Source: Rhodocyclaceae bacterium (lineage in GTDB: Bacteria; Pseudomonadota; Gammaproteobacteria; Burkholderiales; Rhodocyclaceae). From it: a DNA stretch of 64,000 nucleotides. Under the pieces are notes generated by a model that saw only the letters and a list, made by a program, of their open reading frames with translations, ran no database searches and was not told the DNA's origin. The stretch covers positions 62,001-126,000 of the forward strand of contig JAOAHQ010000007.1 in the NCBI GenBank assembly GCA_026415155.1, read 5' to 3'. Shown piece by piece: positions 1-64,000 of the stretch (its first letter is position 1; each line of letters begins with the position of its first letter). The position numbers and the translations under genes are program-made.

Positions 1-527
1 TCTTGCCCGAGCAGGAGGTGCCCGCCTACCTGCAGGCCCAGATGGATCTGGGCGCACTCGTCTGCACGCGCCTGAAGCCCCGCTGCGGGGCCTGTCCTGT
101 GAGGGACGACTGCCTCGCCCGCCGGCAAGGCCTTGTTACAGAACTGCCAACGCCGCGGCCGAAAAAGCCCCTGCCCGAGCGCGAGGCCACCTTCCTCGTC
201 CTCAAACACGGCGAGCGCGTGCTCTTCGAGCTGCGCCCGCCGGCAGGCATCTGGGGCGGGCTGCTCTCGCTGCCCGAACTGCCGGCAGGCCGCGAGGCGG
301 TCGACTACGCGGCGCAGCGCTTCGGGCTCACCGTCAAGGCCGTCTTCCCAGCGCCGAGTTTCACGCATGTCTTCACCCATTTCCGCCTGCGCCTTGCCCC
401 CCTCGTCTGTGCCGTCGGGCCGTCCGCCAGCGTCGCCGAACCAGCGCTTCGCTGGCTGACTGCCGAGCAGTGGGCGCAGGCGGCCCTGCCTGCGCCGATC
501 CGCAAGATGCTCAGCGCGATCCCTTGA
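1..527 (+). CDS. mutY: A/G-specific adenine DNA glycosylase MutY, C-terminal part (5' end outside window)
   Basis: MutY removes adenine mispaired with 8-oxoguanine in base-excision repair. Only about the last 175 residues are present, because the frame is open at the window edge. The [4Fe-4S] cluster motif C-x6-C-x2-C-x5-C is intact (CTRLKPRCGACPVRDDC). It is followed by the NUDIX-like C-terminal domain that reads 8-oxoG, with the family-typical FTHVFTHFRL. The track start at base 3 is an internal TTG and not a real start. The gene runs tail-to-tail into the carbonic anhydrase gene, and the two stop regions overlap by 17 bp. A weak match to the dispersed 23-bp repeat lies at 339-361. Confidence 0.93.
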   Translation, partial: LPEQEVPAYLQAQMDLGALVCTRLKPRCGACPVRDDCLARRQGLVTELPTPRPKKPLPEREATFLVLKHGERVLFELRPPAGIWGGLLSLPELPAGREAVDYAAQRFGLTVKAVFPAPSFTHVFTHFRLRLAPLVCAVGPSASVAEPALRWLTAEQWAQAALPAPIRKMLSAIP

Positions 528-2025
528 TGAGCCGATCGTTCGTCGGCTGCACCGGCCGCGCGTTGTAGGGATAAAGCCGCGCGAAAATTGCGATCTGCTC
601 GGGAGAAACCTGCACCGGCTGCTTGAACACCATCCACAGCACGTTCTCGGTGCAAGGCGGCGTCGTCAGCGAGCCCATGTAGGTGAAATACTCGCGCTTT
701 TCGGGCAAGAGGCGGGCCAGATCGATCAAAACGCCGGGCGGGGCCACTTCCATGCCGACTTCGAGCGGCATGTGGTTCCAGAGCGTCTGGATGACCGGGT
801 GTTCCGCGCCTTTCTCGAGCAACACGGCGACCACGGCGAGGCTGTTGTCGTAATCCTTATGCACGAAGTGGATCACCATGTCGTAAGCCTTGCCGTTGAT
901 GCGCTCCTCCGACGGACGATGGAAATGGAACTGCACGAGCGGATAGGTGCGCCCCATGACCGTGATGCTGTTGCCTTCGCCGACCTCGACCTGCACCGTG
1001 TGGCCATTATCGACGATGCGGAACTGGCTCGGCTTGTAGTCGAACTGAATCGGCTCGAGATCGACCTTGATGCCGCCGCGGATATCGATCGGCGATTGCC
1101 GCTTGCCCGTGGCACACAGCGCATAGTCCGGCCGCAGCTTGTGCCAGTTCTCCGGCCCGCCGAGCCCCGTATAGCCCCAATGGACGTGCGAAAAATCGGG
1201 CGCGGGCGGCGCGCTCTCCTCGCTTTTCTTCTTCACCGCCTTGCGCGGCCCCGAGGTGGCGAGCATCAGTTCGCGCTGCTGCCGGCTCGGCTCTTGAATG
1301 ATGACGGGAGGAGGCGGCACTTTGGCAGCGGCGGCCGGCGCTGCCACGGGTGCAGCGGCGGGCTTCGCGGCTGCGGGCGGAGCCGGCGGCGGCAGGTTCT
1401 TGTAGGGGTCTTCGGCCTTCGACTTGTCGATGACGGGCAGCTCGATGAAACGCGGCTTTTCCGACGGCGCCGCATCGGCCACCTTCATCGCGCGCGGCGC
1501 AGCCGCTTCGCCCGCACTCACGAGCTCGGCGCGCATCGGCCGAGGACGCGGCGCCTCGGCGAGCGCGCGGGCAAGCTCGGCTACGCGCGCCGCGGTCTCA
1601 TGCAACTCGCCCACCGTGCGCGGCCGGCAGACCGCCTCGAGGAGGCGCGCATCGAGGCTGTCGGGCACGACGAACTGCTCGCGGGCCGCTGCGGCCTCAG
1701 CGCGAATTTCCCGGCCATCGAGAAGATAAATGCGCTTTTGCGTCGCGAAACTCCCTTGCGCGCAATCGTAGTGGTTGAGCGCCAAGACGGCCGTGTAACG
1801 CAGCCGGTTCTCGAAATCGAGCACCGGATGATCGAGCGTCAAACGCGTCCATGCAGCGGTCTTGCCATTCTTGAGCCGGCTGATGCGGCCAGCGTCGAGC
1901 TCGACGCGGCTGCCGGCTTCTTGGGCGATGGTCTGCCAGGGCGCAGCGAGAACGCTCGCCGGCGCTGCGCAAGAGAGGGCCAAGAGGGCGGCCCACAGGG
2001 ATGGGCGGTGCTTGAGGATGGACAT
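511..2025 (-). CDS. Secreted alpha-carbonic anhydrase fused to an N-terminal surface-adhesin E-like domain
   Basis: This 504-residue protein should hydrate CO2 to bicarbonate in the periplasm or at the cell surface. A signal peptide covers about residues 1-28. Residues 28-140 resemble the small surface-adhesin E / CNP1-like beta domain. A Pro/Ala-rich linker (about 190-275) follows, and then a full alpha-type anhydrase begins at HWGYTGLGGPENW and RQSPIDI. The zinc histidines are present in QFHFHRPSEE and in MVIHFVH. Ordinary bacterial alpha-anhydrases are about 220-250 residues, so the first half is an addition. The start ATG precedes a clear signal sequence. The gene stands alone, convergent with mutY. 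Confidence 0.87.
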   Translation of the reverse strand: MSILKHRPSLWAALLALSCAAPASVLAAPWQTIAQEAGSRVELDAGRISRLKNGKTAAWTRLTLDHPVLDFENRLRYTAVLALNHYDCAQGSFATQKRIYLLDGREIRAEAAAAREQFVVPDSLDARLLEAVCRPRTVGELHETAARVAELARALAEAPRPRPMRAELVSAGEAAAPRAMKVADAAPSEKPRFIELPVIDKSKAEDPYKNLPPPAPPAAAKPAAAPVAAPAAAAKVPPPPVIIQEPSRQQRELMLATSGPRKAVKKKSEESAPPAPDFSHVHWGYTGLGGPENWHKLRPDYALCATGKRQSPIDIRGGIKVDLEPIQFDYKPSQFRIVDNGHTVQVEVGEGNSITVMGRTYPLVQFHFHRPSEERINGKAYDMVIHFVHKDYDNSLAVVAVLLEKGAEHPVIQTLWNHMPLEVGMEVAPPGVLIDLARLLPEKREYFTYMGSLTTPPCTENVLWMVFKQPVQVSPEQIAIFARLYPYNARPVQPTNDRLIKGSR

Positions 2026-2350
2026 AAGACTCCCCTTCTTCTTTACGTCTGCGGAGTTACGGCAGTTTTTTCGTGCACTTTAGCCTGAAACGCCCTGCGT
2101 GCCTGGGTGGTGAGGTTTCTGGGTGTAAGCCACCTTTGCGCAGCGTCTTCGACATCTGCGGATGCGATGGCTCTAGACCGATTTGCTTTATTGCCCAAAA
2201 AAGCGCATAGTGCGGCCTACGATTTTCAGGCAGTGCCGTTTTTGGTAGCGCTCGCGATCGCCGCGAGAAGTTTTTCCTTCACGTCGTACCGTCTCGATAG
2301 TCGTCTTCCGGGGATTTCCCCATCATCATTTTTTCTAGGAGTTTCAAGAC
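2026..2350. other. 325-bp intergenic region between the carbonic anhydrase gene and the cold-shock gene
   Basis: No convincing gene is present; the track ORF through it (2107-2643) is out of frame with the cold-shock gene. The region must hold the divergent promoters. Its right half is A/T-rich for this genome and probably forms the 5' leader of the cold-shock mRNA. Such genes usually carry a long structured leader. I saw no riboswitch or RNA gene. Confidence 0.5.
2183..2211 (+). promoter_or_regulatory. Candidate promoter of the cold-shock gene
   Basis: TTGCTT and CATAGT are separated by 17 bp and would start a transcript with a leader of about 130 nt before the cspA-type ATG. The boxes fit the sigma-70 consensus only moderately. 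The main support is the spacing and the long leader expected for a cold-shock mRNA. Confidence 0.3.
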
Positions 2351-2554
2351 ATGGCAACAGGTACCGTGAAGTGGTTCAACGATTCCAAGGGTTTCGGTTT
2401 CATCACCCCCGAGGGCGGCGGCGACGATCTCTTCGCCCATTTTTCCGCGATCCAGGGGCAAGGGTTCAAGACCCTCAAGGAAGGTCAGCGCGTGACTTTC
2501 GATGTCACGACCGGCCCGAAGGGCCAGCAGGCGTCGAACATCCGCACGCTCTGA
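2351..2554 (+). CDS. Cold-shock protein, CspA family
   Basis: A 67-residue single cold-shock domain protein, the usual family length. It binds single-stranded RNA and DNA and acts as an RNA chaperone or antiterminator. The RNA-binding motifs are RNP1 (KGFGFITP) and RNP2, read here as LFAHFSAI instead of the usual VFVHFSAI. The start follows an AGGAG ribosome site at 8-9 bp. It is monocistronic: a strong intrinsic terminator follows within 20 bp. Confidence 0.95.
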
Positions 2555-2572
2555 TCCCGGCGCAGCCTCGCC

Positions 2573-2602
2573 AAAAAAGCCCGGCCCGGCCGGGCTTTTT
2601 TT
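2573..2602. terminator. Bidirectional Rho-independent terminator
   Basis: A perfect stem AAAAAAGCCCGGC / GCCGGGCTTTTTT with a 3-nt loop (CCG) and a T7 tract. It lies between two convergent genes, the cold-shock gene (+) and the HAF autotransporter (-). Because of the A/T symmetry it can terminate both. Confidence 0.93.
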
Positions 2603-2614
2603 CGCCGGGGCCGC

Positions 2615-4627
2615 TCAGAACGCCATCCGCCAGCCGACGGTGAGGTTCCAGTCGGGGTCGCCGCCGCCCGTCGTCGCGGCGCCGGCCCCGAAGGAAAGCA
2701 CGCTGCCGCCGGCGAGGCGGTGGTCGATGTCTGCCGTCGCGCGCAGCCAGTCGCGCTTCGTCTTCTCGCCGGGCAGTTCGAAGCGCCACAGGCCCAGGAG
2801 ATCCACGGTCTGCGCGCGGCCGTCGCCGGCGGAGTCGTCGATGCGGCGGTTCGCTTCCAGCGCGAGGCGCAAGGCGGTGGCGCCGGAGAGCGCCCCGTGG
2901 GCGGCGAGCCCCAGGCGCAGGTCGTCGCTGCGCGAGCGCACGGCGCCGTAGGCGGCCGGGAAACCGCCGCCGGTTTCGGTGTAGGCGTCGAGCCGGCTTT
3001 CCGCATGGGTGTAGGACGCGTAGGGGCTGAGCGCGAAGGCGCCCAGCCGGGCCGCCTCCTTCCAGTCCGCGCGCAGGCGCAGCGCCGTGCCGCGCAGGTC
3101 GGGCGTGCCGCGCGAGGCGTCGAGGCTCGCGCCGTTCATGTAACGGCGGTCGAAGCGCGCGTCGAAGCGGCCGTGCCAGACGAGGGCGCTTCCTTCCCAG
3201 CCGCCATCGAAGGCGCGCGCCGCTTCCAGGACCAGATACTGGCCCTCGATGCGGGCGCCGCCGCCGAGTTGCCAGTCCTGCCGCGCCGTCTGCGCGCCGA
3301 GCCCGGCGCCCAGCCGCCAGGCGCCGACATCCCGGCAGGCGCCGACCTCGGCGAGTTCCATGCGCGTGTCGCTGGCGCGATAGTCGGCGGCGTCCGCCGT
3401 GGCCCAGGCGCAGGCGCCGCCGGCCGTGCGGGCGAGGCCGTTGTCGAGCAGCGTGCGGTGATGCGCGCCGAAGAGCGGCAGGTTGGCGAGATCCATTCCC
3501 GCCCGCGCGGCGCGCCGGGCGCTCTGCAAGAGGCTCGCGTTGAAGGCCGCGACGTCGGTGATGAGCCCCGCGCCCGCCGGGCCGACGCGGGCGAGCCAGG
3601 AATGACCGACCCAACTGTCGTCGTTTCCATAGCCGACCACCACATTGCCGCCGGCATCGACGCCGGTGGCCTCCTGCAGCACCCAGCTGGCGGGCACGGC
3701 GACACCCGCCCCGGCAAGCCAGGCTTCCACCGACTGCATGCCCGTGGCCTGTGTCCAGCGGAAGGCCACTTGGTCGCTGCCGTCGTGGCTCGCGCCCACC
3801 ACCACCTTGCCGTCGGCGGAGACGGCTTTGCCCCGGCTCCAGCCCCCGCCGAGGTGGCCCAAATCCACCATGCCGCCGGCTTCGGTCCAGCGGAAGGCGC
3901 GGTGGTTACCGCCTGTCACATTGGCCGTGCCCACGATCACGGAACCGTCGGCCGAAATGCCGTTGGCCTCGCTATACGTGCCCCCAGAGAGCAGGCCGAG
4001 GCTTTGCATGCCGCCGGCCTGGGTCCAGCGGAAGGCGCGGTAGGGCCCGCCTGACGTTTCGTTGCTCGCGCCGGCGACCACCGATCCGTCGGCGGATACG
4101 GCATACGCGATGCTGGAATTGCCGGTGCCCAGCACGCCGAGGCTTTGCATGCCGCCGGCCTGGGTCCAGCGGAAGGCGCGATAGCCGCCGCCGCCGCCGA
4201 TCTCCGACCGGCCGACCACCACGCCCCCGTCGGCGGAAACGGCGCGGGCCTCGCTCTGGTTGCCGCCGGAGAGCACGCCCAGATCCTGCATGCCGGCCGC
4301 CGTCCAGCGGAAGGCGCGCCAGTAGCCGTCGGCATTTTCGGCCCAGCCGACGACGACGCTGCCGTCGCGGTTGGTGCCGTTGGCTAGGCTTTCGCTGCCG
4401 CCGAGGGTGCCGAGGTCTTCCACCCCGCCGGCGGCGGTCCAGCGGGCGGCATGCCAGTTGCCGAAGTTGTGCTCGCCCACCGCCACGCGGCCGTCGGCGG
4501 AGAGGCCGTAGAGGTAGGTTTTGTTGGGGATGACGATTTCGACGAAGGTCTGGGCGGCGGCGGGCGCGACGAACAGGGCGGCAAGGGAGAGCGGCGCGAG
4601 GCGGCGGCCAAAATGGCGGCGGTGCAT
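2615..4627 (-). CDS. HAF-repeat autotransporter
   Basis: A 670-residue type V secretion protein expected to display a beta-propeller-like passenger on the outer membrane. It has a signal peptide (1-25, ending AAAQ). Six to seven HAF-type repeats of about 45 residues follow (pattern SADG.VVVG..... YRAFRWT..GGM..LG.LGG, about 35-300). The C-terminal autotransporter barrel covers about 380-670 and ends in the aromatic WRMAF typical of BamA-recognised barrels. The HAF repeats are visible at DNA level as near-identical blocks around 4010, 4150 and 4290. A GGAGG ribosome site supports the start. It is divergent from the SARP-type regulator remnant, its likely former regulator. Confidence 0.87.
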   Translation of the reverse strand: MHRRHFGRRLAPLSLAALFVAPAAAQTFVEIVIPNKTYLYGLSADGRVAVGEHNFGNWHAARWTAAGGVEDLGTLGGSESLANGTNRDGSVVVGWAENADGYWRAFRWTAAGMQDLGVLSGGNQSEARAVSADGGVVVGRSEIGGGGGYRAFRWTQAGGMQSLGVLGTGNSSIAYAVSADGSVVAGASNETSGGPYRAFRWTQAGGMQSLGLLSGGTYSEANGISADGSVIVGTANVTGGNHRAFRWTEAGGMVDLGHLGGGWSRGKAVSADGKVVVGASHDGSDQVAFRWTQATGMQSVEAWLAGAGVAVPASWVLQEATGVDAGGNVVVGYGNDDSWVGHSWLARVGPAGAGLITDVAAFNASLLQSARRAARAGMDLANLPLFGAHHRTLLDNGLARTAGGACAWATADAADYRASDTRMELAEVGACRDVGAWRLGAGLGAQTARQDWQLGGGARIEGQYLVLEAARAFDGGWEGSALVWHGRFDARFDRRYMNGASLDASRGTPDLRGTALRLRADWKEAARLGAFALSPYASYTHAESRLDAYTETGGGFPAAYGAVRSRSDDLRLGLAAHGALSGATALRLALEANRRIDDSAGDGRAQTVDLLGLWRFELPGEKTKRDWLRATADIDHRLAGGSVLSFGAGAATTGGGDPDWNLTVGWRMAF

Positions 4628-4706
4628 GGTTTCCTCCGGCAGAAGCGGGCGAACGGCCGGGCAATCGGGATGGCCCCGGTGTCAAAATGGCTTATTCTTC
4701 CGCCCC

Positions 4707-4726
4707 ACCGTTAGCAAACCGTTAGC
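4707..4726. promoter_or_regulatory. Candidate SARP operator: direct repeat ACCGTTAGC with 11-bp period
   Basis: Two identical 9-mers ACCGTTAGC begin at 4707 and 4718, exactly 11 bp apart. SARP-family (OmpR-like winged-helix plus BTAD) activators are known to bind direct repeats at 11-bp spacing, close upstream of the -10 box. On the minus strand the repeat is followed after 9 bp by GAATAA, a plausible -10 for the autotransporter. It lies between the autotransporter and the SARP-type gene remnant. Confidence 0.45.
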
Positions 4727-4728
4727 CG

Positions 4729-6195
4729 ATGACCGACCCCGTCCGCCACAGGCTCCTGCTGCTGGGCGAACCCGTCCTGCTCCTCGACCGCAGCCCGGTG
4801 GCGGCGCCGATCCACCGCAAGCAGTGGGCCCTCATGGCCTTTCTCCATCTGGAAGGGGAACGCAGCCACGCGCGGGAGAACCTCGCCGCGATGTTCTGGC
4901 CGGGCCTGGATGCCGCGGCGGCCCGCAACAACCTGCGCCAGACCCTCCACCAGCTGCGCCATCTCCTCGGCGCGGATGGCCCGATCGCCGGGTGCGAGGC
5001 CGTGCGCCTGCGGCCGGAGAGCATCGCGAGCGACGCGGCGGATTTCCTCGCCGCCGCGGATGTCGAAGACATCGAGGCCATGGAGCGCGCCGCCCGGCTG
5101 TGGCGCGGCGAGTTCCTCGCCGGCCTGGAGATCGGCGAGGCGCCGGAATTCGAGGCCTGGCGCGCCGCGCGGCGGAACTGGAGCCTTGGGACGAGGCGGC
5201 GCAGCGGGCGCTGATGCGCCTCCTGACGGCCGCCGGACGGCGGGCCGAGGCGCTCGCGGCGTTCGAGACCTGCCGGGAATGGCTGCGCCGCGAACTGGAC
5301 GTCGAGCCCGAGGCGGAGACGCTGGCGCTCGCCGAAAGCCTGCGCGCAGGCGGCGCGCCGCTCGCCGGCGCGTCGCTCGTCCGCCTCGTGGCGGGCTATT
5401 TCCATATGGAAGCCCTGCCTGCGGGAGGCGGGCCGCACGCCTGCCGCGTGCTCGGCGAGACGGGGCGAGTTGCCGCCTCGATGCCGCCGCCACCCTGTTG
5501 CCGCTGGTGGGGCGCGACGGCGAGCTGGCGCGGCTTTCCGCCCTCTGGGACGAGACCTGGCGCGGCAAGGGCCGGCGCCTGGTGCTCTCCGGCGAGGCCG
5601 GCATCGGCAAGTCGCGCCTCCTGCGCGCCTTGCGCGAATCGCTCGCCGAGGTCTCCTGGTCGATCCGCGAACTGCATTGCCGCGAGGAGTGGCGCGAGAT
5701 GCCGCTCAAGGCGACGACGGCGCTGATCGAACGCCTGCTCGCCTTCGGCCCCGACGACACCCCGCAGGAGCGGCGCGACCTGCTGCGGGCCTATCTGTCG
5801 GTCTACCACGCGCCATTTTGCGACAGGGCCTATCCCCCGATCGAGGCGCTGCTCGGCATCGGCGCAGATTCGCCGGCGCCGAGCGGCTGGAGCTCGCGCC
5901 CCTCGATGCCAAAGCCATGACGACGCTGGTCGAGGAGGCGGAAGCGGGACTCGCGCACGATGCGGTGCGCGCCATCGTCGCGCGGGCCGAGGGCGTGCCG
6001 GCGGGCGGCGACCGTTACCGCTTCCGGCATGTGCTGCTGCGCGATGCGGCCTATGCGTCGCTCACGCAGGCCGACCGGCGCGCGACCCATCGCCGGGTCG
6101 TCGAGATCCTGCGCGCGCATTTCCCGCAACGCCTGCGCCTCGATCCGGCCGAGGCGGCCCGCCATCTCGCGGCGGCCGGCGCGACGCGCCGGTAG
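4729..6195 (+). pseudogene. SARP-type transcriptional regulator with BTAD and AAA/NB-ARC-like ATPase, decayed
   Basis: The protein can be followed through three frames. Frame 1 (4729 to about 5175) gives a winged-helix DNA-binding start. Frame 3 (about 5170-5470) gives BTAD TPR sequence such as AALAAFETCREWLRREL. Frame 2 (about 5475-5865) gives the ATPase with a good Walker A, GEAGIGKSRLL. Frame 1 (about 5880-6195) gives RYRFRHVLLRDAAYASL. Two frameshifts and at least two internal deletions (after IEALLGIG and after RAEGVP) remove most of the middle, and no C-terminal TPR region remains. Intact relatives exceed 900 residues. It is not expected to yield a working protein. Single-base sequencing errors could explain the frameshifts but not the deletions. 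Confidence 0.8.
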
Positions 6196-6266
6196 AAGGC
6201 GAAGAGATAGAAGAGGGCGCCCAGGCCCCGGACAGTCCAGGCGAGAGCGAGCGGCGGGTGGCTCAT
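6170..6266 (-). pseudogene. 5' fragment of an MFS transporter gene
   Basis: An ATG at 6266 overlaps the TlpA-like stop codon (ATGA). It opens a reading frame encoding GLGALFYLFAFYRRVAP, which closely resembles the first membrane helix and FxxRVAP motif of major-facilitator proteins. After about 30 codons the frame runs into the 3' end of the SARP remnant read backwards, and the similarity stops. The rest of the transporter was presumably lost in the same rearrangement that broke the regulator. The exact breakpoint is uncertain, between about 6165 and 6195. Confidence 0.6.
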
Positions 6267-6802
6267 GAGGCGACGTGCTCCGCCCACCACAGCCGTGCGG
6301 CAAGCCCCAGCGTCGTCGCGTAGCCGACGACGCGAAAACGGATGTGGCCTTGCGGGTCGAGCACGAAGTGCGTCGGCACGCCGCGCACGCGCCAGGCGGC
6401 GGCGAGGGCGCCGTCGTCGTCGATGACGGCGGGGAGCTCAAGGCCGCGTGCCTTGAGGTATTTCGTGACAGCGGCCGCATCGCCCGATTGCATCGCCACC
6501 GAGACGACCGGCCAGTGGCGGGCGATCATCTCGACGTTGCCTTCCTCGGCGCGACAGACCGGGCACCAGCTCGCCCAGAACACGACCAGTTGGGCCGTCG
6601 GGCCAGCGCCGACTTTGACGAGGCTGCCATCGCTGCGCACGCCCTCGAGCCTGGGCGCCGGCCCTTCGGGCAGGCCGCGGTTTTGCCAGACGGAGACGGC
6701 CGCGACGAGCGCGACGAGGATCAGGGCTTCGAGGGCCCAGCGCCGCCAGCGCCGCATATCGCGCCACGCGGCAAGCCATGGCATGAGTCGCACGCGCTTC
6801 AT
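6263..6802 (-). CDS. TlpA/ScsD-like membrane-anchored thioredoxin
   Basis: A 179-residue thioredoxin-fold protein held in the inner membrane by one N-terminal helix (about 21-42), with the catalytic domain in the periplasm. The redox motif is WCPVC inside [13 protein letters not shown], as in TlpA/DsbE and ScsD-type disulfide oxidoreductases. The cis-Pro region is [12 protein letters not shown]. Residues 62-69 (KVGAGPTA) are encoded by a copy of the dispersed 23-bp repeat, in the loop before the first core strand. It overlaps the upstream sensor kinase by 4 bp and the downstream MFS remnant start by ATGA, so it is translationally coupled. The substrate is unknown. Confidence 0.82.
6594..6616 (+). 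repeat. Dispersed 23-bp repeat, in TlpA-like gene
   Basis: 21 of 23 positions match the consensus (differences at positions 7-8). It is read antisense to its + orientation as KVGAGPTA, in frame, near the start of the periplasmic domain. Confidence 0.8.
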
Positions 6803-9294
6803 CGGTCAGCCGCGCGCGTGCAAAGCTCGAGGATGCGGTCGAAGCGATAGCCCTCGACGAGGCGGGCGAGACACTCTGCCTCTTGCGGATGGGTGTCATA
6901 AAGCCGCGCGATGAGCGCGCGCGTCGCTTCGACGTCGAGCATCTCCGAGGCGCGCGCGAGCTCCGTGCGGATCTCTGCGGGCAGGGCGGCAAGATCGAGC
7001 TCGCGCGGCGCGGCGGCCGCCGGCGCATCGCCATGCACGAAGCACAGGCCAGTAAGCCGCGCCATCACCGCGAAGAGCTCCTCCCCCTCGACCGGCTTTT
7101 TGAGGAGCTCGTCGCAGCCGGCGGCGAGGATGGCGGCGCGGTCTTCCTCGAAGGCGCTCGCCGTGAGCGCGACGATCTTGACCTCGCGGCCGCCGGGCAG
7201 CTCGCGGATCTTGCGCGTCGCTGCGTAGCCATCCATGACGGGCATGCGCATGTCCATCCAGATGAAATGCGGATGCCAGCGTTCGAAGGCGGCGACGGCC
7301 TCTTTGCCGTTGCCGACCGCCTGCACCGGCAGGCCGACGGATTCGAGCAGGCGCACGATGAGCTCGCGGTTGTCGGCGTTGTCTTCGGCGACGAGCACGC
7401 GGCATTCGGGCTGGCCAGGCGCCAATGCCACGACGGGCCCCGGGGCCGCGCGGCGCTCGGGCGCGGCGGTGGCCGGCAGCGGGATCGTGAAGGCGAAGGT
7501 GCTGCCCTTGCCGACTTCGCTCGCCACGGTCAATTCGCCGCCCATGAGGCGCACGAACTCGCGGCTGATCGCAAGCCCCAGCCCTGTGCCCTCGCCTTTC
7601 TTGATGCCGAGCTCGGTCTGGTAAAAGGCCTCGAAGATGCGTGGCTGGTCTTCCGGCGCGATGCCGGGCCCCGTGTCGCTGACGGCAAAACGCAGGCGCT
7701 CGCCGTCCTCTTTCGCGACGGTGAGGCGCACGCTGCCGGCTTCGGTGTATTTGATGGCATTGCCGAGCAGGTTGAGGAGCACCTGACGCAGGCGATGGGC
7801 ATCGCCCAAGACGAAGGACGGCAAGTCGCCGCTGCGCTCCACAGTAAAAGCCAGACCCTTGGCTTCGGCGCGCAGGCAGATCATTTCTTCGATTGCCGCG
7901 AGCGTTTCGGTGAGCGAGAACGCCTCGCGCGCGAGCGAGGTACGGCCGGCCTCGATGCGCGAGATCTCGAGCACGTCGTTGATCAGCGACAACAGATGGC
8001 GGCCGGCGCGGTCGATGGTGGCGAGCTCGCGGCCGTGGCGGGCAGCGAGCTCAGCATCGCGCGCGAGGATCTGCGCAAAGCCCAAGATCGCATTCAAGGG
8101 CGTGCGAAGCTCATGGCTCATGTTGGCGAGAAACACGCTTTTGGCACGGTTGGCGGCCTCGGCGGCATCCTTGGCTTGGGAAAGCTCCTGGGTGCGCTGC
8201 GCAACGATCTCCTCGAGCCGATCGCGGTGCTCTTGCAAGGCAGCCACCGTCTCATCGAGGCGGCTTGTCATCGCATTGAAGGCTTCGGCCAGTTCGCCGA
8301 TCTCATCGTCGCTGGCGACCTCGACGCGCCGCGCAAGATCGCCATCGCGGATGGCGCGCACCGCATCGGCGACGGCGACGATCGGCCGTGCGATGCGGCG
8401 CGTCAGCACCAGCCCCAGCGCGATCGCAGCAGAGAGCACCAGGATGATGATGCCGCCGGTGAGCAGCATGCTTTGGAAGACCGGGCGCAGAATCTCCGCG
8501 GCATTCTGTTCGACGACGACGCGAAAGCGTTGCCCGCCGAGTTCGAAGGCTTCGCTCGCGATGAAGACATCCGCCGCCGACAGCCCCGCCTGACGAAGCC
8601 GCCCGGGTTCGAGGGCGAGCCGGGTTTCGGCCAGCACGAGCGAGGGATTGCGGTGCGCGAGTAGCCGTCCATCCTCCGCGAGCAGATAGACCTCCTCGCC
8701 GCTGGCGCGCGGCAGGCTGGCAATCAGGTGCCAGAGCGGCTTCATGCGCATTTCGGCCACGATGGCGCCGGCCAGGGCATCATACTGGCGCATCTCGATG
8801 GGCAGCGCGTAGAGCATCAAGGGTTCGTTGTTGTCGGGGTGGTAATAGATCGCGCTCAAAAGAGGCCGGCGATCCTCGAGCGCTGCTTCGGCCGCGGCGC
8901 GAAAAGCCGCCGGCAGCTCGGCTTCAGCGGCCTGCAGCCGGGCATTCGAAAGCAAGAGCGGCGTGCTGCCGTCGGCAGGCAGGAAGGCGATCTCGCGAAA
9001 AGCGCTTCTCGTCGCAAGCAAGCGCTCGAGGATGCGCCGCCGCTCCGCAGCATCGGCCGAGGCGAAACCCGACAGGCGCACGCCGTCTTCGAGCATATGG
9101 GGAAAGCGCGCCAAGACGCCTGCGACCTCGACCGCGACGCGGTGCGCGATCTCCTGCTGGCGCGAGCGGGCCGCCTCGATATCGGTTTGGTAGCCATGCC
9201 AGACGAACAGCGCGCCGACCAGTAGCAGCGGCAGGGTGGCCACGCCGACGAGGGCGGCAAGAAGTCGGCGGCGGAGGCTGGAACGCCGGTTCAT
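6799..9294 (-). CDS. Hybrid sensor histidine kinase/response regulator
   Basis: 831 residues, taking [10 protein letters not shown] as start. This ATG overlaps the stop of the substrate-binding gene (ATGA); the longer track ORF start is out-of-frame shadow. Order: membrane helix (about 10-32), periplasmic sensor domain (about 33-285), second helix, HAMP, coiled coil, HisKA with the phospho-accepting His in [11 protein letters not shown], HATPase ([29 protein letters not shown]), receiver domain with the phospho-Asp in [11 protein letters not shown], and a short helical tail without a clear Hpt histidine. Its operon partner is an ABC-type substrate-binding protein, which suggests ligand sensing through that protein. 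No cognate output regulator is adjacent. Confidence 0.92.
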
Positions 9295-10277
9295 TCGCGC
9301 ACGATGCGTTCGGCCTGTTCGATGATCGCCTCGGGCAGGGCAAGGCCGATCTTCCGCGCCGTGGCGAGGTTCAAGGAAAGCTGGCTTTCCGCCATCTCGA
9401 CGGGCAGATCGCCCGGCTTGACACCCGCGAAGATCTGCAGCGCGAGCCGCGCCGCCTGGCGGCCGATCTCCGTATGCACGAAGCCATAGCTCATCAAGGC
9501 GCCGGCCTCGACCTGGGTGAGGCTCGGCGCGCACAGCGGCAAGCGCCGCGCCATCGCCGTGGCGACGAAGCGCGCAATGGCCGCCTCGACGCGGCTATCG
9601 CGCGGCAGAAAGATCGCATCGATGCCCTCCGGCAGCGCGGCCAGGGCGGCGGCGATCTCGGCTTCATCGCGCACCGCCTGGGAAGACAGCCGCAGGCCGA
9701 GCCGCTCGGCGGCCGGCGCGATTTGGGCCAGCGTCGTCTCGGCGCTCTTGTCGCCCGGCGTGTAAGGCACCCAGACATGCCGCGTCTTGGGCGCAAGGCG
9801 CTTGAGCCACTCGAGGCGCAGATCGTCTCTGGTGGGCAGGCGGATGCCGGTGATCATGCCGCCCGGCCGCTTGAGGTCAGTCACGATGCCGGCGGCGAGC
9901 GGATCATTGACCGGCGCGAAGACGATCGGGATGGCGAGATCGGCGGCAAGCCGCTTGACCGCCTGGGTGGCGGGCGTGCTCGAGACCATGATGAGATCGG
10001 GGCGCTTGGCCAGATGCGCGCGGATCAGCGGCTCGAGGCGGTCGACCGAGCCGGCCGGCCCTTCATCGAGATAGACGACTTCTTTGCCTTCGCGCCAGCC
10101 TGCTTCGGCAAGCCCCGCCTTGAAGCCGGCGACGGTGCGGGCATCGACGTCGGTGAGCTGGACGAGCGCGATCGTCTTCGGCTGCGGCGGCGCCTGGCCG
10201 GGCAAAGCGAGCCAGAGCGCGCCAGCGGCGAAGAGCAGGCCCAGCACGATGGGCAGCAAGACAATGGTTCTCTTCAT
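9291..10277 (-). CDS. ABC-type substrate-binding protein (TrpX/PF04392-like)
   Basis: 328 residues starting at MKRTIVLLP, with a signal peptide (about 1-26). The rest is a two-lobed periplasmic binding protein of the family with motifs like [10 protein letters not shown] and RPGGMITGI. No permease or ATPase genes lie nearby. Solitary members next to hybrid kinases often act as the sensory subunit rather than in transport, and that is the likely role here. The 23-bp repeat lies 20 bp upstream of the start. The longer track start would read through it and is not preferred. Confidence 0.83.
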
Positions 10278-10296
10278 CGCGAGAAGTCTAAGGCAT

Positions 10297-10319
10297 GCCG
10301 TGCCGCCGGTGCCGACTTT
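10297..10319 (+). repeat. Dispersed 23-bp repeat, intergenic
   Basis: 20 of 23 positions match (differences at 6, 12 and 14). It lies between divergent genes, just upstream of the substrate-binding gene and upstream of the hsp20 promoter. Confidence 0.75.
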
Positions 10320-10337
10320 TCGCACCCCGTCACCAGG

Positions 10338-10366
10338 CTTGAAGTTTCGGCTGTCAAACCTATCAT
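10338..10366 (+). promoter_or_regulatory. Candidate heat-shock promoter of the hsp20 operon
   Basis: CTTGAAG and CCTATCAT lie about 14-15 bp apart, resembling the sigma-32 pattern CTTGAAA ... CCCCATnT. The same bases also form a sigma-70 reading (TTGAAG, 16 bp, TATCAT). It is placed about 50 bp before the first hsp20 ATG. Confidence 0.45.
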
Positions 10367-10417
10367 CAAGGCAGGGATGCCAAAGAAGGCGTCCGCAGGA
10401 AACGAAAAGGAGGGATC

Positions 10418-10855
10418 ATGTTCTATCGCAGCCTATTTCCCCGCGACCTGTTCGCGGAACTGGACCGCCTGCAACGCGCGTTGCAGTGGAGCGATGAATT
10501 TTCGCCGAGCATCCGCGGCGTGCGCGGCGGCTTTCCGGCCATGAACGTCGGCAGCACGCCGGCGGCGGTCGAGATCTATGCCTTCGCGCCCGGCATCGAC
10601 CCGGCCAGCATCGAGGTCGTCATCGAAAAGGGCGTGCTCACCATCGCCGGCAGCCGCGAGCTCGACTACGGGGCAAGCGACGAGAAGAGCGCGATTCACA
10701 TCGACGAGCGCTTCTCGGGCCGCTTCCGCCGCGTCGTGAGCCTGCCGGACGACATCGACGCCGATGCCGTCTCCGCGAAGTATCGCGATGGAGTCTTGCA
10801 CATCACCGTGCCGCGCCGCGCCGCTGCGCTACCGCGCCGCATCGCCATTCAGTAA
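10418..10855 (+). CDS. Small heat-shock protein, Hsp20/alpha-crystallin family (1 of 3)
   Basis: A 145-residue cytoplasmic holdase chaperone that binds unfolding proteins without ATP. The alpha-crystallin domain spans about 45-135, with the usual beta-sandwich sequence (VEIYAFAPGIDPASIEV, GRFRRVVSLPDDID, AKYRDGVLHITVPR). The N-terminus (MFYRSLFPRDLFAELDRLQ) is the amphipathic arm. A strong AAGGAGG-type ribosome site lies 5 bp before the ATG. It is first of three tandem, co-oriented hsp20 genes (gaps of 12 and 23 bp). It differs clearly from the other two, so they are not recent duplicates. Confidence 0.95.
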   Translation: MFYRSLFPRDLFAELDRLQRALQWSDEFSPSIRGVRGGFPAMNVGSTPAAVEIYAFAPGIDPASIEVVIEKGVLTIAGSRELDYGASDEKSAIHIDERFSGRFRRVVSLPDDIDADAVSAKYRDGVLHITVPRRAAALPRRIAIQ

Positions 10856-10867
10856 GGAGGACGCATC

Positions 10868-11239
10868 ATGAGCGAAACCGTAGCCAAAACCGAAGCCGTG
10901 CGGGATGAAGCCGCCTTGCTGCCGCCGGTGGATGTCGTCGAGAATGCTTCCGGCATCACGCTCTACGCCGATTTGCCCGGCGTGCCGAAGGAGCAGCTGC
11001 GCCTGCAGATCGAGGCCGATACGCTGACCATCGAAGGCGAGGTGCGCCTTGACATGCCGGAGGGCATGGAGTCGACCCATGCCGAGGTGAGCCTGCCGCG
11101 CTACCGGCGCGCCTTCACGCTCTCGAAGGAGCTCGACACCGAGAAGATCACGGCCGAGTTCAACCAGGGCGTGCTGAAACTCACCATTCCAAAGGTCGCC
11201 CACGCGCAGCCAAAGCGGGTCGAAATCCGTGTCGAATGA
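10868..11239 (+). CDS. Small heat-shock protein, Hsp20 family (2 of 3)
   Basis: 123 residues, with the alpha-crystallin domain at about 22-115 (ITLYADLPGVPKEQLRLQIE, RRAFTLSKELDTEKITAEF, GVLKLTIPK). It resembles the HspC-type of betaproteobacterial tandem pairs. The N-terminal arm is short and lacks the aromatic FxxF motifs of the first gene, so it may join mixed oligomers with that protein. The ribosome site is AAGGAGG, right after the preceding stop codon. Confidence 0.95.
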   Translation: MSETVAKTEAVRDEAALLPPVDVVENASGITLYADLPGVPKEQLRLQIEADTLTIEGEVRLDMPEGMESTHAEVSLPRYRRAFTLSKELDTEKITAEFNQGVLKLTIPKVAHAQPKRVEIRVE

Positions 11240-11262
11240 CGCTTCTTTTCCAGGAGGATGCC

Positions 11263-11769
11263 ATGAAACTGGAGTCGCTTCGCGAAGGTTTTGAGGCTTT
11301 CCTCGATTCTGTCGCGGAAGGCTGGCGCCATCTGCGCGAATCCGCGAGCCAAGCCCTTACCCGCTTCCGGCCGGGCAAGGACACGCAACTGCCCGCGCCG
11401 GCCGAGGTCGACGACCCGTTTTACCTGCCGACGCGCGGCTGGGCGATGTTAGGCGGCGAGGTGTTCGAGGACGACAAGCGCCTCGTCGTGCGCCTTGAGA
11501 CGCCCGGCCTGGAGAAGGAAGACATCGCCATCGAGGTCGAGGGCGATCGGCTCGTCGTGAGCGGCGAGAAGCGTTTCGCGCGCGAGGGCACGGAGGGCCG
11601 CTGGCGCGTCATGCAATGCGCCTATGGCTCCTTCCGCCGCATTGTGCCGCTTCCCGTGCCGGTGGTGCCCGACGCCGCCAAAGCGACCTATCGCAACGGC
11701 GTGCTGCGCATCGAGCTGCCCAAGCTCAACCCCGGCAAGCCGCAAGCGAAGACGATCAAGGTGGAATGA
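11263..11769 (+). CDS. Small heat-shock protein, Hsp20 family (3 of 3)
   Basis: 168 residues from MKLESLREGF, where an AGGAGG site sits 6 bp upstream; the upstream in-frame ATG of the track (11236) overlaps gene 2 and is less likely. It has an extended N-terminal helix rich in charged residues (1-40), then an alpha-crystallin domain (LVVRLETPGLEKEDIAIEVE, FRRIVPLPVPVVPDAAKATY, GVLRIELPK). A copy of the 23-bp repeat follows 10 bp after the stop. Confidence 0.93.
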   Translation: MKLESLREGFEAFLDSVAEGWRHLRESASQALTRFRPGKDTQLPAPAEVDDPFYLPTRGWAMLGGEVFEDDKRLVVRLETPGLEKEDIAIEVEGDRLVVSGEKRFAREGTEGRWRVMQCAYGSFRRIVPLPVPVVPDAAKATYRNGVLRIELPKLNPGKPQAKTIKVE

Positions 11770-11778
11770 GGCCGGCGG

Positions 11779-11801
11779 GCCGTCCCGCCAGCGCCGAGAC
11801 G
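11779..11801 (+). repeat. Dispersed 23-bp repeat, intergenic
   Basis: The first 19 positions are a perfect match and the last 4 differ. It lies just after the hsp20 operon. Confidence 0.75.
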
Positions 11802-11875
11802 CTCAAGGTACGCGAGGGCGGCGGGATATCCATTTTTTGCGCGCGGGTGTATGCTCAGGGCAAGATGTTTGACGC

Positions 11876-14603
11876 TTGCCTGCGATTTTGAAGCCTTCAT
11901 CGACCATTTCTTCTTTTCGCTGGCTTGTCTTCGCCAGCCTCCTCGTCATTCTGGCGGGCCTCTGGCTGTGGCGGGATTATCGCGGCATCCTCGCCAATGC
12001 CGACCGCCAGCAGGCCAACGTCGCCCGCCTGCTCGAAACCTATACCACGCACATCATCACCAATACCGACAACGTCCTCGCCCGCGTCATCGACGAGGTG
12101 CGCGACCATGACATCCTGGGCGCGGGGGCGGATCGGCGCTGGCCGCTTTTCGTCGAGATGGCCAAGCAATTGCCGGCCAAGGGGCGGCTATGGCTCTACC
12201 GCGCCGATGGCTCGGCGGTAATGGCTTCCCATTTGCGCCATTCGACGAACAACGCCAACGACCGCGAGTATTTCACCGCCCACCGCGACCGCGCCGACAT
12301 CGGGCTTTTCATCGGCGAGACGATCATCGGCAAGACGACCGGCCGGCGCGTGTTCAACTTGAGCCGCCGGCTCGAGACGCCCAGCGGTACCTTCGCCGGC
12401 GTGGCGATGGCTGCGATCGAGGTCGAGGCCTTCGCCGATCTCTTCAACCCAGATTGTCCATTAGACCGGGCAGGCCATCCATGAGGAAGCTCAACGACAT
12501 TCGCACTGCCCTACGCGGCGGCGCACGGGCTGCGGGCGGCATCTGCGCGCCCGTGCTCCTCGTCCAGAGGCAACGCTATGGACTCGTCGCCCGTGCGCGC
12601 ATCTCCTCGCCCTCGCCGGCGAGCGCCGCTCGCGTTCCAATGGACAATCTGGGTTCAAGGAACTGCGCCTGGGCGAGACGGCCGCGCTCACCCTGGTGCG
12701 CGAAGATGGCGCGGTGATCGTGCGGCATCCTGATGCCGGCGCGACCGGCAAGCGTTTCAGTCTCAAGCTCTTCGACTACATCCAGCAGCAGCCGGTCGGC
12801 CATTACACCTCGGTCTCGCCGATCGATGGGCTCAAGCGGCGCATCGCCTACCGCAAGCACCCCGACTATCCGCTTGCCATCGTCGTCAGTGTCGGTCAGG
12901 ACGAAATCCTCGAGCCATGGCGGCAGCACGTCGCCGTGGTCGCCGGCACGATGCTCGTCGTGTTTTTCGTCGTCGGCCTCTTCTCGCTACGCGCGCAGCG
13001 GGCGGCGCAGCGTGAGCGGCAGGCGATCCAACGTATGAAGACCGTGCTCAACACGGTGGCGGAAGGCATCTGCGGCTTGGATGGCGAAGGGCGCATCCGC
13101 TTCATCAATCCAGCCGGCGCACGCCTGCTCGGCTTTGCTCCCGAGGAGCTCCTCGGCAAGCCGATGCACGAGCTCTGCCATCATTCGCATCTCGATGGCA
13201 CGGTCCATACCCGCGAGGAATGCGCGATTCACCGGCTGCTCGCCGAAGGCGGCGAGAAATTCGGCACCGACCACTTCTGGAACCGGCAGGGCAAGAGCTT
13301 CCCCGTCGAATATGCGGCCGTCAAGGTCGATGAACGCGAGGAAGGCATCGGCGCCGTCATCGCCTTCCGCGACATTACCGAACGGCTGGCCGGCGAGCGC
13401 GAGTTGCGCGCCGCGCTCGACGCGCTGGAAAAAAGGAGCGCCGAGGCCGAGGCGGCCAATGTCGCGAAAAGCCGCTTCCTCGCCACGATGTCGCATGAAA
13501 TCCGCACGCCCTTGAACGGCATCCTCGGCATGGCACAACTGCTGCTCATGGATGGCGCCAACGAGACGGAGCGGCAGGACTACGCGCGCATCATTTATCA
13601 CTCCGGCCAAACACTCCTTGCACTGCTCAACGACATCCTTGATCTTTCGAAGATCGAAGCCGGCAAGGTCGAGCTCGAAGCGCTCGTCTTCTCGCCGGCC
13701 CAGCTCATCGACGAAATCGCCCGCCTGTTTGCCGAACCGGCCGCCGCCAAAGGCCTGCGGCTCGAGGCGCGCTGGCAGGCCGATCCCGCGCTGCGCTACC
13801 GCGGCGACCCGCTGCGCCTGCGGCAGATGCTCTCCAACCTCGTCAATAACGCGATCAAGTTCACGCCAAGCGGCTTCGTGCGCATCGAAGGCCGCGTCAT
13901 CGAAACCGCCGCCAAGGCGCTGCTCGAATTTTCCGTCACCGACAGCGGCATCGGCATTCCCGCCGACAAACAGGCGCTCCTCTTCCAGCCTTTCACGCAG
14001 GTGGATGCCTCGACGACGCGCGAATATGGCGGCACGGGGCTCGGTCTCTCGATTGTGCGCCAGCTCGCCTTGCTGATGGGCGGCGAGGTCGGGCTCTCCA
14101 GCCGGCCCGGCGAAGGCACGCTTGTCTGGTTCCGTGTGCCGCTCGAGCCCATCGCCGAGAACACCGAGAGCCGTCAAGCGCCGCGCGAAGGCAATACCAC
14201 CTCGGCTGCGCTGCCCTCGCCCGATGCAAAGCTCGTGCTGATCGTCGAAGACAACACGACCAACCGCCTCGTCATCGAGGCGATGATGAAGCGCCTGGGA
14301 TTGCGCTACGAAAGCGTCGGCAACGGCTTGGAGGCCGTCGAACGCCTCCGCGCCGGCGCCCTGCCCGATCTCGTGCTGATGGATTGCCAGATGCCGGTCA
14401 TGGATAGCTTCGAGGCGACCCGGCGCATTCGGCAATGGGAAACCGAGCACGGCCGCCCACGCCTGCCGATCATCGCCCTCTCGGCGGGCGTCTATGCCGA
14501 CGACCGCGAACGCTGCCTCGCCGCCGGCATGGACGATTTTCTCGCCAAGCCGCTTGACATCGCCCTGCTCAAGACGGCGCTCAGCAAGTGGCTGCCGGGC
14601 TGA
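11876..14603 (+). pseudogene. Hybrid sensor histidine kinase disrupted by a 206-bp inverted-repeat element
   Basis: The 5' part (11876-12447) encodes a membrane helix and most of a Cache-type extracellular sensor. The 3' part (from 12654) resumes in another frame with KELRLGETAALTLVREDGAV. Removing the element plus one 5-bp target copy joins these as EAFADLFKELRLGE. It restores one 838-residue frame: helix, Cache domain, helix, PAS (INPAGARLLGF), HisKA (His in TMSHEIRTPLNG), HATPase, and receiver (LVLMDCQMPVMDSF). The element adds 211 bp, hence a +1 frameshift, and translation from the TTG start ends at 12484. The 3' half could still be made from an internal start (GTG 12696), which would lack the sensor's first helix. 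The start codon of the original gene is uncertain. Confidence 0.9.
12448..12653. mobile_element. 206-bp MITE-like inverted-repeat element, copy 1
   Basis: The ends are 15-bp terminal inverted repeats (CCCAGATTGTCCATT ... AATGGACAATCTGGG), flanked by a perfect 5-bp target duplication TTCAA. The interior has an 8-bp inverted pair (GCACGGGC / GCCCGTGC) and the palindrome CTCGCCGGCGAG. It carries no transposase, so it must depend on an enzyme supplied in trans. A 58-codon frame beginning with ATG at 12481 runs through it, and a similar frame exists in copy 2, but coding status is unproven. Copy 2 has exactly the same length. Confidence 0.92.
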
Positions 14604-14606
14604 CGG

Positions 14607-14629
14607 GCCGTGCCGTCAGCGCCGACTTT
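14607..14629 (+). repeat. Dispersed 23-bp repeat, intergenic
   Basis: 21 of 23 positions match (differences at 6 and 10). It starts 4 bp after the stop of the disrupted kinase gene. Confidence 0.8.
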
Positions 14630-14688
14630 CGAGGGGATGCGGTGGGCTAGAATCGCTTAGGTCGCGAGCAAAGGAGCAGCTCAGGGGA

Positions 14689-16320
14689 ATGCGTATCGTG
14701 AAACTTCTGGTGGCAATAGGCTGCCTGTGCCTGGCGGCCCTCGTCCAGGCGGCTACCTCAAAGGATCTCAATCTCGCCGGCGAACTGCTGGCGAATGGCA
14801 ATTACTCGGCCGCAGAGGCCAGACTCGACCGCATCATCGCCGAAGGGATCGATGAGGTGCTCATCGGCGATGCGCTCACCGATCAGGCGCAAGCCTTGCG
14901 TGTCATCGCGCGCGCCGCGCAGGGCAAGCTCGACGCGGCGGCGGCCGATGCCGCGGCGCTCGCCAAACCGCGCAGCGCGCTGACCGTGACGGAGAGCGCC
15001 GTGCTGCTCGATGCGCTCGTGAAGATGAGGCGCAACGAGCGCGCCGCGGCGCTCGAGGCTTACGACCGCGCCGTCGAGATGGCGGGAAAAGGCATGGCCA
15101 GCGGCCTGCGCCGCGCGGCGGCCTTGGCGCAGCGCGCCTGGGCGAGGCTCTATTTCGACGACGTGGCCGGTGCACGCGCCGACTTCGAGGCAGCGCTGGC
15201 GAGTGACGGGGCGATCCTGTTCGGCGATCACCTGGCCTTGCAAAAGACCTTCTGGCGCGCACTGCTCGACGAAGCGCTGCCGCTCTTCGCCGCCGGCAAG
15301 ACGAAGGAGGGCGTCGAGCGTGCCGAGGCGATCGGCCTGCGGCTCGATCTGCTCGGCAAGCTCAGGGAGGACAACCGAAAAGGCGGCGGCTCGGTTGAAG
15401 GCTCCAGCGCGAAAAGCATCCTCTGGTATGAACTGCAGGCCGGGGCGCTCGCCTTGCGCGAGAAAGCGGCGGCAGAAGCGCGCGCCCAGGCCGATGCGGC
15501 GCGCCGCGTGCGGCTCGCCGAAGCGCAGCAGGCGCTCTTGGACAACGATCCGCGCCGCGCTTTCGAGGCCTACGTCGCCGCCTTCCGCGAAGCCCAGGAT
15601 GCCGAGGGGCGCAATCAGGCAGTGGCGGGCCTCGCGACGGTCATGAAACTGTTGCCACAAAAGCCGCCCGTGCCGGAGGAGACGCGCCGCCTGCTCGTGA
15701 AAGCCAAGGTGCTCGTCGAGGAGAAGGATTACAAGGGTGCGATCGAGCTCTACGCCCAGGCCTATCGCCAGACGCCTTGGCTTGCGCAGCTTTTCTACGA
15801 CCGGGCACTGCTCATCGGCCAGATCGCGCGCACGCCGGCCGATTACGACGCGGCAATGGCCGAGATGCGCCGCTTTTTGACGCTCGCCCCCGATTCGCCC
15901 GACGCGCGCGCGGCGCAGGACAAGATCTACGAGTGGGAAGTGAAGCGCGATCGCACAAGGAACGTGCTACCTGAGATCCAGCCGCTGCCGCGCGGCATGT
16001 CGGCCACCGCCGCCGGCAGTGAGGATTGCTTCATCGCCACCGCGGCCTACGGCTCGCCGTGGGAGCCGCACGTCGCGAGCCTGCGCGCCTTCCGCGACCG
16101 GGTGTTGCTGACGAACGCCGCCGGCCGCTGGCTCGTCGCGCGTTACTACGAATTCTCGCCGCCCGTGGCCGAGTTCATCCGCGGCCGCGAGGGCTGGCGC
16201 GCCTTCGTGCGCGCGTTGCTCACCCCGCTCGTGTTCGCGATCGAAGCGCCCCTTGCTGCGCTAGCGCTCACCCTGGCGGCCCTGTTTGGATTCACGCTAT
16301 GGCGGCGCCGTCACGCCTGA
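14689..16320 (+). CDS. Exported TPR-like protein with C-terminal CFI-box domain
   Basis: 543 residues from MRIVKLLVAIG; this ATG precedes a signal peptide (1-22) and has AGGAG upstream, while the track start lies inside the kinase gene. The body is Ala-rich and helical, with TPR-like pairs (for example 230-430). Near the C-terminus is the CFI-box: CFIATAAYGSPWEPHV, then RVLLTNAAGRWLVARYYEFSPP, then a membrane helix and basic RRRHA. This architecture is a known C-terminal module of unknown function, thought to act in surface sorting or anchoring. It overlaps the next gene by 22 bp. Its function is not known. Confidence 0.75.
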   Translation: MRIVKLLVAIGCLCLAALVQAATSKDLNLAGELLANGNYSAAEARLDRIIAEGIDEVLIGDALTDQAQALRVIARAAQGKLDAAAADAAALAKPRSALTVTESAVLLDALVKMRRNERAAALEAYDRAVEMAGKGMASGLRRAAALAQRAWARLYFDDVAGARADFEAALASDGAILFGDHLALQKTFWRALLDEALPLFAAGKTKEGVERAEAIGLRLDLLGKLREDNRKGGGSVEGSSAKSILWYELQAGALALREKAAAEARAQADAARRVRLAEAQQALLDNDPRRAFEAYVAAFREAQDAEGRNQAVAGLATVMKLLPQKPPVPEETRRLLVKAKVLVEEKDYKGAIELYAQAYRQTPWLAQLFYDRALLIGQIARTPADYDAAMAEMRRFLTLAPDSPDARAAQDKIYEWEVKRDRTRNVLPEIQPLPRGMSATAAGSEDCFIATAAYGSPWEPHVASLRAFRDRVLLTNAAGRWLVARYYEFSPPVAEFIRGREGWRAFVRALLTPLVFAIEAPLAALALTLAALFGFTLWRRRHA

Positions 16321-17507
16321 TCTTCGCCGCGCTTGCCGTGCAACTCTCGTGCGCGGCGTTCGCCCAATCGGCCTGGGAGCAGGCCAAGGAAATGGCCGGC
16401 CCCAACTACCGACCGCCCGAGTTGCCGACGCCAGGCATGCAGTGTGTCACCTGTGGCAGCCGCAGCGCGCCACAGAGTGCGCCGCAGACGAGTCGGCCTG
16501 CGCCCCGCCCTACCAAGAGCGCGCCGGCAACGCTGCCCCTGGGCGCGACGATGGGCATGGCGATCTTCGGCTCGATCCTCCAGCAGGCATTGAGCTTCGA
16601 TCTCGATACAGGCCCTGATCCGGCGGAGCTCGCACGCCAGGAGGAGGCGCGCCGCCAGGCCGAAGCCGAAGCAAAGCGCCGCGCCGCCGAGGAAGAGGCG
16701 CGCCACCGGGCGCTCGTGGCCTCCTTGAAAGCTATCCCGCTGCCGTCGTCTTCCGCCACGCCGCCGGCCTCCAGCGGGCTGGGACTGAAGGCGCTCGAAG
16801 CGCTCGACCGCCCGCAGAGCAGCGAAGCATTGCGCGAGACGGCCGCCCTCGGCTGGGATACGCGCGACGTTCGCTTCGCGGTGCGCCACCGGCCACTGGC
16901 GGTCTCGGAGGCCTTGCCCGTCCATGCGCCGCAGACCGTCTGCGATGCGTCGGGCTGCCGCTGGCAAAAGGCCGGACCGCCCGTCGCGCCCCGCCTCCAG
17001 CACAAGCCGACCCGTCACCAGCGTCTCGAGGGGCCGGCCCTCGTCGATCTGATCGCCGCGGGCCAAAAGCCGCAGGCCAACCCGCGCGATCTAGTGATGG
17101 CGCGCCTTCTCGAGCGGCCGCCGGACAAGGAGGCGAGCATCTTCGCCCAGCTGCGCCGCCTTTTGGACAAGGGCCGCAAGACGCTGTGGGCGATCGTCTG
17201 GGCCTGGGGCGGCCTCTTCATCGACGAGTTCGTGCCCGGCGGCAAGCAGTTGATGCTGATGAAGGACGTCTATGAGCTCGCCGACCAGAGTCTGTCGGAT
17301 GCCGTGAAGGCGGCCGGCTGGCTGGGCAGCATCGAGACGGAGGCACCGCCCGAGATCGTCTCGGTCGAGGAAGCGGCCCAGCCCTTCCTGTTCCGCGGCG
17401 TCACCGAGAACGAGAAGGTGGCCAAGGAAATCAAGGAAGGCGTGACGGTCGTCACCGAGGGGCTCTCCTTGGCCAAGAAGCTGATGGAAATCTGGGAGGT
17501 CAAATGA
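16299..17507 (+). CDS. Exported protein of unknown function, operon partner of the CFI-box protein
   Basis: 402 residues from MAAPSRLIFAALAV, with a signal peptide (1-24, ending AFAQ). I do not recognise the family. Visible parts: a possible metal or disulfide pair CVTCGS (about 50), a charged coiled-coil stretch rich in Glu/Arg/Ala (about 105-150), and a C-terminal half with predicted helices and one strongly hydrophobic segment (TLWAIVWAWGGLFIDEF). It starts inside the end of the preceding gene and overlaps the next by 4 bp. The three exported proteins are therefore probably made together and may form one envelope complex. Confidence 0.65.
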   Translation: MAAPSRLIFAALAVQLSCAAFAQSAWEQAKEMAGPNYRPPELPTPGMQCVTCGSRSAPQSAPQTSRPAPRPTKSAPATLPLGATMGMAIFGSILQQALSFDLDTGPDPAELARQEEARRQAEAEAKRRAAEEEARHRALVASLKAIPLPSSSATPPASSGLGLKALEALDRPQSSEALRETAALGWDTRDVRFAVRHRPLAVSEALPVHAPQTVCDASGCRWQKAGPPVAPRLQHKPTRHQRLEGPALVDLIAAGQKPQANPRDLVMARLLERPPDKEASIFAQLRRLLDKGRKTLWAIVWAWGGLFIDEFVPGGKQLMLMKDVYELADQSLSDAVKAAGWLGSIETEAPPEIVSVEEAAQPFLFRGVTENEKVAKEIKEGVTVVTEGLSLAKKLMEIWEVK

Positions 17508-18283
17508 GACGCTGGCTGGCCTGCTGCTGGCTTTTGATCGCCGCCGCGGCCTGGGGCGAGGAAGGCCTGCGTCTGGCCCCCGGCTTCGCCATCCAGAAGC
17601 TGCCCGCGGCGATGATGCCTGCCGGTGCGTGGCCCACGCAGCCTGCGCTGTGCGTGCGTAAAGACGGCCTGTGGTTCGCGACGCGCGAGAACCTCTATCG
17701 CCTGGGCGCGCGCGCCGGCGTGCTCGAAGTGCCCTTGCCGCTCGAAGGCTTCGCCTGCAGCGCGCAAGGCACGCCCGTGCTCGTCGCGGCGGGCAAGCTC
17801 GGCCCCGTTGCGGGTCGGCTCTTCGTGCCGCGCGTGCCACTGCCTTCGCCCGCGACACGCATCGCAAGCGGCACGGGCGATAGCCTGATCCTCTTCGAGA
17901 CGGCCGCGCCGGCGCGGCTGTTTCGTTTCGACGGCCGGCAGGCCCAGCTCGTCGCGACGCTCACCGAGCCGATCCTTGCGGCTGCGCCGGCGGGCGATTT
18001 CGTGCTCGTCGCGACGGCGACGGGCATTTTTCGCGTGCGCCCTGGCGAGCCGCTCGGCCTGCTGTTTCCGCTTGCCGACATGAAGCCGGTGGTCTCGCTC
18101 GCCGTCCATCCGCGCACCGCGGAAATCCTCTTTGCGACCGAGGATGAGATCTTCCTTCTCGACGACGGCCGCGCCACCCAGCTGGCGGAAGGATTGGGCG
18201 GCGCGCTGGCGGCGACCGAGACGACGGTCTTCGTCGCCGATGGCCGGCGCCAGGGCATCTACGCGCTCAGGCCGGCGCGCTGA
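17504..18283 (+). CDS. Exported beta-propeller-like protein of unknown function
   Basis: 259 residues with a signal peptide (1-18, ending AAWG). The sequence is built of short beta repeats (GLWFATRENLYRLG, DFVLVATATGIFRV, AEILFATEDEIFLLDDG, TTVFVADGRRQGIYAL). These are typical of a small NHL/WD-like propeller of 5-6 blades. It is the third gene of the CFI-box operon (ATGA overlap). It faces the rhodanese gene tail-to-tail with no gap. Confidence 0.65.
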   Translation: MRRWLACCWLLIAAAAWGEEGLRLAPGFAIQKLPAAMMPAGAWPTQPALCVRKDGLWFATRENLYRLGARAGVLEVPLPLEGFACSAQGTPVLVAAGKLGPVAGRLFVPRVPLPSPATRIASGTGDSLILFETAAPARLFRFDGRQAQLVATLTEPILAAAPAGDFVLVATATGIFRVRPGEPLGLLFPLADMKPVVSLAVHPRTAEILFATEDEIFLLDDGRATQLAEGLGGALAATETTVFVADGRRQGIYALRPAR

Positions 18284-18676
18284 CTAGCATTGCTCCCAAG
18301 GCAGGCCGTCGAAGCGCCAGCCATTGAGCGTGCCGCGGTGATGATGCTCGTCGAGCTCGCCTTCGAAGCCGTGCAAGACGTTATAGACGCGCGTGAAGCC
18401 GGCCGCTTCGAGCGCCTTGCCAGCATCGACCGAGCGATTGCCCGAGCGGCAGATCAAGACGACCGGCCGGTCATGCACGTGTCCCGCGAGCTTCTTGACC
18501 TCGCCGACGAAATGCGGATTGATCTCCCAATCCGGGCCGTCGTTCCAGGGCACGTTGAGGCAGCCGGTCGGATGGCCGACGAAGAGGAATTCCATCTCGC
18601 TGCGGCAATCGATGAAGAGGGCCTTGGGGTTGTCATGCAGAAACTGGGCGGCTTCTTTGGGGGTGAGGTGTTCCAT
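18284..18676 (-). CDS. Single-domain rhodanese (sulfurtransferase)
   Basis: A 130-residue rhodanese with the active-site loop ICRSGNRS, whose Cys carries persulfide sulfur. The start MEHLTPKEAAQ is chosen because GGAG lies 8 bp upstream; the track start extends into the AT-rich promoter. The C-terminal HHHRGTLNGW motif is typical of small cytoplasmic GlpE-like rhodaneses. It is divergent from metH across an 80-bp AT-rich region. A role in sulfide or thiosulfate handling is plausible but not shown. Confidence 0.88.
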   Translation of the reverse strand: MEHLTPKEAAQFLHDNPKALFIDCRSEMEFLFVGHPTGCLNVPWNDGPDWEINPHFVGEVKKLAGHVHDRPVVLICRSGNRSVDAGKALEAAGFTRVYNVLHGFEGELDEHHHRGTLNGWRFDGLPWEQC

Positions 18677-18756
18677 CTGTCGGTCTCCTTCTTGATGAAC
18701 GCGAACAATATTACTAATCACATCATAAATCAAGCGAATATTAGAGGCATGCTAAG
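18677..18756. promoter_or_regulatory. AT-rich divergent promoter region, rhodanese/metH
   Basis: This is the most AT-rich short stretch in the region. It contains two direct copies of AATATTA at 18707-18713 and 18737-18743, 30 bp apart, which is about three helical turns. Such spacing suits cooperative binding on one DNA face. No SAM or B12 riboswitch is possible in so short a leader. The regulator is unknown; sulfide-responsive ArsR-type repressors such as BigR/SqrR use AT-rich sites, but the match is only general. Confidence 0.4.
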
Positions 18757-22482
<3,726 letters not shown>

Positions 22483-22688
22483 CCCAGATTGTCCATTAGA
22501 CCGGGCAGACGATCCATGAAGAGACTTTCCGACACTTACAGTGCCCTACGCGGCGGCGCTCGGGCTGCGGGCGGTATCTACGCGCCCGTGCTCCTCGTCC
22601 AGAGGCCGCGCTATGGACTCGTCGCCCGTGCGCGCATCGACTCGCCCTCGCCGGCGAGCGCCGCTCGCGTTCCAATGGACAATCTGGG
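22483..22688. mobile_element. 206-bp MITE-like inverted-repeat element, copy 2
   Basis: Same length and terminal repeats as copy 1. It is well conserved through most of the interior and most divergent around positions 28-60. The flanking 5-mers are TATAA and TTTAA, so the target duplication is imperfect (one change). The A/T-rich target with central TNNAA resembles the TTCAA of copy 1. The left end touches the metH stop codon, so metH is not interrupted. Its hairpin-forming sequences may act as a 3' end for the metH mRNA. Confidence 0.9.
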
Positions 22689-22715
22689 TTTAACCCCCCA
22701 ACGAGGAGACAGACG

Positions 22716-23180
22716 ATGACAGACCCACAAGAAAACGATGGCCGCCTCTCTTTCAAGGAAGCCGTGGCCTATGTGATGCGCGAGAGGCGGGCTGCCTTCT
22801 GCGCGATGCCGGTGTTCGGCGAAGTCACTGGCGATGAGGAGCAGACCGCCGAAGGCGCACGCATCTTCATCCTCGAATACGATGGCGAAGGCGATTGGCA
22901 GCTGCGCTTCATCGCCGGTCCGTTCTTCTCGAACGCCTATGCCGCGAATGAAATCCTCGCCCCGGGCGAGGTGCCCGACAGCGTGCGCGAACTGCGCTTC
23001 ATGCCCTGCGCGCCGATCGAACCGGCCTGGCTCGACGAGCAGATCCAGATCCTGATCCAGAAGCTCGTCAAGGCCGCCGGCATCGCCGCGCAGATGCCGG
23101 ATTACGAGGCGATGCCGAGCCGGCAGGCCGATGCGCAGACCGTCTTTCCCATCTCCTTCATCGGCAGATCATCCCATTGA
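22716..23180 (+). CDS. Conserved protein of unknown function
   Basis: A 154-residue soluble acidic protein with an AGGAGA ribosome site 7 bp upstream. I do not recognise the family. The visible order is a short helical start (LSFKEAVAYVMRERRAAFC), a central beta-rich part (ARIFILEYDGEGDWQLRFIAGPF) and a helical tail. It lies 3 bp before the next gene, so the two are likely co-transcribed. The neighbour looks like a signalling helix bundle, so a regulatory role is possible but not shown. Confidence 0.65.
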   Translation: MTDPQENDGRLSFKEAVAYVMRERRAAFCAMPVFGEVTGDEEQTAEGARIFILEYDGEGDWQLRFIAGPFFSNAYAANEILAPGEVPDSVRELRFMPCAPIEPAWLDEQIQILIQKLVKAAGIAAQMPDYEAMPSRQADAQTVFPISFIGRSSH

Positions 23181-23183
23181 GTC

Positions 23184-23759
23184 ATGACTGATCAACACGC
23201 AGGCAGCACCAACGCCGCACCCCCCGCACCCGACTGGAACCAGGCACGGCAGACCGTCTTGATGCTCGAGCTCGCCGCCGGCCAGGTCGAGGCGGCGATG
23301 AAAGACTCGAACAGCTCGGTCGAGGTGCTCACCGACAGCTTCACCTCCCTCGTCGACACCTTGCAGCTCGTCGAGGCCGCGATCGATACGCTGCCCGACA
23401 CGATCGGCAATGGCCTCGTCAAGCAGGAGATCCAGTCCAACACCCGTTTCATCGGCGAAAAGATTCGCCAGGCGATCGTCGCCTTTCAGTTCTACGACCG
23501 GCTCGTGCAGCGCCTCGACCACGTCTGCCGCGGCCTCGATGGGCTCGCGGAACTGCTCGCCGATCCTGCGCGCAAGGGCGACCCGGCCGAGTGGCGTGCC
23601 TTGCAGGAGAAGATCCTCGCCAAATACACGCTCGCCGAGGAGCGCGCCATGTTCGATGCCGTGCTCGCCGGTACACCAGTGCAAGAGGCGCTCAAGCACT
23701 ACCTCGAGACGCGCCTTCAGGAAATCAAGAACCGCGGCGGCGAGATCGAGTTGTTCTGA
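23184..23759 (+). CDS. Helical protein, possibly CheZ-like
   Basis: 191 residues, almost entirely predicted helix in long amphipathic stretches. The segment IRQAIVAFQFYDRLVQRLDHV resembles the helical hairpin of CheZ-type phosphatases and related type IV pilus regulators (FQDLTGQVI region). However, the exact catalytic Asp/Gln pair cannot be assigned by eye. A flexible Ala/Pro N-terminus precedes the bundle. It is convergent with the DUF1840 gene, with adjacent stop codons. Confidence 0.55.
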   Translation: MTDQHAGSTNAAPPAPDWNQARQTVLMLELAAGQVEAAMKDSNSSVEVLTDSFTSLVDTLQLVEAAIDTLPDTIGNGLVKQEIQSNTRFIGEKIRQAIVAFQFYDRLVQRLDHVCRGLDGLAELLADPARKGDPAEWRALQEKILAKYTLAEERAMFDAVLAGTPVQEALKHYLETRLQEIKNRGGEIELF

Positions 23760-24101
23760 TCAGACGCCCCAGACGACCGGCTTTTTTTCCGCCAGCGAAA
23801 TCTTGAACATCTCGACGAGCGGCAGCGCGCGCTGCGTGAGTGAGACGCGCGGCCGCGCACCGCCATGGCCGTCGGGTTCCGTAGCGGGCTCCTCTTCCAA
23901 AAGCTGGCGGCGATGTGCCTCGCGGTCGGCGGCAATCGCCGCTTCGAGCCGGGCGATCGCCTCGGGCAGCTGCTCGACGGTCACGATGCCTTGCTTGGCC
24001 GGCACCTTGCCGATGAGTTCCAGCAGGCGCTCCGCGACATCGGCGAAATAGATGACGTCGGCCGCGGCCTGCGACTTGAAGGTGACAAGACCGCCGTTCA
24101 T
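23760..24101 (-). CDS. DUF1840 family protein
   Basis: A 113-residue protein with the family signature at its start (TFKSQAAADVIYFADVAERLLELIGK) and the motif QGIVTVEQLPEAIARLEAAI. DUF1840 proteins are small, mostly betaproteobacterial and of unknown function. It is last in the yqgE-to-pyrC' chain and overlaps the preceding stop by 4 bp (ATGA), so it is translationally coupled to pyrimidine genes. Confidence 0.85.
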   Translation of the reverse strand: MNGGLVTFKSQAAADVIYFADVAERLLELIGKVPAKQGIVTVEQLPEAIARLEAAIAADREAHRRQLLEEEPATEPDGHGGARPRVSLTQRALPLVEMFKISLAEKKPVVWGV

Positions 24102-25387
24102 AGCAAGCGATCAGAGGAATAGGCAAGATGCCCGTCGATCAGCGTGTAGCGCACTTCGCCGAAAAGCCGCTGGCCGAGGAAAGGTGTGTTCTTGCCTTGG
24201 CTTTTGAGCCGCTCGCGGCTGACGACGAACTCGGCTTCGGGATCGAAGATGCACAGATCGGCCGGCGCGCCCGCGGCAATGCGGCCGCAATCGAGGCCGA
24301 GCAAGCGCGCCGGATCGCTGCTGATGCGCGCAAGCGCCCGGGCAAGCGGCAGGCCGGCATCGCGCGCCCACTTGAGCGCAAGCGGCAAGAGGAGTTCAAG
24401 GCCCGTCGCGCCGGCTTCCGCCTCGCCGAACGGCAGCTGCTTGGCATCGTCATCGACCGGCGTGTGATCCGAGACGAGCGCGTCGATGCTGCCGTCGGCG
24501 AGCCCCGCGGCGAGCGCCGCGCGGTCGGCGGCGGCCCGCAAGGGTGGATCGAGGCGCGCCATCGGATCGAAGAAGCCGATGTCCTCGTCACAAAGATGCA
24601 GGTGGTTGATCGTCACGTCGCAGCTTACCGCCGCGCCTGCCGCGCGCGCGGCGCGGATCAGCTCGAGCGCCGCCGCCGAGGAGACGCGCCGCACGTGCAG
24701 GCGGCAGCCGGTCTCGCGCGCTAGCTGCAGAAAGGTCGACAACGCCACCGTCTCGGCGACGACCGGAATGCCGGCAAGCCCCAAGCGCGCCGCGACCGCC
24801 CCATCGTGGGCCACACCGCCCCTTGCGAGATGCGCATCCTGCGCCTGCAGCCAGACGGGAAAGCCGAAGGTCGCGGCATACTGCATCGCGCGCAAGAGCA
24901 CCTGCGTGTCGACGATGCTGACACTGGCTTGACCGAAGGCGATGCAGCCGGCCTCAAAAAGCTCGACCATCTCGGTGAGCCGCTCGCCGGCCAGGCCCAC
25001 CGTGAGCGCCCCGATCGGATGCACATGCGCATACCCCGGCTGCCGGGCACGGTGCTTGAGCATCTCGACGAGCCCCGGTTCATCAAGCGGCGGATCGGTA
25101 TCCGGCGGGCAGACGAGCCTGGTTACGCCACCCGCTACGGCTGCCGCCATCTCCGATTCGAGGGTGGCCTTGTATTCGAAGCCCGGCTCGCGTAAGCGCG
25201 CCGAGAGGTCGATGAGACCCGGGCAGACGATGCAACCCGTCGCATCGAGCACGGCCTCGGCGCGAAAGCCGCCGGGCGCCGCCGCGCCGACGCCGACGAT
25301 CTTCTGCTCGGCGATGAACACGCTGGCCAGGCCATCGAAGCCGCTGGCCGGATCGATGACGCGGCCGTTCTTGATCTCGATCTTCAT
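24098..25387 (-). CDS. Dihydroorotase-like protein, probably non-catalytic (PyrC'/PyrX type)
   Basis: 429 residues with the class I dihydroorotase fold. The metal-binding residues are largely missing: the usual HxH of DLHVHLREPG is replaced in LIDLSARLREPG, and the loop that should carry the metal-bridging lysine region reads LQAQD. The final Asp of the barrel remains in VSDHTPVDDD. In Pseudomonas, inactive PyrC' subunits are required structural partners of PyrB. The same role is likely here, with a true PyrC encoded elsewhere. It is coupled by ATGA overlaps to the restriction gene upstream and DUF1840 downstream. Confidence 0.82.
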   Translation of the reverse strand: MKIEIKNGRVIDPASGFDGLASVFIAEQKIVGVGAAAPGGFRAEAVLDATGCIVCPGLIDLSARLREPGFEYKATLESEMAAAVAGGVTRLVCPPDTDPPLDEPGLVEMLKHRARQPGYAHVHPIGALTVGLAGERLTEMVELFEAGCIAFGQASVSIVDTQVLLRAMQYAATFGFPVWLQAQDAHLARGGVAHDGAVAARLGLAGIPVVAETVALSTFLQLARETGCRLHVRRVSSAAALELIRAARAAGAAVSCDVTINHLHLCDEDIGFFDPMARLDPPLRAAADRAALAAGLADGSIDALVSDHTPVDDDAKQLPFGEAEAGATGLELLLPLALKWARDAGLPLARALARISSDPARLLGLDCGRIAAGAPADLCIFDPEAEFVVSRERLKSQGKNTPFLGQRLFGEVRYTLIDGHLAYSSDRLL

Positions 25388-25995
25388 GCTTCGACCCCGA
25401 TCAGAATCAGCGGCACGGCGGGCACGCCGCGTCCCTGGCGCACTACGTTGTAGAGCTCGCCCTCGTAATAGGCCACCCCGGAGCTCATCTGTGCCTGCAT
25501 CGATTTCATCGGCAGGATCTCGATACCGACGTCGATCCGGTCGCCGACGAAGAAGGCGAGATGTTTGACGAAAAGATCGTAAGCGACGAAGGCATACTTG
25601 CCGAACTGAACTTCCACTGCAACGCGGTCTTTGACGAAATCGGTTTGGTTGTAGCTGTAGATCGCGGTTTCTCCACTGGCGGCGATCTCCTTCTTCTGTT
25701 CTTCCGGCGGCAGCGTCAGGGTGCGCCTGATCAATTTGGCATCCTTGGTCACCCAGTAGGCAACTCGGCTTTCGCCCCAGCCGAGATGCCCCAGTTTTTC
25801 TTTAAAGGCTTGGTTCATCGCAATTGGACTAAAGAGCCTCTTGCCACGCATGGTTTTCTCTTTCGAGATTTTGGTCTGGTAAGCGGCGGCATCGATCGAG
25901 GCGATGACGGCCTGCAATTCCTCCCATAGCGCGGGCTTATGGACGAGCAGGAATTCAAGCCCGTTCAGATGCGAATAGGTCTCGGCGATCTTCAT
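25384..25995 (-). CDS. Type II restriction endonuclease, BglII/BstYI-like
   Basis: 203 residues from [12 protein letters not shown]; this ATG overlaps the methyltransferase stop (ATGA), better than the upstream TTG of the track. The core has the BglII-type catalytic pattern D-x8-E-x-Q (DFVKDRVAVEVQ), followed by GKYAFVAYDLFVKHLAFF. Members cut palindromes containing GATC (BglII AGATCT, BstYI RGATCY). The exact target cannot be read from sequence. Base composition is visibly less GC-rich than the flanking pyr genes, which supports horizontal gain. It overlaps pyrC' by 4 bp. Confidence 0.82.
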   Translation of the reverse strand: MKIAETYSHLNGLEFLLVHKPALWEELQAVIASIDAAAYQTKISKEKTMRGKRLFSPIAMNQAFKEKLGHLGWGESRVAYWVTKDAKLIRRTLTLPPEEQKKEIAASGETAIYSYNQTDFVKDRVAVEVQFGKYAFVAYDLFVKHLAFFVGDRIDVGIEILPMKSMQAQMSSGVAYYEGELYNVVRQGRGVPAVPLILIGVEA

Positions 25996-26954
25996 TTCTC
26001 GCAAGACGCCTCAGACTCAGGAAGACAAAAGAGATCCGTCTGCTGAGGAGAAGAGATGGTGTGAGGCCAGGGCGGGTCTCGCAGGCGGCTGCTGGCGTTT
26101 TCTGGGTCGTACTTGGGCTTGCCCATTGGGCGAACGCGCAAGGTGCCGGCGGCCGCTTCAATGATTCTCGTCCTGGCAAGATCGACATACTCGGCCACGA
26201 TTTCTGCGCCGACGCCGCGCCGCCCATGCCGGATGGCGGCGACGATGGTCGTGCCGACGCCGAGGAAGGGATCGAGCACCCAATCACCGGGGCGACTCAT
26301 CGACAACACCAGCCGCTCGACCAGTTCGACGGGAAACTGGCAGGGATGATCGGTCTTCTCGACATGGTTGTTCTTGACGTTGGGAATGTCCCAGACATCG
26401 CCCGGATTTTTGCCGAGCGGATGGCAGGAATACTGGCCGGCCTTGGGCCCCTTGAAATGTTTCTTGCCAGGGTACTTTTGCGGCACGCGCACCGGATCGA
26501 GATCGAACACGTAATCCTTCGTCTTGCGCGTATACCAGTTGATGGTTTCATAGCGGCCGGAGAAGCGCCGCGTGCAATGCAGGCCATGCTCGAAATGCCA
26601 GACGATGCGATTGCGCATCACCAGCCCCAGCTTGCGGAAGATGGGATAGAGCAGCGTATCCAAGGGCACGATCGCGCCCGCCTCGACATAGTTGCCGACC
26701 TGCCAGCAGATGCTGCCGCCATCGGTCAGTACGCGCGTGCATTCGGCAATCACCTCCGTCTGCTGCTGCACGTAGCAGTCGAGATCGAGCCTTTTCTCGT
26801 ATTCCTTGCCGATGTTGTAAGGGGGCGAAGTGACGACGAGCTGGATAGCCTTGTCGGGAATCTGGCGCAGCAGTTCTAGACAACTCCCCGCATAGACGAC
26901 GGCTTGAGCGTCGGGGGTAAAGCGATCGCGAATCGTGAAATTCTCTCCCCTCAT
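25992..26954 (-). CDS. DNA methyltransferase of the restriction-modification pair (beta class, probably N4-cytosine)
   Basis: 320 residues. Catalytic motif IV ([11 protein letters not shown]) comes before the SAM-binding motif I ([14 protein letters not shown]), the beta-class order. The SPPY form is typical of N4-cytosine enzymes, as in the BamHI and BglII systems, though N6-adenine cannot be excluded. It would protect the chromosome from the adjacent endonuclease. It overlaps pyrB by 4 bp upstream and the endonuclease by 4 bp downstream, so expression of both R-M genes depends on the pyr operon. No controller (C) protein is visible. Confidence 0.9.
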
Positions 26955-27937
26955 TGCGCGCCTCCTCCCGCGAGCATGCTCATCACCGCCATGCGCACGG
27001 CGATGCCGAAGGTCACCTGCGGCAGGATCACCGCCTGCTTGCCGTCGGCCACCGCCGAGTCGATCTCGACGCCGCGGTTCATCGGCCCCGGGTGCATGAC
27101 GATCGCATCGGGCTTGGCGAGCGCGAGCTTCTCGGGCGTCAGCCCCCAGGACTTGAAGTATTCCTGTGGGCTTGGCAAGAGCGCGCCTTGCATGCGCTCG
27201 TTTTGCAGCCGCAGCATCATCACGACATCGACGCCGACGAGCCCCTTGGCGAGATCGTGATAGACGGTGAGCGGCGCGCCGGGGATCATCTCGGCGGCGG
27301 CCGTCGGCAGGAGCGTCTTGGGGCCGATCAAGCGGATGTCGGGCACGCCGAGGGTGGCGAGCGCATGCAGCTGGCTTCGCGCGACGCGCGAATGGAGGAT
27401 GTCGCCGACGACGGCAACCGACAGCTTCGTGAAATCCTTCTTGTAATGCCGGATCGTGTACATGTCGAGCAGCCCCTGCGTCGGATGGGCATGGCGCCCA
27501 TCGCCGGCATTGACGACATGGATGTGATCGCGCCCCGTGGCAGCCAGATGCCGCGCGATCAGATAGGGCGCGCCGGAGGAGGCATGGCGCACGACGAACA
27601 TGTCGGCCTGCATCGCGGCGAGGTTGTCGATCGTATCGAGCAGGGATTCGCCCTTGGCCGCCGAAGAGGTGCTGATGTTGAGGTTGATGACGTCGGCCGA
27701 CAGGCGCTTCGCCGCGATCTCGAAGGTGGTGCGGGTGCGCGTCGAGTTCTCGAAAAACAGGTTGAAGACGCTTTTGCCGCGCAGGAGCGGCACTTTCTTG
27801 ACTTCGCGTTCGGCGACCTGGGTGAAGGGCTCGGCGCGATCGAGGATGGACAGGATCATCTCGCGCGAGAGGCCCTCGAGCGAGAGCAGATGCACGAGCT
27901 CGCCGCGCGCATTGACTTGCGGGTTGGCGGAGGTCAT
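26951..27937 (-). CDS. pyrB: Aspartate carbamoyltransferase, catalytic chain
   Basis: 328 residues. It condenses carbamoyl phosphate with aspartate in the second step of UMP synthesis. Carbamoyl-phosphate and aspartate motifs are complete: [21 protein letters not shown] and HPGPMNRG. It follows pyrR with a 4-bp overlap. No pyrI is present, which fits the class A enzyme that pairs with a dihydroorotase-like subunit. That partner gene is now separated from it by the R-M pair. Confidence 0.97.
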
Positions 27938-28431
27938 TTTTCCCTCAGGCTGAAAGAGAGCGAGCCATCGGACTCGCGCGCAAGCTCGAGGCTCTGGCTT
28001 GCCGGCAAGGCCAGTGAGAGCGCGCAGTAATCGGCGGCGATCGGCAATTCGCGGCCGCCGCGGTCGACGAGCACGGCCAGCTCGACGCGGGCCGGCCGGC
28101 CATAGTCGAAGAGTTCGTTCATCGCCGCGCGCACCGTGCGGCCGGTATGGAGCACGTCATCGACGAGCACGAGGTGAGCGCCTTCGACGTCCGGCAGCTG
28201 CGTGATGCGGCCGCCGGCCTTGAGGCCGTTGCCGAGGCGGTGATCGTCGCGGTGAAAGGAGACGTCGAGCGTCGCGAGCGGCGTTTCAAGCCCCAAGGCG
28301 GCGTGCAAGGCTTCGGCCACCCAGACGCCGCCGGTATGGATGCCGACGAGCAGGGTCTTGGGCGCCAAGCGCGGCCTCATTTGGGCGACGAGCCGTTCGA
28401 TGAGCTCACGGACGGGAGGCAGGAAGGACAT
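27934..28431 (-). CDS. pyrR: PyrR, bifunctional pyrimidine regulator / uracil phosphoribosyltransferase
   Basis: 165 residues from [14 protein letters not shown]. The type I phosphoribosyltransferase fold shows the PRPP loop [17 protein letters not shown]. In firmicutes PyrR attenuates pyr mRNA. In proteobacteria it is usually next to pyrB, and its regulatory role is less certain. The start overlaps the ruvX 3' end by 26 bp. Confidence 0.93.
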
Positions 28432-28840
28432 GGCGTTGGTCGAACCAGGCTTGCAGGAGGATAGCCGCGGCCTCGGCATCGAGGCGCGCCTTGAGCTTGC
28501 GTTTGTCGCCGGACGTCGCCGCCTCGGCGATGACCGAGGTATAGCGCTCATCGGCGAGCTCGACTGGGAGCCGAAAGCGAGCCGCGAGCTGGCGCGCAAA
28601 GCGCGCGCAGCGCGCGGCGAAGGGGTGCTCGCGATCATCGAGCTGGCGCGGCAGGCCGACGACGAGGCGCGCCGGACGCCAAGTGTCGATGAGCTTGCCA
28701 ATCGCGGCGAAGCGGCGCTCGTTCGAGGATTCGGCGATCGTGGCGAGCGCGCGCGCTTGTCCCAGCAGGGTCTCGCCGATCGCCACCCCGATGCGCTTCT
28801 CGCCGAAATCGAAGGCCATCACGGTTTCCGACTCAGGCAT
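28406..28840 (-). CDS. ruvX: RuvX/YqgF family Holliday junction resolvase-like protein
   Basis: 144 residues with the RNase H-like fold. Motifs are [14 protein letters not shown] at the N-terminus, [14 protein letters not shown] in the middle, and [11 protein letters not shown] near the C-terminus with the expected acidic residues. Family members are linked to pre-16S rRNA 5' processing and to Holliday junction resolution. It overlaps yqgE by 8 bp, the standard yqgE-ruvX order. Confidence 0.95.
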
Positions 28841-29420
28841 GGCCGGCGACTTCGCTCAGGTTGGCGAAATCGACCCCGAGAAGCTGCATCGCCGCCGGCA
28901 GGCGCTCTTCGGGCGGGACGGAGAAGATGATCTCGGGGTCGGCCGGCACGGTGAGCCAGGCGTTCTGGGAAAGCTCCCACTCGAGCTGGCCGGCCGCCCA
29001 GCCTGCATAGCCGAGCGTGACGAGCACGTCCGAGGGCTCGCCCTGTTCGCACATCGCCTGCAGGATGTCGCGCGAGCTCGTCAGCGCGATCTCGCTCGTC
29101 ACGACGAGCGTCGACTGCCACTGCCCCGCCGGCCGGTGCAGCACGAAGCCGCGGTCGGTCTGCACCGGCCCGCCGAAATAGACGGGCAGCTCGTTGTATT
29201 TGGCCTGGTGCGCGCCGGCGGCAAGCGGCAGGCTGACGCGCTCGAAGAGGGTGGCGAGGTTGAAGTCGAGCGGGCGGTTGATGATGAGGCCGAGCGCCCC
29301 TTCGCTCGTGTGCTCGCACAGATAGGTCAGCGTGCGCGCGAAATAGGGGTCGGCCATCGCCGGCATGGCGATCAGGAAATGGTTGGCGAGGCTGATGGCG
29401 TGGTTCGTGGCGGCGCTCAT
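28833..29420 (-). CDS. yqgE: YqgE/AlgH family protein (DUF179)
   Basis: 195 residues from [20 protein letters not shown]; the track ORF start lies inside the divergent photolyase gene. Family motifs: [39 protein letters not shown] and [14 protein letters not shown]. Its function is unknown. It heads the pyr-containing chain of genes. Confidence 0.94.
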
Positions 29421-29448
29421 GATCGGCTTCCATTGTAATCTCTCCCCG

Positions 29449-30864
29449 ATGGGAAAAGACTCGGCCGCCCTCGTCTGGTTCCGCCGCGACCTGCGCGATT
29501 TCGACCACGCCGCCCTCGCCGCCGCGCTGCGCGGCCACGCGCGCGTCCATTGCGCCTTCGTCTTCGATCGCGACCTCCTCGCGCACCTCCCAAAAGATGA
29601 CCGGCGCGTCGATTTCATCTATCGCAGCCTGCGCGAACTCGAGCGGGCGCTTGCGGCGAAGGGCGGTGGGCTCATCATCCGCCATGGCCGCGCCGTCGAA
29701 GAGATTCCGCGCCTGGCGGCGCAATTGGGTGTGGCGGCCGTGCATGCCAATCGCGATCACGAGCCCTATGCGCGCTGGCGCGATGGCGAGGTCGCGGCGC
29801 GGCTCGCTGCCGACGGGCGGCGTTTTTTCGATCACAAGGATCAGACCATCTTCGAGCGCGACGAGCTCCTCACGCGCGCCGGCACGCCTTTCACGGTCTT
29901 CACGCCCTACGCGCGCGCCTGGCGCGAGAAATTGTCGCCGGAGGACCTTGCCGAGCACGAGTGCACCCCCCGGCCTGGGCAGCTCGTGCGCCCCGCGGCC
30001 GTCCCGCCCGCGCCGACTTTGGCGGAAATCGGCTTCAATTCGACGGACTTGCGGCTTCCCGCCGGTATGAGCGGCGGGGCGCGGCTTTTCGCGGATTTTT
30101 TGACGCGCATCGGGCGCTATCACCAAACGCGCGACTATCCGGCCATCAGGGGCGTCTCGTACCTTTCGCCGCACTTGCGCTTCGGCACGGTGTCGATCCG
30201 GCGTCTCGTCGCCGCGGCGCTCGAGCGCAGCCTCGCCGCTGACGGCCAGGGCGCCGCCGCTTGGCTCACCGAGCTCATCTGGCGCGAGTTCTACCAGATG
30301 ATCCTCTGGCAGCGTCCCGATGTCGTCGAGCACTGTTATCGGCGCGAATGCGATGCGCTCGTCTGGGACGACGCGCCCCACCTGTTCTCCGCCTGGTGCG
30401 AGGGGCGCACGGGCTACCCACTCGTCGATGCCGCGATGCGCCAGCTTGCGCAAACCGGCTGGATGCACAACCGGCTGCGCATGCTGACGGCCTCCTTTCT
30501 CACCAAGAACCTCGGCCTCGACTGGCGGCTGGGCGAAGCCCATTTCGCACGGCTTTTGCTCGACGTTGAGCTCGCCTCGAACAACGGCGGCTGGCAGTGG
30601 GCGGCGGGCACCGGCTGCGATGCCCAGCCGTGGTTTCGCATCTTCAATCCGGTGACGCAATCCGAAAAGTTCGACCCGCAGGGGCAATTCATCCGCCGCT
30701 ACCTGCCGGAGCTTGAAGGCGTGCCGGATGAGTTCATCCATGCGCCCTGGAAGATGCCGCGCCCGCCGGCAAACTACCCGCCGCCGATCGTCGATCATGC
30801 GGCAGCGCGGCAAAGGACGCTTGTGCGCTTTGGCAGGATCAAGTCTTCGTCAGCGCGGCGATGA
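29449..30864 (+). CDS. phr: Deoxyribodipyrimidine photolyase (class I)
   Basis: 471 residues from [19 protein letters not shown]. It splits cyclobutane pyrimidine dimers using light. An N-terminal antenna-binding domain (1-130) is joined by a linker to the FAD-binding helical domain, with [44 protein letters not shown] and [15 protein letters not shown]. The linker (about residues 184-191) reads AVPPAPTL and is encoded by a copy of the 23-bp repeat. It is divergent from yqgE with only 28 bp between, and its end overlaps the convergent chpA end by 26 bp. Confidence 0.95.
29998..30020 (+). repeat. Dispersed 23-bp repeat, inside phr
   Basis: 22 of 23 positions match (difference at 12). It is read in frame as AVPPAPTL in the interdomain linker of the photolyase. 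Confidence 0.85.
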
Positions 30865-33800
30865 GGCTCAAGAGCTCGCCTTCATCATAAGGCTTGCCGA
30901 GGTAGTGGCGCACGCCGAGTTCGGCGGCCACCTGGCGGTGCTTGTCGGCGATGCGCGAGGGGATCATGATCACGGGCAGCGCGGCGAAGCGTTGATCGGC
31001 ACGCAGATGCCGCACCAGCTCGAAGCCGTCCATCCTCGGCATTTCGATGTCGGCGAGGATCACCGCGGGGCGCTCGTGCTCGAGCCGTTCGAGCGCCTCG
31101 ACGCCATCCTTGGCGGTCTGCACCCGGTAGCCGGCGCGCTCCAGGAGGCGGCCGGTGATCTTGCGCACGGTGAGCGAATCATCGACGACAAGCACCCGCG
31201 GCGCTGCCGGCGCATCGGCCGCGGGGCGGGCGGGTAAAGTCGGCCGTGGCAAGACGGCGCGCTGCGCGAGGGCGACGGGGTTGACGATCAAGGCGACCCT
31301 CCCCTCGGGCAGCACCGTGGCGCCCGCAAGCCCCGGCACGCGGGATAGCTGCTTGCCGAGCGGCTTGACGACGACTTCCTGCTTTTGTGTGAGTGAGGCC
31401 GCCTCGAGCGCGATCGACGCGCCGCCGCTTTTGAGCAGGAGCTGCCAGCGCGGCAAGGCCTCCTCCTCGGGCAGGCCATAAAGGCGCGGCAGGCTGTGCC
31501 AGGGGTAATGGCGGCCATCGACCGTCAGCGCGCCGGCGGCCCGGCGCGCGGCGGCCTCCTCCTCGCCAAGCTCGCGCGCTTCCTCGACCATTGCGGCGGG
31601 AATCGCCCAGGGCCGGCCGGCGGCGGTGACGAGCATGACCGGCATCATCGCGAGCGTCATCGGCAGCACGATCCTAAAGCGCGCGCCGTGGCCGGCTTCT
31701 GAACTCACGTCGATGCGGCCGCCTAATTGGCCGACTTCGCTTTTGACGACGTCGAGGCCGATGCCGCGGCCGGCGATCTCGCTGACCGTCTCGGCGGTCG
31801 TAAAGCCTGGCCGGAAGATGAGCTCGGCAAGCTCCTCCTCGCTTGCCTCGGCGGCCACGTGCCCGCGCGCGAGGGCGCGGGCGCGGATCGCGGCGTAATC
31901 GAGGCCGGCGCCGTCGTCTTCAAGCGTCAGCACGATCTCGTTGTCGGCCTGGGCGATGGCAAGGCGGATCTCGCCCTGCCCGGGCTTGCCAACGGCGCGG
32001 CGCGCCTCGGGCGGCTCGATGCCGTGGGCGACGGCGTTTCTGAGCAGGTGTTCGAGCGGCCCGACGAGGCGTTCGAGCACGTGGCGGTCGAGGGCGGTCT
32101 CCTCGCCCTCGAGCTCGAGCTGGGCCTCGCGGCCGAGCTCCTTGGCCGTCTGGCGCACGACGCGGTGCAGGCGGTCGGCGATGGTGGCAAAGGGCAGCAT
32201 GCGGGCGCGCAACAGCGCATGCGAGAGCTCGCGGGTATGGCGCGACTGGCTCGCGAGCGCTTCGCCTGCCACCTCGCTTTGGCGGCGCAAGGCATGCTCG
32301 ACGGTCGCGACGTCGGCGACGCTTTCGGCCATCATCCGGGTGAGCTCCTGCAGGCGCGTGAAGCGATCGAGTTCGAGCGGATCGAAATCGCGCCGCGCAG
32401 CCTCGCCCGCCACAAGCTGCGCCGGCATGCTCGCCTCGGCGAGGATCTCGAATTCGCGCAGCTGCCCTTGCAGGCGGCTCACGTTCTCGGCGAGATCGAT
32501 GAGGGCGCCCTTGATGGCTTTCACGCTGCCTTCGAGGCGGCCGCGCGCACTGGCAAGCTCACCGGCCTCGTCGACGAGATGATCGATGAGCTCGGCGCGC
32601 ACGCGCAAGAGCACGGCCGGCGCCCCCTCCTGGGGAGGCGGCGCAGCGGCCGGTGCGCTTTGCTGTGCCGCCATGGCGGCCTGCTCGCGCACGCGGGCGA
32701 CGAGCTCATGGGCGCGGCCAAGCGCCGCCTTGAGGCCCTCGATCACGGCTTCCCTTTGACCGGCATCGGCAAGCGCCTCCTCGATGCGCGTCTCCATCGC
32801 GTGGGCGAGCTCGCCTACGCCCATCGCGCCGCACATGCGCGCATCGCCCTTGAAGGTGTGCAAAAGGCGCGCGAGGTGCTGGCCCAGCCCGGCCTCGCGG
32901 GGATTGGCGCGCCAGGCGGCGAGCGCCGCTTCGAGCTCGGCGAGCTTCTCATCGGCCTCTTCGAGAAAGAGCGCGGCCAAAGCCGGATCGATTTCGTCAT
33001 CCGGGCGCGCCATGCGCCGCTCGGCGAGCGGCGAAAGATCTGCCGCCGGCGCCGGCGCAAGCGCCGCCAGTGCAGCGATGAGCGCCGCTTCCTCGGCCGG
33101 TGCGCGCTGCTGCGCGATCGCGCCGATCATGCCTTCGAGCGCCCCGACGGCGCGCGCGAAGAGCATGCGGGTAGTCTCCAGAGGCGGGGTCTGGGCCAGC
33201 GCATGATGCACCAGCGCCTTCTCGAGCGCCTGAGCGAGTGAGTGCACCGGCGCGAAGCCGGCGCTTGCCGAAATGCCGGCGAGCGTGTGCGCGTCGCGGA
33301 TCAGCGCGCGCGAGGGAATGCCGGCCGGGCCGGTGAGCTCGCGGCGCAAGGCGGCGAGATGGCCTTGGGCTTCCTCGACATAGCGCCGCCAGAGCGTCGC
33401 CGGCAGCGCGCGCACGCCGATGCTGACCTGGGCGGGCGAGGCGGCGGCCGTCGCCGGACCCGGCGCGGGCGAGGCCGCGGGTGATTCGCCCAGGCGTGCT
33501 TGGCAGCGCGCAAGAAGCGCATCGGCCGCCGGCGCGGGCTCGCCCGCGGCGAGCGCCTCGACCCAGTCGGCGAACGCCTGGCGCGCCGCTTCGAGCAAGG
33601 CGAGCAGCTCGGCATCGGCCGGCGTGCGCCGCTCAAGCTGCCGGTTGAGCACGCGCTCGACGGCATGGGCGGCGTCGGCAAGTTCCGCCAGGCCCACCAT
33701 GCGGCCGCTGCCCTTGAGCGTATGAAAGTCGCGCCGGATCGCCAACAGCGCTTCATCGTCCTCCGGCGCTTGGGCAAGCCGCGGCTGGGTGGCGGCGAGG

Positions 33801-35542
33801 GTGGCGAGCACCTCGCGGGCTTCCTCGAGGAAGATGGCGATAAGCTCGTCCTCCTTCGTGGCGACGGGCCCGGCCGGGCTCGCTTCGCAACTCGGCGCTG
33901 GCAAGACGGCCTTTTCTGCGAGAAGCCCCTCGGCGCGCGCGAGCACGCTGCGCTCGGGCTGGCCGCGCCGCAGCGCATCGGCAAACTGAGCGAGGGCGGC
34001 AAGGTCTTCGGCAAGCTCAGCGAAATCTCCCGCCGCTCCCGATGCGAGCGCGGCCACGCGGCCGGCAAGCGAAGCCGCGAGCCGCGCGGCCGCCTCTTCC
34101 TCGATGAGCGTGAAGATCGAGGCAAGCTCTTTGAGCCTCGCCGCCGCCCCGGGCAAGGGTGCCGTGTCCGCGGGCGAGCGGAAGAAGGCCTCGAGCGCCG
34201 CTTCGAGCGCGGCAAGCTCGGCGCCGATTTCGCGGGCAAGCTCGCTCACAAGCCGCGCTTCGCGCCAGCGCCGGGGAGGCGGCGGGGTCAGATCCGCGCT
34301 GCCGGTGGCGCGGATCCGATCAAGCCGGCCGATCTGCGCCGAGACCTCGTCGGCGAGGAGTAAAGCCTCGGCTGGAGCGCGCGCCCCCTCGCCTTCGCTC
34401 GCCTCCTCGAAGAGCACCAAGGCGCTCGCCACTTCGAGCGCCATCGCATGATCGAAGCGCTCCGGCTTTTGACGCAGCCAAGCGGCAAAATCGACGATGG
34501 CGGCGGAAAGGCGCGCCAGTTCGGCGTCCTGGCTTTGCCGGGCGGCCTCGGCCAAGAGCTGGGTGACCTCGGCAAAGCGCATGAGCGCGATGGCGCTGCC
34601 TTGATCGAAGCGCTCCCATTCGGCCATCGCGGTCGCGAGCGGCGCGCGGCAGGCGGCACGCTGGGTCTCGCCACCGAGCGAAGCGGTGGGAATGAGTTCG
34701 GCAAGGCGATAGGCGGCGCGCACGCTCTTAATGAGCTCGCTGTGCGCCGGCGTCACGGCGAGGTCATAGAGCAGGCCCGCAAGCAGCGTCTCTGGCGGTG
34801 CCTCCGCGGTCCAGCGCCCTTCGGCGAGGCGCTCGCACTGCTCATCGAGGGCCGCCAGCAGCGCCTCGTCCGGCGCGGGCGACTTTGCCGCGAGGATCGC
34901 CTCGAACCAGGCTGCCGCGATCCACCACAGGGCGCGCTCGGCGCCTTCCCGAAAGCCTTGTTCGATCGCGGCGATGGCATTCTTCATCTCGACGAGGCCG
35001 CGCGCATCCTGGGCCCGCCATTTGGCGAGCCCGCGCGCAAAGCCAAGCCGCATGGCCTTCGCGCGCGCCGGCGTCAAGGGGGAAACCTCCGCCGTGCGGC
35101 GCGGCGGGCGCTGGGTCAGATCGGGAAAGAAGAGTTCTCGCGGCGAGGGCTCGGGCCTTCCGGCGGCGAGGAGGAGGGCGCGATAGGCCGGGAAGAGCTT
35201 GAGCGCCTGGTCGGGGTGGCCCGCCATGAGCTCGTCGAGATAGCGGCGCAAGGCGGCCATCGCGGCGCCGGCGGCCGCCGCCACCGCGACGACCTCGCGC
35301 GCATCCTCAGAAGCGGCGAGCTCGGCAAGCCGCGCTTCGATGGCCGCGCACAGGCGGCTTGCCCCTTTCACCCCGACGATGGCAAGCGCGCCGCTTGCCT
35401 GGTGCACAAATTCGCGCGCTTCGGCCAGCGGCCTGGCTTCCGCAGGCGAAGCGGCATGACGCGCGAGCGCCTCGCTCGCCTGTTCGAGCGCGAGATCGAT
35501 CTCGTCTTTGACCCAGGCGAGCGTGCCGGTATCGGGCGCCAT
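30839..35542 (-). CDS. chpA: ChpA/PilL, hybrid CheA-type kinase of the type IV pilus chemosensory system
   Basis: 1567 residues. The N-terminal half is Ala/Glu-rich and helical, with degenerate Hpt repeats. Clear Hpt histidines occur in DFHTLKGSGRMVG (about 610) and LLHTFKGDARMCG (about 890), and a variant in DAHTLAGISASAG (about 750). CheA dimerisation and HATPase domains follow (LVDEAGELASARGRLEG, HLLRNAVAHGIEPPEARR, GRGIGLDVVKSEV), then a CheW-like domain. A receiver domain closes the protein, with phospho-Asp in ILADIEMPRMDGFELV. It controls twitching and cAMP output in related bacteria. Two linkers contain degenerate copies of the 23-bp repeat. Confidence 0.95.
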   Translation of the reverse strand: MAPDTGTLAWVKDEIDLALEQASEALARHAASPAEARPLAEAREFVHQASGALAIVGVKGASRLCAAIEARLAELAASEDAREVVAVAAAAGAAMAALRRYLDELMAGHPDQALKLFPAYRALLLAAGRPEPSPRELFFPDLTQRPPRRTAEVSPLTPARAKAMRLGFARGLAKWRAQDARGLVEMKNAIAAIEQGFREGAERALWWIAAAWFEAILAAKSPAPDEALLAALDEQCERLAEGRWTAEAPPETLLAGLLYDLAVTPAHSELIKSVRAAYRLAELIPTASLGGETQRAACRAPLATAMAEWERFDQGSAIALMRFAEVTQLLAEAARQSQDAELARLSAAIVDFAAWLRQKPERFDHAMALEVASALVLFEEASEGEGARAPAEALLLADEVSAQIGRLDRIRATGSADLTPPPPRRWREARLVSELAREIGAELAALEAALEAFFRSPADTAPLPGAAARLKELASIFTLIEEEAAARLAASLAGRVAALASGAAGDFAELAEDLAALAQFADALRRGQPERSVLARAEGLLAEKAVLPAPSCEASPAGPVATKEDELIAIFLEEAREVLATLAATQPRLAQAPEDDEALLAIRRDFHTLKGSGRMVGLAELADAAHAVERVLNRQLERRTPADAELLALLEAARQAFADWVEALAAGEPAPAADALLARCQARLGESPAASPAPGPATAAASPAQVSIGVRALPATLWRRYVEEAQGHLAALRRELTGPAGIPSRALIRDAHTLAGISASAGFAPVHSLAQALEKALVHHALAQTPPLETTRMLFARAVGALEGMIGAIAQQRAPAEEAALIAALAALAPAPAADLSPLAERRMARPDDEIDPALAALFLEEADEKLAELEAALAAWRANPREAGLGQHLARLLHTFKGDARMCGAMGVGELAHAMETRIEEALADAGQREAVIEGLKAALGRAHELVARVREQAAMAAQQSAPAAAPPPQEGAPAVLLRVRAELIDHLVDEAGELASARGRLEGSVKAIKGALIDLAENVSRLQGQLREFEILAEASMPAQLVAGEAARRDFDPLELDRFTRLQELTRMMAESVADVATVEHALRRQSEVAGEALASQSRHTRELSHALLRARMLPFATIADRLHRVVRQTAKELGREAQLELEGEETALDRHVLERLVGPLEHLLRNAVAHGIEPPEARRAVGKPGQGEIRLAIAQADNEIVLTLEDDGAGLDYAAIRARALARGHVAAEASEEELAELIFRPGFTTAETVSEIAGRGIGLDVVKSEVGQLGGRIDVSSEAGHGARFRIVLPMTLAMMPVMLVTAAGRPWAIPAAMVEEARELGEEEAAARRAAGALTVDGRHYPWHSLPRLYGLPEEEALPRWQLLLKSGGASIALEAASLTQKQEVVVKPLGKQLSRVPGLAGATVLPEGRVALIVNPVALAQRAVLPRPTLPARPAADAPAAPRVLVVDDSLTVRKITGRLLERAGYRVQTAKDGVEALERLEHERPAVILADIEMPRMDGFELVRHLRADQRFAALPVIMIPSRIADKHRQVAAELGVRHYLGKPYDEGELLSLIAALTKT
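31236..31258 (-). repeat. Dispersed 23-bp repeat (degenerate), inside chpA
   Basis: 19 of 23 positions match (differences at 7, 8, 13 and 14). It is read as AVLPRPTL in the linker between the CheW-like and receiver domains. Confidence 0.55.
33888..33910 (-). repeat. Dispersed 23-bp repeat (degenerate), inside chpA
   Basis: 19 of 23 positions match (differences at 7, 8, 20 and 23). It is read as AVLPAPSC in a linker just before an Hpt region. Confidence 0.5.
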
Positions 35543-35549
35543 CGTCGGC

Positions 35550-37265
35550 TCAGACCTTGAAGCCGGCCACCGAGCCTTTGAGCTCGCGCGTGAGATTGGC
35601 CATCTGGCCGACCGAGTTGGCGGTCATGCGCGTGCCGGCCGAGGTCTCTTCGGTGATCTTGAGGATGCCCTGCATCGCCTGGGCGATGGCGCGGGCATTC
35701 GCGACCTGCGTGCGCGTATCGGCGGCGATGGCTTCGATCAAGGCGGCGAGACGGTTGGTGACGGCGCGGATTTCGGCGAGCGCCTGGCCGGCCGCATCCG
35801 AGCGGCGCGCGCCCTCGACGACGCCTTTCGTCGAGTGCTCCATCGCGGCGACGGCATCGTGGGTGTCGGCCTGGATGGTCTTGACGATCGCGGCGATCTC
35901 GCGGGTGGCTTCGGCGGAACGCTCGGCGAGCCGCTGCACTTCCTCGGCGACGATGGCGAAGCCGCGCCCGGCGGCGCCGGCGCTCGCGGCCTGGATCGCC
36001 GCATTGACGGCGAGCACGTTGGTCTGCTCGGTGATGTCGGAGATGAGCTCGACGATCTCGCCGATCTCCTGCGAGGACTCGCCGAGCCGCTTGATGCGCT
36101 TGGCGGTTTCCTGGATCTGGCCGCGGATGTCGTTCATGCCGGCGATCGCCGCCGCCACGGCGGCATCGCCCTGGTCGGCGGCGGAAAGCGAAGAGCGCGC
36201 GACCTGGGCGGTCTCGTCGGCGCGCTCGGAGACGCCTTGCAGCGAATCGGCGAGCGCGAGCACCTGGGCGCTTGCATCGCGGATCTCGTGCGATTGCCGC
36301 TCCGAGGCGGCAAGCAGCGTGGCGGAGATGTCCTGCGCCTCCTGGGCGGCGAGATCGACGCGCAAGGCGGCCTCGTTGATGCGTTTCACGAGCACGGCGA
36401 GCTCTTCGATGGCGTAATTGACCGCCTCGGCGATCGCGCCGGTGATGTCCTCGGTGACCGTCGCGCGCGCCGTGAGATCGCCGCCCGCCAGATCGCCAAG
36501 CTCGTTCATGAGGCGCAAGATGGCCGCCTGCGTCGCATCCTTGGCGGCCTCGGCAAGGCGGCGCTGGCGTTCGGCCTCGGCCTGGCGCGCGTTGGCGTCA
36601 TCGTTCATGACCTTGAACATCAGCACCAAGAGGCCGAGCGCGAGCGAGCCGAGCACCGTGGCGATGCCGGTGCGCAGCTCGCGGCCTTCGAGGGCGCGCG
36701 CATAGTCTTGCGAAAGGCGCACGATGGCGCCGTCGAGCGCGGCCGTGTCCTTGCCGAGCGCAGCGATCGCCTCGGCAAGAAGCGTGGGAAGCTGGGCGGC
36801 GGCAAAGGCTTCCCGCTGGTCTGCGTGGGCGAGGAGAAGGGCGATGTGGCGGTCATGCCCATTCCACAGCCCGCGCAAGGCTTCGAGCGCGCCGCGCGCG
36901 GCCTCGGGCGTCGGCGGCACGTTGCTGCCGCCGTAATTGCCGCCCACGGTGAGCAGATGGAGCGTGGCGTTGAAGCGCTCGCGCGCCGCGGCAAGCTCCC
37001 TGAAGCCGCCCGCTTCGCCTTGTCTGGCCAAGAGGCTTGCCTTGGCGATCTGCTGGGCGAGCGTGCGCATCTCACCCGTGGCGGAAAGCCAGGCGGCGGT
37101 ATGGCTTGCGTTTCGGTTGTCGACGAAGACGATGTAGGTGGCGATGGTCAGAAACAGCAAGAAGACTGCGCCGAGAATCTGCAGTTCGAGGCCAAGCCGG
37201 CGGCGCACGCCGCCGGCGGGAGAGGGGGCGGTGCCGAAACGGGGGAATTTGAGTGCGAAGGCCAT
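35550..37265 (-). CDS. pilJ: PilJ, methyl-accepting chemoreceptor of the Chp system
   Basis: 571 residues. The first membrane helix (about 27-48) and second helix (about 205-225) enclose a periplasmic PilJ-type sensor domain. A HAMP-like segment and the cytoplasmic signalling hairpin follow, with tip sequence ISDITEQTNVLAVNAAIQAASAGAAGRGFAIVA. It feeds signals to ChpA via PilI. It sits between pilI and chpA with gaps of 3 and 7 bp. Confidence 0.96.
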   Translation of the reverse strand: MAFALKFPRFGTAPSPAGGVRRRLGLELQILGAVFLLFLTIATYIVFVDNRNASHTAAWLSATGEMRTLAQQIAKASLLARQGEAGGFRELAAARERFNATLHLLTVGGNYGGSNVPPTPEAARGALEALRGLWNGHDRHIALLLAHADQREAFAAAQLPTLLAEAIAALGKDTAALDGAIVRLSQDYARALEGRELRTGIATVLGSLALGLLVLMFKVMNDDANARQAEAERQRRLAEAAKDATQAAILRLMNELGDLAGGDLTARATVTEDITGAIAEAVNYAIEELAVLVKRINEAALRVDLAAQEAQDISATLLAASERQSHEIRDASAQVLALADSLQGVSERADETAQVARSSLSAADQGDAAVAAAIAGMNDIRGQIQETAKRIKRLGESSQEIGEIVELISDITEQTNVLAVNAAIQAASAGAAGRGFAIVAEEVQRLAERSAEATREIAAIVKTIQADTHDAVAAMEHSTKGVVEGARRSDAAGQALAEIRAVTNRLAALIEAIAADTRTQVANARAIAQAMQGILKITEETSAGTRMTANSVGQMANLTRELKGSVAGFKV

Positions 37266-37268
37266 GGG

Positions 37269-37796
37269 TCAGCTCTCCGGCAAGGCGGCATCGAGAAAGA
37301 CGGGGTCGGCGAGGAGCTGCTCTACTTCGAGGCGGCGCCAGAGGCCGCCCGAGGCGTCGGTATAGGCGGGGCCGCACCAGTCGGCCTGGCAAAGGGCGGG
37401 TGCGCCTTCGGCCTCGGCAAAACCATCGGCGCGTTTGACGCCCAAGAGGCGGGAGACGAGCAAGGCGACGCGATAGCCCGGCTCCGTACCGATGCAGATG
37501 AGCCGTGCGCTTATCCCACGCGGCGCCGGCGCGAGCCCGCAAAAGCGCGCGAAGTCGACGACGCCGGCAAGCTCGCCATGCACGTTGGCAAGCCCTGCGA
37601 ACCAGTCGCGCGTCAAAGGCACCGGCGTGAGCTCGGGCACGGGCAGCACCTCGCCGGCGGCAGACAGATCGACGAGCCAGCGCTCCCCCCCTGCCTCGAA
37701 GCCGAGCAGCGCCGGCACGCCGCCGCCGGCCTCGGCGGCCGCCAGCCGCGCGGCGATCGCTTCCTGATAGGCGGCAAGATCGATGCGTTGCGCCAT
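37269..37796 (-). CDS. pilI: PilI, CheW-like adaptor
   Basis: 175 residues forming one CheW domain (VPALLGFEAGGERWLVDLSAAGEVLPVP, WFAGLANVHGELAGVVDFARF). It couples PilJ to ChpA. Its ATG is immediately preceded by the TAG stop of the pilH remnant. Confidence 0.93.
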   Translation of the reverse strand: MAQRIDLAAYQEAIAARLAAAEAGGGVPALLGFEAGGERWLVDLSAAGEVLPVPELTPVPLTRDWFAGLANVHGELAGVVDFARFCGLAPAPRGISARLICIGTEPGYRVALLVSRLLGVKRADGFAEAEGAPALCQADWCGPAYTDASGGLWRRLEVEQLLADPVFLDAALPES

Positions 37797-37844
37797 CTAA
37801 CCGAACGGCGAATCATCGACGACGAGGATGGGGCGGATCGGCAT
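37797..37844 (-). pseudogene. pilH: pilH remnant (15 codons)
   Basis: In the position where pilH normally lies (between pilG and pilI) there is a short frame MPIRPILVVDDSPFG followed by TAG. The first 13 codons are the canonical start of a response regulator (beta-1 and the acidic DDS), as in PilH. Everything from there to the end is missing, and the stop directly abuts the pilI ATG. It reads as a deletion scar that keeps the operon intact. A short leader peptide is the alternative but less likely, given the recognisable receiver sequence. Confidence 0.75.
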
Positions 37845-37848
37845 GGCC

Positions 37849-38247
37849 TCAACTCGACTGGGCTTGCGCGTAAGCGGCGAGCGCCGCATGGAGCGTTTCG
37901 CGCGTGAAGGGCTTGGTCAGATGGGCGGAGGAGCCGGCAAGCCGTCCGCGCGCGCGGTCGAACAGCCCGTCCTGCGAGGAGAGCATGATGACTGGAGTGT
38001 GCGCAAAGTGCGGGTTTTTCTTGATCAGCGCGCAGGTCTGGTAGCCATCGAGCCGCGGCATGAGGATGTCGCAGAAGACCACATCGGGCGCATGATCGGC
38101 GATCTTCGCCAAGGCCGCGAAGCCGTCTTCGGCCAGGAGCACCGTATGGCCGGCTTCGCTGAGGAAGAGCTCGGCGCTCTTGCGGATGGTGTTCGAATCG
38201 TCGATCACCATCACCTTGAGAGGGCGCGGCAGGGCGGCTTCGCTCAT
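37849..38247 (-). CDS. pilG: PilG, receiver-only response regulator of the Chp system
   Basis: 132 residues from MSEAALPRPLKVM. This is a single receiver domain with LKVMVIDDSNTIRKSAE, the phospho-Asp in VVFCDILMPRLDGYQTCALI, the Ser/Thr in VIMLSSQDGLFDRARGR and the Lys in LTKPF. The YQTCALIKKN and DGLFDRA segments are diagnostic of PilG rather than PilH. It promotes pilus extension and cAMP production in Pseudomonas. The long track ORF start is antisense shadow of thiD. The rubredoxin gene often found upstream in relatives is absent. Confidence 0.92.
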   Translation of the reverse strand: MSEAALPRPLKVMVIDDSNTIRKSAELFLSEAGHTVLLAEDGFAALAKIADHAPDVVFCDILMPRLDGYQTCALIKKNPHFAHTPVIMLSSQDGLFDRARGRLAGSSAHLTKPFTRETLHAALAAYAQAQSS

Positions 38248-38340
38248 GAGAGAGGCTGCAAGGCTTTCGGTTAGAATCGCCGCCATCATACCGCAGGCAT
38301 CCCGCGACCTTATCCGCCCTCCCACCGCCCATTTCACCGC

Positions 38341-39204
38341 ATGGCCACTTCGTCCTCCCTTCTGGCGCCGCCGGTCGTGATGAGCTTCGCGGCCGCCGAT
38401 CCGACCTGCGGCGCTGGGCTGCAAGCCGATCTGCTCACCATCGCCGCCTTGGGCTGCCAGCCGGCGACGGTGGTGACCGCGCTCACGGTGCAAGACACCG
38501 TCGGCGTCGAGGCCGTGCTGCCGATCGAGGGCGGCTGGGTGGCCGACCAGGCGCGCGCCGTGCTCGAGGACATGCCGGTGGCCGCCTTCAAGCTCGGGCT
38601 CTTGGGCAGCGTCGAGGCCGTGCTCGCGATTGCCGAGGTGCTTGCCGATTATCCCGACGTGCCGGTGGTCTGCGACCCGGTGCTCGCCTCGGGGCGGGGC
38701 GATTCCCTCGCCGACGAAGAGCTCGTCGCGGCGCTCATCGAGCTCATCCTGCCGCACACGGATCTCCTCACGCCGAACAGCCTCGAGGCGAGGCGTCTTG
38801 CGCAGGAACTCGCCGCACCCCATGAGGAGCTTTCCTTGCCCGACTGCGCGCGGCGCCTCATCGCGGCCGGCTGTGCGCACGTGCTCATCACCGGCACGCA
38901 CGAGGCCTCCGCCCGCGTCGTCAATACGCTCTACGGCTCGCACGGGCCGCTCGCCCGCGACGAATGGGAGCGCCTGCCGGGCAGTTACCACGGCTCGGGC
39001 TGCACTTTGGCCGCGGCGATCGCCGCCGAGCTCGCCTTGGGCCGGCCGCTTCTCGATGCGGTGCGTGCAGCAGAGCGCTACACCTGGATGAGCCTCGCGG
39101 CAGGGTTCCGTCCCGGCATGGGCCAGTTCCTTCCCAACCGCCTGTGGCGCGCCGCCCCGCGCAGCGAGGGAGCGATTGGAGCCAGCGATGCCCGCTACGC
39201 CTGA
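38341..39204 (+). CDS. thiD: Hydroxymethylpyrimidine/phosphomethylpyrimidine kinase
   Basis: 287 residues of the ribokinase fold. It phosphorylates HMP and HMP-P for thiamine synthesis. Recognised by VMSFAAADPTCGAGLQADL (usual DPSGGAG here DPTCGAG), TALTVQDT, FKLGLLGS, VCDPVLAS and the anion hole/catalytic GSGCTLAAAIA. It overlaps thiE by 17 bp. It is divergent from pilG, the common betaproteobacterial arrangement. Confidence 0.94.
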   Translation: MATSSSLLAPPVVMSFAAADPTCGAGLQADLLTIAALGCQPATVVTALTVQDTVGVEAVLPIEGGWVADQARAVLEDMPVAAFKLGLLGSVEAVLAIAEVLADYPDVPVVCDPVLASGRGDSLADEELVAALIELILPHTDLLTPNSLEARRLAQELAAPHEELSLPDCARRLIAAGCAHVLITGTHEASARVVNTLYGSHGPLARDEWERLPGSYHGSGCTLAAAIAAELALGRPLLDAVRAAERYTWMSLAAGFRPGMGQFLPNRLWRAAPRSEGAIGASDARYA

Positions 39205-39835
39205 TCTGCCCCTTTGCGGCCTCTACGCGCTCACGCCGGACGACAACCTGACGCCGCGGCTTGCCGCGCTCGTCGAAAGCGCCTTGAAAGGCGGCGTCAA
39301 GTGGGTGCAATACCGCAACAAGATCGCGCCGGCGCCCCTGCGGCGCGCCCAGGCGGCGGAACTGTTGCGCCTGTGCCGCGGTTATGGCGCGAAGCTCATC
39401 ATCAACGACGATGTGTGGCTCGCCATCGAGCTTGGCGCCGATGGCGCGCATCTGGGCCGCGACGATATTCCCGGCGGCAGCTTGCAGACGGCGCGCGATG
39501 CGCTCGGTGCCCATCGCATTCTCGGCATCTCCTGCTACGACGATCTGGCGCGCGCCGAGGTGGCCGTCGAGGCGGGTGCCGACTACATCGCCATCGGCAG
39601 CGTGTTCGCCTCGGTCAGCAAGCCCGCCGCGGCGCGCGCCTCGCTGGAGGTCCTCGCCGCGGCCAAGCGGCGCTTTGCCGTGCCCGTCTGCGCGATCGGC
39701 GGCATCACGGTCGACAACGCCCCCCAGGTGCTCGCCGCCGGCGCCGACATGCTCGCCGTGCTCTCCGATCTCTTCAACGCCATGGACATCAAGCGTCAGG
39801 CGGAAAGGTTTCTCGCCCTCTTCGATGCCCGCTAG
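39188..39835 (+). CDS. thiE: Thiamine-phosphate synthase
   Basis: 215 residues from MPATPDLPLCGLYALTP. The TIM-barrel enzyme joins HMP-PP and thiazole phosphate. Motifs: VQYRNKIA, IINDDVWLAIELGADGAHLGRDD, GISCYDD, YIAIGSVFASVSKP and AIGGITVDN. It is co-transcribed with thiD through overlap. Confidence 0.95.
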   Translation: MPATPDLPLCGLYALTPDDNLTPRLAALVESALKGGVKWVQYRNKIAPAPLRRAQAAELLRLCRGYGAKLIINDDVWLAIELGADGAHLGRDDIPGGSLQTARDALGAHRILGISCYDDLARAEVAVEAGADYIAIGSVFASVSKPAAARASLEVLAAAKRRFAVPVCAIGGITVDNAPQVLAAGADMLAVLSDLFNAMDIKRQAERFLALFDAR

Positions 39836-39846
39836 AGCGGCAGAGG

Positions 39847-39869
39847 GCCGTGCCGCCTTCGCCGACTTG
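39847..39869 (+). repeat. Dispersed 23-bp repeat (degenerate), intergenic thiE/hemL
   Basis: 19 of 23 positions match (differences at 6, 12, 13 and 23). It lies 12 bp after thiE and just before the hemL ribosome site. Confidence 0.55.
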
Positions 39870-39883
39870 CAAAGGAGCGCTCC

Positions 39884-41161
39884 ATGACCCGCAATGAAAT
39901 CCTCTTTTCTCGTGCCCAGGCCAGCATTCCCGGCGGCGTCAATTCGCCCGTGCGCGCCTTCCGCTCGGTGGGCGGCACGCCGCGCTTCTTCACGCGCGGC
40001 GCAGGGGCCTACGTCTGGGATGCCGATGGCGTGCGTTACATCGATTACGTCGGCTCCTGGGGGCCCTTGATCCTCGGCCATGCCGAGCCCGACACGGTGG
40101 CCGCGGTGCAGGAGGCGGCCGCGCGCGGGCTTTCCTTCGGCGCGCCGACCGAGGCCGAGATCGAGCTCGCCGAGCTTCTCAAAGAGCGCGTGCCGAGCCT
40201 CGAGCTCGTGCGGCTCGTCTCCTCGGGCACCGAGGCGGTGATGAGCGCGATTCGCCTTGCGCGCGGTTTCACCGGCCGCGATCTCATCATCAAGTTCGAA
40301 GGCTGCTACCACGGCCACGCCGACAGCCTGCTCGTCAAGGCGGGCTCCGGGCTTTTGACCTTCGGCAACCCTTCCTCGGCCGGCGTGCCGGCGGAGCTTG
40401 CCAAACACACGCTCGCGCTCGACTACAACGACAGCGAAGGGCTCGCCGAGGCTTTCGATAAGCATGGCGACCAAATCGCTTGCGTGATCGTCGAGCCCAT
40501 CGCCGGCAACATGAATCTCGTCCTGCCCCGGCCCGAGTTCTTGCGCACGATGCGCGAGCTTTGCACCAAGCACGGCGCGGTGCTGATCTTCGACGAGGTG
40601 ATGACCGGCTTTCGCGTCGGCCCGGCTTCCGCGCAAGGACTCTATGGCATCGCGCCGGATCTCTCCACCTTCGGCAAGGTGGTGGGCGGCGGCCTGCCCC
40701 TGGGCGCCTTCGGCGGGCGGCGCGACATCATGGAGAAGATCGCCCCTTTGGGGCCGGTCTATCAGGCCGGCACCTTGTCGGGCAATCCGCTTTCGGTCGC
40801 CGCCGGCCTCGTAACGCTCAAGAAAATCGCCGCGCCGGGCTTTTTCGAAGCGCTGGCCGCCAAGACGCGCGCGCTTGTCGAGGGCTTGCGCCAGGCGGCG
40901 CAAAAGCACGGCGTGACCTTCTCTGCCCAGTCAGTCGGCGGAATGTTCGGCATCTACTTCGCCGCCGAATGTCCAGCTTCCTTTGCCGAGGTGATGGCCT
41001 GCGACAAGGAGGCCTTCAACCGCTTCTTCCACGCGATGCTCGCACGAGGCATCTATCTCGCGCCCTCGGCGTATGAGGCGGGCTTCGTCTCGGCGGCGCA
41101 TACGGAGGCCGACATCGCGGCGACCGTCGCGGCGGCCGAGGCGGTGTTCGCCGGCCGCTGA
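39884..41161 (+). CDS. hemL: Glutamate-1-semialdehyde 2,1-aminomutase
   Basis: 425 residues, normal length. It converts GSA to 5-aminolevulinate in C5-pathway heme synthesis. The PLP lysine is in [19 protein letters not shown]. Other motifs are [29 protein letters not shown] and [16 protein letters not shown] lies 8 bp before the ATG. A short gap and the 23-bp repeat separate it from thiE. Confidence 0.97.
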
Positions 41162-41183
41162 CCGGCATGCCCGGGCAGGTGGC

Positions 41184-41522
41184 ATGAAGGCCTTGACGCC
41201 CGCAGCCGCTTGGCTTGTCCTGCTGCTCGCCGGCCTGTGCGAGATCGGCTGGGCGATCGGCCTCAAATACACCGAGGACTTCACGCGCTTTTGGCCGAGC
41301 TTTTGGACCATCGTCGCCATGATCGCCTCGATCGTGCTGCTCGCCTGGTCGCTCAAGGCCCTGCCGGTGGGCACCGCCTATGCAGTATGGACCGGCATCG
41401 GCGCGGTCGGCACGGCCCTCCTCGGCATTGTGCTCTTCAATGAATCGCGCGAGGCGCTGCGGCTCGTCTCGATAGGCCTCATCGTCGTCGGCATCCTCGG
41501 CCTGAAACTGGTGACGAAATGA
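41184..41522 (+). CDS. SugE/Gdx-type small multidrug-resistance family exporter
   Basis: 112 residues with four membrane helices and the essential Glu in helix 1 ([14 protein letters not shown]). The [19 protein letters not shown] motif is typical of the SugE/Gdx branch that exports guanidinium or quaternary ammonium ions. No guanidine riboswitch is visible upstream, where only 22 bp separate it from hemL. It overlaps the next gene by 4 bp. Confidence 0.88.
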
Positions 41523-42669
41523 AATCCGCTTCCCGGCTGTTCCTCCTCATCCTCCTCGTTGCCGTGCTGGGCTTGGCCCTCTGGTGGCTGTCGCGCCCCA
41601 AGCCGATCCCGGTGCGTCTCTACGAAGTCGCCGCCGGCCGGGTCGAAGCGACGCTTGCCAACACGCGCGCCGGCACGGTGGAAGCCTGTCAGCGCACGAA
41701 GCTGTCGACGATCGCCGGTGGCCGCATCGAGCTGCTCGCCGTCAAGGAAGGGGATCGCGTCGAGAAAGGCCAAGTGCTGATGCGCCTGTGGCATGAAGAC
41801 CTCGCCGCGCGCCGCGCCGTGGCCGAGGCGCAACTTGCCACGGCGCAAAGCCGCCGTGCGGAGATCTGCACTGTCGCGGAAAACGCCGAGCGCGAAGCCT
41901 CCCGCCAGGAAGCGCTCGCCGCCCAGGGCTTCATCTCGGCCTCGCGCGCCGAGGCCGCGCGCACCGAGGCGAAGGCGCGCCGCGCCGCCTGCGAAAGCGC
42001 CCAGCGCGACGTCGTCACGGCAAGCCGGCAGCTCGCTGCCGCGAGCGCCGATCTCGCCCGCACCGTCATCACGGCGCCCTTTGCCGGCACGGTGGCGAAG
42101 ATCGTCGGCGAAGTCGGCGAGTATTCGACGCCTTCGCCGCCCGGCGTGCCGACGCCGCCGGCGATCGACCTCATCGATGCCTCCTGCCTCTACGTGAGGG
42201 CGCCGCTCGATGAGCTCGATGCGCCGAAACTCTCTCCCGGCCAGGCCGTGAAGATCCGCCTCGATGCCTATCCGGGCCGCACTTTCTCCGGCCGCGTGCG
42301 GCGCATCGCGCCCTACGTCACGGCGGTGGAAAAGCAGGCGCGCACCGTCGATGTCGAGGTCGACTTCGTCAATCCCGCCGAGGCCAAGGGGCTTTTGGTC
42401 GGCTATAGCGCCGATGTCGAGATCCTGCTCGATGCCAAGGAGGGCGTGCTGCGCGTGCCGACCGCCGCCTTGCAGGAGGGCCAACGGGTGCTCGTCGTCG
42501 GCGCCGATGGGAGACTGGCCGCGCGCCAGCTCACGCTGGGGCTGGCCAACTGGGAATGGAGCGAAGTGCTCGCCGGCCTTTCCGCCGGCGAGCGCATCGT
42601 GCTTTCGCTCGAGAAGGAAGGCGTGAAGCCCGGCGCCTTCGTCGTCGAGGAAAAGCCCACGGCGCAGTG

Positions 42670-42670
<1 letters not shown>
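41519..42670 (+). CDS. Periplasmic adaptor (membrane fusion) protein of an ABC exporter, MacA-like
   Basis: 383 residues. One N-terminal membrane helix (7-24) is followed by barrel-sandwich/lipoyl halves ([27 protein letters not shown] and [16 protein letters not shown]) around a coiled-coil hairpin (about 90-165). A beta-barrel with the typical [28 protein letters not shown] follows. It probably links the two FtsX-like permeases encoded downstream to an outer-membrane channel. No TolC-like gene is in the window. It overlaps the ATPase gene (TGATG). Confidence 0.9.
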
Positions 42671-43347
<677 letters not shown>

Positions 43348-43348
43348 G

Positions 43349-43371
43349 GCCGTCCTGCCGGCGCCGACTTT
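43349..43371 (+). repeat. Dispersed 23-bp repeat, between ABC ATPase and toxin-antitoxin module
   Basis: 21 of 23 positions match (differences at 8 and 12). It starts 2 bp after the ATPase stop, at the left edge of the inserted two-gene module. Confidence 0.8.
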
Positions 43372-43445
43372 CGGTGCGTCGATTGACCGCCCCCCTGCCG
43401 CCGGCTAGACTTGGCTAATGATGTTAGCCAATCTGGTGCCGCACC

Positions 43446-43670
43446 ATGCCGCAGGTCAATATCCATCACGCCAAGACGCATCTGTCGGAACTCATCGCGG
43501 CTGCCGAGCGCGGCGAAGAGGTCATCATCGCGCGCGCCAACCGTCCGGCGGTGCGCCTCGTGCCGGTCGCGGCCGAGCGGCGCGCCCGCACACCCGGTCT
43601 TCATCGCGGCGCGCTTTGCATGGCCGAGGACTTCGACGCGCCCTTGCCGGAAGATTTCTGGAATTCTTAG
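43446..43670 (+). CDS. Antitoxin, Phd/YefM-type VapB
   Basis: 74 residues with the Phd/YefM dimerisation and DNA-binding pattern (VNIHHAKTHLSELIAAAERGEEVIIARANRPAVRLVPV). The C-terminal tail that neutralises the toxin is DFDAPLPEDFWNS. It lies 13 bp before the PIN toxin gene. The upstream AT-rich stretch (ttggctaatgatgttagcc at about 43411) contains a GGCTAA/TTAGCC inverted repeat. That is a plausible autoregulatory operator and promoter. Confidence 0.9.
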   Translation: MPQVNIHHAKTHLSELIAAAERGEEVIIARANRPAVRLVPVAAERRARTPGLHRGALCMAEDFDAPLPEDFWNS

Positions 43671-43683
43671 CTCCGCCGCGGCC

Positions 43684-44016
43684 GTGGGCCTGCTGCTCGA
43701 TACGCATGCCTTCATCTGGTGGGCGAGCGACCCCGAGAAACTCCCGGCAGCGCTCTTGCAACGCTTGATGGGCGAGGAGCCGTTGCTGCTTAGCATCGCC
43801 AGCCTGTGGGAGATGCAGATCAAGATCGGGCTCGGCAAGCTTGCGCTGCACCAGCCCTTGCGCCGCGTCGTCGAGGAACAACAAGCCGCCAATGGCCTTC
43901 GCCTGCTGCCCTTCGACCGCCTGCTGATCGCCCAGGCGCATTGCGACGAGCTGATCCTCGTCAGCCGCGATCAGGCTTTCGACGCCTACCCGATCCGCCG
44001 TTTTTGGCACGGATGA
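43684..44016 (+). CDS. Toxin, PIN-domain VapC
   Basis: 110 residues using GTG as start (GLLLDTHAFIWWA), since no ATG lies in the right place and antitoxin-toxin spacing is then 13 bp. The acidic residues are in LLLDTHAF, IASLWEMQIK, LPFDRLLIAQA and VSRDQAFDAY. The HxDPFDR motif of this subgroup is reduced to LPFDR. It is probably a metal-dependent RNase acting on tRNA or rRNA. It is followed 12 bp later by the ABC permease. Confidence 0.88.
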   Translation: MGLLLDTHAFIWWASDPEKLPAALLQRLMGEEPLLLSIASLWEMQIKIGLGKLALHQPLRRVVEEQQAANGLRLLPFDRLLIAQAHCDELILVSRDQAFDAYPIRRFWHG

Positions 44017-44028
44017 AGCGCTACGGCG

Positions 44029-45231
44029 ATGAAACCGGCCGACACCTTGCGTTTCGCGCTCCAGGCCGCCGCAGGCTATCCCTTGCGCACCTTCCTCATG
44101 GTGCTGGCGATGGCGATCGGCGTCGCCGCCGTCGTCGTGCTCACCGCCCTGGGCGATGGCGCGCGCCGCTATGTCGTCGATGAGTTTGCCGCGCTCGGCA
44201 GCAACCTCGTCATCGTCCTGCCCGGCCGTTCCGAGACCGGCGGCTTCAGCCCCATCAATGCGATCACGAACACGCCGCGCGACCTGACCGTCGAGGATGG
44301 CGAAGCGCTCGCGCGCGCGCCGGCGGTGCGGCGCGTCGCGCCGATCGTCGTCGGCACGTCCGAAGCCGCCTTTGGCGGCGCCTTGCGCGATGTCACCCTC
44401 GTCGGCACGACGGCAGAATACTTCGCGATCCGCGGCCTGAAACTCGCCCAGGGGCGGCCCTTGCCCGCCGAGGCGCCACACGCCGCCGTCGCCGTGATCG
44501 GCGCGAAGCTCCAGGCCGAGCTCTTCGGCAGCACTCCGGCCGTCGGCCAGGTGCTGCGCATCGGCGATCGGCGCTTCCGCGTCATCGGCGTGCTCGGCCA
44601 GACCGGCCAGGGGCTCGGCATGAACGCCGACGAAATCGTGATCTTGCCGGTGGCACAGGCGCAGGCGATGTTCAACACGAATACGCTGTTTCGCCTCCTC
44701 ATCGAGGCGAAGAGCCGCGCGGCGATTCCAGCGGCCAAGGCCCAGGCGACCGAGCTCATCAAGGCGCGCCACGATGGCGAGGAGGATTTCACGGTGATCA
44801 CCCAGGATGCCGTGCTCGCCACCTTCGATCGCATCCTCTCGACGCTCACCTATGGCGTGGCCGGCATCGCCGCGATCAGCTTGGGCGTCGCCGGCATCCT
44901 CGTCATGAACGTGATGCTCGTCGCAGTGACCCAGCGCACTGCCGAGATTGGGCTTTTGAAGGCGCTCGGCGCCGAAGGCACGGCGATTCGTAACGCCTTT
45001 CTCGCCGAGGCGGCGCTCTTGTCGGCTACCGGCGCGCTCGCTGGTTATCTGCTCGGCGAGCTCGGCGCCTGGGGCCTGCGCAGCGCACTGCCGGCGCTGC
45101 CGGCCTTTCCGCCCGCCTGGGCGGTGGCGGCCGCGTTTCTCACCGCGCTCGCCACGGGGCTCCTCTTCGGTGTCCTGCCGGCGCGCCGCGCCGCGCGCCT
45201 CGATCCGGTCGCGGCCTTGATGAGGCACTAG
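44029..45231 (+). CDS. ABC exporter permease, FtsX/MacB-like (1 of 2)
   Basis: 400 residues. An N-terminal helix (about 18-42), a large periplasmic MacB-PCD domain (about 43-270) and three C-terminal helices with the FtsX signature (VTQRTAEIGLLKALGAEGTAIRNAFLAEA). It works with the ATPase encoded before the VapBC module. Having two tandem, different permeases suggests a heterodimeric exporter. The substrate is unknown. Confidence 0.9.
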   Translation: MKPADTLRFALQAAAGYPLRTFLMVLAMAIGVAAVVVLTALGDGARRYVVDEFAALGSNLVIVLPGRSETGGFSPINAITNTPRDLTVEDGEALARAPAVRRVAPIVVGTSEAAFGGALRDVTLVGTTAEYFAIRGLKLAQGRPLPAEAPHAAVAVIGAKLQAELFGSTPAVGQVLRIGDRRFRVIGVLGQTGQGLGMNADEIVILPVAQAQAMFNTNTLFRLLIEAKSRAAIPAAKAQATELIKARHDGEEDFTVITQDAVLATFDRILSTLTYGVAGIAAISLGVAGILVMNVMLVAVTQRTAEIGLLKALGAEGTAIRNAFLAEAALLSATGALAGYLLGELGAWGLRSALPALPAFPPAWAVAAAFLTALATGLLFGVLPARRAARLDPVAALMRH

Positions 45232-45235
45232 GCGC

Positions 45236-46435
45236 ATGCTGGCCGGCGACTTGTTCACCCTTGCTTCACGAGCACTCTTTGCCCACCGGCTCAGAAGCTT
45301 TCTGACGCTCCTGGGCATCGCGGTCGGCATTGCCGCCGTGATCCTGCTCACGAGCATCGGCGAAGGAGTGCATCGTTTCGTGCTCGAGGAATTCACGCAA
45401 TTCGGCACCCACGTCATCGAAATCGCGCCCGGCAAAACCCAGGCAAGCAAAGGACCAGGGGGCCTCCAGACGACGGTGCGGCTCCTCACCCTCGAGGATG
45501 CCGCAGCGCTTGCCCGCGTGCCCGGGGTCGTCGCCGTCTCGCCGAATGTCTGGGGCAATTCCGAAGTCTCGGCCAATGGCCGCGTGCGGCGCACCACGGT
45601 GCAGGGCGTGGGCCCCGCCTTGCCCGAGATCTTCCGCCTTTCCGTCGCGGCGGGCCATTTCCTGCCCGCTGAGCCCGCCGAGCATGCACGCCCCTTCGCC
45701 GTGCTGGGGGCGAAGCTTGCGCGCGAGCTCTTCGGCAGCGAGCCGGCGCTCGGGGCACGCCTGCGCATCGCCGGCCGGCAGTTCCGCGTCATCGGCGTGA
45801 TGGCCGAGAAGGGCCAGTTCCTCGGCATGGACCTCGATGACACGGTCTATATCCCGACCGCGCAGGCGCTCGCCCTCTATAACCGCGAGGGGCTCATGCG
45901 CATCAATCTCATCTACCGTCCAGGACTTGAGGCCGCCGATGTCGCGGCGGCCGTCAAGTCGGCGCTCATCGGACGGCATGGCCGCGAGGATTTCACGCTG
46001 ACGACCCAGGAAGACATGCTGAAGACGCTTTCGAAGATCCTCGACGTGCTCACCGCCGCGGTCGGCGCCTTGGGCGGCATCTCGCTCGTCGTCGGCGCGG
46101 TCGGCATCGTCACGATCATGACGATCGCGGTGGCCGAGCGCACCCATGAGATCGGGCTTTTGAAGGCGCTCGGCGCACGCGAAGCCACGATCCTCGGCCT
46201 CTTCCTCGCCGAGGCAGTGGCGCTCTCGGCGCTCGGCGGGGTCTTGGGCCTCGCCTTGGGCATCGGCATCGCGCAGCTTGCCCAATTCGCGCTGCCGGCG
46301 CTGCCGGTGCACACGCCTTTTTCCTTCGTGCTGCTCGCCGAAGCGGTGGCGATCGCCATTGGGCTCGCGGCCGGCGTGTTGCCGGCGCGGCGCGCCGCGC
46401 GGCTCGATCCCATCGAAGCCTTGCGCAGCGAGTGA
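45236..46435 (+). CDS. ABC exporter permease, FtsX/MacB-like (2 of 2)
   Basis: 399 residues with the same architecture as the preceding permease, which is only moderately similar (AVAERTHEIGLLKALGAREATILGLFLAEA; C-terminal PARRAARLDPIEALRSE). The gap is 4 bp. It completes the adaptor-ATPase-permease-permease set. Confidence 0.9.
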   Translation: MLAGDLFTLASRALFAHRLRSFLTLLGIAVGIAAVILLTSIGEGVHRFVLEEFTQFGTHVIEIAPGKTQASKGPGGLQTTVRLLTLEDAAALARVPGVVAVSPNVWGNSEVSANGRVRRTTVQGVGPALPEIFRLSVAAGHFLPAEPAEHARPFAVLGAKLARELFGSEPALGARLRIAGRQFRVIGVMAEKGQFLGMDLDDTVYIPTAQALALYNREGLMRINLIYRPGLEAADVAAAVKSALIGRHGREDFTLTTQEDMLKTLSKILDVLTAAVGALGGISLVVGAVGIVTIMTIAVAERTHEIGLLKALGAREATILGLFLAEAVALSALGGVLGLALGIGIAQLAQFALPALPVHTPFSFVLLAEAVAIAIGLAAGVLPARRAARLDPIEALRSE

Positions 46436-46457
46436 TCGCGTAGAATCCGGCCCGATC

Positions 46458-47186
46458 ATGGCAGCGCGCCCCCCTGACTTTTCCATCGTCATTCCCGTCT
46501 TCAACGAAGCCGACAACCTTGCGCCGATGGTGCGCGAGATCGAGGCGGCCTTCGCCGGCCGGCCCGAGACTTACGAAATCCTCTTCGTCGATGACGCGAG
46601 CACCGATGGCAGCGCCGCCTTGCTTGAAGCGCTTGCCCGCGACCATCCCGCCGTGCGCACCTTGCGCCATCGCCAAAACTTCGGCCAGAGCGCGGCCGTG
46701 GCCACCGGCTTTCACGCCGCGCGCGGCGAGTGGATCGGCACGCTCGATGGCGATGGGCAGAACGACCCGGCCGATCTGCCCAAGATGCTCGACGAGGCGC
46801 GCCGCCTTGCTGTCGATTGCGTCACCGGCGTGCGCGAAAAGCGCCAGGATTCCTTTCTGCGGCGCCTTTCCTCGCGCGTCGGCAATGCCTTCCGCAATCT
46901 TCTGACGGGCGATGAGGTCACCGACAGCGGCTGCGGCGCGCGCGTCTTGCGGGCCGAGTGCGCGCGGGCACTGCCGGTCTTCAACGGCCTGCATCGCTTC
47001 ATGCCGACGCTGTTGCGCGCCCAAGGCTTCACGGTCGTCGAGCGGCCCGTCAATCACCGGCCGCGCTTGGCCGGCGTCTCCAAATACGGCGTGCACAATC
47101 GATTGTGGCGCGGCATCCGTGACTGTTTCGGCGTGCGCTGGCTCAAAGCGCGCGCCGTGCCCGCCCGCCGCCTGCATGAGGAATAA
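46458..47186 (+). CDS. Glycosyltransferase family 2, polyprenyl-phosphate type
   Basis: 242 residues from MAARPPDFSIVIPVFNE. It is a GT-A fold with VDDASTDGS, the metal-binding GTLDGDGQNDPADLP and RHRQNFGQSAAVATG. The sequence resembles dolichol-phosphate mannose synthase and ArnC-like enzymes that load a sugar on undecaprenyl phosphate. There are no C-terminal membrane helices; instead the next gene (overlap 11 bp) encodes a separate membrane protein. The sugar and acceptor are unknown. Confidence 0.9.
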   Translation: MAARPPDFSIVIPVFNEADNLAPMVREIEAAFAGRPETYEILFVDDASTDGSAALLEALARDHPAVRTLRHRQNFGQSAAVATGFHAARGEWIGTLDGDGQNDPADLPKMLDEARRLAVDCVTGVREKRQDSFLRRLSSRVGNAFRNLLTGDEVTDSGCGARVLRAECARALPVFNGLHRFMPTLLRAQGFTVVERPVNHRPRLAGVSKYGVHNRLWRGIRDCFGVRWLKARAVPARRLHEE

Positions 47187-47919
47187 CGGCTCCCTGCCCG
47201 AGCGCGGCGAGGCGCTGCCCGAGCTCGACGAAGAGTCACTTTCGCTCGCCGCCGTCGAGCCGGGCCTTAAGCGCGAGATCCGGCGTCTCGCCCTCTCCTT
47301 GGCCCTCGCCTGCGCCGCCTTCGCGCTTGTCTATTTCACGCCGCTGGCCGCAATCGTGCGCGATGTCGAACACATCCGCACTTATCTTTCCGGCGACGAT
47401 TGGCTGGCCGAGCTCACCTTCACCGGCTTGGTGGCGCTCTTCGTCGCGGTGGGCGTGCCGCGGCTCATGTTCTATGGCGTCGCCGGGCTCGCCTTCGGCT
47501 TCTGGCTCGGGCTTTTGCTTGCCCAGGCAGGAGCGCTCTTAGGCTCCTGGCTCAGCTTCTTCGCGATCCGCCACGGCGGCCGCGGCTGGCTGCATAAGCG
47601 CTTCGGCGCGCAGCGCTTCTTTAAGAAGGCCTTCCGCGTGCGCTCCTCGGTCAAGGCCGTCGCCCTCGTGCGCCAGCTGCCCTTGCATGGCCTCATGATC
47701 ACCGCTGCGCTCGCGCTCTCGGAAGTGCGCACGCGCACCTTCCTCCTGGGCAGCTTCATCGGCTTTCTGCCGCAAGGCGCGATCGCCACCCTGATCGGCA
47801 GCGGCCTCGTCGCGGCCGAGGCGATGGCCGGCTTCATGCAGCTCTTCATCGCCGCGGCGGCGCTCCTCCTTGCCGTGGTCTGGCTCAAGCGCTGGCGGAA
47901 ACGGCGGGGAGAGGAATAG
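47176..47919 (+). CDS. VTT-domain (DedA/TVP38/TMEM64-like) membrane protein
   Basis: 247 residues with about six hydrophobic segments. The VTT-type core is GVPRLMFYGVAGLAFGFWLGLLL ... GSWLSFFAIRHGGRGWLHKRFGA ... FIGFLPQGAIAT. Such proteins include lipid scramblases and undecaprenyl-phosphate recyclers. The overlap with a polyprenyl-phosphate glycosyltransferase supports a role in lipid-carrier traffic, which is an inference. Confidence 0.85.
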   Translation: MRNNGSLPERGEALPELDEESLSLAAVEPGLKREIRRLALSLALACAAFALVYFTPLAAIVRDVEHIRTYLSGDDWLAELTFTGLVALFVAVGVPRLMFYGVAGLAFGFWLGLLLAQAGALLGSWLSFFAIRHGGRGWLHKRFGAQRFFKKAFRVRSSVKAVALVRQLPLHGLMITAALALSEVRTRTFLLGSFIGFLPQGAIATLIGSGLVAAEAMAGFMQLFIAAAALLLAVVWLKRWRKRRGEE

Positions 47920-47927
47920 CGGGCCGA

Positions 47928-47950
47928 AAAATCGGCGTTGGCGGGACGGC
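47928..47950 (-). repeat. Dispersed 23-bp repeat, intergenic
   Basis: 21 of 23 positions match (differences at 13 and 20), minus strand. It lies between convergent genes, 9 bp after the VTT gene and 7 bp from the cyclase stop. Confidence 0.8.
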
Positions 47951-47956
47951 CTCGTC

Positions 47957-49561
47957 CTAGCCGAGGCCTTGTGGCTGCACGGCGCAGACGCGCAGCGCCT
48001 CCCGCTTGCCCTTGACCCGCAGGGCAAACGGCTTGCCGAAGCGGAAGGCGCCGGGCTGCCTGGCCTCGACCGTCTCGCGCAGCGTCTCGCTCACCAAGAT
48101 GCCGCCTGGCGTGCAGCCCTTCTCGATGCGCGAGGCGGTATTGACGACATCGCCGATCGCTGTCCAGTCGAGCCGCTCGGCCGTGCCGACGTTGCCGATG
48201 ACGACCTCGCCCCAGTGGATGCCGATGCGCAGCTGCAAGGCTTGCCGACCCGAATCGGCGCGCAGGGCATTGATGTCGGCCGCGTGGCTTTGCATGTCAA
48301 GCGCCGCGCGCACGGCATCGGCCGGATCGTCGAAGAGCGCCATCAGGCTATCGCCCATGAACTTGTCGATGGCGCCGCGGTAGCGTTTCACCGGGGCCGC
48401 CACGCGGCGCAAGATGGTGTTGAGCGTCTCGATGACCGATTCGCTGCCACCATGCCGTTCGACCCAGGCCGTAAAGCCGACGATGTCGCAAAAGAGCACC
48501 GCCACCGGCCGTTCCTCGTTGGCGAGACTCGTGCGGCCGAGTCGCACGGCCTCGCGCGCCTTCTGCTCGACGAGCTGCGGCACATAGTTTTTCGTGATGT
48601 TATGCACGCGTACCTCGCCGAGGATGGTGCCTTCGGCCAGCTGCACTTCGCCACTGGCCTCCGCGACGACCTGCCAGAGGGAATAGATCGCACCGTCGGC
48701 GGCGCGAAAGCCGCTGACGTTGAAAAGGATCGTCAGCCCCACCGAGCCGGGCACATAAAGACGGATGCGATAGTTCTCGAAGACGCCCTCCTCGTTTTCG
48801 AGCGCGAGCCCCCAGACGACGTCGTCGAAGAAGGCCGGCGGAATCGCCTGGGGCAGGGCCGCGAGCGCATCGTCGCGATCGTCGAGCCTTAATCGAGCGA
48901 GCATCGCCGGCGAGGCGGCTTGCACTTCACCGGCCGGGGAAAAGACGATCACGCCATAGCCGAGCTGGTCGCCGATCTCGCCGATCGCGGCAAGGCTTGC
49001 CGCCGGATCGAGGAGGCGCGGCGGGGGCGCAGTCTGCGCGCCCTTCGATTCGCGCAAGACGAGTGTGCTTGCCGTTCCCCTTACTTCGACATCGAGCGCA
49101 AAACCCAGCGCGTTCAGCAGCCGCGCATGGCGCTCAAGCTCCAGCGCCGGCGCAAATGGCAGTTCAAGGATGCAGAGCGTGCCCGTAGCATCGGCTGGAA
49201 ATCGCAAGGCGATCTCCCAGCCCGCCTGGCGGCAGGCATGGGTGAGATTGCGCGTGCCGTGCTCGCCGAGTTCGGCGCGATAGAGCGCCTCGATCTCCCC
49301 GTCGCTCTCACCGGCGGGCAGACCGACTTCGGTGGCCAGGATGCGGCGGAAGATCTCGAAATGCATCTGCCGCATCGCCTCGTCGAGCAGATGGTGTAGC
49401 ACGCGCACCAAGGGTGCCATACGGCTGGCATGCCCGCGTGAAGCACAGGCGGCCGCAAGGCGCGCCCGCGCCTCCTGCCACGTCGCATGGTTCAGCTCGA
49501 CGCATGGGAGGGCCTCGCTCGTTTCCGACGCCTCAGAGGTTGGCACAGAGCTGATAGGCAT
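47957..49561 (-). CDS. Class III nucleotidyl cyclase with N-terminal sensor region
   Basis: 534 residues from MPISSVPTSEASE; the longer track ORF is shadow of the HDOD gene. The C-terminal cyclase domain has both metal-binding Asp residues (VLFCDIVGFTAWVE and KFMGDSLMALFDD) and WTAIGDVVNTASRIE. The N-terminal 200 residues are helical; a PAS-like region (about 230-330) follows. It is probably an adenylate cyclase. It starts within the end of the HDOD gene (29-bp overlap), so the two form a signalling pair. Confidence 0.87.
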   Translation of the reverse strand: MPISSVPTSEASETSEALPCVELNHATWQEARARLAAACASRGHASRMAPLVRVLHHLLDEAMRQMHFEIFRRILATEVGLPAGESDGEIEALYRAELGEHGTRNLTHACRQAGWEIALRFPADATGTLCILELPFAPALELERHARLLNALGFALDVEVRGTASTLVLRESKGAQTAPPPRLLDPAASLAAIGEIGDQLGYGVIVFSPAGEVQAASPAMLARLRLDDRDDALAALPQAIPPAFFDDVVWGLALENEEGVFENYRIRLYVPGSVGLTILFNVSGFRAADGAIYSLWQVVAEASGEVQLAEGTILGEVRVHNITKNYVPQLVEQKAREAVRLGRTSLANEERPVAVLFCDIVGFTAWVERHGGSESVIETLNTILRRVAAPVKRYRGAIDKFMGDSLMALFDDPADAVRAALDMQSHAADINALRADSGRQALQLRIGIHWGEVVIGNVGTAERLDWTAIGDVVNTASRIEKGCTPGGILVSETLRETVEARQPGAFRFGKPFALRVKGKREALRVCAVQPQGLG

Positions 49562-50378
49562 CGTCTTCCTTGAGGCGCTCGACGAATTCCTCGGCGAGCC
49601 AGGTCTCACAGAGCGATTCATCGCGCGCGAAGCGGAGCAAGGCGGCCTTGCGCATTTCCGGATCGTTCGCGGCCGCGCCGCCGATGCCGGCGCTCTCGAG
49701 CAGGCAGTTGGCCGCTGCGAGACTCGTCCAGACCCGATCCTCGCTTCGCTCCGGGCAAGGGCGTGCAAGATCCTCTCCCAGGTAGTCGGCGAAGCGCTCG
49801 GGTAGATTCCATTGCTTGACGGCCTCGCGGCCCACTTCGCAACGGTCGCAGCCGAATACCTTGCGTTCGGCCGAGAGCGGCTCATGGCCTCGTTCGAGGA
49901 TGAGCGACAACACCTCGCGATAGCGCGCCGGATCGTGGGTGAAGAGAAGCACGCTGCCCATGTCGTGCATGAGACCGGCGACGAAGGCCTCATCCTTCTC
50001 GCGGCGGCTGCCGAGCGCCTCGCAGATCGCGCGCGCCGCGATCGCCGCAAGCAGCGAGTGCTGCCAGATGTGCAGGCGGAACGCCGGATCGCGCGAGCGC
50101 GCGAACAGCGAGCGGCTGAAGGCGAGCAGGGCAAGCGAGCGCACCACGTTGAAGCCGAGCAGGCTGATCGCGACGGGGATCGTGGCAATCTGCCGGCCGC
50201 GGCTGTAAAGCGGCGAATTGACGACGCGCAGCACGAGCGCCGCTACCCCCTGGTCGGAGCGCACGAAGCCATCGAGCTCGCGAAAACAGTCATTGGCCTC
50301 CGGGTCGAGCCGGATGATGCCGGAGAGCACGTCGGCCTGCACCGGGATGTTCCGGTAGTCGATCGCCTTGGGGTTCAT
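49533..50378 (-). CDS. HDOD-domain signalling protein
   Basis: 281 residues forming one HDOD domain (LVLRVVNSPLYSRGRQIATIPVAISLLGF, LHIWQHSLLAAIAARAICEALG, FVAGLMHDMGSVLLF). This is an HD-like fold retaining LMHDMG but probably not catalytic. Such proteins modulate two-component or second-messenger pathways. It is encoded directly before the cyclase and overlaps it. Confidence 0.88.
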   Translation of the reverse strand: MNPKAIDYRNIPVQADVLSGIIRLDPEANDCFRELDGFVRSDQGVAALVLRVVNSPLYSRGRQIATIPVAISLLGFNVVRSLALLAFSRSLFARSRDPAFRLHIWQHSLLAAIAARAICEALGSRREKDEAFVAGLMHDMGSVLLFTHDPARYREVLSLILERGHEPLSAERKVFGCDRCEVGREAVKQWNLPERFADYLGEDLARPCPERSEDRVWTSLAAANCLLESAGIGGAAANDPEMRKAALLRFARDESLCETWLAEEFVERLKEDDAYQLCANL

Positions 50379-50425
50379 GGTGCCGTCTTCAGGAAGACGT
50401 CATGATAGCCGAGGAGGGGCGCCGC

Positions 50426-50431
50426 TATAAT
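50426..50431 (+). promoter_or_regulatory. Candidate -10 box (TATAAT) before the symporter gene
   Basis: A perfect TATAAT lies 58 bp before the symporter ATG, in an otherwise GC-rich 110-bp gap between divergent genes. No good -35 box is seen at 16-18 bp. Confidence 0.35.
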
Positions 50432-50489
50432 CGCGCGCAACCCGCCCGCGCCTGGTCTGCCTCCCTTCATCCTTTACGCGAGGTCGCTC

Positions 50490-52025
50490 ATGCTCCTCTG
50501 GTTCGTGATCCTCTACCTGATGGTTTCGGTGGGCATCGGCCTCATCGCCGCGACGCGCGTGCATAGCGCCAAGGACTACGCCGTCGCCGGCCGAAGCCTG
50601 CCCTTGCCGGTGGTCACCGCGACCGTGTTCGCCACCTGGTTCGGCGCCGAGGCCGTCTTCGGCGTCTCGGCGACCTTCGTCAAGGACGGCCTCACCGGCG
50701 TGGTGGCCGATCCCTTCGGTTCCTCGCTGTGCCTGATCCTCGCCGGCATCCTCTTCTCGCGTTACCTCTACCGCCTCAACATCCTGACGCTCGGCGACTT
50801 CTACCGGCTGCGCTACAACCGCAGCGTCGAGGTGCTCACGACGCTGTGCATCGTCGCTTCCTATCTCGGCTGGGTCGCGGCGCAGATCAAGGCGCTCGGC
50901 CTTATCTTCTACATCGTCACCGACGGTGCGGTCAGCCAAGACACCGGCATGATCCTCGGCGCGGCGATCGTGCTCACCTATACGACCTTCGGCGGCATGT
51001 TCTCGGTGGCCATCCTCGACTTCGTGCAGATGGCCGTCTCGATGGGGGGCTTGCTGTTCATCGCCTGGGTGGTGAGCGGCAAGGTCGACGGCGGCACGGT
51101 CTCAGTCGTCCATCATGCGGCGGAAGCAGGCAAGCTGAAATTCTTCCCCGAGATGGATCCGCTCAAGTGGGTAGCCTTCCTCGGCGCCTGGGTGACGATG
51201 ATGCTGGGCTCGATTCCGCAGCAGGACGTCTTCCAGCGCGTCACCTCGGCAAAGAGCGCCCAGATCGCGCTCTGGGGCTCGGTGCTCGGCGCCTCGATCT
51301 ATTTTTGCTTCACCTTCGTGCCGATGTTCATCGCCTATTCGGCCACCCTCATCGACCCCACCCTCTTCGCCAGGCTGATCGAGGAAGACTCGCAGCTCGT
51401 GCTGCCCACGCTCGTCTTGCAGCACACGCCGCTCATCGCCCAGGTGTTCTTCTTCGGCGCGGTGCTCTCGGCGATCATGAGCTGCTCGTCGGCCACCTTG
51501 CTCGCGCCCTCGGTGACCTTCGCCGAGAACGTGATCCGCGGCTTCTACCCGAAGATGGGCGATCACCGTTTCCTCTGGGTGATGCGCGGCACCTTGGTCG
51601 GCTTTGCCTGCCTCGTGCTCGCCTTCGCGCTCAATTCCGAGGCGTCGATCTTCAAGATGGTCGAGAACGCCTACAAGGTGACGCTCGCCGGCGCCTTCGT
51701 GCCGCTCGTCTTCGGCATCCTCTGGAAGCGCGCCACGACGCAAGGGGCGCTCGCCGCGATCTTCGGCGGCATTCTCTCGTGGCTCCTGGTCGAGGTGCTG
51801 ATCGCGCATGGCGAAGGCGGCGGCGAATATGCCTATGCGCTCGTCGGCGAGGAGGGCATTCCGCCGCAGCTCATCGGTCTTGCCGTGTCGGCCGTCGGCA
51901 TGATCGCAGGGTCGCTCTTGCCGCAGTGGGTCGGCCACAAGGTGCCGGGCCGGCCCTTGCACGAATTGCAGCATCATGCTGCAATGGAAACGCACCACGT
52001 CGCGGAACACCCCCACCATCATTGA
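50490..52025 (+). CDS. Sodium:solute symporter (SSS family)
   Basis: 511 residues with about 13 membrane helices and SSS motifs (AGRSLPLPVVTATVFATWFGAEAV, LGDFYRLRYN, GSIPQQDVFQRVTSAKSA, SAIMSCSSATLLAP). The C-terminal tail is His-rich (HHAAMETHHVAEHPHHH), which is unusual and could bind metal. It lies 13 bp before potA, so it may share the polyamine operon. The substrate is unknown. Confidence 0.92.
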   Translation: MLLWFVILYLMVSVGIGLIAATRVHSAKDYAVAGRSLPLPVVTATVFATWFGAEAVFGVSATFVKDGLTGVVADPFGSSLCLILAGILFSRYLYRLNILTLGDFYRLRYNRSVEVLTTLCIVASYLGWVAAQIKALGLIFYIVTDGAVSQDTGMILGAAIVLTYTTFGGMFSVAILDFVQMAVSMGGLLFIAWVVSGKVDGGTVSVVHHAAEAGKLKFFPEMDPLKWVAFLGAWVTMMLGSIPQQDVFQRVTSAKSAQIALWGSVLGASIYFCFTFVPMFIAYSATLIDPTLFARLIEEDSQLVLPTLVLQHTPLIAQVFFFGAVLSAIMSCSSATLLAPSVTFAENVIRGFYPKMGDHRFLWVMRGTLVGFACLVLAFALNSEASIFKMVENAYKVTLAGAFVPLVFGILWKRATTQGALAAIFGGILSWLLVEVLIAHGEGGGEYAYALVGEEGIPPQLIGLAVSAVGMIAGSLLPQWVGHKVPGRPLHELQHHAAMETHHVAEHPHHH

Positions 52026-52038
52026 CTGAGGAGCGCGG

Positions 52039-53124
52039 ATGGCGCTTCTGGAGCTGAAAAACCTCACCCGCCGCTTCGGCGCGCTCGAAGCGGTGAAGGA
52101 TGTCTCGCTTTCCATCGAGGCCGGCGAGTTCTTCACGCTGCTCGGCCCCTCGGGCTGCGGCAAGACGACGATCCTGCGCATGATCGCCGGCTTCGACGCG
52201 CCGGACGAAGGCGAGATCCTGCTCGACGGCGTCTCGCTTGCCGGCGTGCCGCCCGAGCGGCGGCCGCTGCACACGGTGTTCCAGAGCTATGCGCTGTTTC
52301 CGCACATGACGGTGGCCGGCAACGTCGCCTTTCCGCTCGAGATGATGAAGCGCCCGCGCGAGGAGATCCGCCGCCGCGTGGCCGAGGCGCTCGAGCTCGT
52401 GCATCTGTCCGACAAGGCGGCAAGCTTCCCGCACGAGCTCTCGGGCGGGCAAAAGCAGCGCGTGGCGCTCGCGCGCGGCCTCGTCAATAAGCCGCGGCTC
52501 CTCCTGCTCGACGAGCCCTTGGGTGCGCTGGATGCCAAGCTGCGCGTCGAGATGCAAAGCGAACTGATCGCCTTGCAGCGCGAGGTCGGCATCACCTTCG
52601 TCTTCGTCACCCACTCGCAGCAGGAGGCTTTGGCGCTCTCACACCGCATCGCCGTGATGCGCGATGGCCGCATCGAGCAGTGCGACGAGCCGGACAAGCT
52701 CTACACCCAGCCGGCGAACCGCTTCGTCGCCGACTTCATCGGCAAGATCAACCTGATCGACGTCGAGGTGATCGCCGCAAGCAAGCTGCGGCTCAACTTG
52801 AAGGCGCCGGGCCTAGGCGAGATCGAGGCCGTCGATGCCCGCCCCTTGCGGCCTGGCGAGCGCGGCGTGCTCGCCTTGCGGCCGGAGCTCATCCGCGTGC
52901 ATGGCCACAAGGAGTCGGCCGATCTGAAGAACCGCTTCGCCGGCCGTATCAAGGGACTGCTTTACCTCGGCGACGTGACGCATTACCAGATCGAACTCGC
53001 CGATGGGCGGGTGATTGCCGCGCTCTTGCCCAATGCCGCGCCGGGACGCGCCAAGTTCCACGAGGTTGGCGATCCGGTGTGGATCTGCTGGCGGCATGAT
53101 GCAGGAGTGTTTCTCCGTGACTAA
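52039..53124 (+). CDS. potA: Spermidine/putrescine ABC transporter ATPase
   Basis: 361 residues. Walker A GPSGCGKTT, signature LSGGQKQRVALARG and Walker B LLLLDEPLGALD are present. The C-terminal TOBE/OB domain (about 240-361) is typical of polyamine and Fe3+ importers. The family assignment to polyamines rests on the PotB/PotC/PotD gene set. It overlaps potB by 8 bp. Confidence 0.9.
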   Translation: MALLELKNLTRRFGALEAVKDVSLSIEAGEFFTLLGPSGCGKTTILRMIAGFDAPDEGEILLDGVSLAGVPPERRPLHTVFQSYALFPHMTVAGNVAFPLEMMKRPREEIRRRVAEALELVHLSDKAASFPHELSGGQKQRVALARGLVNKPRLLLLDEPLGALDAKLRVEMQSELIALQREVGITFVFVTHSQQEALALSHRIAVMRDGRIEQCDEPDKLYTQPANRFVADFIGKINLIDVEVIAASKLRLNLKAPGLGEIEAVDARPLRPGERGVLALRPELIRVHGHKESADLKNRFAGRIKGLLYLGDVTHYQIELADGRVIAALLPNAAPGRAKFHEVGDPVWICWRHDAGVFLRD

Positions 53125-54010
53125 CGCCGCATCGCCGGCCTCGGCCCACTCGCAGTCGGCGAAACGCCCGACGTTGTGGTCGGCAGGTAAGGCGTTCCAG
53201 GCCAAATGGCTCGTCACGCTGCCGCCGACGCTGTTTCTGCTCGCCTTCTTCCTTGCGCCGGCGCTGATCGTCGTCGGCGCGAGTTTCCGCGAGCCGGGTG
53301 AATTCGGCGGGCTCGCGCCGCTCGAAAACCTCGCCGGCCTTTCGCTGGAAGCCTACCGCTTCTTGCTGGGCGACGTCATCTATCTCGAAATCTTCGCGCG
53401 CTCCTTCCTCGTCGCCGCGGCGACCACCTTGATTTGCATCGTGCTCGCCTATCCGCTCGCCTGGCTGATCGCGAAGAGCCCCGCCAAGCGCCGCGACCTC
53501 CTCGTGCTGCTGGTGATCCTGCCCTTTGCGAGCAACTTCCTCGTGCGCATCTATGCCTGGATCATGATCTTGGGCCCGGCGAACCTCCTCTACACGCCTG
53601 TCGCGGTGATCGTCGGCATGGTCTATGTGCATCTGCCGTTCATGATCCTGCCGCTTTATACCAACCTCGAGAAGCACGACCCGGCGCTCCTCGAAGCCGC
53701 GCAGGACTTGGGCGCCTCGGCCTGGACGCGCTTTTGGCGCATCACCATCCCGCTCTCGCTGCCGGGGCTCTTCTCGGGAGCGGTGCTCGTCTTCATCCCG
53801 GTGCTCGGCATGTTCGCCGTGCCCGAGCTCTTGGGCGGCACCGGCGATCTTTTGATCGGCAACCTGATCAAGGAGCAGTTTCTCGATAACCGCGACTGGC
53901 CCTTGGGCGCGGCGCTCTCGATCATCCTCACGCTCCTCGTGCTTGCGCTCGCGGGACTCGCGGCCTGGGCGGCGCGGCGGGGCTTTGCCGGCACGGAGGC
54001 CGTCTCATGA
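53117..54010 (+). CDS. potB: Polyamine ABC transporter permease PotB
   Basis: 297 residues from the GTG at 53117, chosen because AGGAG lies 10 bp upstream and in-frame ATGs lie deep inside potA. It has six membrane helices and the EAA loop EAAQDLGASAWTRFWRITIPLSLPG, which contacts PotA. It overlaps potC by 4 bp. Confidence 0.9.
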   Translation: MTNAASPASAHSQSAKRPTLWSAGKAFQAKWLVTLPPTLFLLAFFLAPALIVVGASFREPGEFGGLAPLENLAGLSLEAYRFLLGDVIYLEIFARSFLVAAATTLICIVLAYPLAWLIAKSPAKRRDLLVLLVILPFASNFLVRIYAWIMILGPANLLYTPVAVIVGMVYVHLPFMILPLYTNLEKHDPALLEAAQDLGASAWTRFWRITIPLSLPGLFSGAVLVFIPVLGMFAVPELLGGTGDLLIGNLIKEQFLDNRDWPLGAALSIILTLLVLALAGLAAWAARRGFAGTEAVS

Positions 54011-54783
54011 TGTCGCGCTTCTGGCTGTGGGCCGCGGCGCTGGCCGTCTATGCCTTCCTCTACGTGCCGCTCGCCGTGGTGGTGATCTTCTCGTTCAACG
54101 ATTCCCAGCTCAACGCCGCCTGGGTGGGCTTCACGACCGACTGGTACGCGAAGCTCTTCCAAAACGAAGAGATGCTCGCCGCCGCCGCCAACTCGCTCTC
54201 GATCGCCTTGCTCTCCTCGACGCTCGCCACCGTGCTCGGCGCGATGGCGGGGCTCGCGATGCACCGCTGGCGCTTCCGCTGGCTGCCCTTCCTCGTGCTC
54301 ACGCCGGTGGCGATGCCCGAGATTTTGCTCGGCGTCTCGCTGCTCCTCTTCTTCCGCCAGGTGCTGGATCTCACGCTCGGCTTCTTCTCGATCCTGATTG
54401 CCCACATCACCTTCTCGATCGGCTTCGTCGCCATCATCGTGCGCGCGCGGCTCGCCGGCATGGACGAGAGCCTTTTTGAAGCGGCGCGCGATCTCGGCGC
54501 CACGCCCTGGGCCACCTTCCGCCGCGTGACTCTCCCCTTGATCCTGCCGGCGCTCGTCGCCGGTTTCCTGATGAGCTTCACGCTCTCGATCGACGATTTC
54601 GTCATCACCTTCTTCGTCGCCGGCGTCGGCGTCACCACCTTGCCCTTGCAGATCTACTCGATGATCAAGGTCGCGGTGACGCCTGAGGTCAATGCCGTCT
54701 CGACGCTCCTGATGGCGCTGACCCTCACGCTGGTGCTCATCGCCAGCCGCTTCGCGCCCGATGTGCTGAAGGCGCGCACTTGA
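54007..54783 (+). CDS. potC: Polyamine ABC transporter permease PotC
   Basis: 258 residues with six helices and the EAA loop EAARDLGATPWATFRRVTLPLILP. The SFTLSIDDFVITFFVAGVG segment is characteristic of PotC. In most genomes potD follows directly; here a two-gene DUF4160-DUF2442 module is inserted first. Confidence 0.92.
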   Translation: MMSRFWLWAAALAVYAFLYVPLAVVVIFSFNDSQLNAAWVGFTTDWYAKLFQNEEMLAAAANSLSIALLSSTLATVLGAMAGLAMHRWRFRWLPFLVLTPVAMPEILLGVSLLLFFRQVLDLTLGFFSILIAHITFSIGFVAIIVRARLAGMDESLFEAARDLGATPWATFRRVTLPLILPALVAGFLMSFTLSIDDFVITFFVAGVGVTTLPLQIYSMIKVAVTPEVNAVSTLLMALTLTLVLIASRFAPDVLKART

Positions 54784-54792
54784 AGAGAGCAC

Positions 54793-55062
54793 ATGCCGAT
54801 CATTTCGATCTTTTTTGGCATCATCGTGCGCATGTGGCATGACGACCATCCGCCGCCGCATGTCCATGTCGAGTACCAGGGCTGGGAAGCGCTCGTCGAT
54901 ATCGAAAGCGGCGAGATCATGGCCGGGCGGCTGCCCAAGAAGGCGGCCGCGCTCGTCCGCGAATGGTGCCTTGCCCATCAGGCGGAATTATTGGCAAACT
55001 GGCAACGTGCGCAGCGCTTCGAGCCGCTGGAGCGCATTCCGGGAGCAGATCAGGATGATTAA
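54793..55062 (+). CDS. DUF4160 family protein
   Basis: 89 residues with the family core MPIISIFFGIIVRMWHDDH followed by PPPHVHVEYQG. The His-rich segment (HDDHPPPHVHVEY) is the hallmark and may form a metal or catalytic site. DUF4160 genes are nearly always paired with DUF2442 in a mobile two-gene module. A toxin-antitoxin role has been suggested but is not established. It overlaps the partner by 8 bp. Confidence 0.88.
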   Translation: MPIISIFFGIIVRMWHDDHPPPHVHVEYQGWEALVDIESGEIMAGRLPKKAAALVREWCLAHQAELLANWQRAQRFEPLERIPGADQDD

Positions 55063-55303
55063 GCTCGTCAGTGCCCGCTACCTGGGCGATTTTCGCCTCT
55101 GGCTGGAATTCTCCGATGGCAGCGCCGGCGAATTCGACGGTCGCAGCCTCTTGAAACGGCAGGGGCCGCTGCTTGAGCCGCTGCGCGACGAAGCCTACTT
55201 CCGCCGCTGTTTCATCGACGCCGGCGCCCTGTGCTGGCCCAATGGTCTCGAGCTCTCGCCCGCCCGGTTGCATGAGCGCGTGCATCAGCTCGAAACCCTC
55301 TGA
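55055..55303 (+). CDS. DUF2442 family protein
   Basis: 82 residues (LVSARYLGDFRLWLEFSDGSAGEFD ... FRRCFIDAGALCWPNGLELSPARLHE), the typical DUF2442 pattern. It is the partner of the DUF4160 gene. The stop codon is 1 bp from the potD ATG, which is supplied by a 23-bp repeat and its preceding AT. Confidence 0.88.
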   Translation: MIKLVSARYLGDFRLWLEFSDGSAGEFDGRSLLKRQGPLLEPLRDEAYFRRCFIDAGALCWPNGLELSPARLHERVHQLETL

Positions 55304-55304
55304 C

Positions 55305-56381
55305 ATGCCGTCCCGCCAGCGCCGACTTTTGGTCGTTGGCGCCTTGACCCTGCCTTGGCTGCGGCCGGCGCGCGCCGCCGATGTGCTCCACCTCTACAAC
55401 TGGAACAACTACATCAGCGCCGCGACGATGGCGCGCTTCGAGGCAGGCTGCGGCTGCCGCGTCAAGGAGGACTACTACTCCGACAACGAGGAGATGCTCG
55501 CCAAGCTCGAAGCGGGCGCGGTGGGCTACGATCTGCTCGTGCCGACCGGCAACGCCGTCGAATCGCTGATCCGCCGCGGGGCGCTCAGACCCATCGACCG
55601 CTCGCTGCTGCCGCACTTCGCGAACCTCAAGCCAGCCTTCACGAACCTCTGGTTCGACCCCGGCAACCGCTACTCGGTGCCTTATGCCACCTCGATCACG
55701 CTGATCGGCTACAACATCGAGAAAATGCGCGCGCTCGATCTGCCGACGGACAGCTGGGCGCTGATCTTCGAGCCGAAGCATCTGGCAAAAATCAAGGGCA
55801 AGGTCACAGTCCTCAACAGCCAGCGCGAGCTGATGGCGGCGGCGATGAAGTATCTCGGCCATTCGGTGCAATCGACCGACGCCCGGCAGTGGGAAGAAGC
55901 CAAGCGCCTCATCCTCGCCGCCAAGCCCTACTGGGCGACCTTCTCGAACAGCACCTACATCAAGGATCTCGCGATCGGCAACATTTGGGTCGCGCATGGC
56001 TACTCGAACGACATGTTCCGCGCGCGTGAGGACGCCAAGGCCGCCCATCGCCCCTTCACGATCGGCTTTGCGACGCCGAAGGAAGGCGCGGTGCTCGCCA
56101 TCGATAGCTTCGTGCTGCACAAAAGCGGCCAGAATCCAAGGCTTGCCCACCGCTTCATCGACTTCATGCTCGAAGGCGAAAATGCTGCCGACGTCTCGAA
56201 CCTGATCGGTGCCGGCAACACCAATGCCGCGGCCATGCCCTTCATCCGCCCCGAGATCGCCAGTGACCCCGGCATCTTCCCGCCGCCGGAAATTCTCGCC
56301 CGCCTCGAGATGCTGCGCGACTTCGAGCCCAGGCTGCGCCGCACGCTCTCGCGCCTATGGACGGAGATCAAGGTGCGCTGA
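55305..56381 (+). CDS. potD: Polyamine ABC transporter substrate-binding protein
   Basis: 358 residues. The signal peptide is MPSRQRRLLVVGALTLPW up to RARA; its start codon and basic n-region are made from the perfect copy of the 23-bp repeat. The mature protein has the PotD-type start LHLYNWNNYIS, then YDLLVPTGNAVESLIRRGAL and a PYATSITLIGYN hinge. It binds polyamine in the periplasm and delivers it to PotBC. It is separated from potC by the DUF4160-DUF2442 pair. No ATG lies further upstream in the same frame outside DUF2442. Confidence 0.92.
   Translation: MPSRQRRLLVVGALTLPWLRPARAADVLHLYNWNNYISAATMARFEAGCGCRVKEDYYSDNEEMLAKLEAGAVGYDLLVPTGNAVESLIRRGALRPIDRSLLPHFANLKPAFTNLWFDPGNRYSVPYATSITLIGYNIEKMRALDLPTDSWALIFEPKHLAKIKGKVTVLNSQRELMAAAMKYLGHSVQSTDARQWEEAKRLILAAKPYWATFSNSTYIKDLAIGNIWVAHGYSNDMFRAREDAKAAHRPFTIGFATPKEGAVLAIDSFVLHKSGQNPRLAHRFIDFMLEGENAADVSNLIGAGNTNAAAMPFIRPEIASDPGIFPPPEILARLEMLRDFEPRLRRTLSRLWTEIKVR
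55307..55329 (+). repeat. Dispersed 23-bp repeat, perfect copy, forms the 5' end of potD
   Basis: 23 of 23 positions match. It begins at the G of the potD ATG and encodes the PSRQRRLL part of the signal peptide, in a frame different from the other coding copies. Confidence 0.9.
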
Positions 56382-56419
56382 TAGGATGGCGTTTCCACTC
56401 ACCCCTTCAGGAGAATGTC

Positions 56420-56713
56420 ATGAAGCAACTGATCGTCGCCAGCTTGATCCTCGCCAGCCAGTTTGTCGTGGCCCCGGCCGCGCTGGCCGATGCCAAGGCC
56501 GAGTGTGAGGCGAAGGCCGTCTCGAAAGACGGCAAGCCTTTGGCGGGCGCCGCCAAGTCCTCGTTCATGAAAAAGTGCATGCAGGAAGCGACGCCGAAAG
56601 AACACGCCGAATGTGCGGCAAAAGCCATCGGCAGCGATGGCAAGCCGCTCCATGGCGCGGCGCGTTCGGCCTTCATGAAGAAGTGCGTCGCCGAAGCTGG
56701 CGGCGCGAAGTAA
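56420..56713 (+). CDS. PsiF-repeat exported protein
   Basis: 97 residues from MKQLIVASLILAS with AGGAG upstream. A signal peptide (1-24, ending ALA) is followed by two PsiF repeats (ECEAKAVSKDGKPLAGAAKSSFMKKC and a second copy ending AFMKKC), each with a paired Cys. It is a small periplasmic protein of unknown function, originally named for phosphate-starvation induction. Its stop abuts the convergent ttcA stop. Confidence 0.92.
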   Translation: MKQLIVASLILASQFVVAPAALADAKAECEAKAVSKDGKPLAGAAKSSFMKKCMQEATPKEHAECAAKAIGSDGKPLHGAARSAFMKKCVAEAGGAK

Positions 56714-57592
56714 TCAGCGCAGCACGCTCACCACGGCAGGCGGCGGGTCTTCCTCGTCGAAGGCCCGGTCGCCCTCCGGGTCGGCCACCCCAGTGGCCTT
56801 CAGATGCGCAAAGTCGTAGAGCTTCGCATCCATCAGATGCGAAGGCACCACATCCGACAGCGCCCGGAACATCGTCTCGATGCGGCCGGGAAAGCGCTTC
56901 TCCCACTCGCGCAGCATCTCTTTGATCTGCGCGCGCTGCAGGTTCGGCTGGCTGCCGCAGAGGTTGCAGGGGATGATCGGAAACTGCCGCCACTTCGCCC
57001 AGGCGGCGAGATCCTTCTCCGGGCAATAGGCAAGCGGCCGGATCACGATGTGGCGGCCATCGTCCGAGACGAGCTTGGGCGGCATGGCCTTCAACTTGCC
57101 GCCAAAGAACATGTTCAGAAACAGCGTGGCGAGGATGTCGTCGCGATGGTGGCCGAGCGCGATCTTCGTTGCACCCAATTCGCTCGCGACGCGGTAGAGC
57201 ACGCCGCGCCGCAACCTTGAACACAGCGAGCAGGTCGTCTTGCCCTCCGGGATCACGCGCTTGACGATGGAATAGGTATCCTCCTCGACGATGCGGTAAG
57301 GCACGCCGCGCTTTTCCAGATAGGCCGGCAGCACGTCGGCGGGAAAGCCCGGCTGCTTCTGATCCAGATTGACCGCAATCACCTCGAACTCGATCGGCGC
57401 ACGCTCCTTCAAGGTGAGCAGGATGTCGAGCAGGGAATGCGAATCCTTGCCGCCCGAGAGCGCGACCATGACGCGGTCGCCGTCCTCGATCATCCGATAG
57501 TCGGCGATCGCCTTACCGACCATGCGGTAGAGGAACTTGGCAAGCTTGTTGGCCTCGTATTCGGCCTTGTGGGCTTGTTTGTGGGTGGTCAT
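56714..57592 (-). CDS. ttcA: tRNA 2-thiocytidine(32) synthetase TtcA
   Basis: 292 residues from [20 protein letters not shown]. The PP-loop ATP site is [13 protein letters not shown]. The two Cys pairs for the iron-sulfur cluster are [10 protein letters not shown] and [12 protein letters not shown]. It thiolates C32 of several tRNAs. The ATG overlaps the stop of the flavoprotein gene (4 bp), an unusual partner. Confidence 0.95.
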
Positions 57593-58587
57593 GGACAGTT
57601 CCGCAAATCGATTTCGACCGCCTTCGCGGCTTTCGCTCCCGAGGCGATGGCTGAAGCCACATTCGGAAAATCGGGATTGCACACATCGCCTGCCGCATAG
57701 ATGCCGGGAATGCTGGTGCGTCCCCATCCATCAACCTTGAGATAGCCGGCGGAATCGAGCTCCAGATGACCTAGCGATGGGCTCAGCGCCGTTTCGAGGA
57801 AGAGCGTATTCGGCGCATACCCTGCCAGCACATGGATTTTTCGGACCCTCAGCGTTTCCGCTTTCGACGCGCTCAACAACGAAACCTCGATGCAATCGTC
57901 GCCGCGACGCAAACTTTCGATGCGGGCATGAGTAAGCAGCGCGTACTTCGACACAAAAGCCTGCACCGCTTCGCGCAACCGGGTCTGGGCACGCGGAAGG
58001 CTGCGGCAAACCAGCGCCACACGGGCACCGGCTTCCAGCAAAAAGTGGGCGTTTTCATAAGCATTGTCGCCGCAACCGACTATCAGCACCGACTCTCCGG
58101 CAAGCTTTTCCATGCCCAGAAAGGCATAAGGGCCATAGACGATATCGTCGGCTCCCAGGTCGCCGAAGCCCGGCACCGCCTCCAGAACTTCTTGTGCGCG
58201 GTAGCGCAAGCCCGTTGCGATCAGGACTGCGCGAAATGTGGTCGCAAGCGTTTCGTTGTCCGACGTGCGAAGGGCAATGGCGAACTGCCGTCCCGCAGGT
58301 TCGATCGATATGGGCGAGCAGCCGAATTCTATGGGAATGCGCTCGGCCGCCATGTGCTCGGCGAACTTCGCACCCAGTTCGGGGCCGGTGAGGCCCGGTT
58401 GCCCAAGCACCCATTCGTTGCGCAGGAAATTCAACTGCTGCATCCCTCCCGCCTGCCTCGCGGTCTCGATGACTACGGGAGAAAAGCCGAGGTGTTTCAG
58501 CCAAAGTGCCGCCGACATGCCGGCCGGACCGGCTCCCAGCACGGCGATACGGCCATCATCAGGACCGGAGCAACGAGTGGCCATCAT
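57589..58587 (-). CDS. FAD-dependent oxidoreductase, thioredoxin-reductase fold without CxxC
   Basis: 332 residues. Two dinucleotide-binding motifs ([20 protein letters not shown] and [21 protein letters not shown]) and the C-terminal FAD motif [12 protein letters not shown] are present. At the place where thioredoxin reductase has its CxxC, the sequence reads GPYAFLGM, so it cannot reduce thioredoxin by the classical route. It is closer to ferredoxin-NADP reductase-like proteins. Coupling to ttcA suggests it might supply electrons to an iron-sulfur tRNA enzyme; this is an inference. The first ATG is at 58587; a second ATG is the next codon. Confidence 0.85.
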
Positions 58588-59383
58588 GGATCACGGAATA
58601 GGCGAACGCGCGCAGATCCCAGGCGAAATGCAATTTCGCCGCCGGATTCCAGAGGAAATCGGCGGGCAGACTGCGTCTGGCGATCAGCAGCAGATAGCGC
58701 TGTCCGTCGCGCGTCGTTTCGACCGGCTCCTCATCGAACACATAGCCTTCATGTATCGCGCCCCTCATCGTCGGCGTCATCAATTCCCGGATATTTTGGG
58801 GGTCGGCTTCCGCCCGCTTGGGCAGAAAGAAAACGATGACGGCTTTATCGACGTTAACGCTCACCGTCAGGCGAAGCGCCCCTTCCTTGTCTTCCGATCG
58901 GTATTGCAGGCGGTAATGGGCGGAAATGCTTCCGGCTGGATGCGAAGCGGCAACGGCGCACGATTCAATGCCATCGGAGTATGTCGAGGCTACATCCCCC
59001 TCGCTGCGCAGCGCCTGTGGAACGATTTTCTCCAACAATTCGTCGGTACGGCGCGCCAGCGAACGCATTCCTGTTTCCGCAAAAACCAGATACAGGATCG
59101 CTACCACGGGGACGAGGGCAGCAACAACGATTTCGATGCCTTGCGCTATCCATTTTTCGTGGCAGACGATTCCGTCCCCCAGCCAGTCTTTCATGAATTC
59201 GGCACAGCCGAGCCACCCTCCCCAGATCAGCACTATTCCAGGAAGGAGCACGGCGAGGGAGAGGATGAGCGCCAGCGCCCTTGCCCAAACCGGCACCGAT
59301 ATCTGCCGGATTTGCGCTACCCAATCCTGCGGCGGCGCATGAATTCCCGAAGGGGCCGGGCCCGATTTTTCGCTAGCCGACAT
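58559..59383 (-). CDS. Membrane protein of unknown function
   Basis: 274 residues. Two hydrophobic segments (about 37-58 and 82-102), a short coiled part, and a C-terminal soluble domain with beta-rich sequence (ALRLTVSVNVDKAVIVFFLPKRAEADPQNIRELM). I do not recognise the family. It overlaps the flavoprotein start by 29 bp, so the chain membrane protein, flavoprotein, ttcA is likely one operon. Codon use and GC are lower than in the flanking genes. Confidence 0.65.
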   Translation of the reverse strand: MSASEKSGPAPSGIHAPPQDWVAQIRQISVPVWARALALILSLAVLLPGIVLIWGGWLGCAEFMKDWLGDGIVCHEKWIAQGIEIVVAALVPVVAILYLVFAETGMRSLARRTDELLEKIVPQALRSEGDVASTYSDGIESCAVAASHPAGSISAHYRLQYRSEDKEGALRLTVSVNVDKAVIVFFLPKRAEADPQNIRELMTPTMRGAIHEGYVFDEEPVETTRDGQRYLLLIARRSLPADFLWNPAAKLHFAWDLRAFAYSVIHDGHSLLRS

Positions 59384-59403
59384 TTGCTTTCTTCAGTCGG
59401 ATG

Positions 59404-59994
59404 CTAAACGACTTGGCACGCCTCGTCGAACGCCAGCCGCGGGTTCCTGGGAAAGAGCTTCGCAGGGTCGCCCTGGCCGAGATTGACGAGGAAGACCGAC
59501 TTGACGGTCATGCCGGCGAAGAAGGCGGCATCGACCATCGCCTTGTCGAAGCCGCCCATCGGCCCGCAGTCGAGCCCCAGCGCGCGCGCGGCGAGGATCA
59601 GATAGGCGCCCTGCAAGGCGGCATCGCGCAGCGAGGTTTCCTCGATCAGGGCTTCATTGCCGACGAACCAGCTCTTCGCGTCGGTATGCGGGAAGAGAAC
59701 GGGCAGCTTTTCATAAAAGGCGAGATCGCGGCCGACGATCACCGTCACCGGCGCAGCCATCGTCTTCTCGACATTGCCCGGCGCGAGCGCGGGCCTGAGC
59801 TTTTCCTTCGCCTCTTTCGACTTGACGAAGACGAAGCGCGCCGGACAACCATTGGCCGCCGTCGGCCCCCATTTGAGCAGCTCATAGAGGGCATGCAGCG
59901 TCTCGTCGGTAACGGGCGCGTCGGTAAAGCCGTTGTGCGAGCGGGCGGCGCTGAAGAGCTGCGCAAGTGCGGCATCGGCGAGCGGAGCGTTCAT
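59404..59994 (-). CDS. Nitroreductase family protein, RutE/HadB-like
   Basis: 196 residues from [14 protein letters not shown]. This is an FMN-dependent nitroreductase fold of the malonic-semialdehyde reductase (RutE/YdfG-replacement) group. Motifs are [33 protein letters not shown] and [11 protein letters not shown]. There is no rut cluster here, so the physiological substrate is uncertain. It overlaps tcdA by 4 bp. Confidence 0.87.
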
Positions 59995-60782
59995 GATGGG
60001 GTCTCCTCCGGTTTCGGTCGCAGCAGTATACCGAGCGCCCAGCTTGCTGCCGCGAGGCCGAAGGCAGCGGTGACCGCCATCGACGAGCCGTAACCGGCGC
60101 AAGAGAGCCCGTGCAGGCCTGCTTCATCCATATCGCAGGCCAAGGTCTGCGGCCGCCGGATCGGCTCGTCCGAAAACACGCAAGGCACGCCGAATTTCTT
60201 TTTCGGATCGCGCGGGAAGCCGTAGTCGCGCCGCAGCTTCGCGCGCAGCTTGCTGGCGAGCGCATCCTGCGTCGTGCGGGCAAGATCGTCGATCCGCACG
60301 CGCGTCGGATCGGTGCGGCCGCCCGCACCGCCGGTGGTCACGATGGGAATCCTCTGCCGCCGGCAATGGGCGATCAGCGCCGCCTTCGCCTTGACCTGAT
60401 CGATGCAATCGAGCACGAGATCGCAGGCGGGAATCAGCGCCGCGACGTTTTCGGGCGAAACGAACTCCTCGACACACGCGACGCGGCAGGCCGGGTGGAT
60501 GTCCGCAATGCGCGCCTGCATCGCCAGCCCCTTGGCCTGGCCGAGTGTGGCTTCGAGCGCATGCACCTGCCGGTTGAGATTGCTCTCGGCGACATGATCG
60601 AGATCGATCAGCGTGAGCCGTCCCACCCCAGAACGCGCCAGCACTTCCGCCGCCCACGAACCGACGCCGCCCAAACCCACCACGCAGGCGTGCGCGCTGC
60701 CCAGCCGCGCGAGGCTGCCCGCGCCGTAAAGCCGTTCGATGCCGCCGAAGCGGCGCGCCGTCCCGCCGGCGCCGACTTTCAC
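59991..60782 (-). CDS. tcdA: tRNA threonylcarbamoyladenosine dehydratase TcdA (CsdL)
   Basis: 263 residues. It cyclises t6A37 of tRNA to ct6A using ATP. The E1-like fold shows the nucleotide motif [36 protein letters not shown], the [14 protein letters not shown] segment and [13 protein letters not shown]. The only good start is GTG at 60782, inside the intI stop codon (GTGA). The next residues KVGAGGTA come from the 23-bp repeat and replace the native N-terminus before [11 protein letters not shown], which aligns with QRFGGTARLYG in E. coli. It is translationally coupled to the integron integrase. Confidence 0.9.
60757..60779 (+). repeat. Dispersed 23-bp repeat, intI/tcdA junction
   Basis: 22 of 23 positions match (difference at 12). 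It encodes the KVGAGGTA N-terminus of TcdA and ends at the last base of the intI stop region. Confidence 0.85.
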
Positions 60783-61795
60783 AGCCGATCCAGCGGGCTC
60801 AACACCCCGCGTCCGCCGCGATTCAAGACATGCGTATAGATCATCGTCGTGCGCACGTCGCTGTGGCCCAAAAGCTCCTGCACCGTGCGGATGTCCTGCC
60901 CGGCCTCCAGCAGATGCGTGGCGAAGGAATGCCGCAGCGTGTGCGGCGTGGCAGGCTTCGCCAGCCGCGCCGCCGTCACCGCCTTCTTCATCGCCCGCTG
61001 CAAGAGCTTCTCGTCGATGTGATGCCGCCGCTCGACGCCCGAACGCGGATCGACCGAGTAGGAGCCCGAGCAGAACACATACTGCCAGCCCCATTCCGTC
61101 GGCGCCTGCGGATACTTCCTCGCCAGCGCATCCGGCAGCCAGACTTCCGCCTTGCCGTCGCGCAGATCGTCCTCGTAAATCACGCGCCGGCGCGCCAGAT
61201 GCTCCTGCAACGGCCCCACCAGAGCGTCTGGCAGCATCGTCACCCGATCCTTCGCCCCCTTGCCATCGCGGATCAAAATCTCGTTGCGGCCGAAATCCAC
61301 GTCCTTCACCCTGAGCCGCACGCACTCCATGAGCCGCATGCCGGTGCCATACAGAAGCCGCGCCATCAGGCCATACACCCCGTCCATACGCTCCAGCACC
61401 GCACGCACCTCGGCGGGCGTGAGCACCACCGGCAGCCGCTGCGCGGGCTTCGCGCGCGTGACATTCTCCAGCCACGGCAGATCGACCTCCAGCACCTCGC
61501 GATAGAGAAACAGCAAGGCCGAGAGCGCCTGATTCTGGGTGGACGCCGCCACGCGGCCATTGACCGCCAGATCGGACAAAAACGCCTCGACCTCCCGCGC
61601 CCCCATCTCGCGCGGATGGCGCAGGCCATGGAAGCGGATGAAGCGCTTAATCCAAAAGACATATTGACCTTCCGTGCGGATGGAGTAATGTTTCGTCCTG
61701 AGCCGCGCCCGCACTTGGTCGAGCAACTTCGGCGGCGGGGGCGAGCTTGGCGCGGCGAGAGGTATATTCACCGGAGAGGAAGAAGTTGAACTCAT
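60779..61795 (-). CDS. intI: Integron integrase IntI (tyrosine recombinase)
   Basis: 338 residues, normal length. The SAM-like N-terminal domain (about 20-110) carries [21 protein letters not shown]. The catalytic residues are Arg in [16 protein letters not shown], His/Arg in [16 protein letters not shown], and His and nucleophile Tyr in [16 protein letters not shown]. The extra IntI-specific patch [14 protein letters not shown] distinguishes it from XerC/D. It recombines attC x attI. A low-complexity Ser/Pro N-terminus precedes the core, so the true start may be further in. It is divergent from the cassette array, as usual. Confidence 0.96.
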
Positions 61796-61819
61796 ACGAT
61801 TCAGGATGTTATCTCGCTG

Positions 61820-61886
61820 ACTTGCAGAGTAGACACCTTGCTAGTCAGCTTTATACACCTTTTTCTGCGTTCACTAGACGTTAGGC
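61820..61886 (+). other. attI recombination site
   Basis: The 3' end is the core GTTAGGC at 61880-61886, with crossover between G and TT. The left limit is estimated. It lies between intI and the first cassette. It has no long hairpin, unlike the attC sites. Confidence 0.7.
61830..61857 (+). promoter_or_regulatory. Candidate cassette promoter (Pc)
   Basis: TAGACA and TATACA are separated by 16 bp, pointing into the cassette array, about 25 bp before the attI core. The position fits a Pc within attI. The box match is moderate. Confidence 0.35.
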
Positions 61887-62300
61887 CCCAGTCACCGTGA
61901 TGTCTTGGTCTGTCACCGCCCGCGCCAACCGGTTCCGCTCGCGCTCTGCGCAAACGCCGCTTGTCCCGCAACCGCCGCAGGCGTCCGCCCGTGCGATCTT
62001 GTCCGCTCTCGCGTCGTTACCCCGCGCAGCGGTGGCTGACCCGCGCCCATCTCTTCCCACCTTGCGCCGCTGCGCTTCGCGCTTCGTCCAAGCGCCGCCG
62101 TCCGCCCGCCGCGCTCTGGCGTCCGCCGCTTTCCTGTCCTCGGGGGCGGGCCACTTGGCGCCCTACCCCGCTGCCGTCTCGCCAGCGCCGACTGTGGCGC
62201 GGTCTCGCCGGCTCTCGCTCTTGCGAGCGTCATCGCCTAACATTGCGCTCCAGAGGGACGCTCCGCCGGCAAGCCGGCTTCGCGCCCCTGAGCTTGAACG
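61881..62300 (+). mobile_element. Integron cassette 1, no convincing gene, contains a 23-bp repeat
   Basis: 420 bp. An open frame from ATG 61900 runs 134 codons and ends within the attC core. Its product is low-complexity (Ser/Ala/Arg/Pro) and its end is simply translated attC (NIALQRDAPPASRL), so I do not count it as a gene with confidence. The sequence before the attC (CTCTTGCGAGCGTCATCG) is shared with cassette 3 and in part cassette 4. Confidence 0.7.
62173..62195 (+). repeat. Dispersed 23-bp repeat, cassette 1
   Basis: 21 of 23 positions match (differences at 7 and 22). It lies about 40 bp before the attC site. Confidence 0.8.
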
Positions 62301-62306
62301 TTAGGC
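62235..62306 (+). other. attC site of cassette 1
   Basis: Inverse core GCCTAAC at 62235-62241 and core GTTAGGC at 62300-62306 enclose complementary arms (GCGCTCCAGAGGGACGC ... GCGCCCCTGAGC) and a small apical hairpin (GCCGGCAAGCCGGC). Confidence 0.92.
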
Positions 62307-62328
62307 AACTTTTACAAGGGGGAACTCA

Positions 62329-62838
62329 ATGGCTTTGACCAAATGTAAAGAATGCGGCAAGGAGGTTTCAACAAACGCCAAGACTTGCCCTCATTGCGGC
62401 GTCAAGAATCCTGGCGTCAGGGCAAAAGATATGGTGATCGGCTTGCTGGTGATAATTTTCGTTGGGTGGCTCGTTACCCAATGCTCATCGAGCGACAAAG
62501 GGCCCGAGAAAACCAAAAAGGCCGAAGTAGATGATGCAACATGCAAACAAGACCTTCAGTGTTGGGGGGATAAAAACAGTATAGGCGCAAGCGTTTATTG
62601 CAAAGACTATGTTGAGAAGCTAGCAAAATATAGTGCCCGATGGACAGACGGAACTTTTGAAACAAAATTCAGCCATTTCAGGTGGCTCAACAAAGACAAG
62701 GCAACACTCACATATATCGGCGACAAAATCGAATTTCAGAACGGATTTGGGGCCTATCAAGCGCACATATATGAGTGTGATTTTGATCCTGCATCAAAAA
62801 CTGTCCTCGATGTACGGGCGCGACCTGGGCGTCTATAA
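62329..62838 (+). CDS. Cassette 2 protein: zinc-ribbon membrane protein of unknown function
   Basis: 169 residues. It has an N-terminal zinc ribbon (CKECGKEVSTNAKTCPHCG), one membrane helix (about 34-52, VIGLLVIIFVGWLV) and a C-terminal soluble domain with several Cys. The GC content is far below the genome average, a sign of foreign origin, and the stop lies 3 bp before the attC. A GGGGGA ribosome site precedes the ATG. I do not know its function. Confidence 0.88.
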   Translation: MALTKCKECGKEVSTNAKTCPHCGVKNPGVRAKDMVIGLLVIIFVGWLVTQCSSSDKGPEKTKKAEVDDATCKQDLQCWGDKNSIGASVYCKDYVEKLAKYSARWTDGTFETKFSHFRWLNKDKATLTYIGDKIEFQNGFGAYQAHIYECDFDPASKTVLDVRARPGRL

Positions 62839-62841
62839 GCT

Positions 62842-62922
62842 GCCTAACACTTCGGTCGAGAGGGACGCTCCGCAAGCGGGCTTCGCCCGCTCGCTCCGCG
62901 CCCCTCACCTTCAACGTTAGAC
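62842..62922 (+). other. attC site of cassette 2
   Basis: Inverse core GCCTAAC (62842-62848) and core GTTAGAC (62916-62922). The arms are GAGAGGGACGCTCCGC and GCGCCCCTCACC around a GCAAGCGGGC/GCCCGCT hairpin. It is slightly longer (81 bp) than the others. Confidence 0.92.
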
Positions 62923-63234
62923 GGTTGCCCACGTGCTCATGCTTCCCGCCCCTGCCCGCCGTCTCGCCAGCGCCGACTTTTGCGCTCCGCTCGGGCGTTG
63001 GGGTTCGCTCTCCGTCGGGCCTTCGTCGGTAACTTCGTCTCGCCGTGCTTCGTTGGGCCGCTGGCTTCCCGCCTCGCGGGTTCGGCCCGCGTCGCTTTCT
63101 TCCCGCGCCGCAGCGCCTTCCGCCGCCGGTCGCGGGTGTGTCCGCTCGCGCTCTTGCGAGCATCATCGTCTAACATTGCGCTCCAAGGGGACGCTTCGCG
63201 GCGCAAGCGCCGCTCGCGCCCCTGAGCTTCGACG
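62917..63234 (+). mobile_element. Integron cassette 3, no convincing gene, contains a 23-bp repeat
   Basis: 318 bp. It is related to cassette 4: both begin with about 40 bp of leader, then the 23-bp repeat directly followed by TTGCGCTCCGC. Aligned blocks such as GTGCTTCG and GCGCTCTTGC lie before the attC. Frames exist on both strands (for example 101 codons at 62933) but are Ser/Ala/Arg-rich, and the aligned frame is not kept to the end. A non-coding or RNA-type cassette is more likely. Confidence 0.7.
62958..62980 (+). repeat. Dispersed 23-bp repeat, cassette 3
   Basis: 22 of 23 positions match (difference at 7). It lies 41 bp from the cassette start. Confidence 0.85.
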
Positions 63235-63240
63235 TTAGGC
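63168..63240 (+). other. attC site of cassette 3
   Basis: Inverse core GTCTAAC (63168-63174) and core GTTAGGC (63234-63240). The inverse core matches the cassette's own first bases (TTAGAC). The apical hairpin is GCGGCGCAAGCGCCGC. Confidence 0.92.
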
Positions 63241-63550
63241 CGTTCCCGCCCATGTCCGCGTTTTCCGCCCTTCCGTGCCGTCCCACCAGCGCCGACTTTT
63301 GCGCTCCGCACCGGGCCTGGGGCAGGCGCTCCGTGGCTCGGTCGTCGGCAATCTCTAGCGACCGTGCTTCGCTTCGCCCTTCGGCCCCGTCGCGGGCTCG
63401 CAGGGTTTCGGGCTCCTCGTCCGCCGCCGCCTTTGCCTGCGCCGGGCGGGGGTTTCTGGCCTTGGCGCTCTTGCAGGCGTCAGCGCCTAACACTGCGCTC
63501 CAGAGGGACGCTTCGCCTGCTGCGCAGGCTCGCGCCCCTGAGCTTCGACG
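63235..63550 (+). mobile_element. Integron cassette 4, no convincing gene, contains a 23-bp repeat
   Basis: 316 bp, nearly the same length as cassette 3 and related to it through most of its length (roughly two-thirds identical by eye). The repeat plus TTGCGCTCCGC lies at almost the same distance from the start. Open frames (for example 100 codons at 63252) are low-complexity and end in translated attC. Confidence 0.7.
63277..63299 (+). repeat. Dispersed 23-bp repeat, cassette 4
   Basis: 22 of 23 positions match (difference at 9). It lies 42 bp from the cassette start. Confidence 0.85.
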
Positions 63551-63556
63551 TTAGCC
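63485..63556 (+). other. attC site of cassette 4
   Basis: Inverse core GCCTAAC (63485-63491) and core GTTAGCC (63550-63556), with arms GCTCCAGAGGGACGC and GCGCCCCTGAGC and an apical CCTGCTGCGCAGG hairpin. Confidence 0.92.
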
Positions 63557-63559
63557 CTT

Positions 63560-64000
63560 ATGAAATTTGCCGACCTCGTAACCATTCTGATGGTGCTGAC
63601 CTTCCTGCCATTCAACGAGGGCATCATTGCAAAGTCACCGCGTTGGAAGAAGCTGGCCGACCTCATCGAGATCGGAACGCTCAAGGCATTTACGTGGCGG
63701 GCAAACGCCAACGTCACAAACGAACTTGAAGTATTGGAGCGCTATTTCAAGCGTGCGTCGATTGTGGCGGGAGCTATATTTCTCCTCGCCTTCTTCCTAA
63801 AGTCACAGCCTCTCTTTCTTTGGTCGTCGCTTGCCTTTGGCACGTGTTACTTCGCTTGGTTTTCTTTCAAGTGGACGTTCAAACACAAGGAAGCCATCCA
63901 ACCGTTTGCCCCTATGGTCGGCTACAGCCTCGCCGGCCCTTGGGCACTATTCGCGCTTGACTATCTTTCCCCAGAGGCTGGCCTCATGAAGGCGCTTGCT
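63560..64000 (+). CDS. Cassette 5 protein: membrane protein of unknown function (3' end outside window)
   Basis: A frame from ATG 63560 stays open for 147 codons to the window edge, so it is missing from the ORF track. It starts 4 bp after the attC core, typical for a cassette gene. The product (MKFADLVTILMVLTFLPFNE...) has hydrophobic segments at about 5-20, 75-88, 92-108 and near the end (GPWALFALDYL). GC content is lower than the genome. I do not recognise the family. Confidence 0.8.
   Translation, partial: MKFADLVTILMVLTFLPFNEGIIAKSPRWKKLADLIEIGTLKAFTWRANANVTNELEVLERYFKRASIVAGAIFLLAFFLKSQPLFLWSSLAFGTCYFAWFSFKWTFKHKEAIQPFAPMVGYSLAGPWALFALDYLSPEAGLMKALA

Follow-up and report, generated by a model that had tools for sequence, protein, structure and literature searches.

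In the window (the whole 64,000-nucleotide stretch of Rhodocyclaceae DNA analyzed here), the pilH gene of the chp operon is reduced to a 15-codon scar, PilH is absent from the rest of the assembly, and the remaining operon is intact. We consider it very probable that the scar records a genuine, natural and lineage-specific in-frame deletion of pilH, an ordinary gene loss as a molecular event, after which translation is predicted to be relayed to pilI and the output of the Chp system to pass through PilG only. Two parallel losses occur in other genera of the same family. Overall, this is a rare but recurrent gene loss that leads to a single-output variant of the known Chp system.

The scar lies between pilG and pilI at positions 37844-37797 on the minus strand and translates to MPIRPILVVDDSPFG* (15 codons followed by TAG). 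Its codons, 5' to 3' on that strand, are ATG CCG ATC CGC CCC ATC CTC GTC GTC GAT GAT TCG CCG TTC GGT TAG, in which GTC GAT GAT TCG encodes the invariant V-D-D-S of PilH. Its ATG is 4 nt downstream of the pilG TGA (at 37849). At the other end, no nucleotide separates its TAG from the pilI ATG at 37796 (a 0-nt spacer); in the loci read from relatives, the spacer before pilI is mostly several to tens of nucleotides. The PilH protein alignment pairs scar residues 1-13 with PilH residues 1-13, and 10-11 of these 13 are identical to PilH of the four closest relatives. At the DNA level, the scar head matches its sisters at 30-33 of 39 nt. The last two residues, FG (codons 14-15, ahead of the stop), are placed by the aligner at the PilH C-terminus, where relatives end in ..IAALG or ..IAAFG. 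The frame is not there by chance: 10-11 residues of its head match, V-D-D-S is retained, and each of the 29 other loci examined has a full pilH in this position. Comprising 13 PilH codons plus two, the scar does not encode a full receiver domain with its phosphorylatable Asp and conserved Thr/Lys.

Judged by alignment, the simplest reading is that an in-frame deletion took out approximately 106 internal codons of pilH (~318 bp). Its endpoints are inferred from relatives rather than from the immediate ancestor, and more than a simple deletion may have reshaped the 3' side, because the 0-nt spacer before pilI is unlike the spacers of relatives. A search for recombination repeats found that the two pilH ends in sister genomes share words of at most 5 bp, which is uninformative on recombination. 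A preliminary description of this DNA had proposed that pilH is cut to a 15-codon remnant between pilG and pilI, with a TAG abutting the pilI ATG so that reading into pilI is kept; the head's match to PilH, the full gene in the 29 other loci, and the junction itself all bear this out.

A search with the PilI protein covered the window's genome and 60 relatives, and the 30 best loci, comprising that of the window and 29 others, were then examined. Full-length pilH of 115-122 codons stands between pilG and pilI in 29 of the 29 other loci, and the stub is found in the window only. The comparison with close relatives that the preliminary description had called for is likewise clear: the four nearest congeners (G001, G005, G011, and G014), whose PilI is 63-65% identical, all carry full pilH. 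The Chp system is itself patchy within the window's genus, where some half of the congeners lack a true PilI (either no match or a weak CheW-type match; G002, G003, G004, G006, G010, G012, G013, G016, G017, and G018). Four of these (G002, G004, G006, and G017) have neither PilI nor PilH, and G003 encodes a PilH-like protein (3e-53) but no PilI.

Across a survey of 250 family genomes (cut-offs of E<=1e-15 for PilI and E<=1e-38 for PilH), PilI was present in 211 and PilH in 218; PilH was present in 208 of the 211 PilI-positive genomes, the only exceptions being the window's genome, G073, and G156. No stub is left in G073 or G156. Their pilH has vanished completely and the pilG stop overlaps the pilI start (ATGA), with junctions that read ..GCGCAATGAAAACT.. 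in G073 and ..GCCAGCATGACGCAG.. in G156. Both retain intact pilJ and chpA (with its receiver) behind pilI, and neither encodes PilH elsewhere in its genome at E<=1e-38. The G156 genome consists of 2 contigs and is 97% complete; since its congener G109 keeps both PilH and PilI, the loss falls within that genus. Because the three losses occur in three genera with different junctions, they are best read as independent events, and pilH has probably been lost about three times. In each case, the pilI start sits directly at the stop of the upstream translated frame, as would be expected if only those deletions that spare pilI-chpA expression survive. A DNA pattern for pilI starts lacked specificity when applied to 399 family genomes and was not used further. 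We found no report of natural pilH loss or of selected pilH mutations in the open-access literature.

The other operon members, all on the minus strand, are unbroken in the window. PilG (37849..38247) is an intact CheY-like response regulator of 132 aa (Pfam Response_reg, 3.8e-25; 81-82% identity to congeners). PilI (37269..37796), a CheW-like adaptor of 175 aa (Pfam CheW, 1.1e-15; congener identity as above), starts directly after the scar stop. PilJ (35550..37265) is an intact pilus chemoreceptor of 571 aa with 73-75% identity to congeners, and its Pfam matches (PilJ, 4.6e-11; MCPsignal, 4.9e-36) are those of the receptor type that marks a Chp system. The kinase ChpA (30839..35542; 1567 aa) contains four Hpt stretches, HATPase, CheW, and a C-terminal receiver by Pfam, the same architecture as in the PilH-bearing congener G011; a CheW-like PilI together with a multi-Hpt ChpA that has a kinase core and C-terminal receiver is likewise characteristic of Chp. 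Relative-rate counts against the sisters G011 and G001, with five outgroups, revealed no significant acceleration of PilG, PilI, PilJ, or ChpA. For ChpA, the single nominal departure (p about 0.05) points to slower change on the window's side. Faster PilG evolution, considered on the basis of identities to outgroups of 72-75% in the window versus 77-80%, was not significant (best p = 0.09).

Type IV pilus machinery is also present in the genome, which encodes PilO, five long T2SSE ATPases, and three PilT-like ATPases; two of the latter are adjacent on contig C51 and form a PilT/PilU-like pair. Given unbroken genes, no significant acceleration, and the presence of pilus genes, the Chp system looks maintained rather than decaying, and a working, PilG-only Chp system is the likely outcome. 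We would class it as a variant that functions like a Chp system but stands outside the canonical two-regulator form, because it has an intact PilG but, in place of PilH, a 15-codon remnant and no other copy in the assembly.

That absence was established by a profile search of the 2.38-Mb assembly (70 contigs, 83.5% complete). The genome encodes more than 50 receiver stretches, and all 67 candidates were scored; the best match reached 92 bits, against 210-230 bits for true PilH, and sits in a 539-codon frame. The best receiver other than PilG at a contig end (C65, L001), the one strong candidate in such a position, was considered as a displaced PilH and rejected, as this 170-aa protein has 40% identity, extra C-terminal sequence, and a score of 91 bits. 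The search for pilH elsewhere that the preliminary description had recommended thus yielded no full-length alternative copy in the 83.5%-complete assembly. A PilH encoded on unassembled sequence is possible, but it would not restore the pilH of this operon copy.

One alternative is an artefact: a chimeric read, minority strain variant, or assembly error could have produced the scar in a draft or metagenome-derived genome while the population keeps intact pilH. The draft state and incompleteness of the assembly, the one assembly of the species considered, leave room for this, as does the restriction of the loss to one genome within the genus. We nevertheless regard it as very unlikely. Assemblers join on words far longer than the <=5 bp shared by the pilH ends in sisters, so the scar junction should exist in reads; the assembly contains no further copy or fragment of pilH; the flanking frames, up to 1567 codons long, are unbroken; and pilH was lost at the same place in two other genera, one of them represented by a 2-contig genome. 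If the deletion is real, PilH function might have been assumed by another protein, either the receiver of ChpA or any of the genome's numerous other receivers. ChpA does keep its C-terminal receiver, which Kuhn et al. propose as a possible phosphate sink for PilG (PMC10519157), and more than 50 receiver stretches are available. But the ChpA of PilH-bearing relatives has the same receiver, which is therefore ancestral rather than a replacement; no other receiver in the genome scores like PilH, and the operon contains no extra one. Takeover is unlikely on these grounds, and replacement by the ChpA receiver, one of two readings offered in the preliminary description, finds no specific support. 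The other, that PilH loss is tolerated, is preferable, since in two further genera of the family pilH has disappeared from this position with pilI tightly downstream, and since the remainder of the window's operon is intact.

Selection may maintain the 15-codon frame as a translational relay, a mini-ORF that serves solely to couple pilI to pilG, instead of the frame persisting as a passive remnant. Its start, frame, and stop are all intact, pilI has no evident Shine-Dalgarno sequence ahead of its ATG, which the TAG abuts, and pilI is likewise coupled directly to pilG through the ATGA overlap in G073 and G156. However, 39 retained bases are too few to reveal selection, and the identity of the head to its sisters also fits recent loss. 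A selected relay, which is compatible with the preferred reading of a tolerated in-frame deletion, is a tentative addition to it. More doubtful is the idea that PilH loss is recurrent and adaptive in the family and linked to compact ChpA and PilJ, which would define a PilG-only Chp class in which the signal is ended by the ChpA receiver alone. The ChpA open frames of the three pilH-less genomes (1594, 1496, and 1484 codons) are the shortest unbroken ones in a 161-genome survey. By ATG-started length, however, PilH-bearing congeners are equally short (1565 and 1571 aa), and G184 has PilH with a ChpA of 1426 aa. In light of these counter-examples, the link between PilH loss and short ChpA is only suggestive and is left as a lead. 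In two relatives, chpA is divided into two frames, in G061 (locus L068; 1230 + 732 aa in a 6-contig genome) and in G189 (locus L059; 416 + 1185 aa), which may reflect either a split gene or a sequencing error.

Under the preferred reading of a tolerated in-frame deletion, the loss of ~318 bp would have left the start codon, 13 codons, and the last two codons and stop of pilH. Translation of pilG is predicted to be followed by that of a non-functional 15-residue stub, from which ribosomes would pass to the abutting pilI ATG, so that pilI-pilJ-chpA expression is kept. PilJ-PilI-ChpA would then phosphorylate PilG in a single-output pathway, and phosphorylated PilG would be drained only by its own hydrolysis and the ChpA receiver. 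Expectations for the phenotype come from laboratory mutants. In Pseudomonas aeruginosa, PilH antagonizes PilG by lowering its phosphorylation; a pilH mutant twitches forward without reversal, with PilG more polar and more phosphorylated, and PilH is not inherently required for reversal when PilG is missing (PMC10519157). Xylella fastidiosa without pilH shows less twitching and higher natural competence (PMC9956873), and Acinetobacter baumannii without pilH transforms normally (PMC8088505). By analogy with the Pseudomonas mutant, cells of the present species should have more polarized pili, longer forward twitching, and fewer reversals; persistent polarity should go together with a retained pilus function such as DNA uptake. 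An effect on cAMP would likewise be an extrapolation from Pseudomonas.

Relative to the Pil-Chp system of P. aeruginosa (pilG-pilH-pilI-pilJ-pilK-chpA), the window shares gene order and the domains of PilG, PilI, PilJ, and ChpA, including a ChpA with several Hpt domains and a C-terminal receiver. It differs in that pilH is a 15-codon stub, pilK is missing between pilJ and chpA (7 nt apart), and ChpA is shorter (1567 aa). The laboratory pilH deletion mutants of P. aeruginosa, X. fastidiosa, and A. baumannii cited above resemble the window in having lost PilH alone with the rest of Chp kept, whereas the loss here is natural and extends to three or more genera within a single family. Also similar are the chp operons of G073 and G156, in which pilG is followed at once by pilI and then by intact pilJ and chpA; they have the ATGA overlap and no stub, unlike the window. 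Because at least two related genera lost pilH independently, the loss appears real and tolerated, yet it does not amount to a new kind of system. PilH is nearly universal beside PilG in the family (208/211 PilI-bearing genomes), and its role as a PilG antagonist is known mainly from Pseudomonas. Natural, independent losses with an otherwise intact pathway offer a ready way to ask if a second regulator is truly needed for reversing twitching and for ending the signal.

Finally, the window harbors several features outside the chp operon. An ABC exporter operon includes an HlyD-type adaptor (41519-42670), an ATPase gene (42556-43347), and two tandem MacB_PCD/FtsX permease genes (44029-45231 and 45236-46435, plus strand). 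Between the ATPase gene and the MacB-like permease genes (44029-46435) sits an antitoxin/toxin-like pair (43446-44016), comprised of a Phd/YefM antitoxin-like gene (43446-43670, plus strand) and a PIN-domain toxin-like frame. An HDOD-domain protein is encoded at 49533-50378 on the minus strand. Downstream of that gene, a frame at about 47957-49500, which by eye resembles a class III adenylate/guanylate cyclase domain, is a possible source of cyclic nucleotide.
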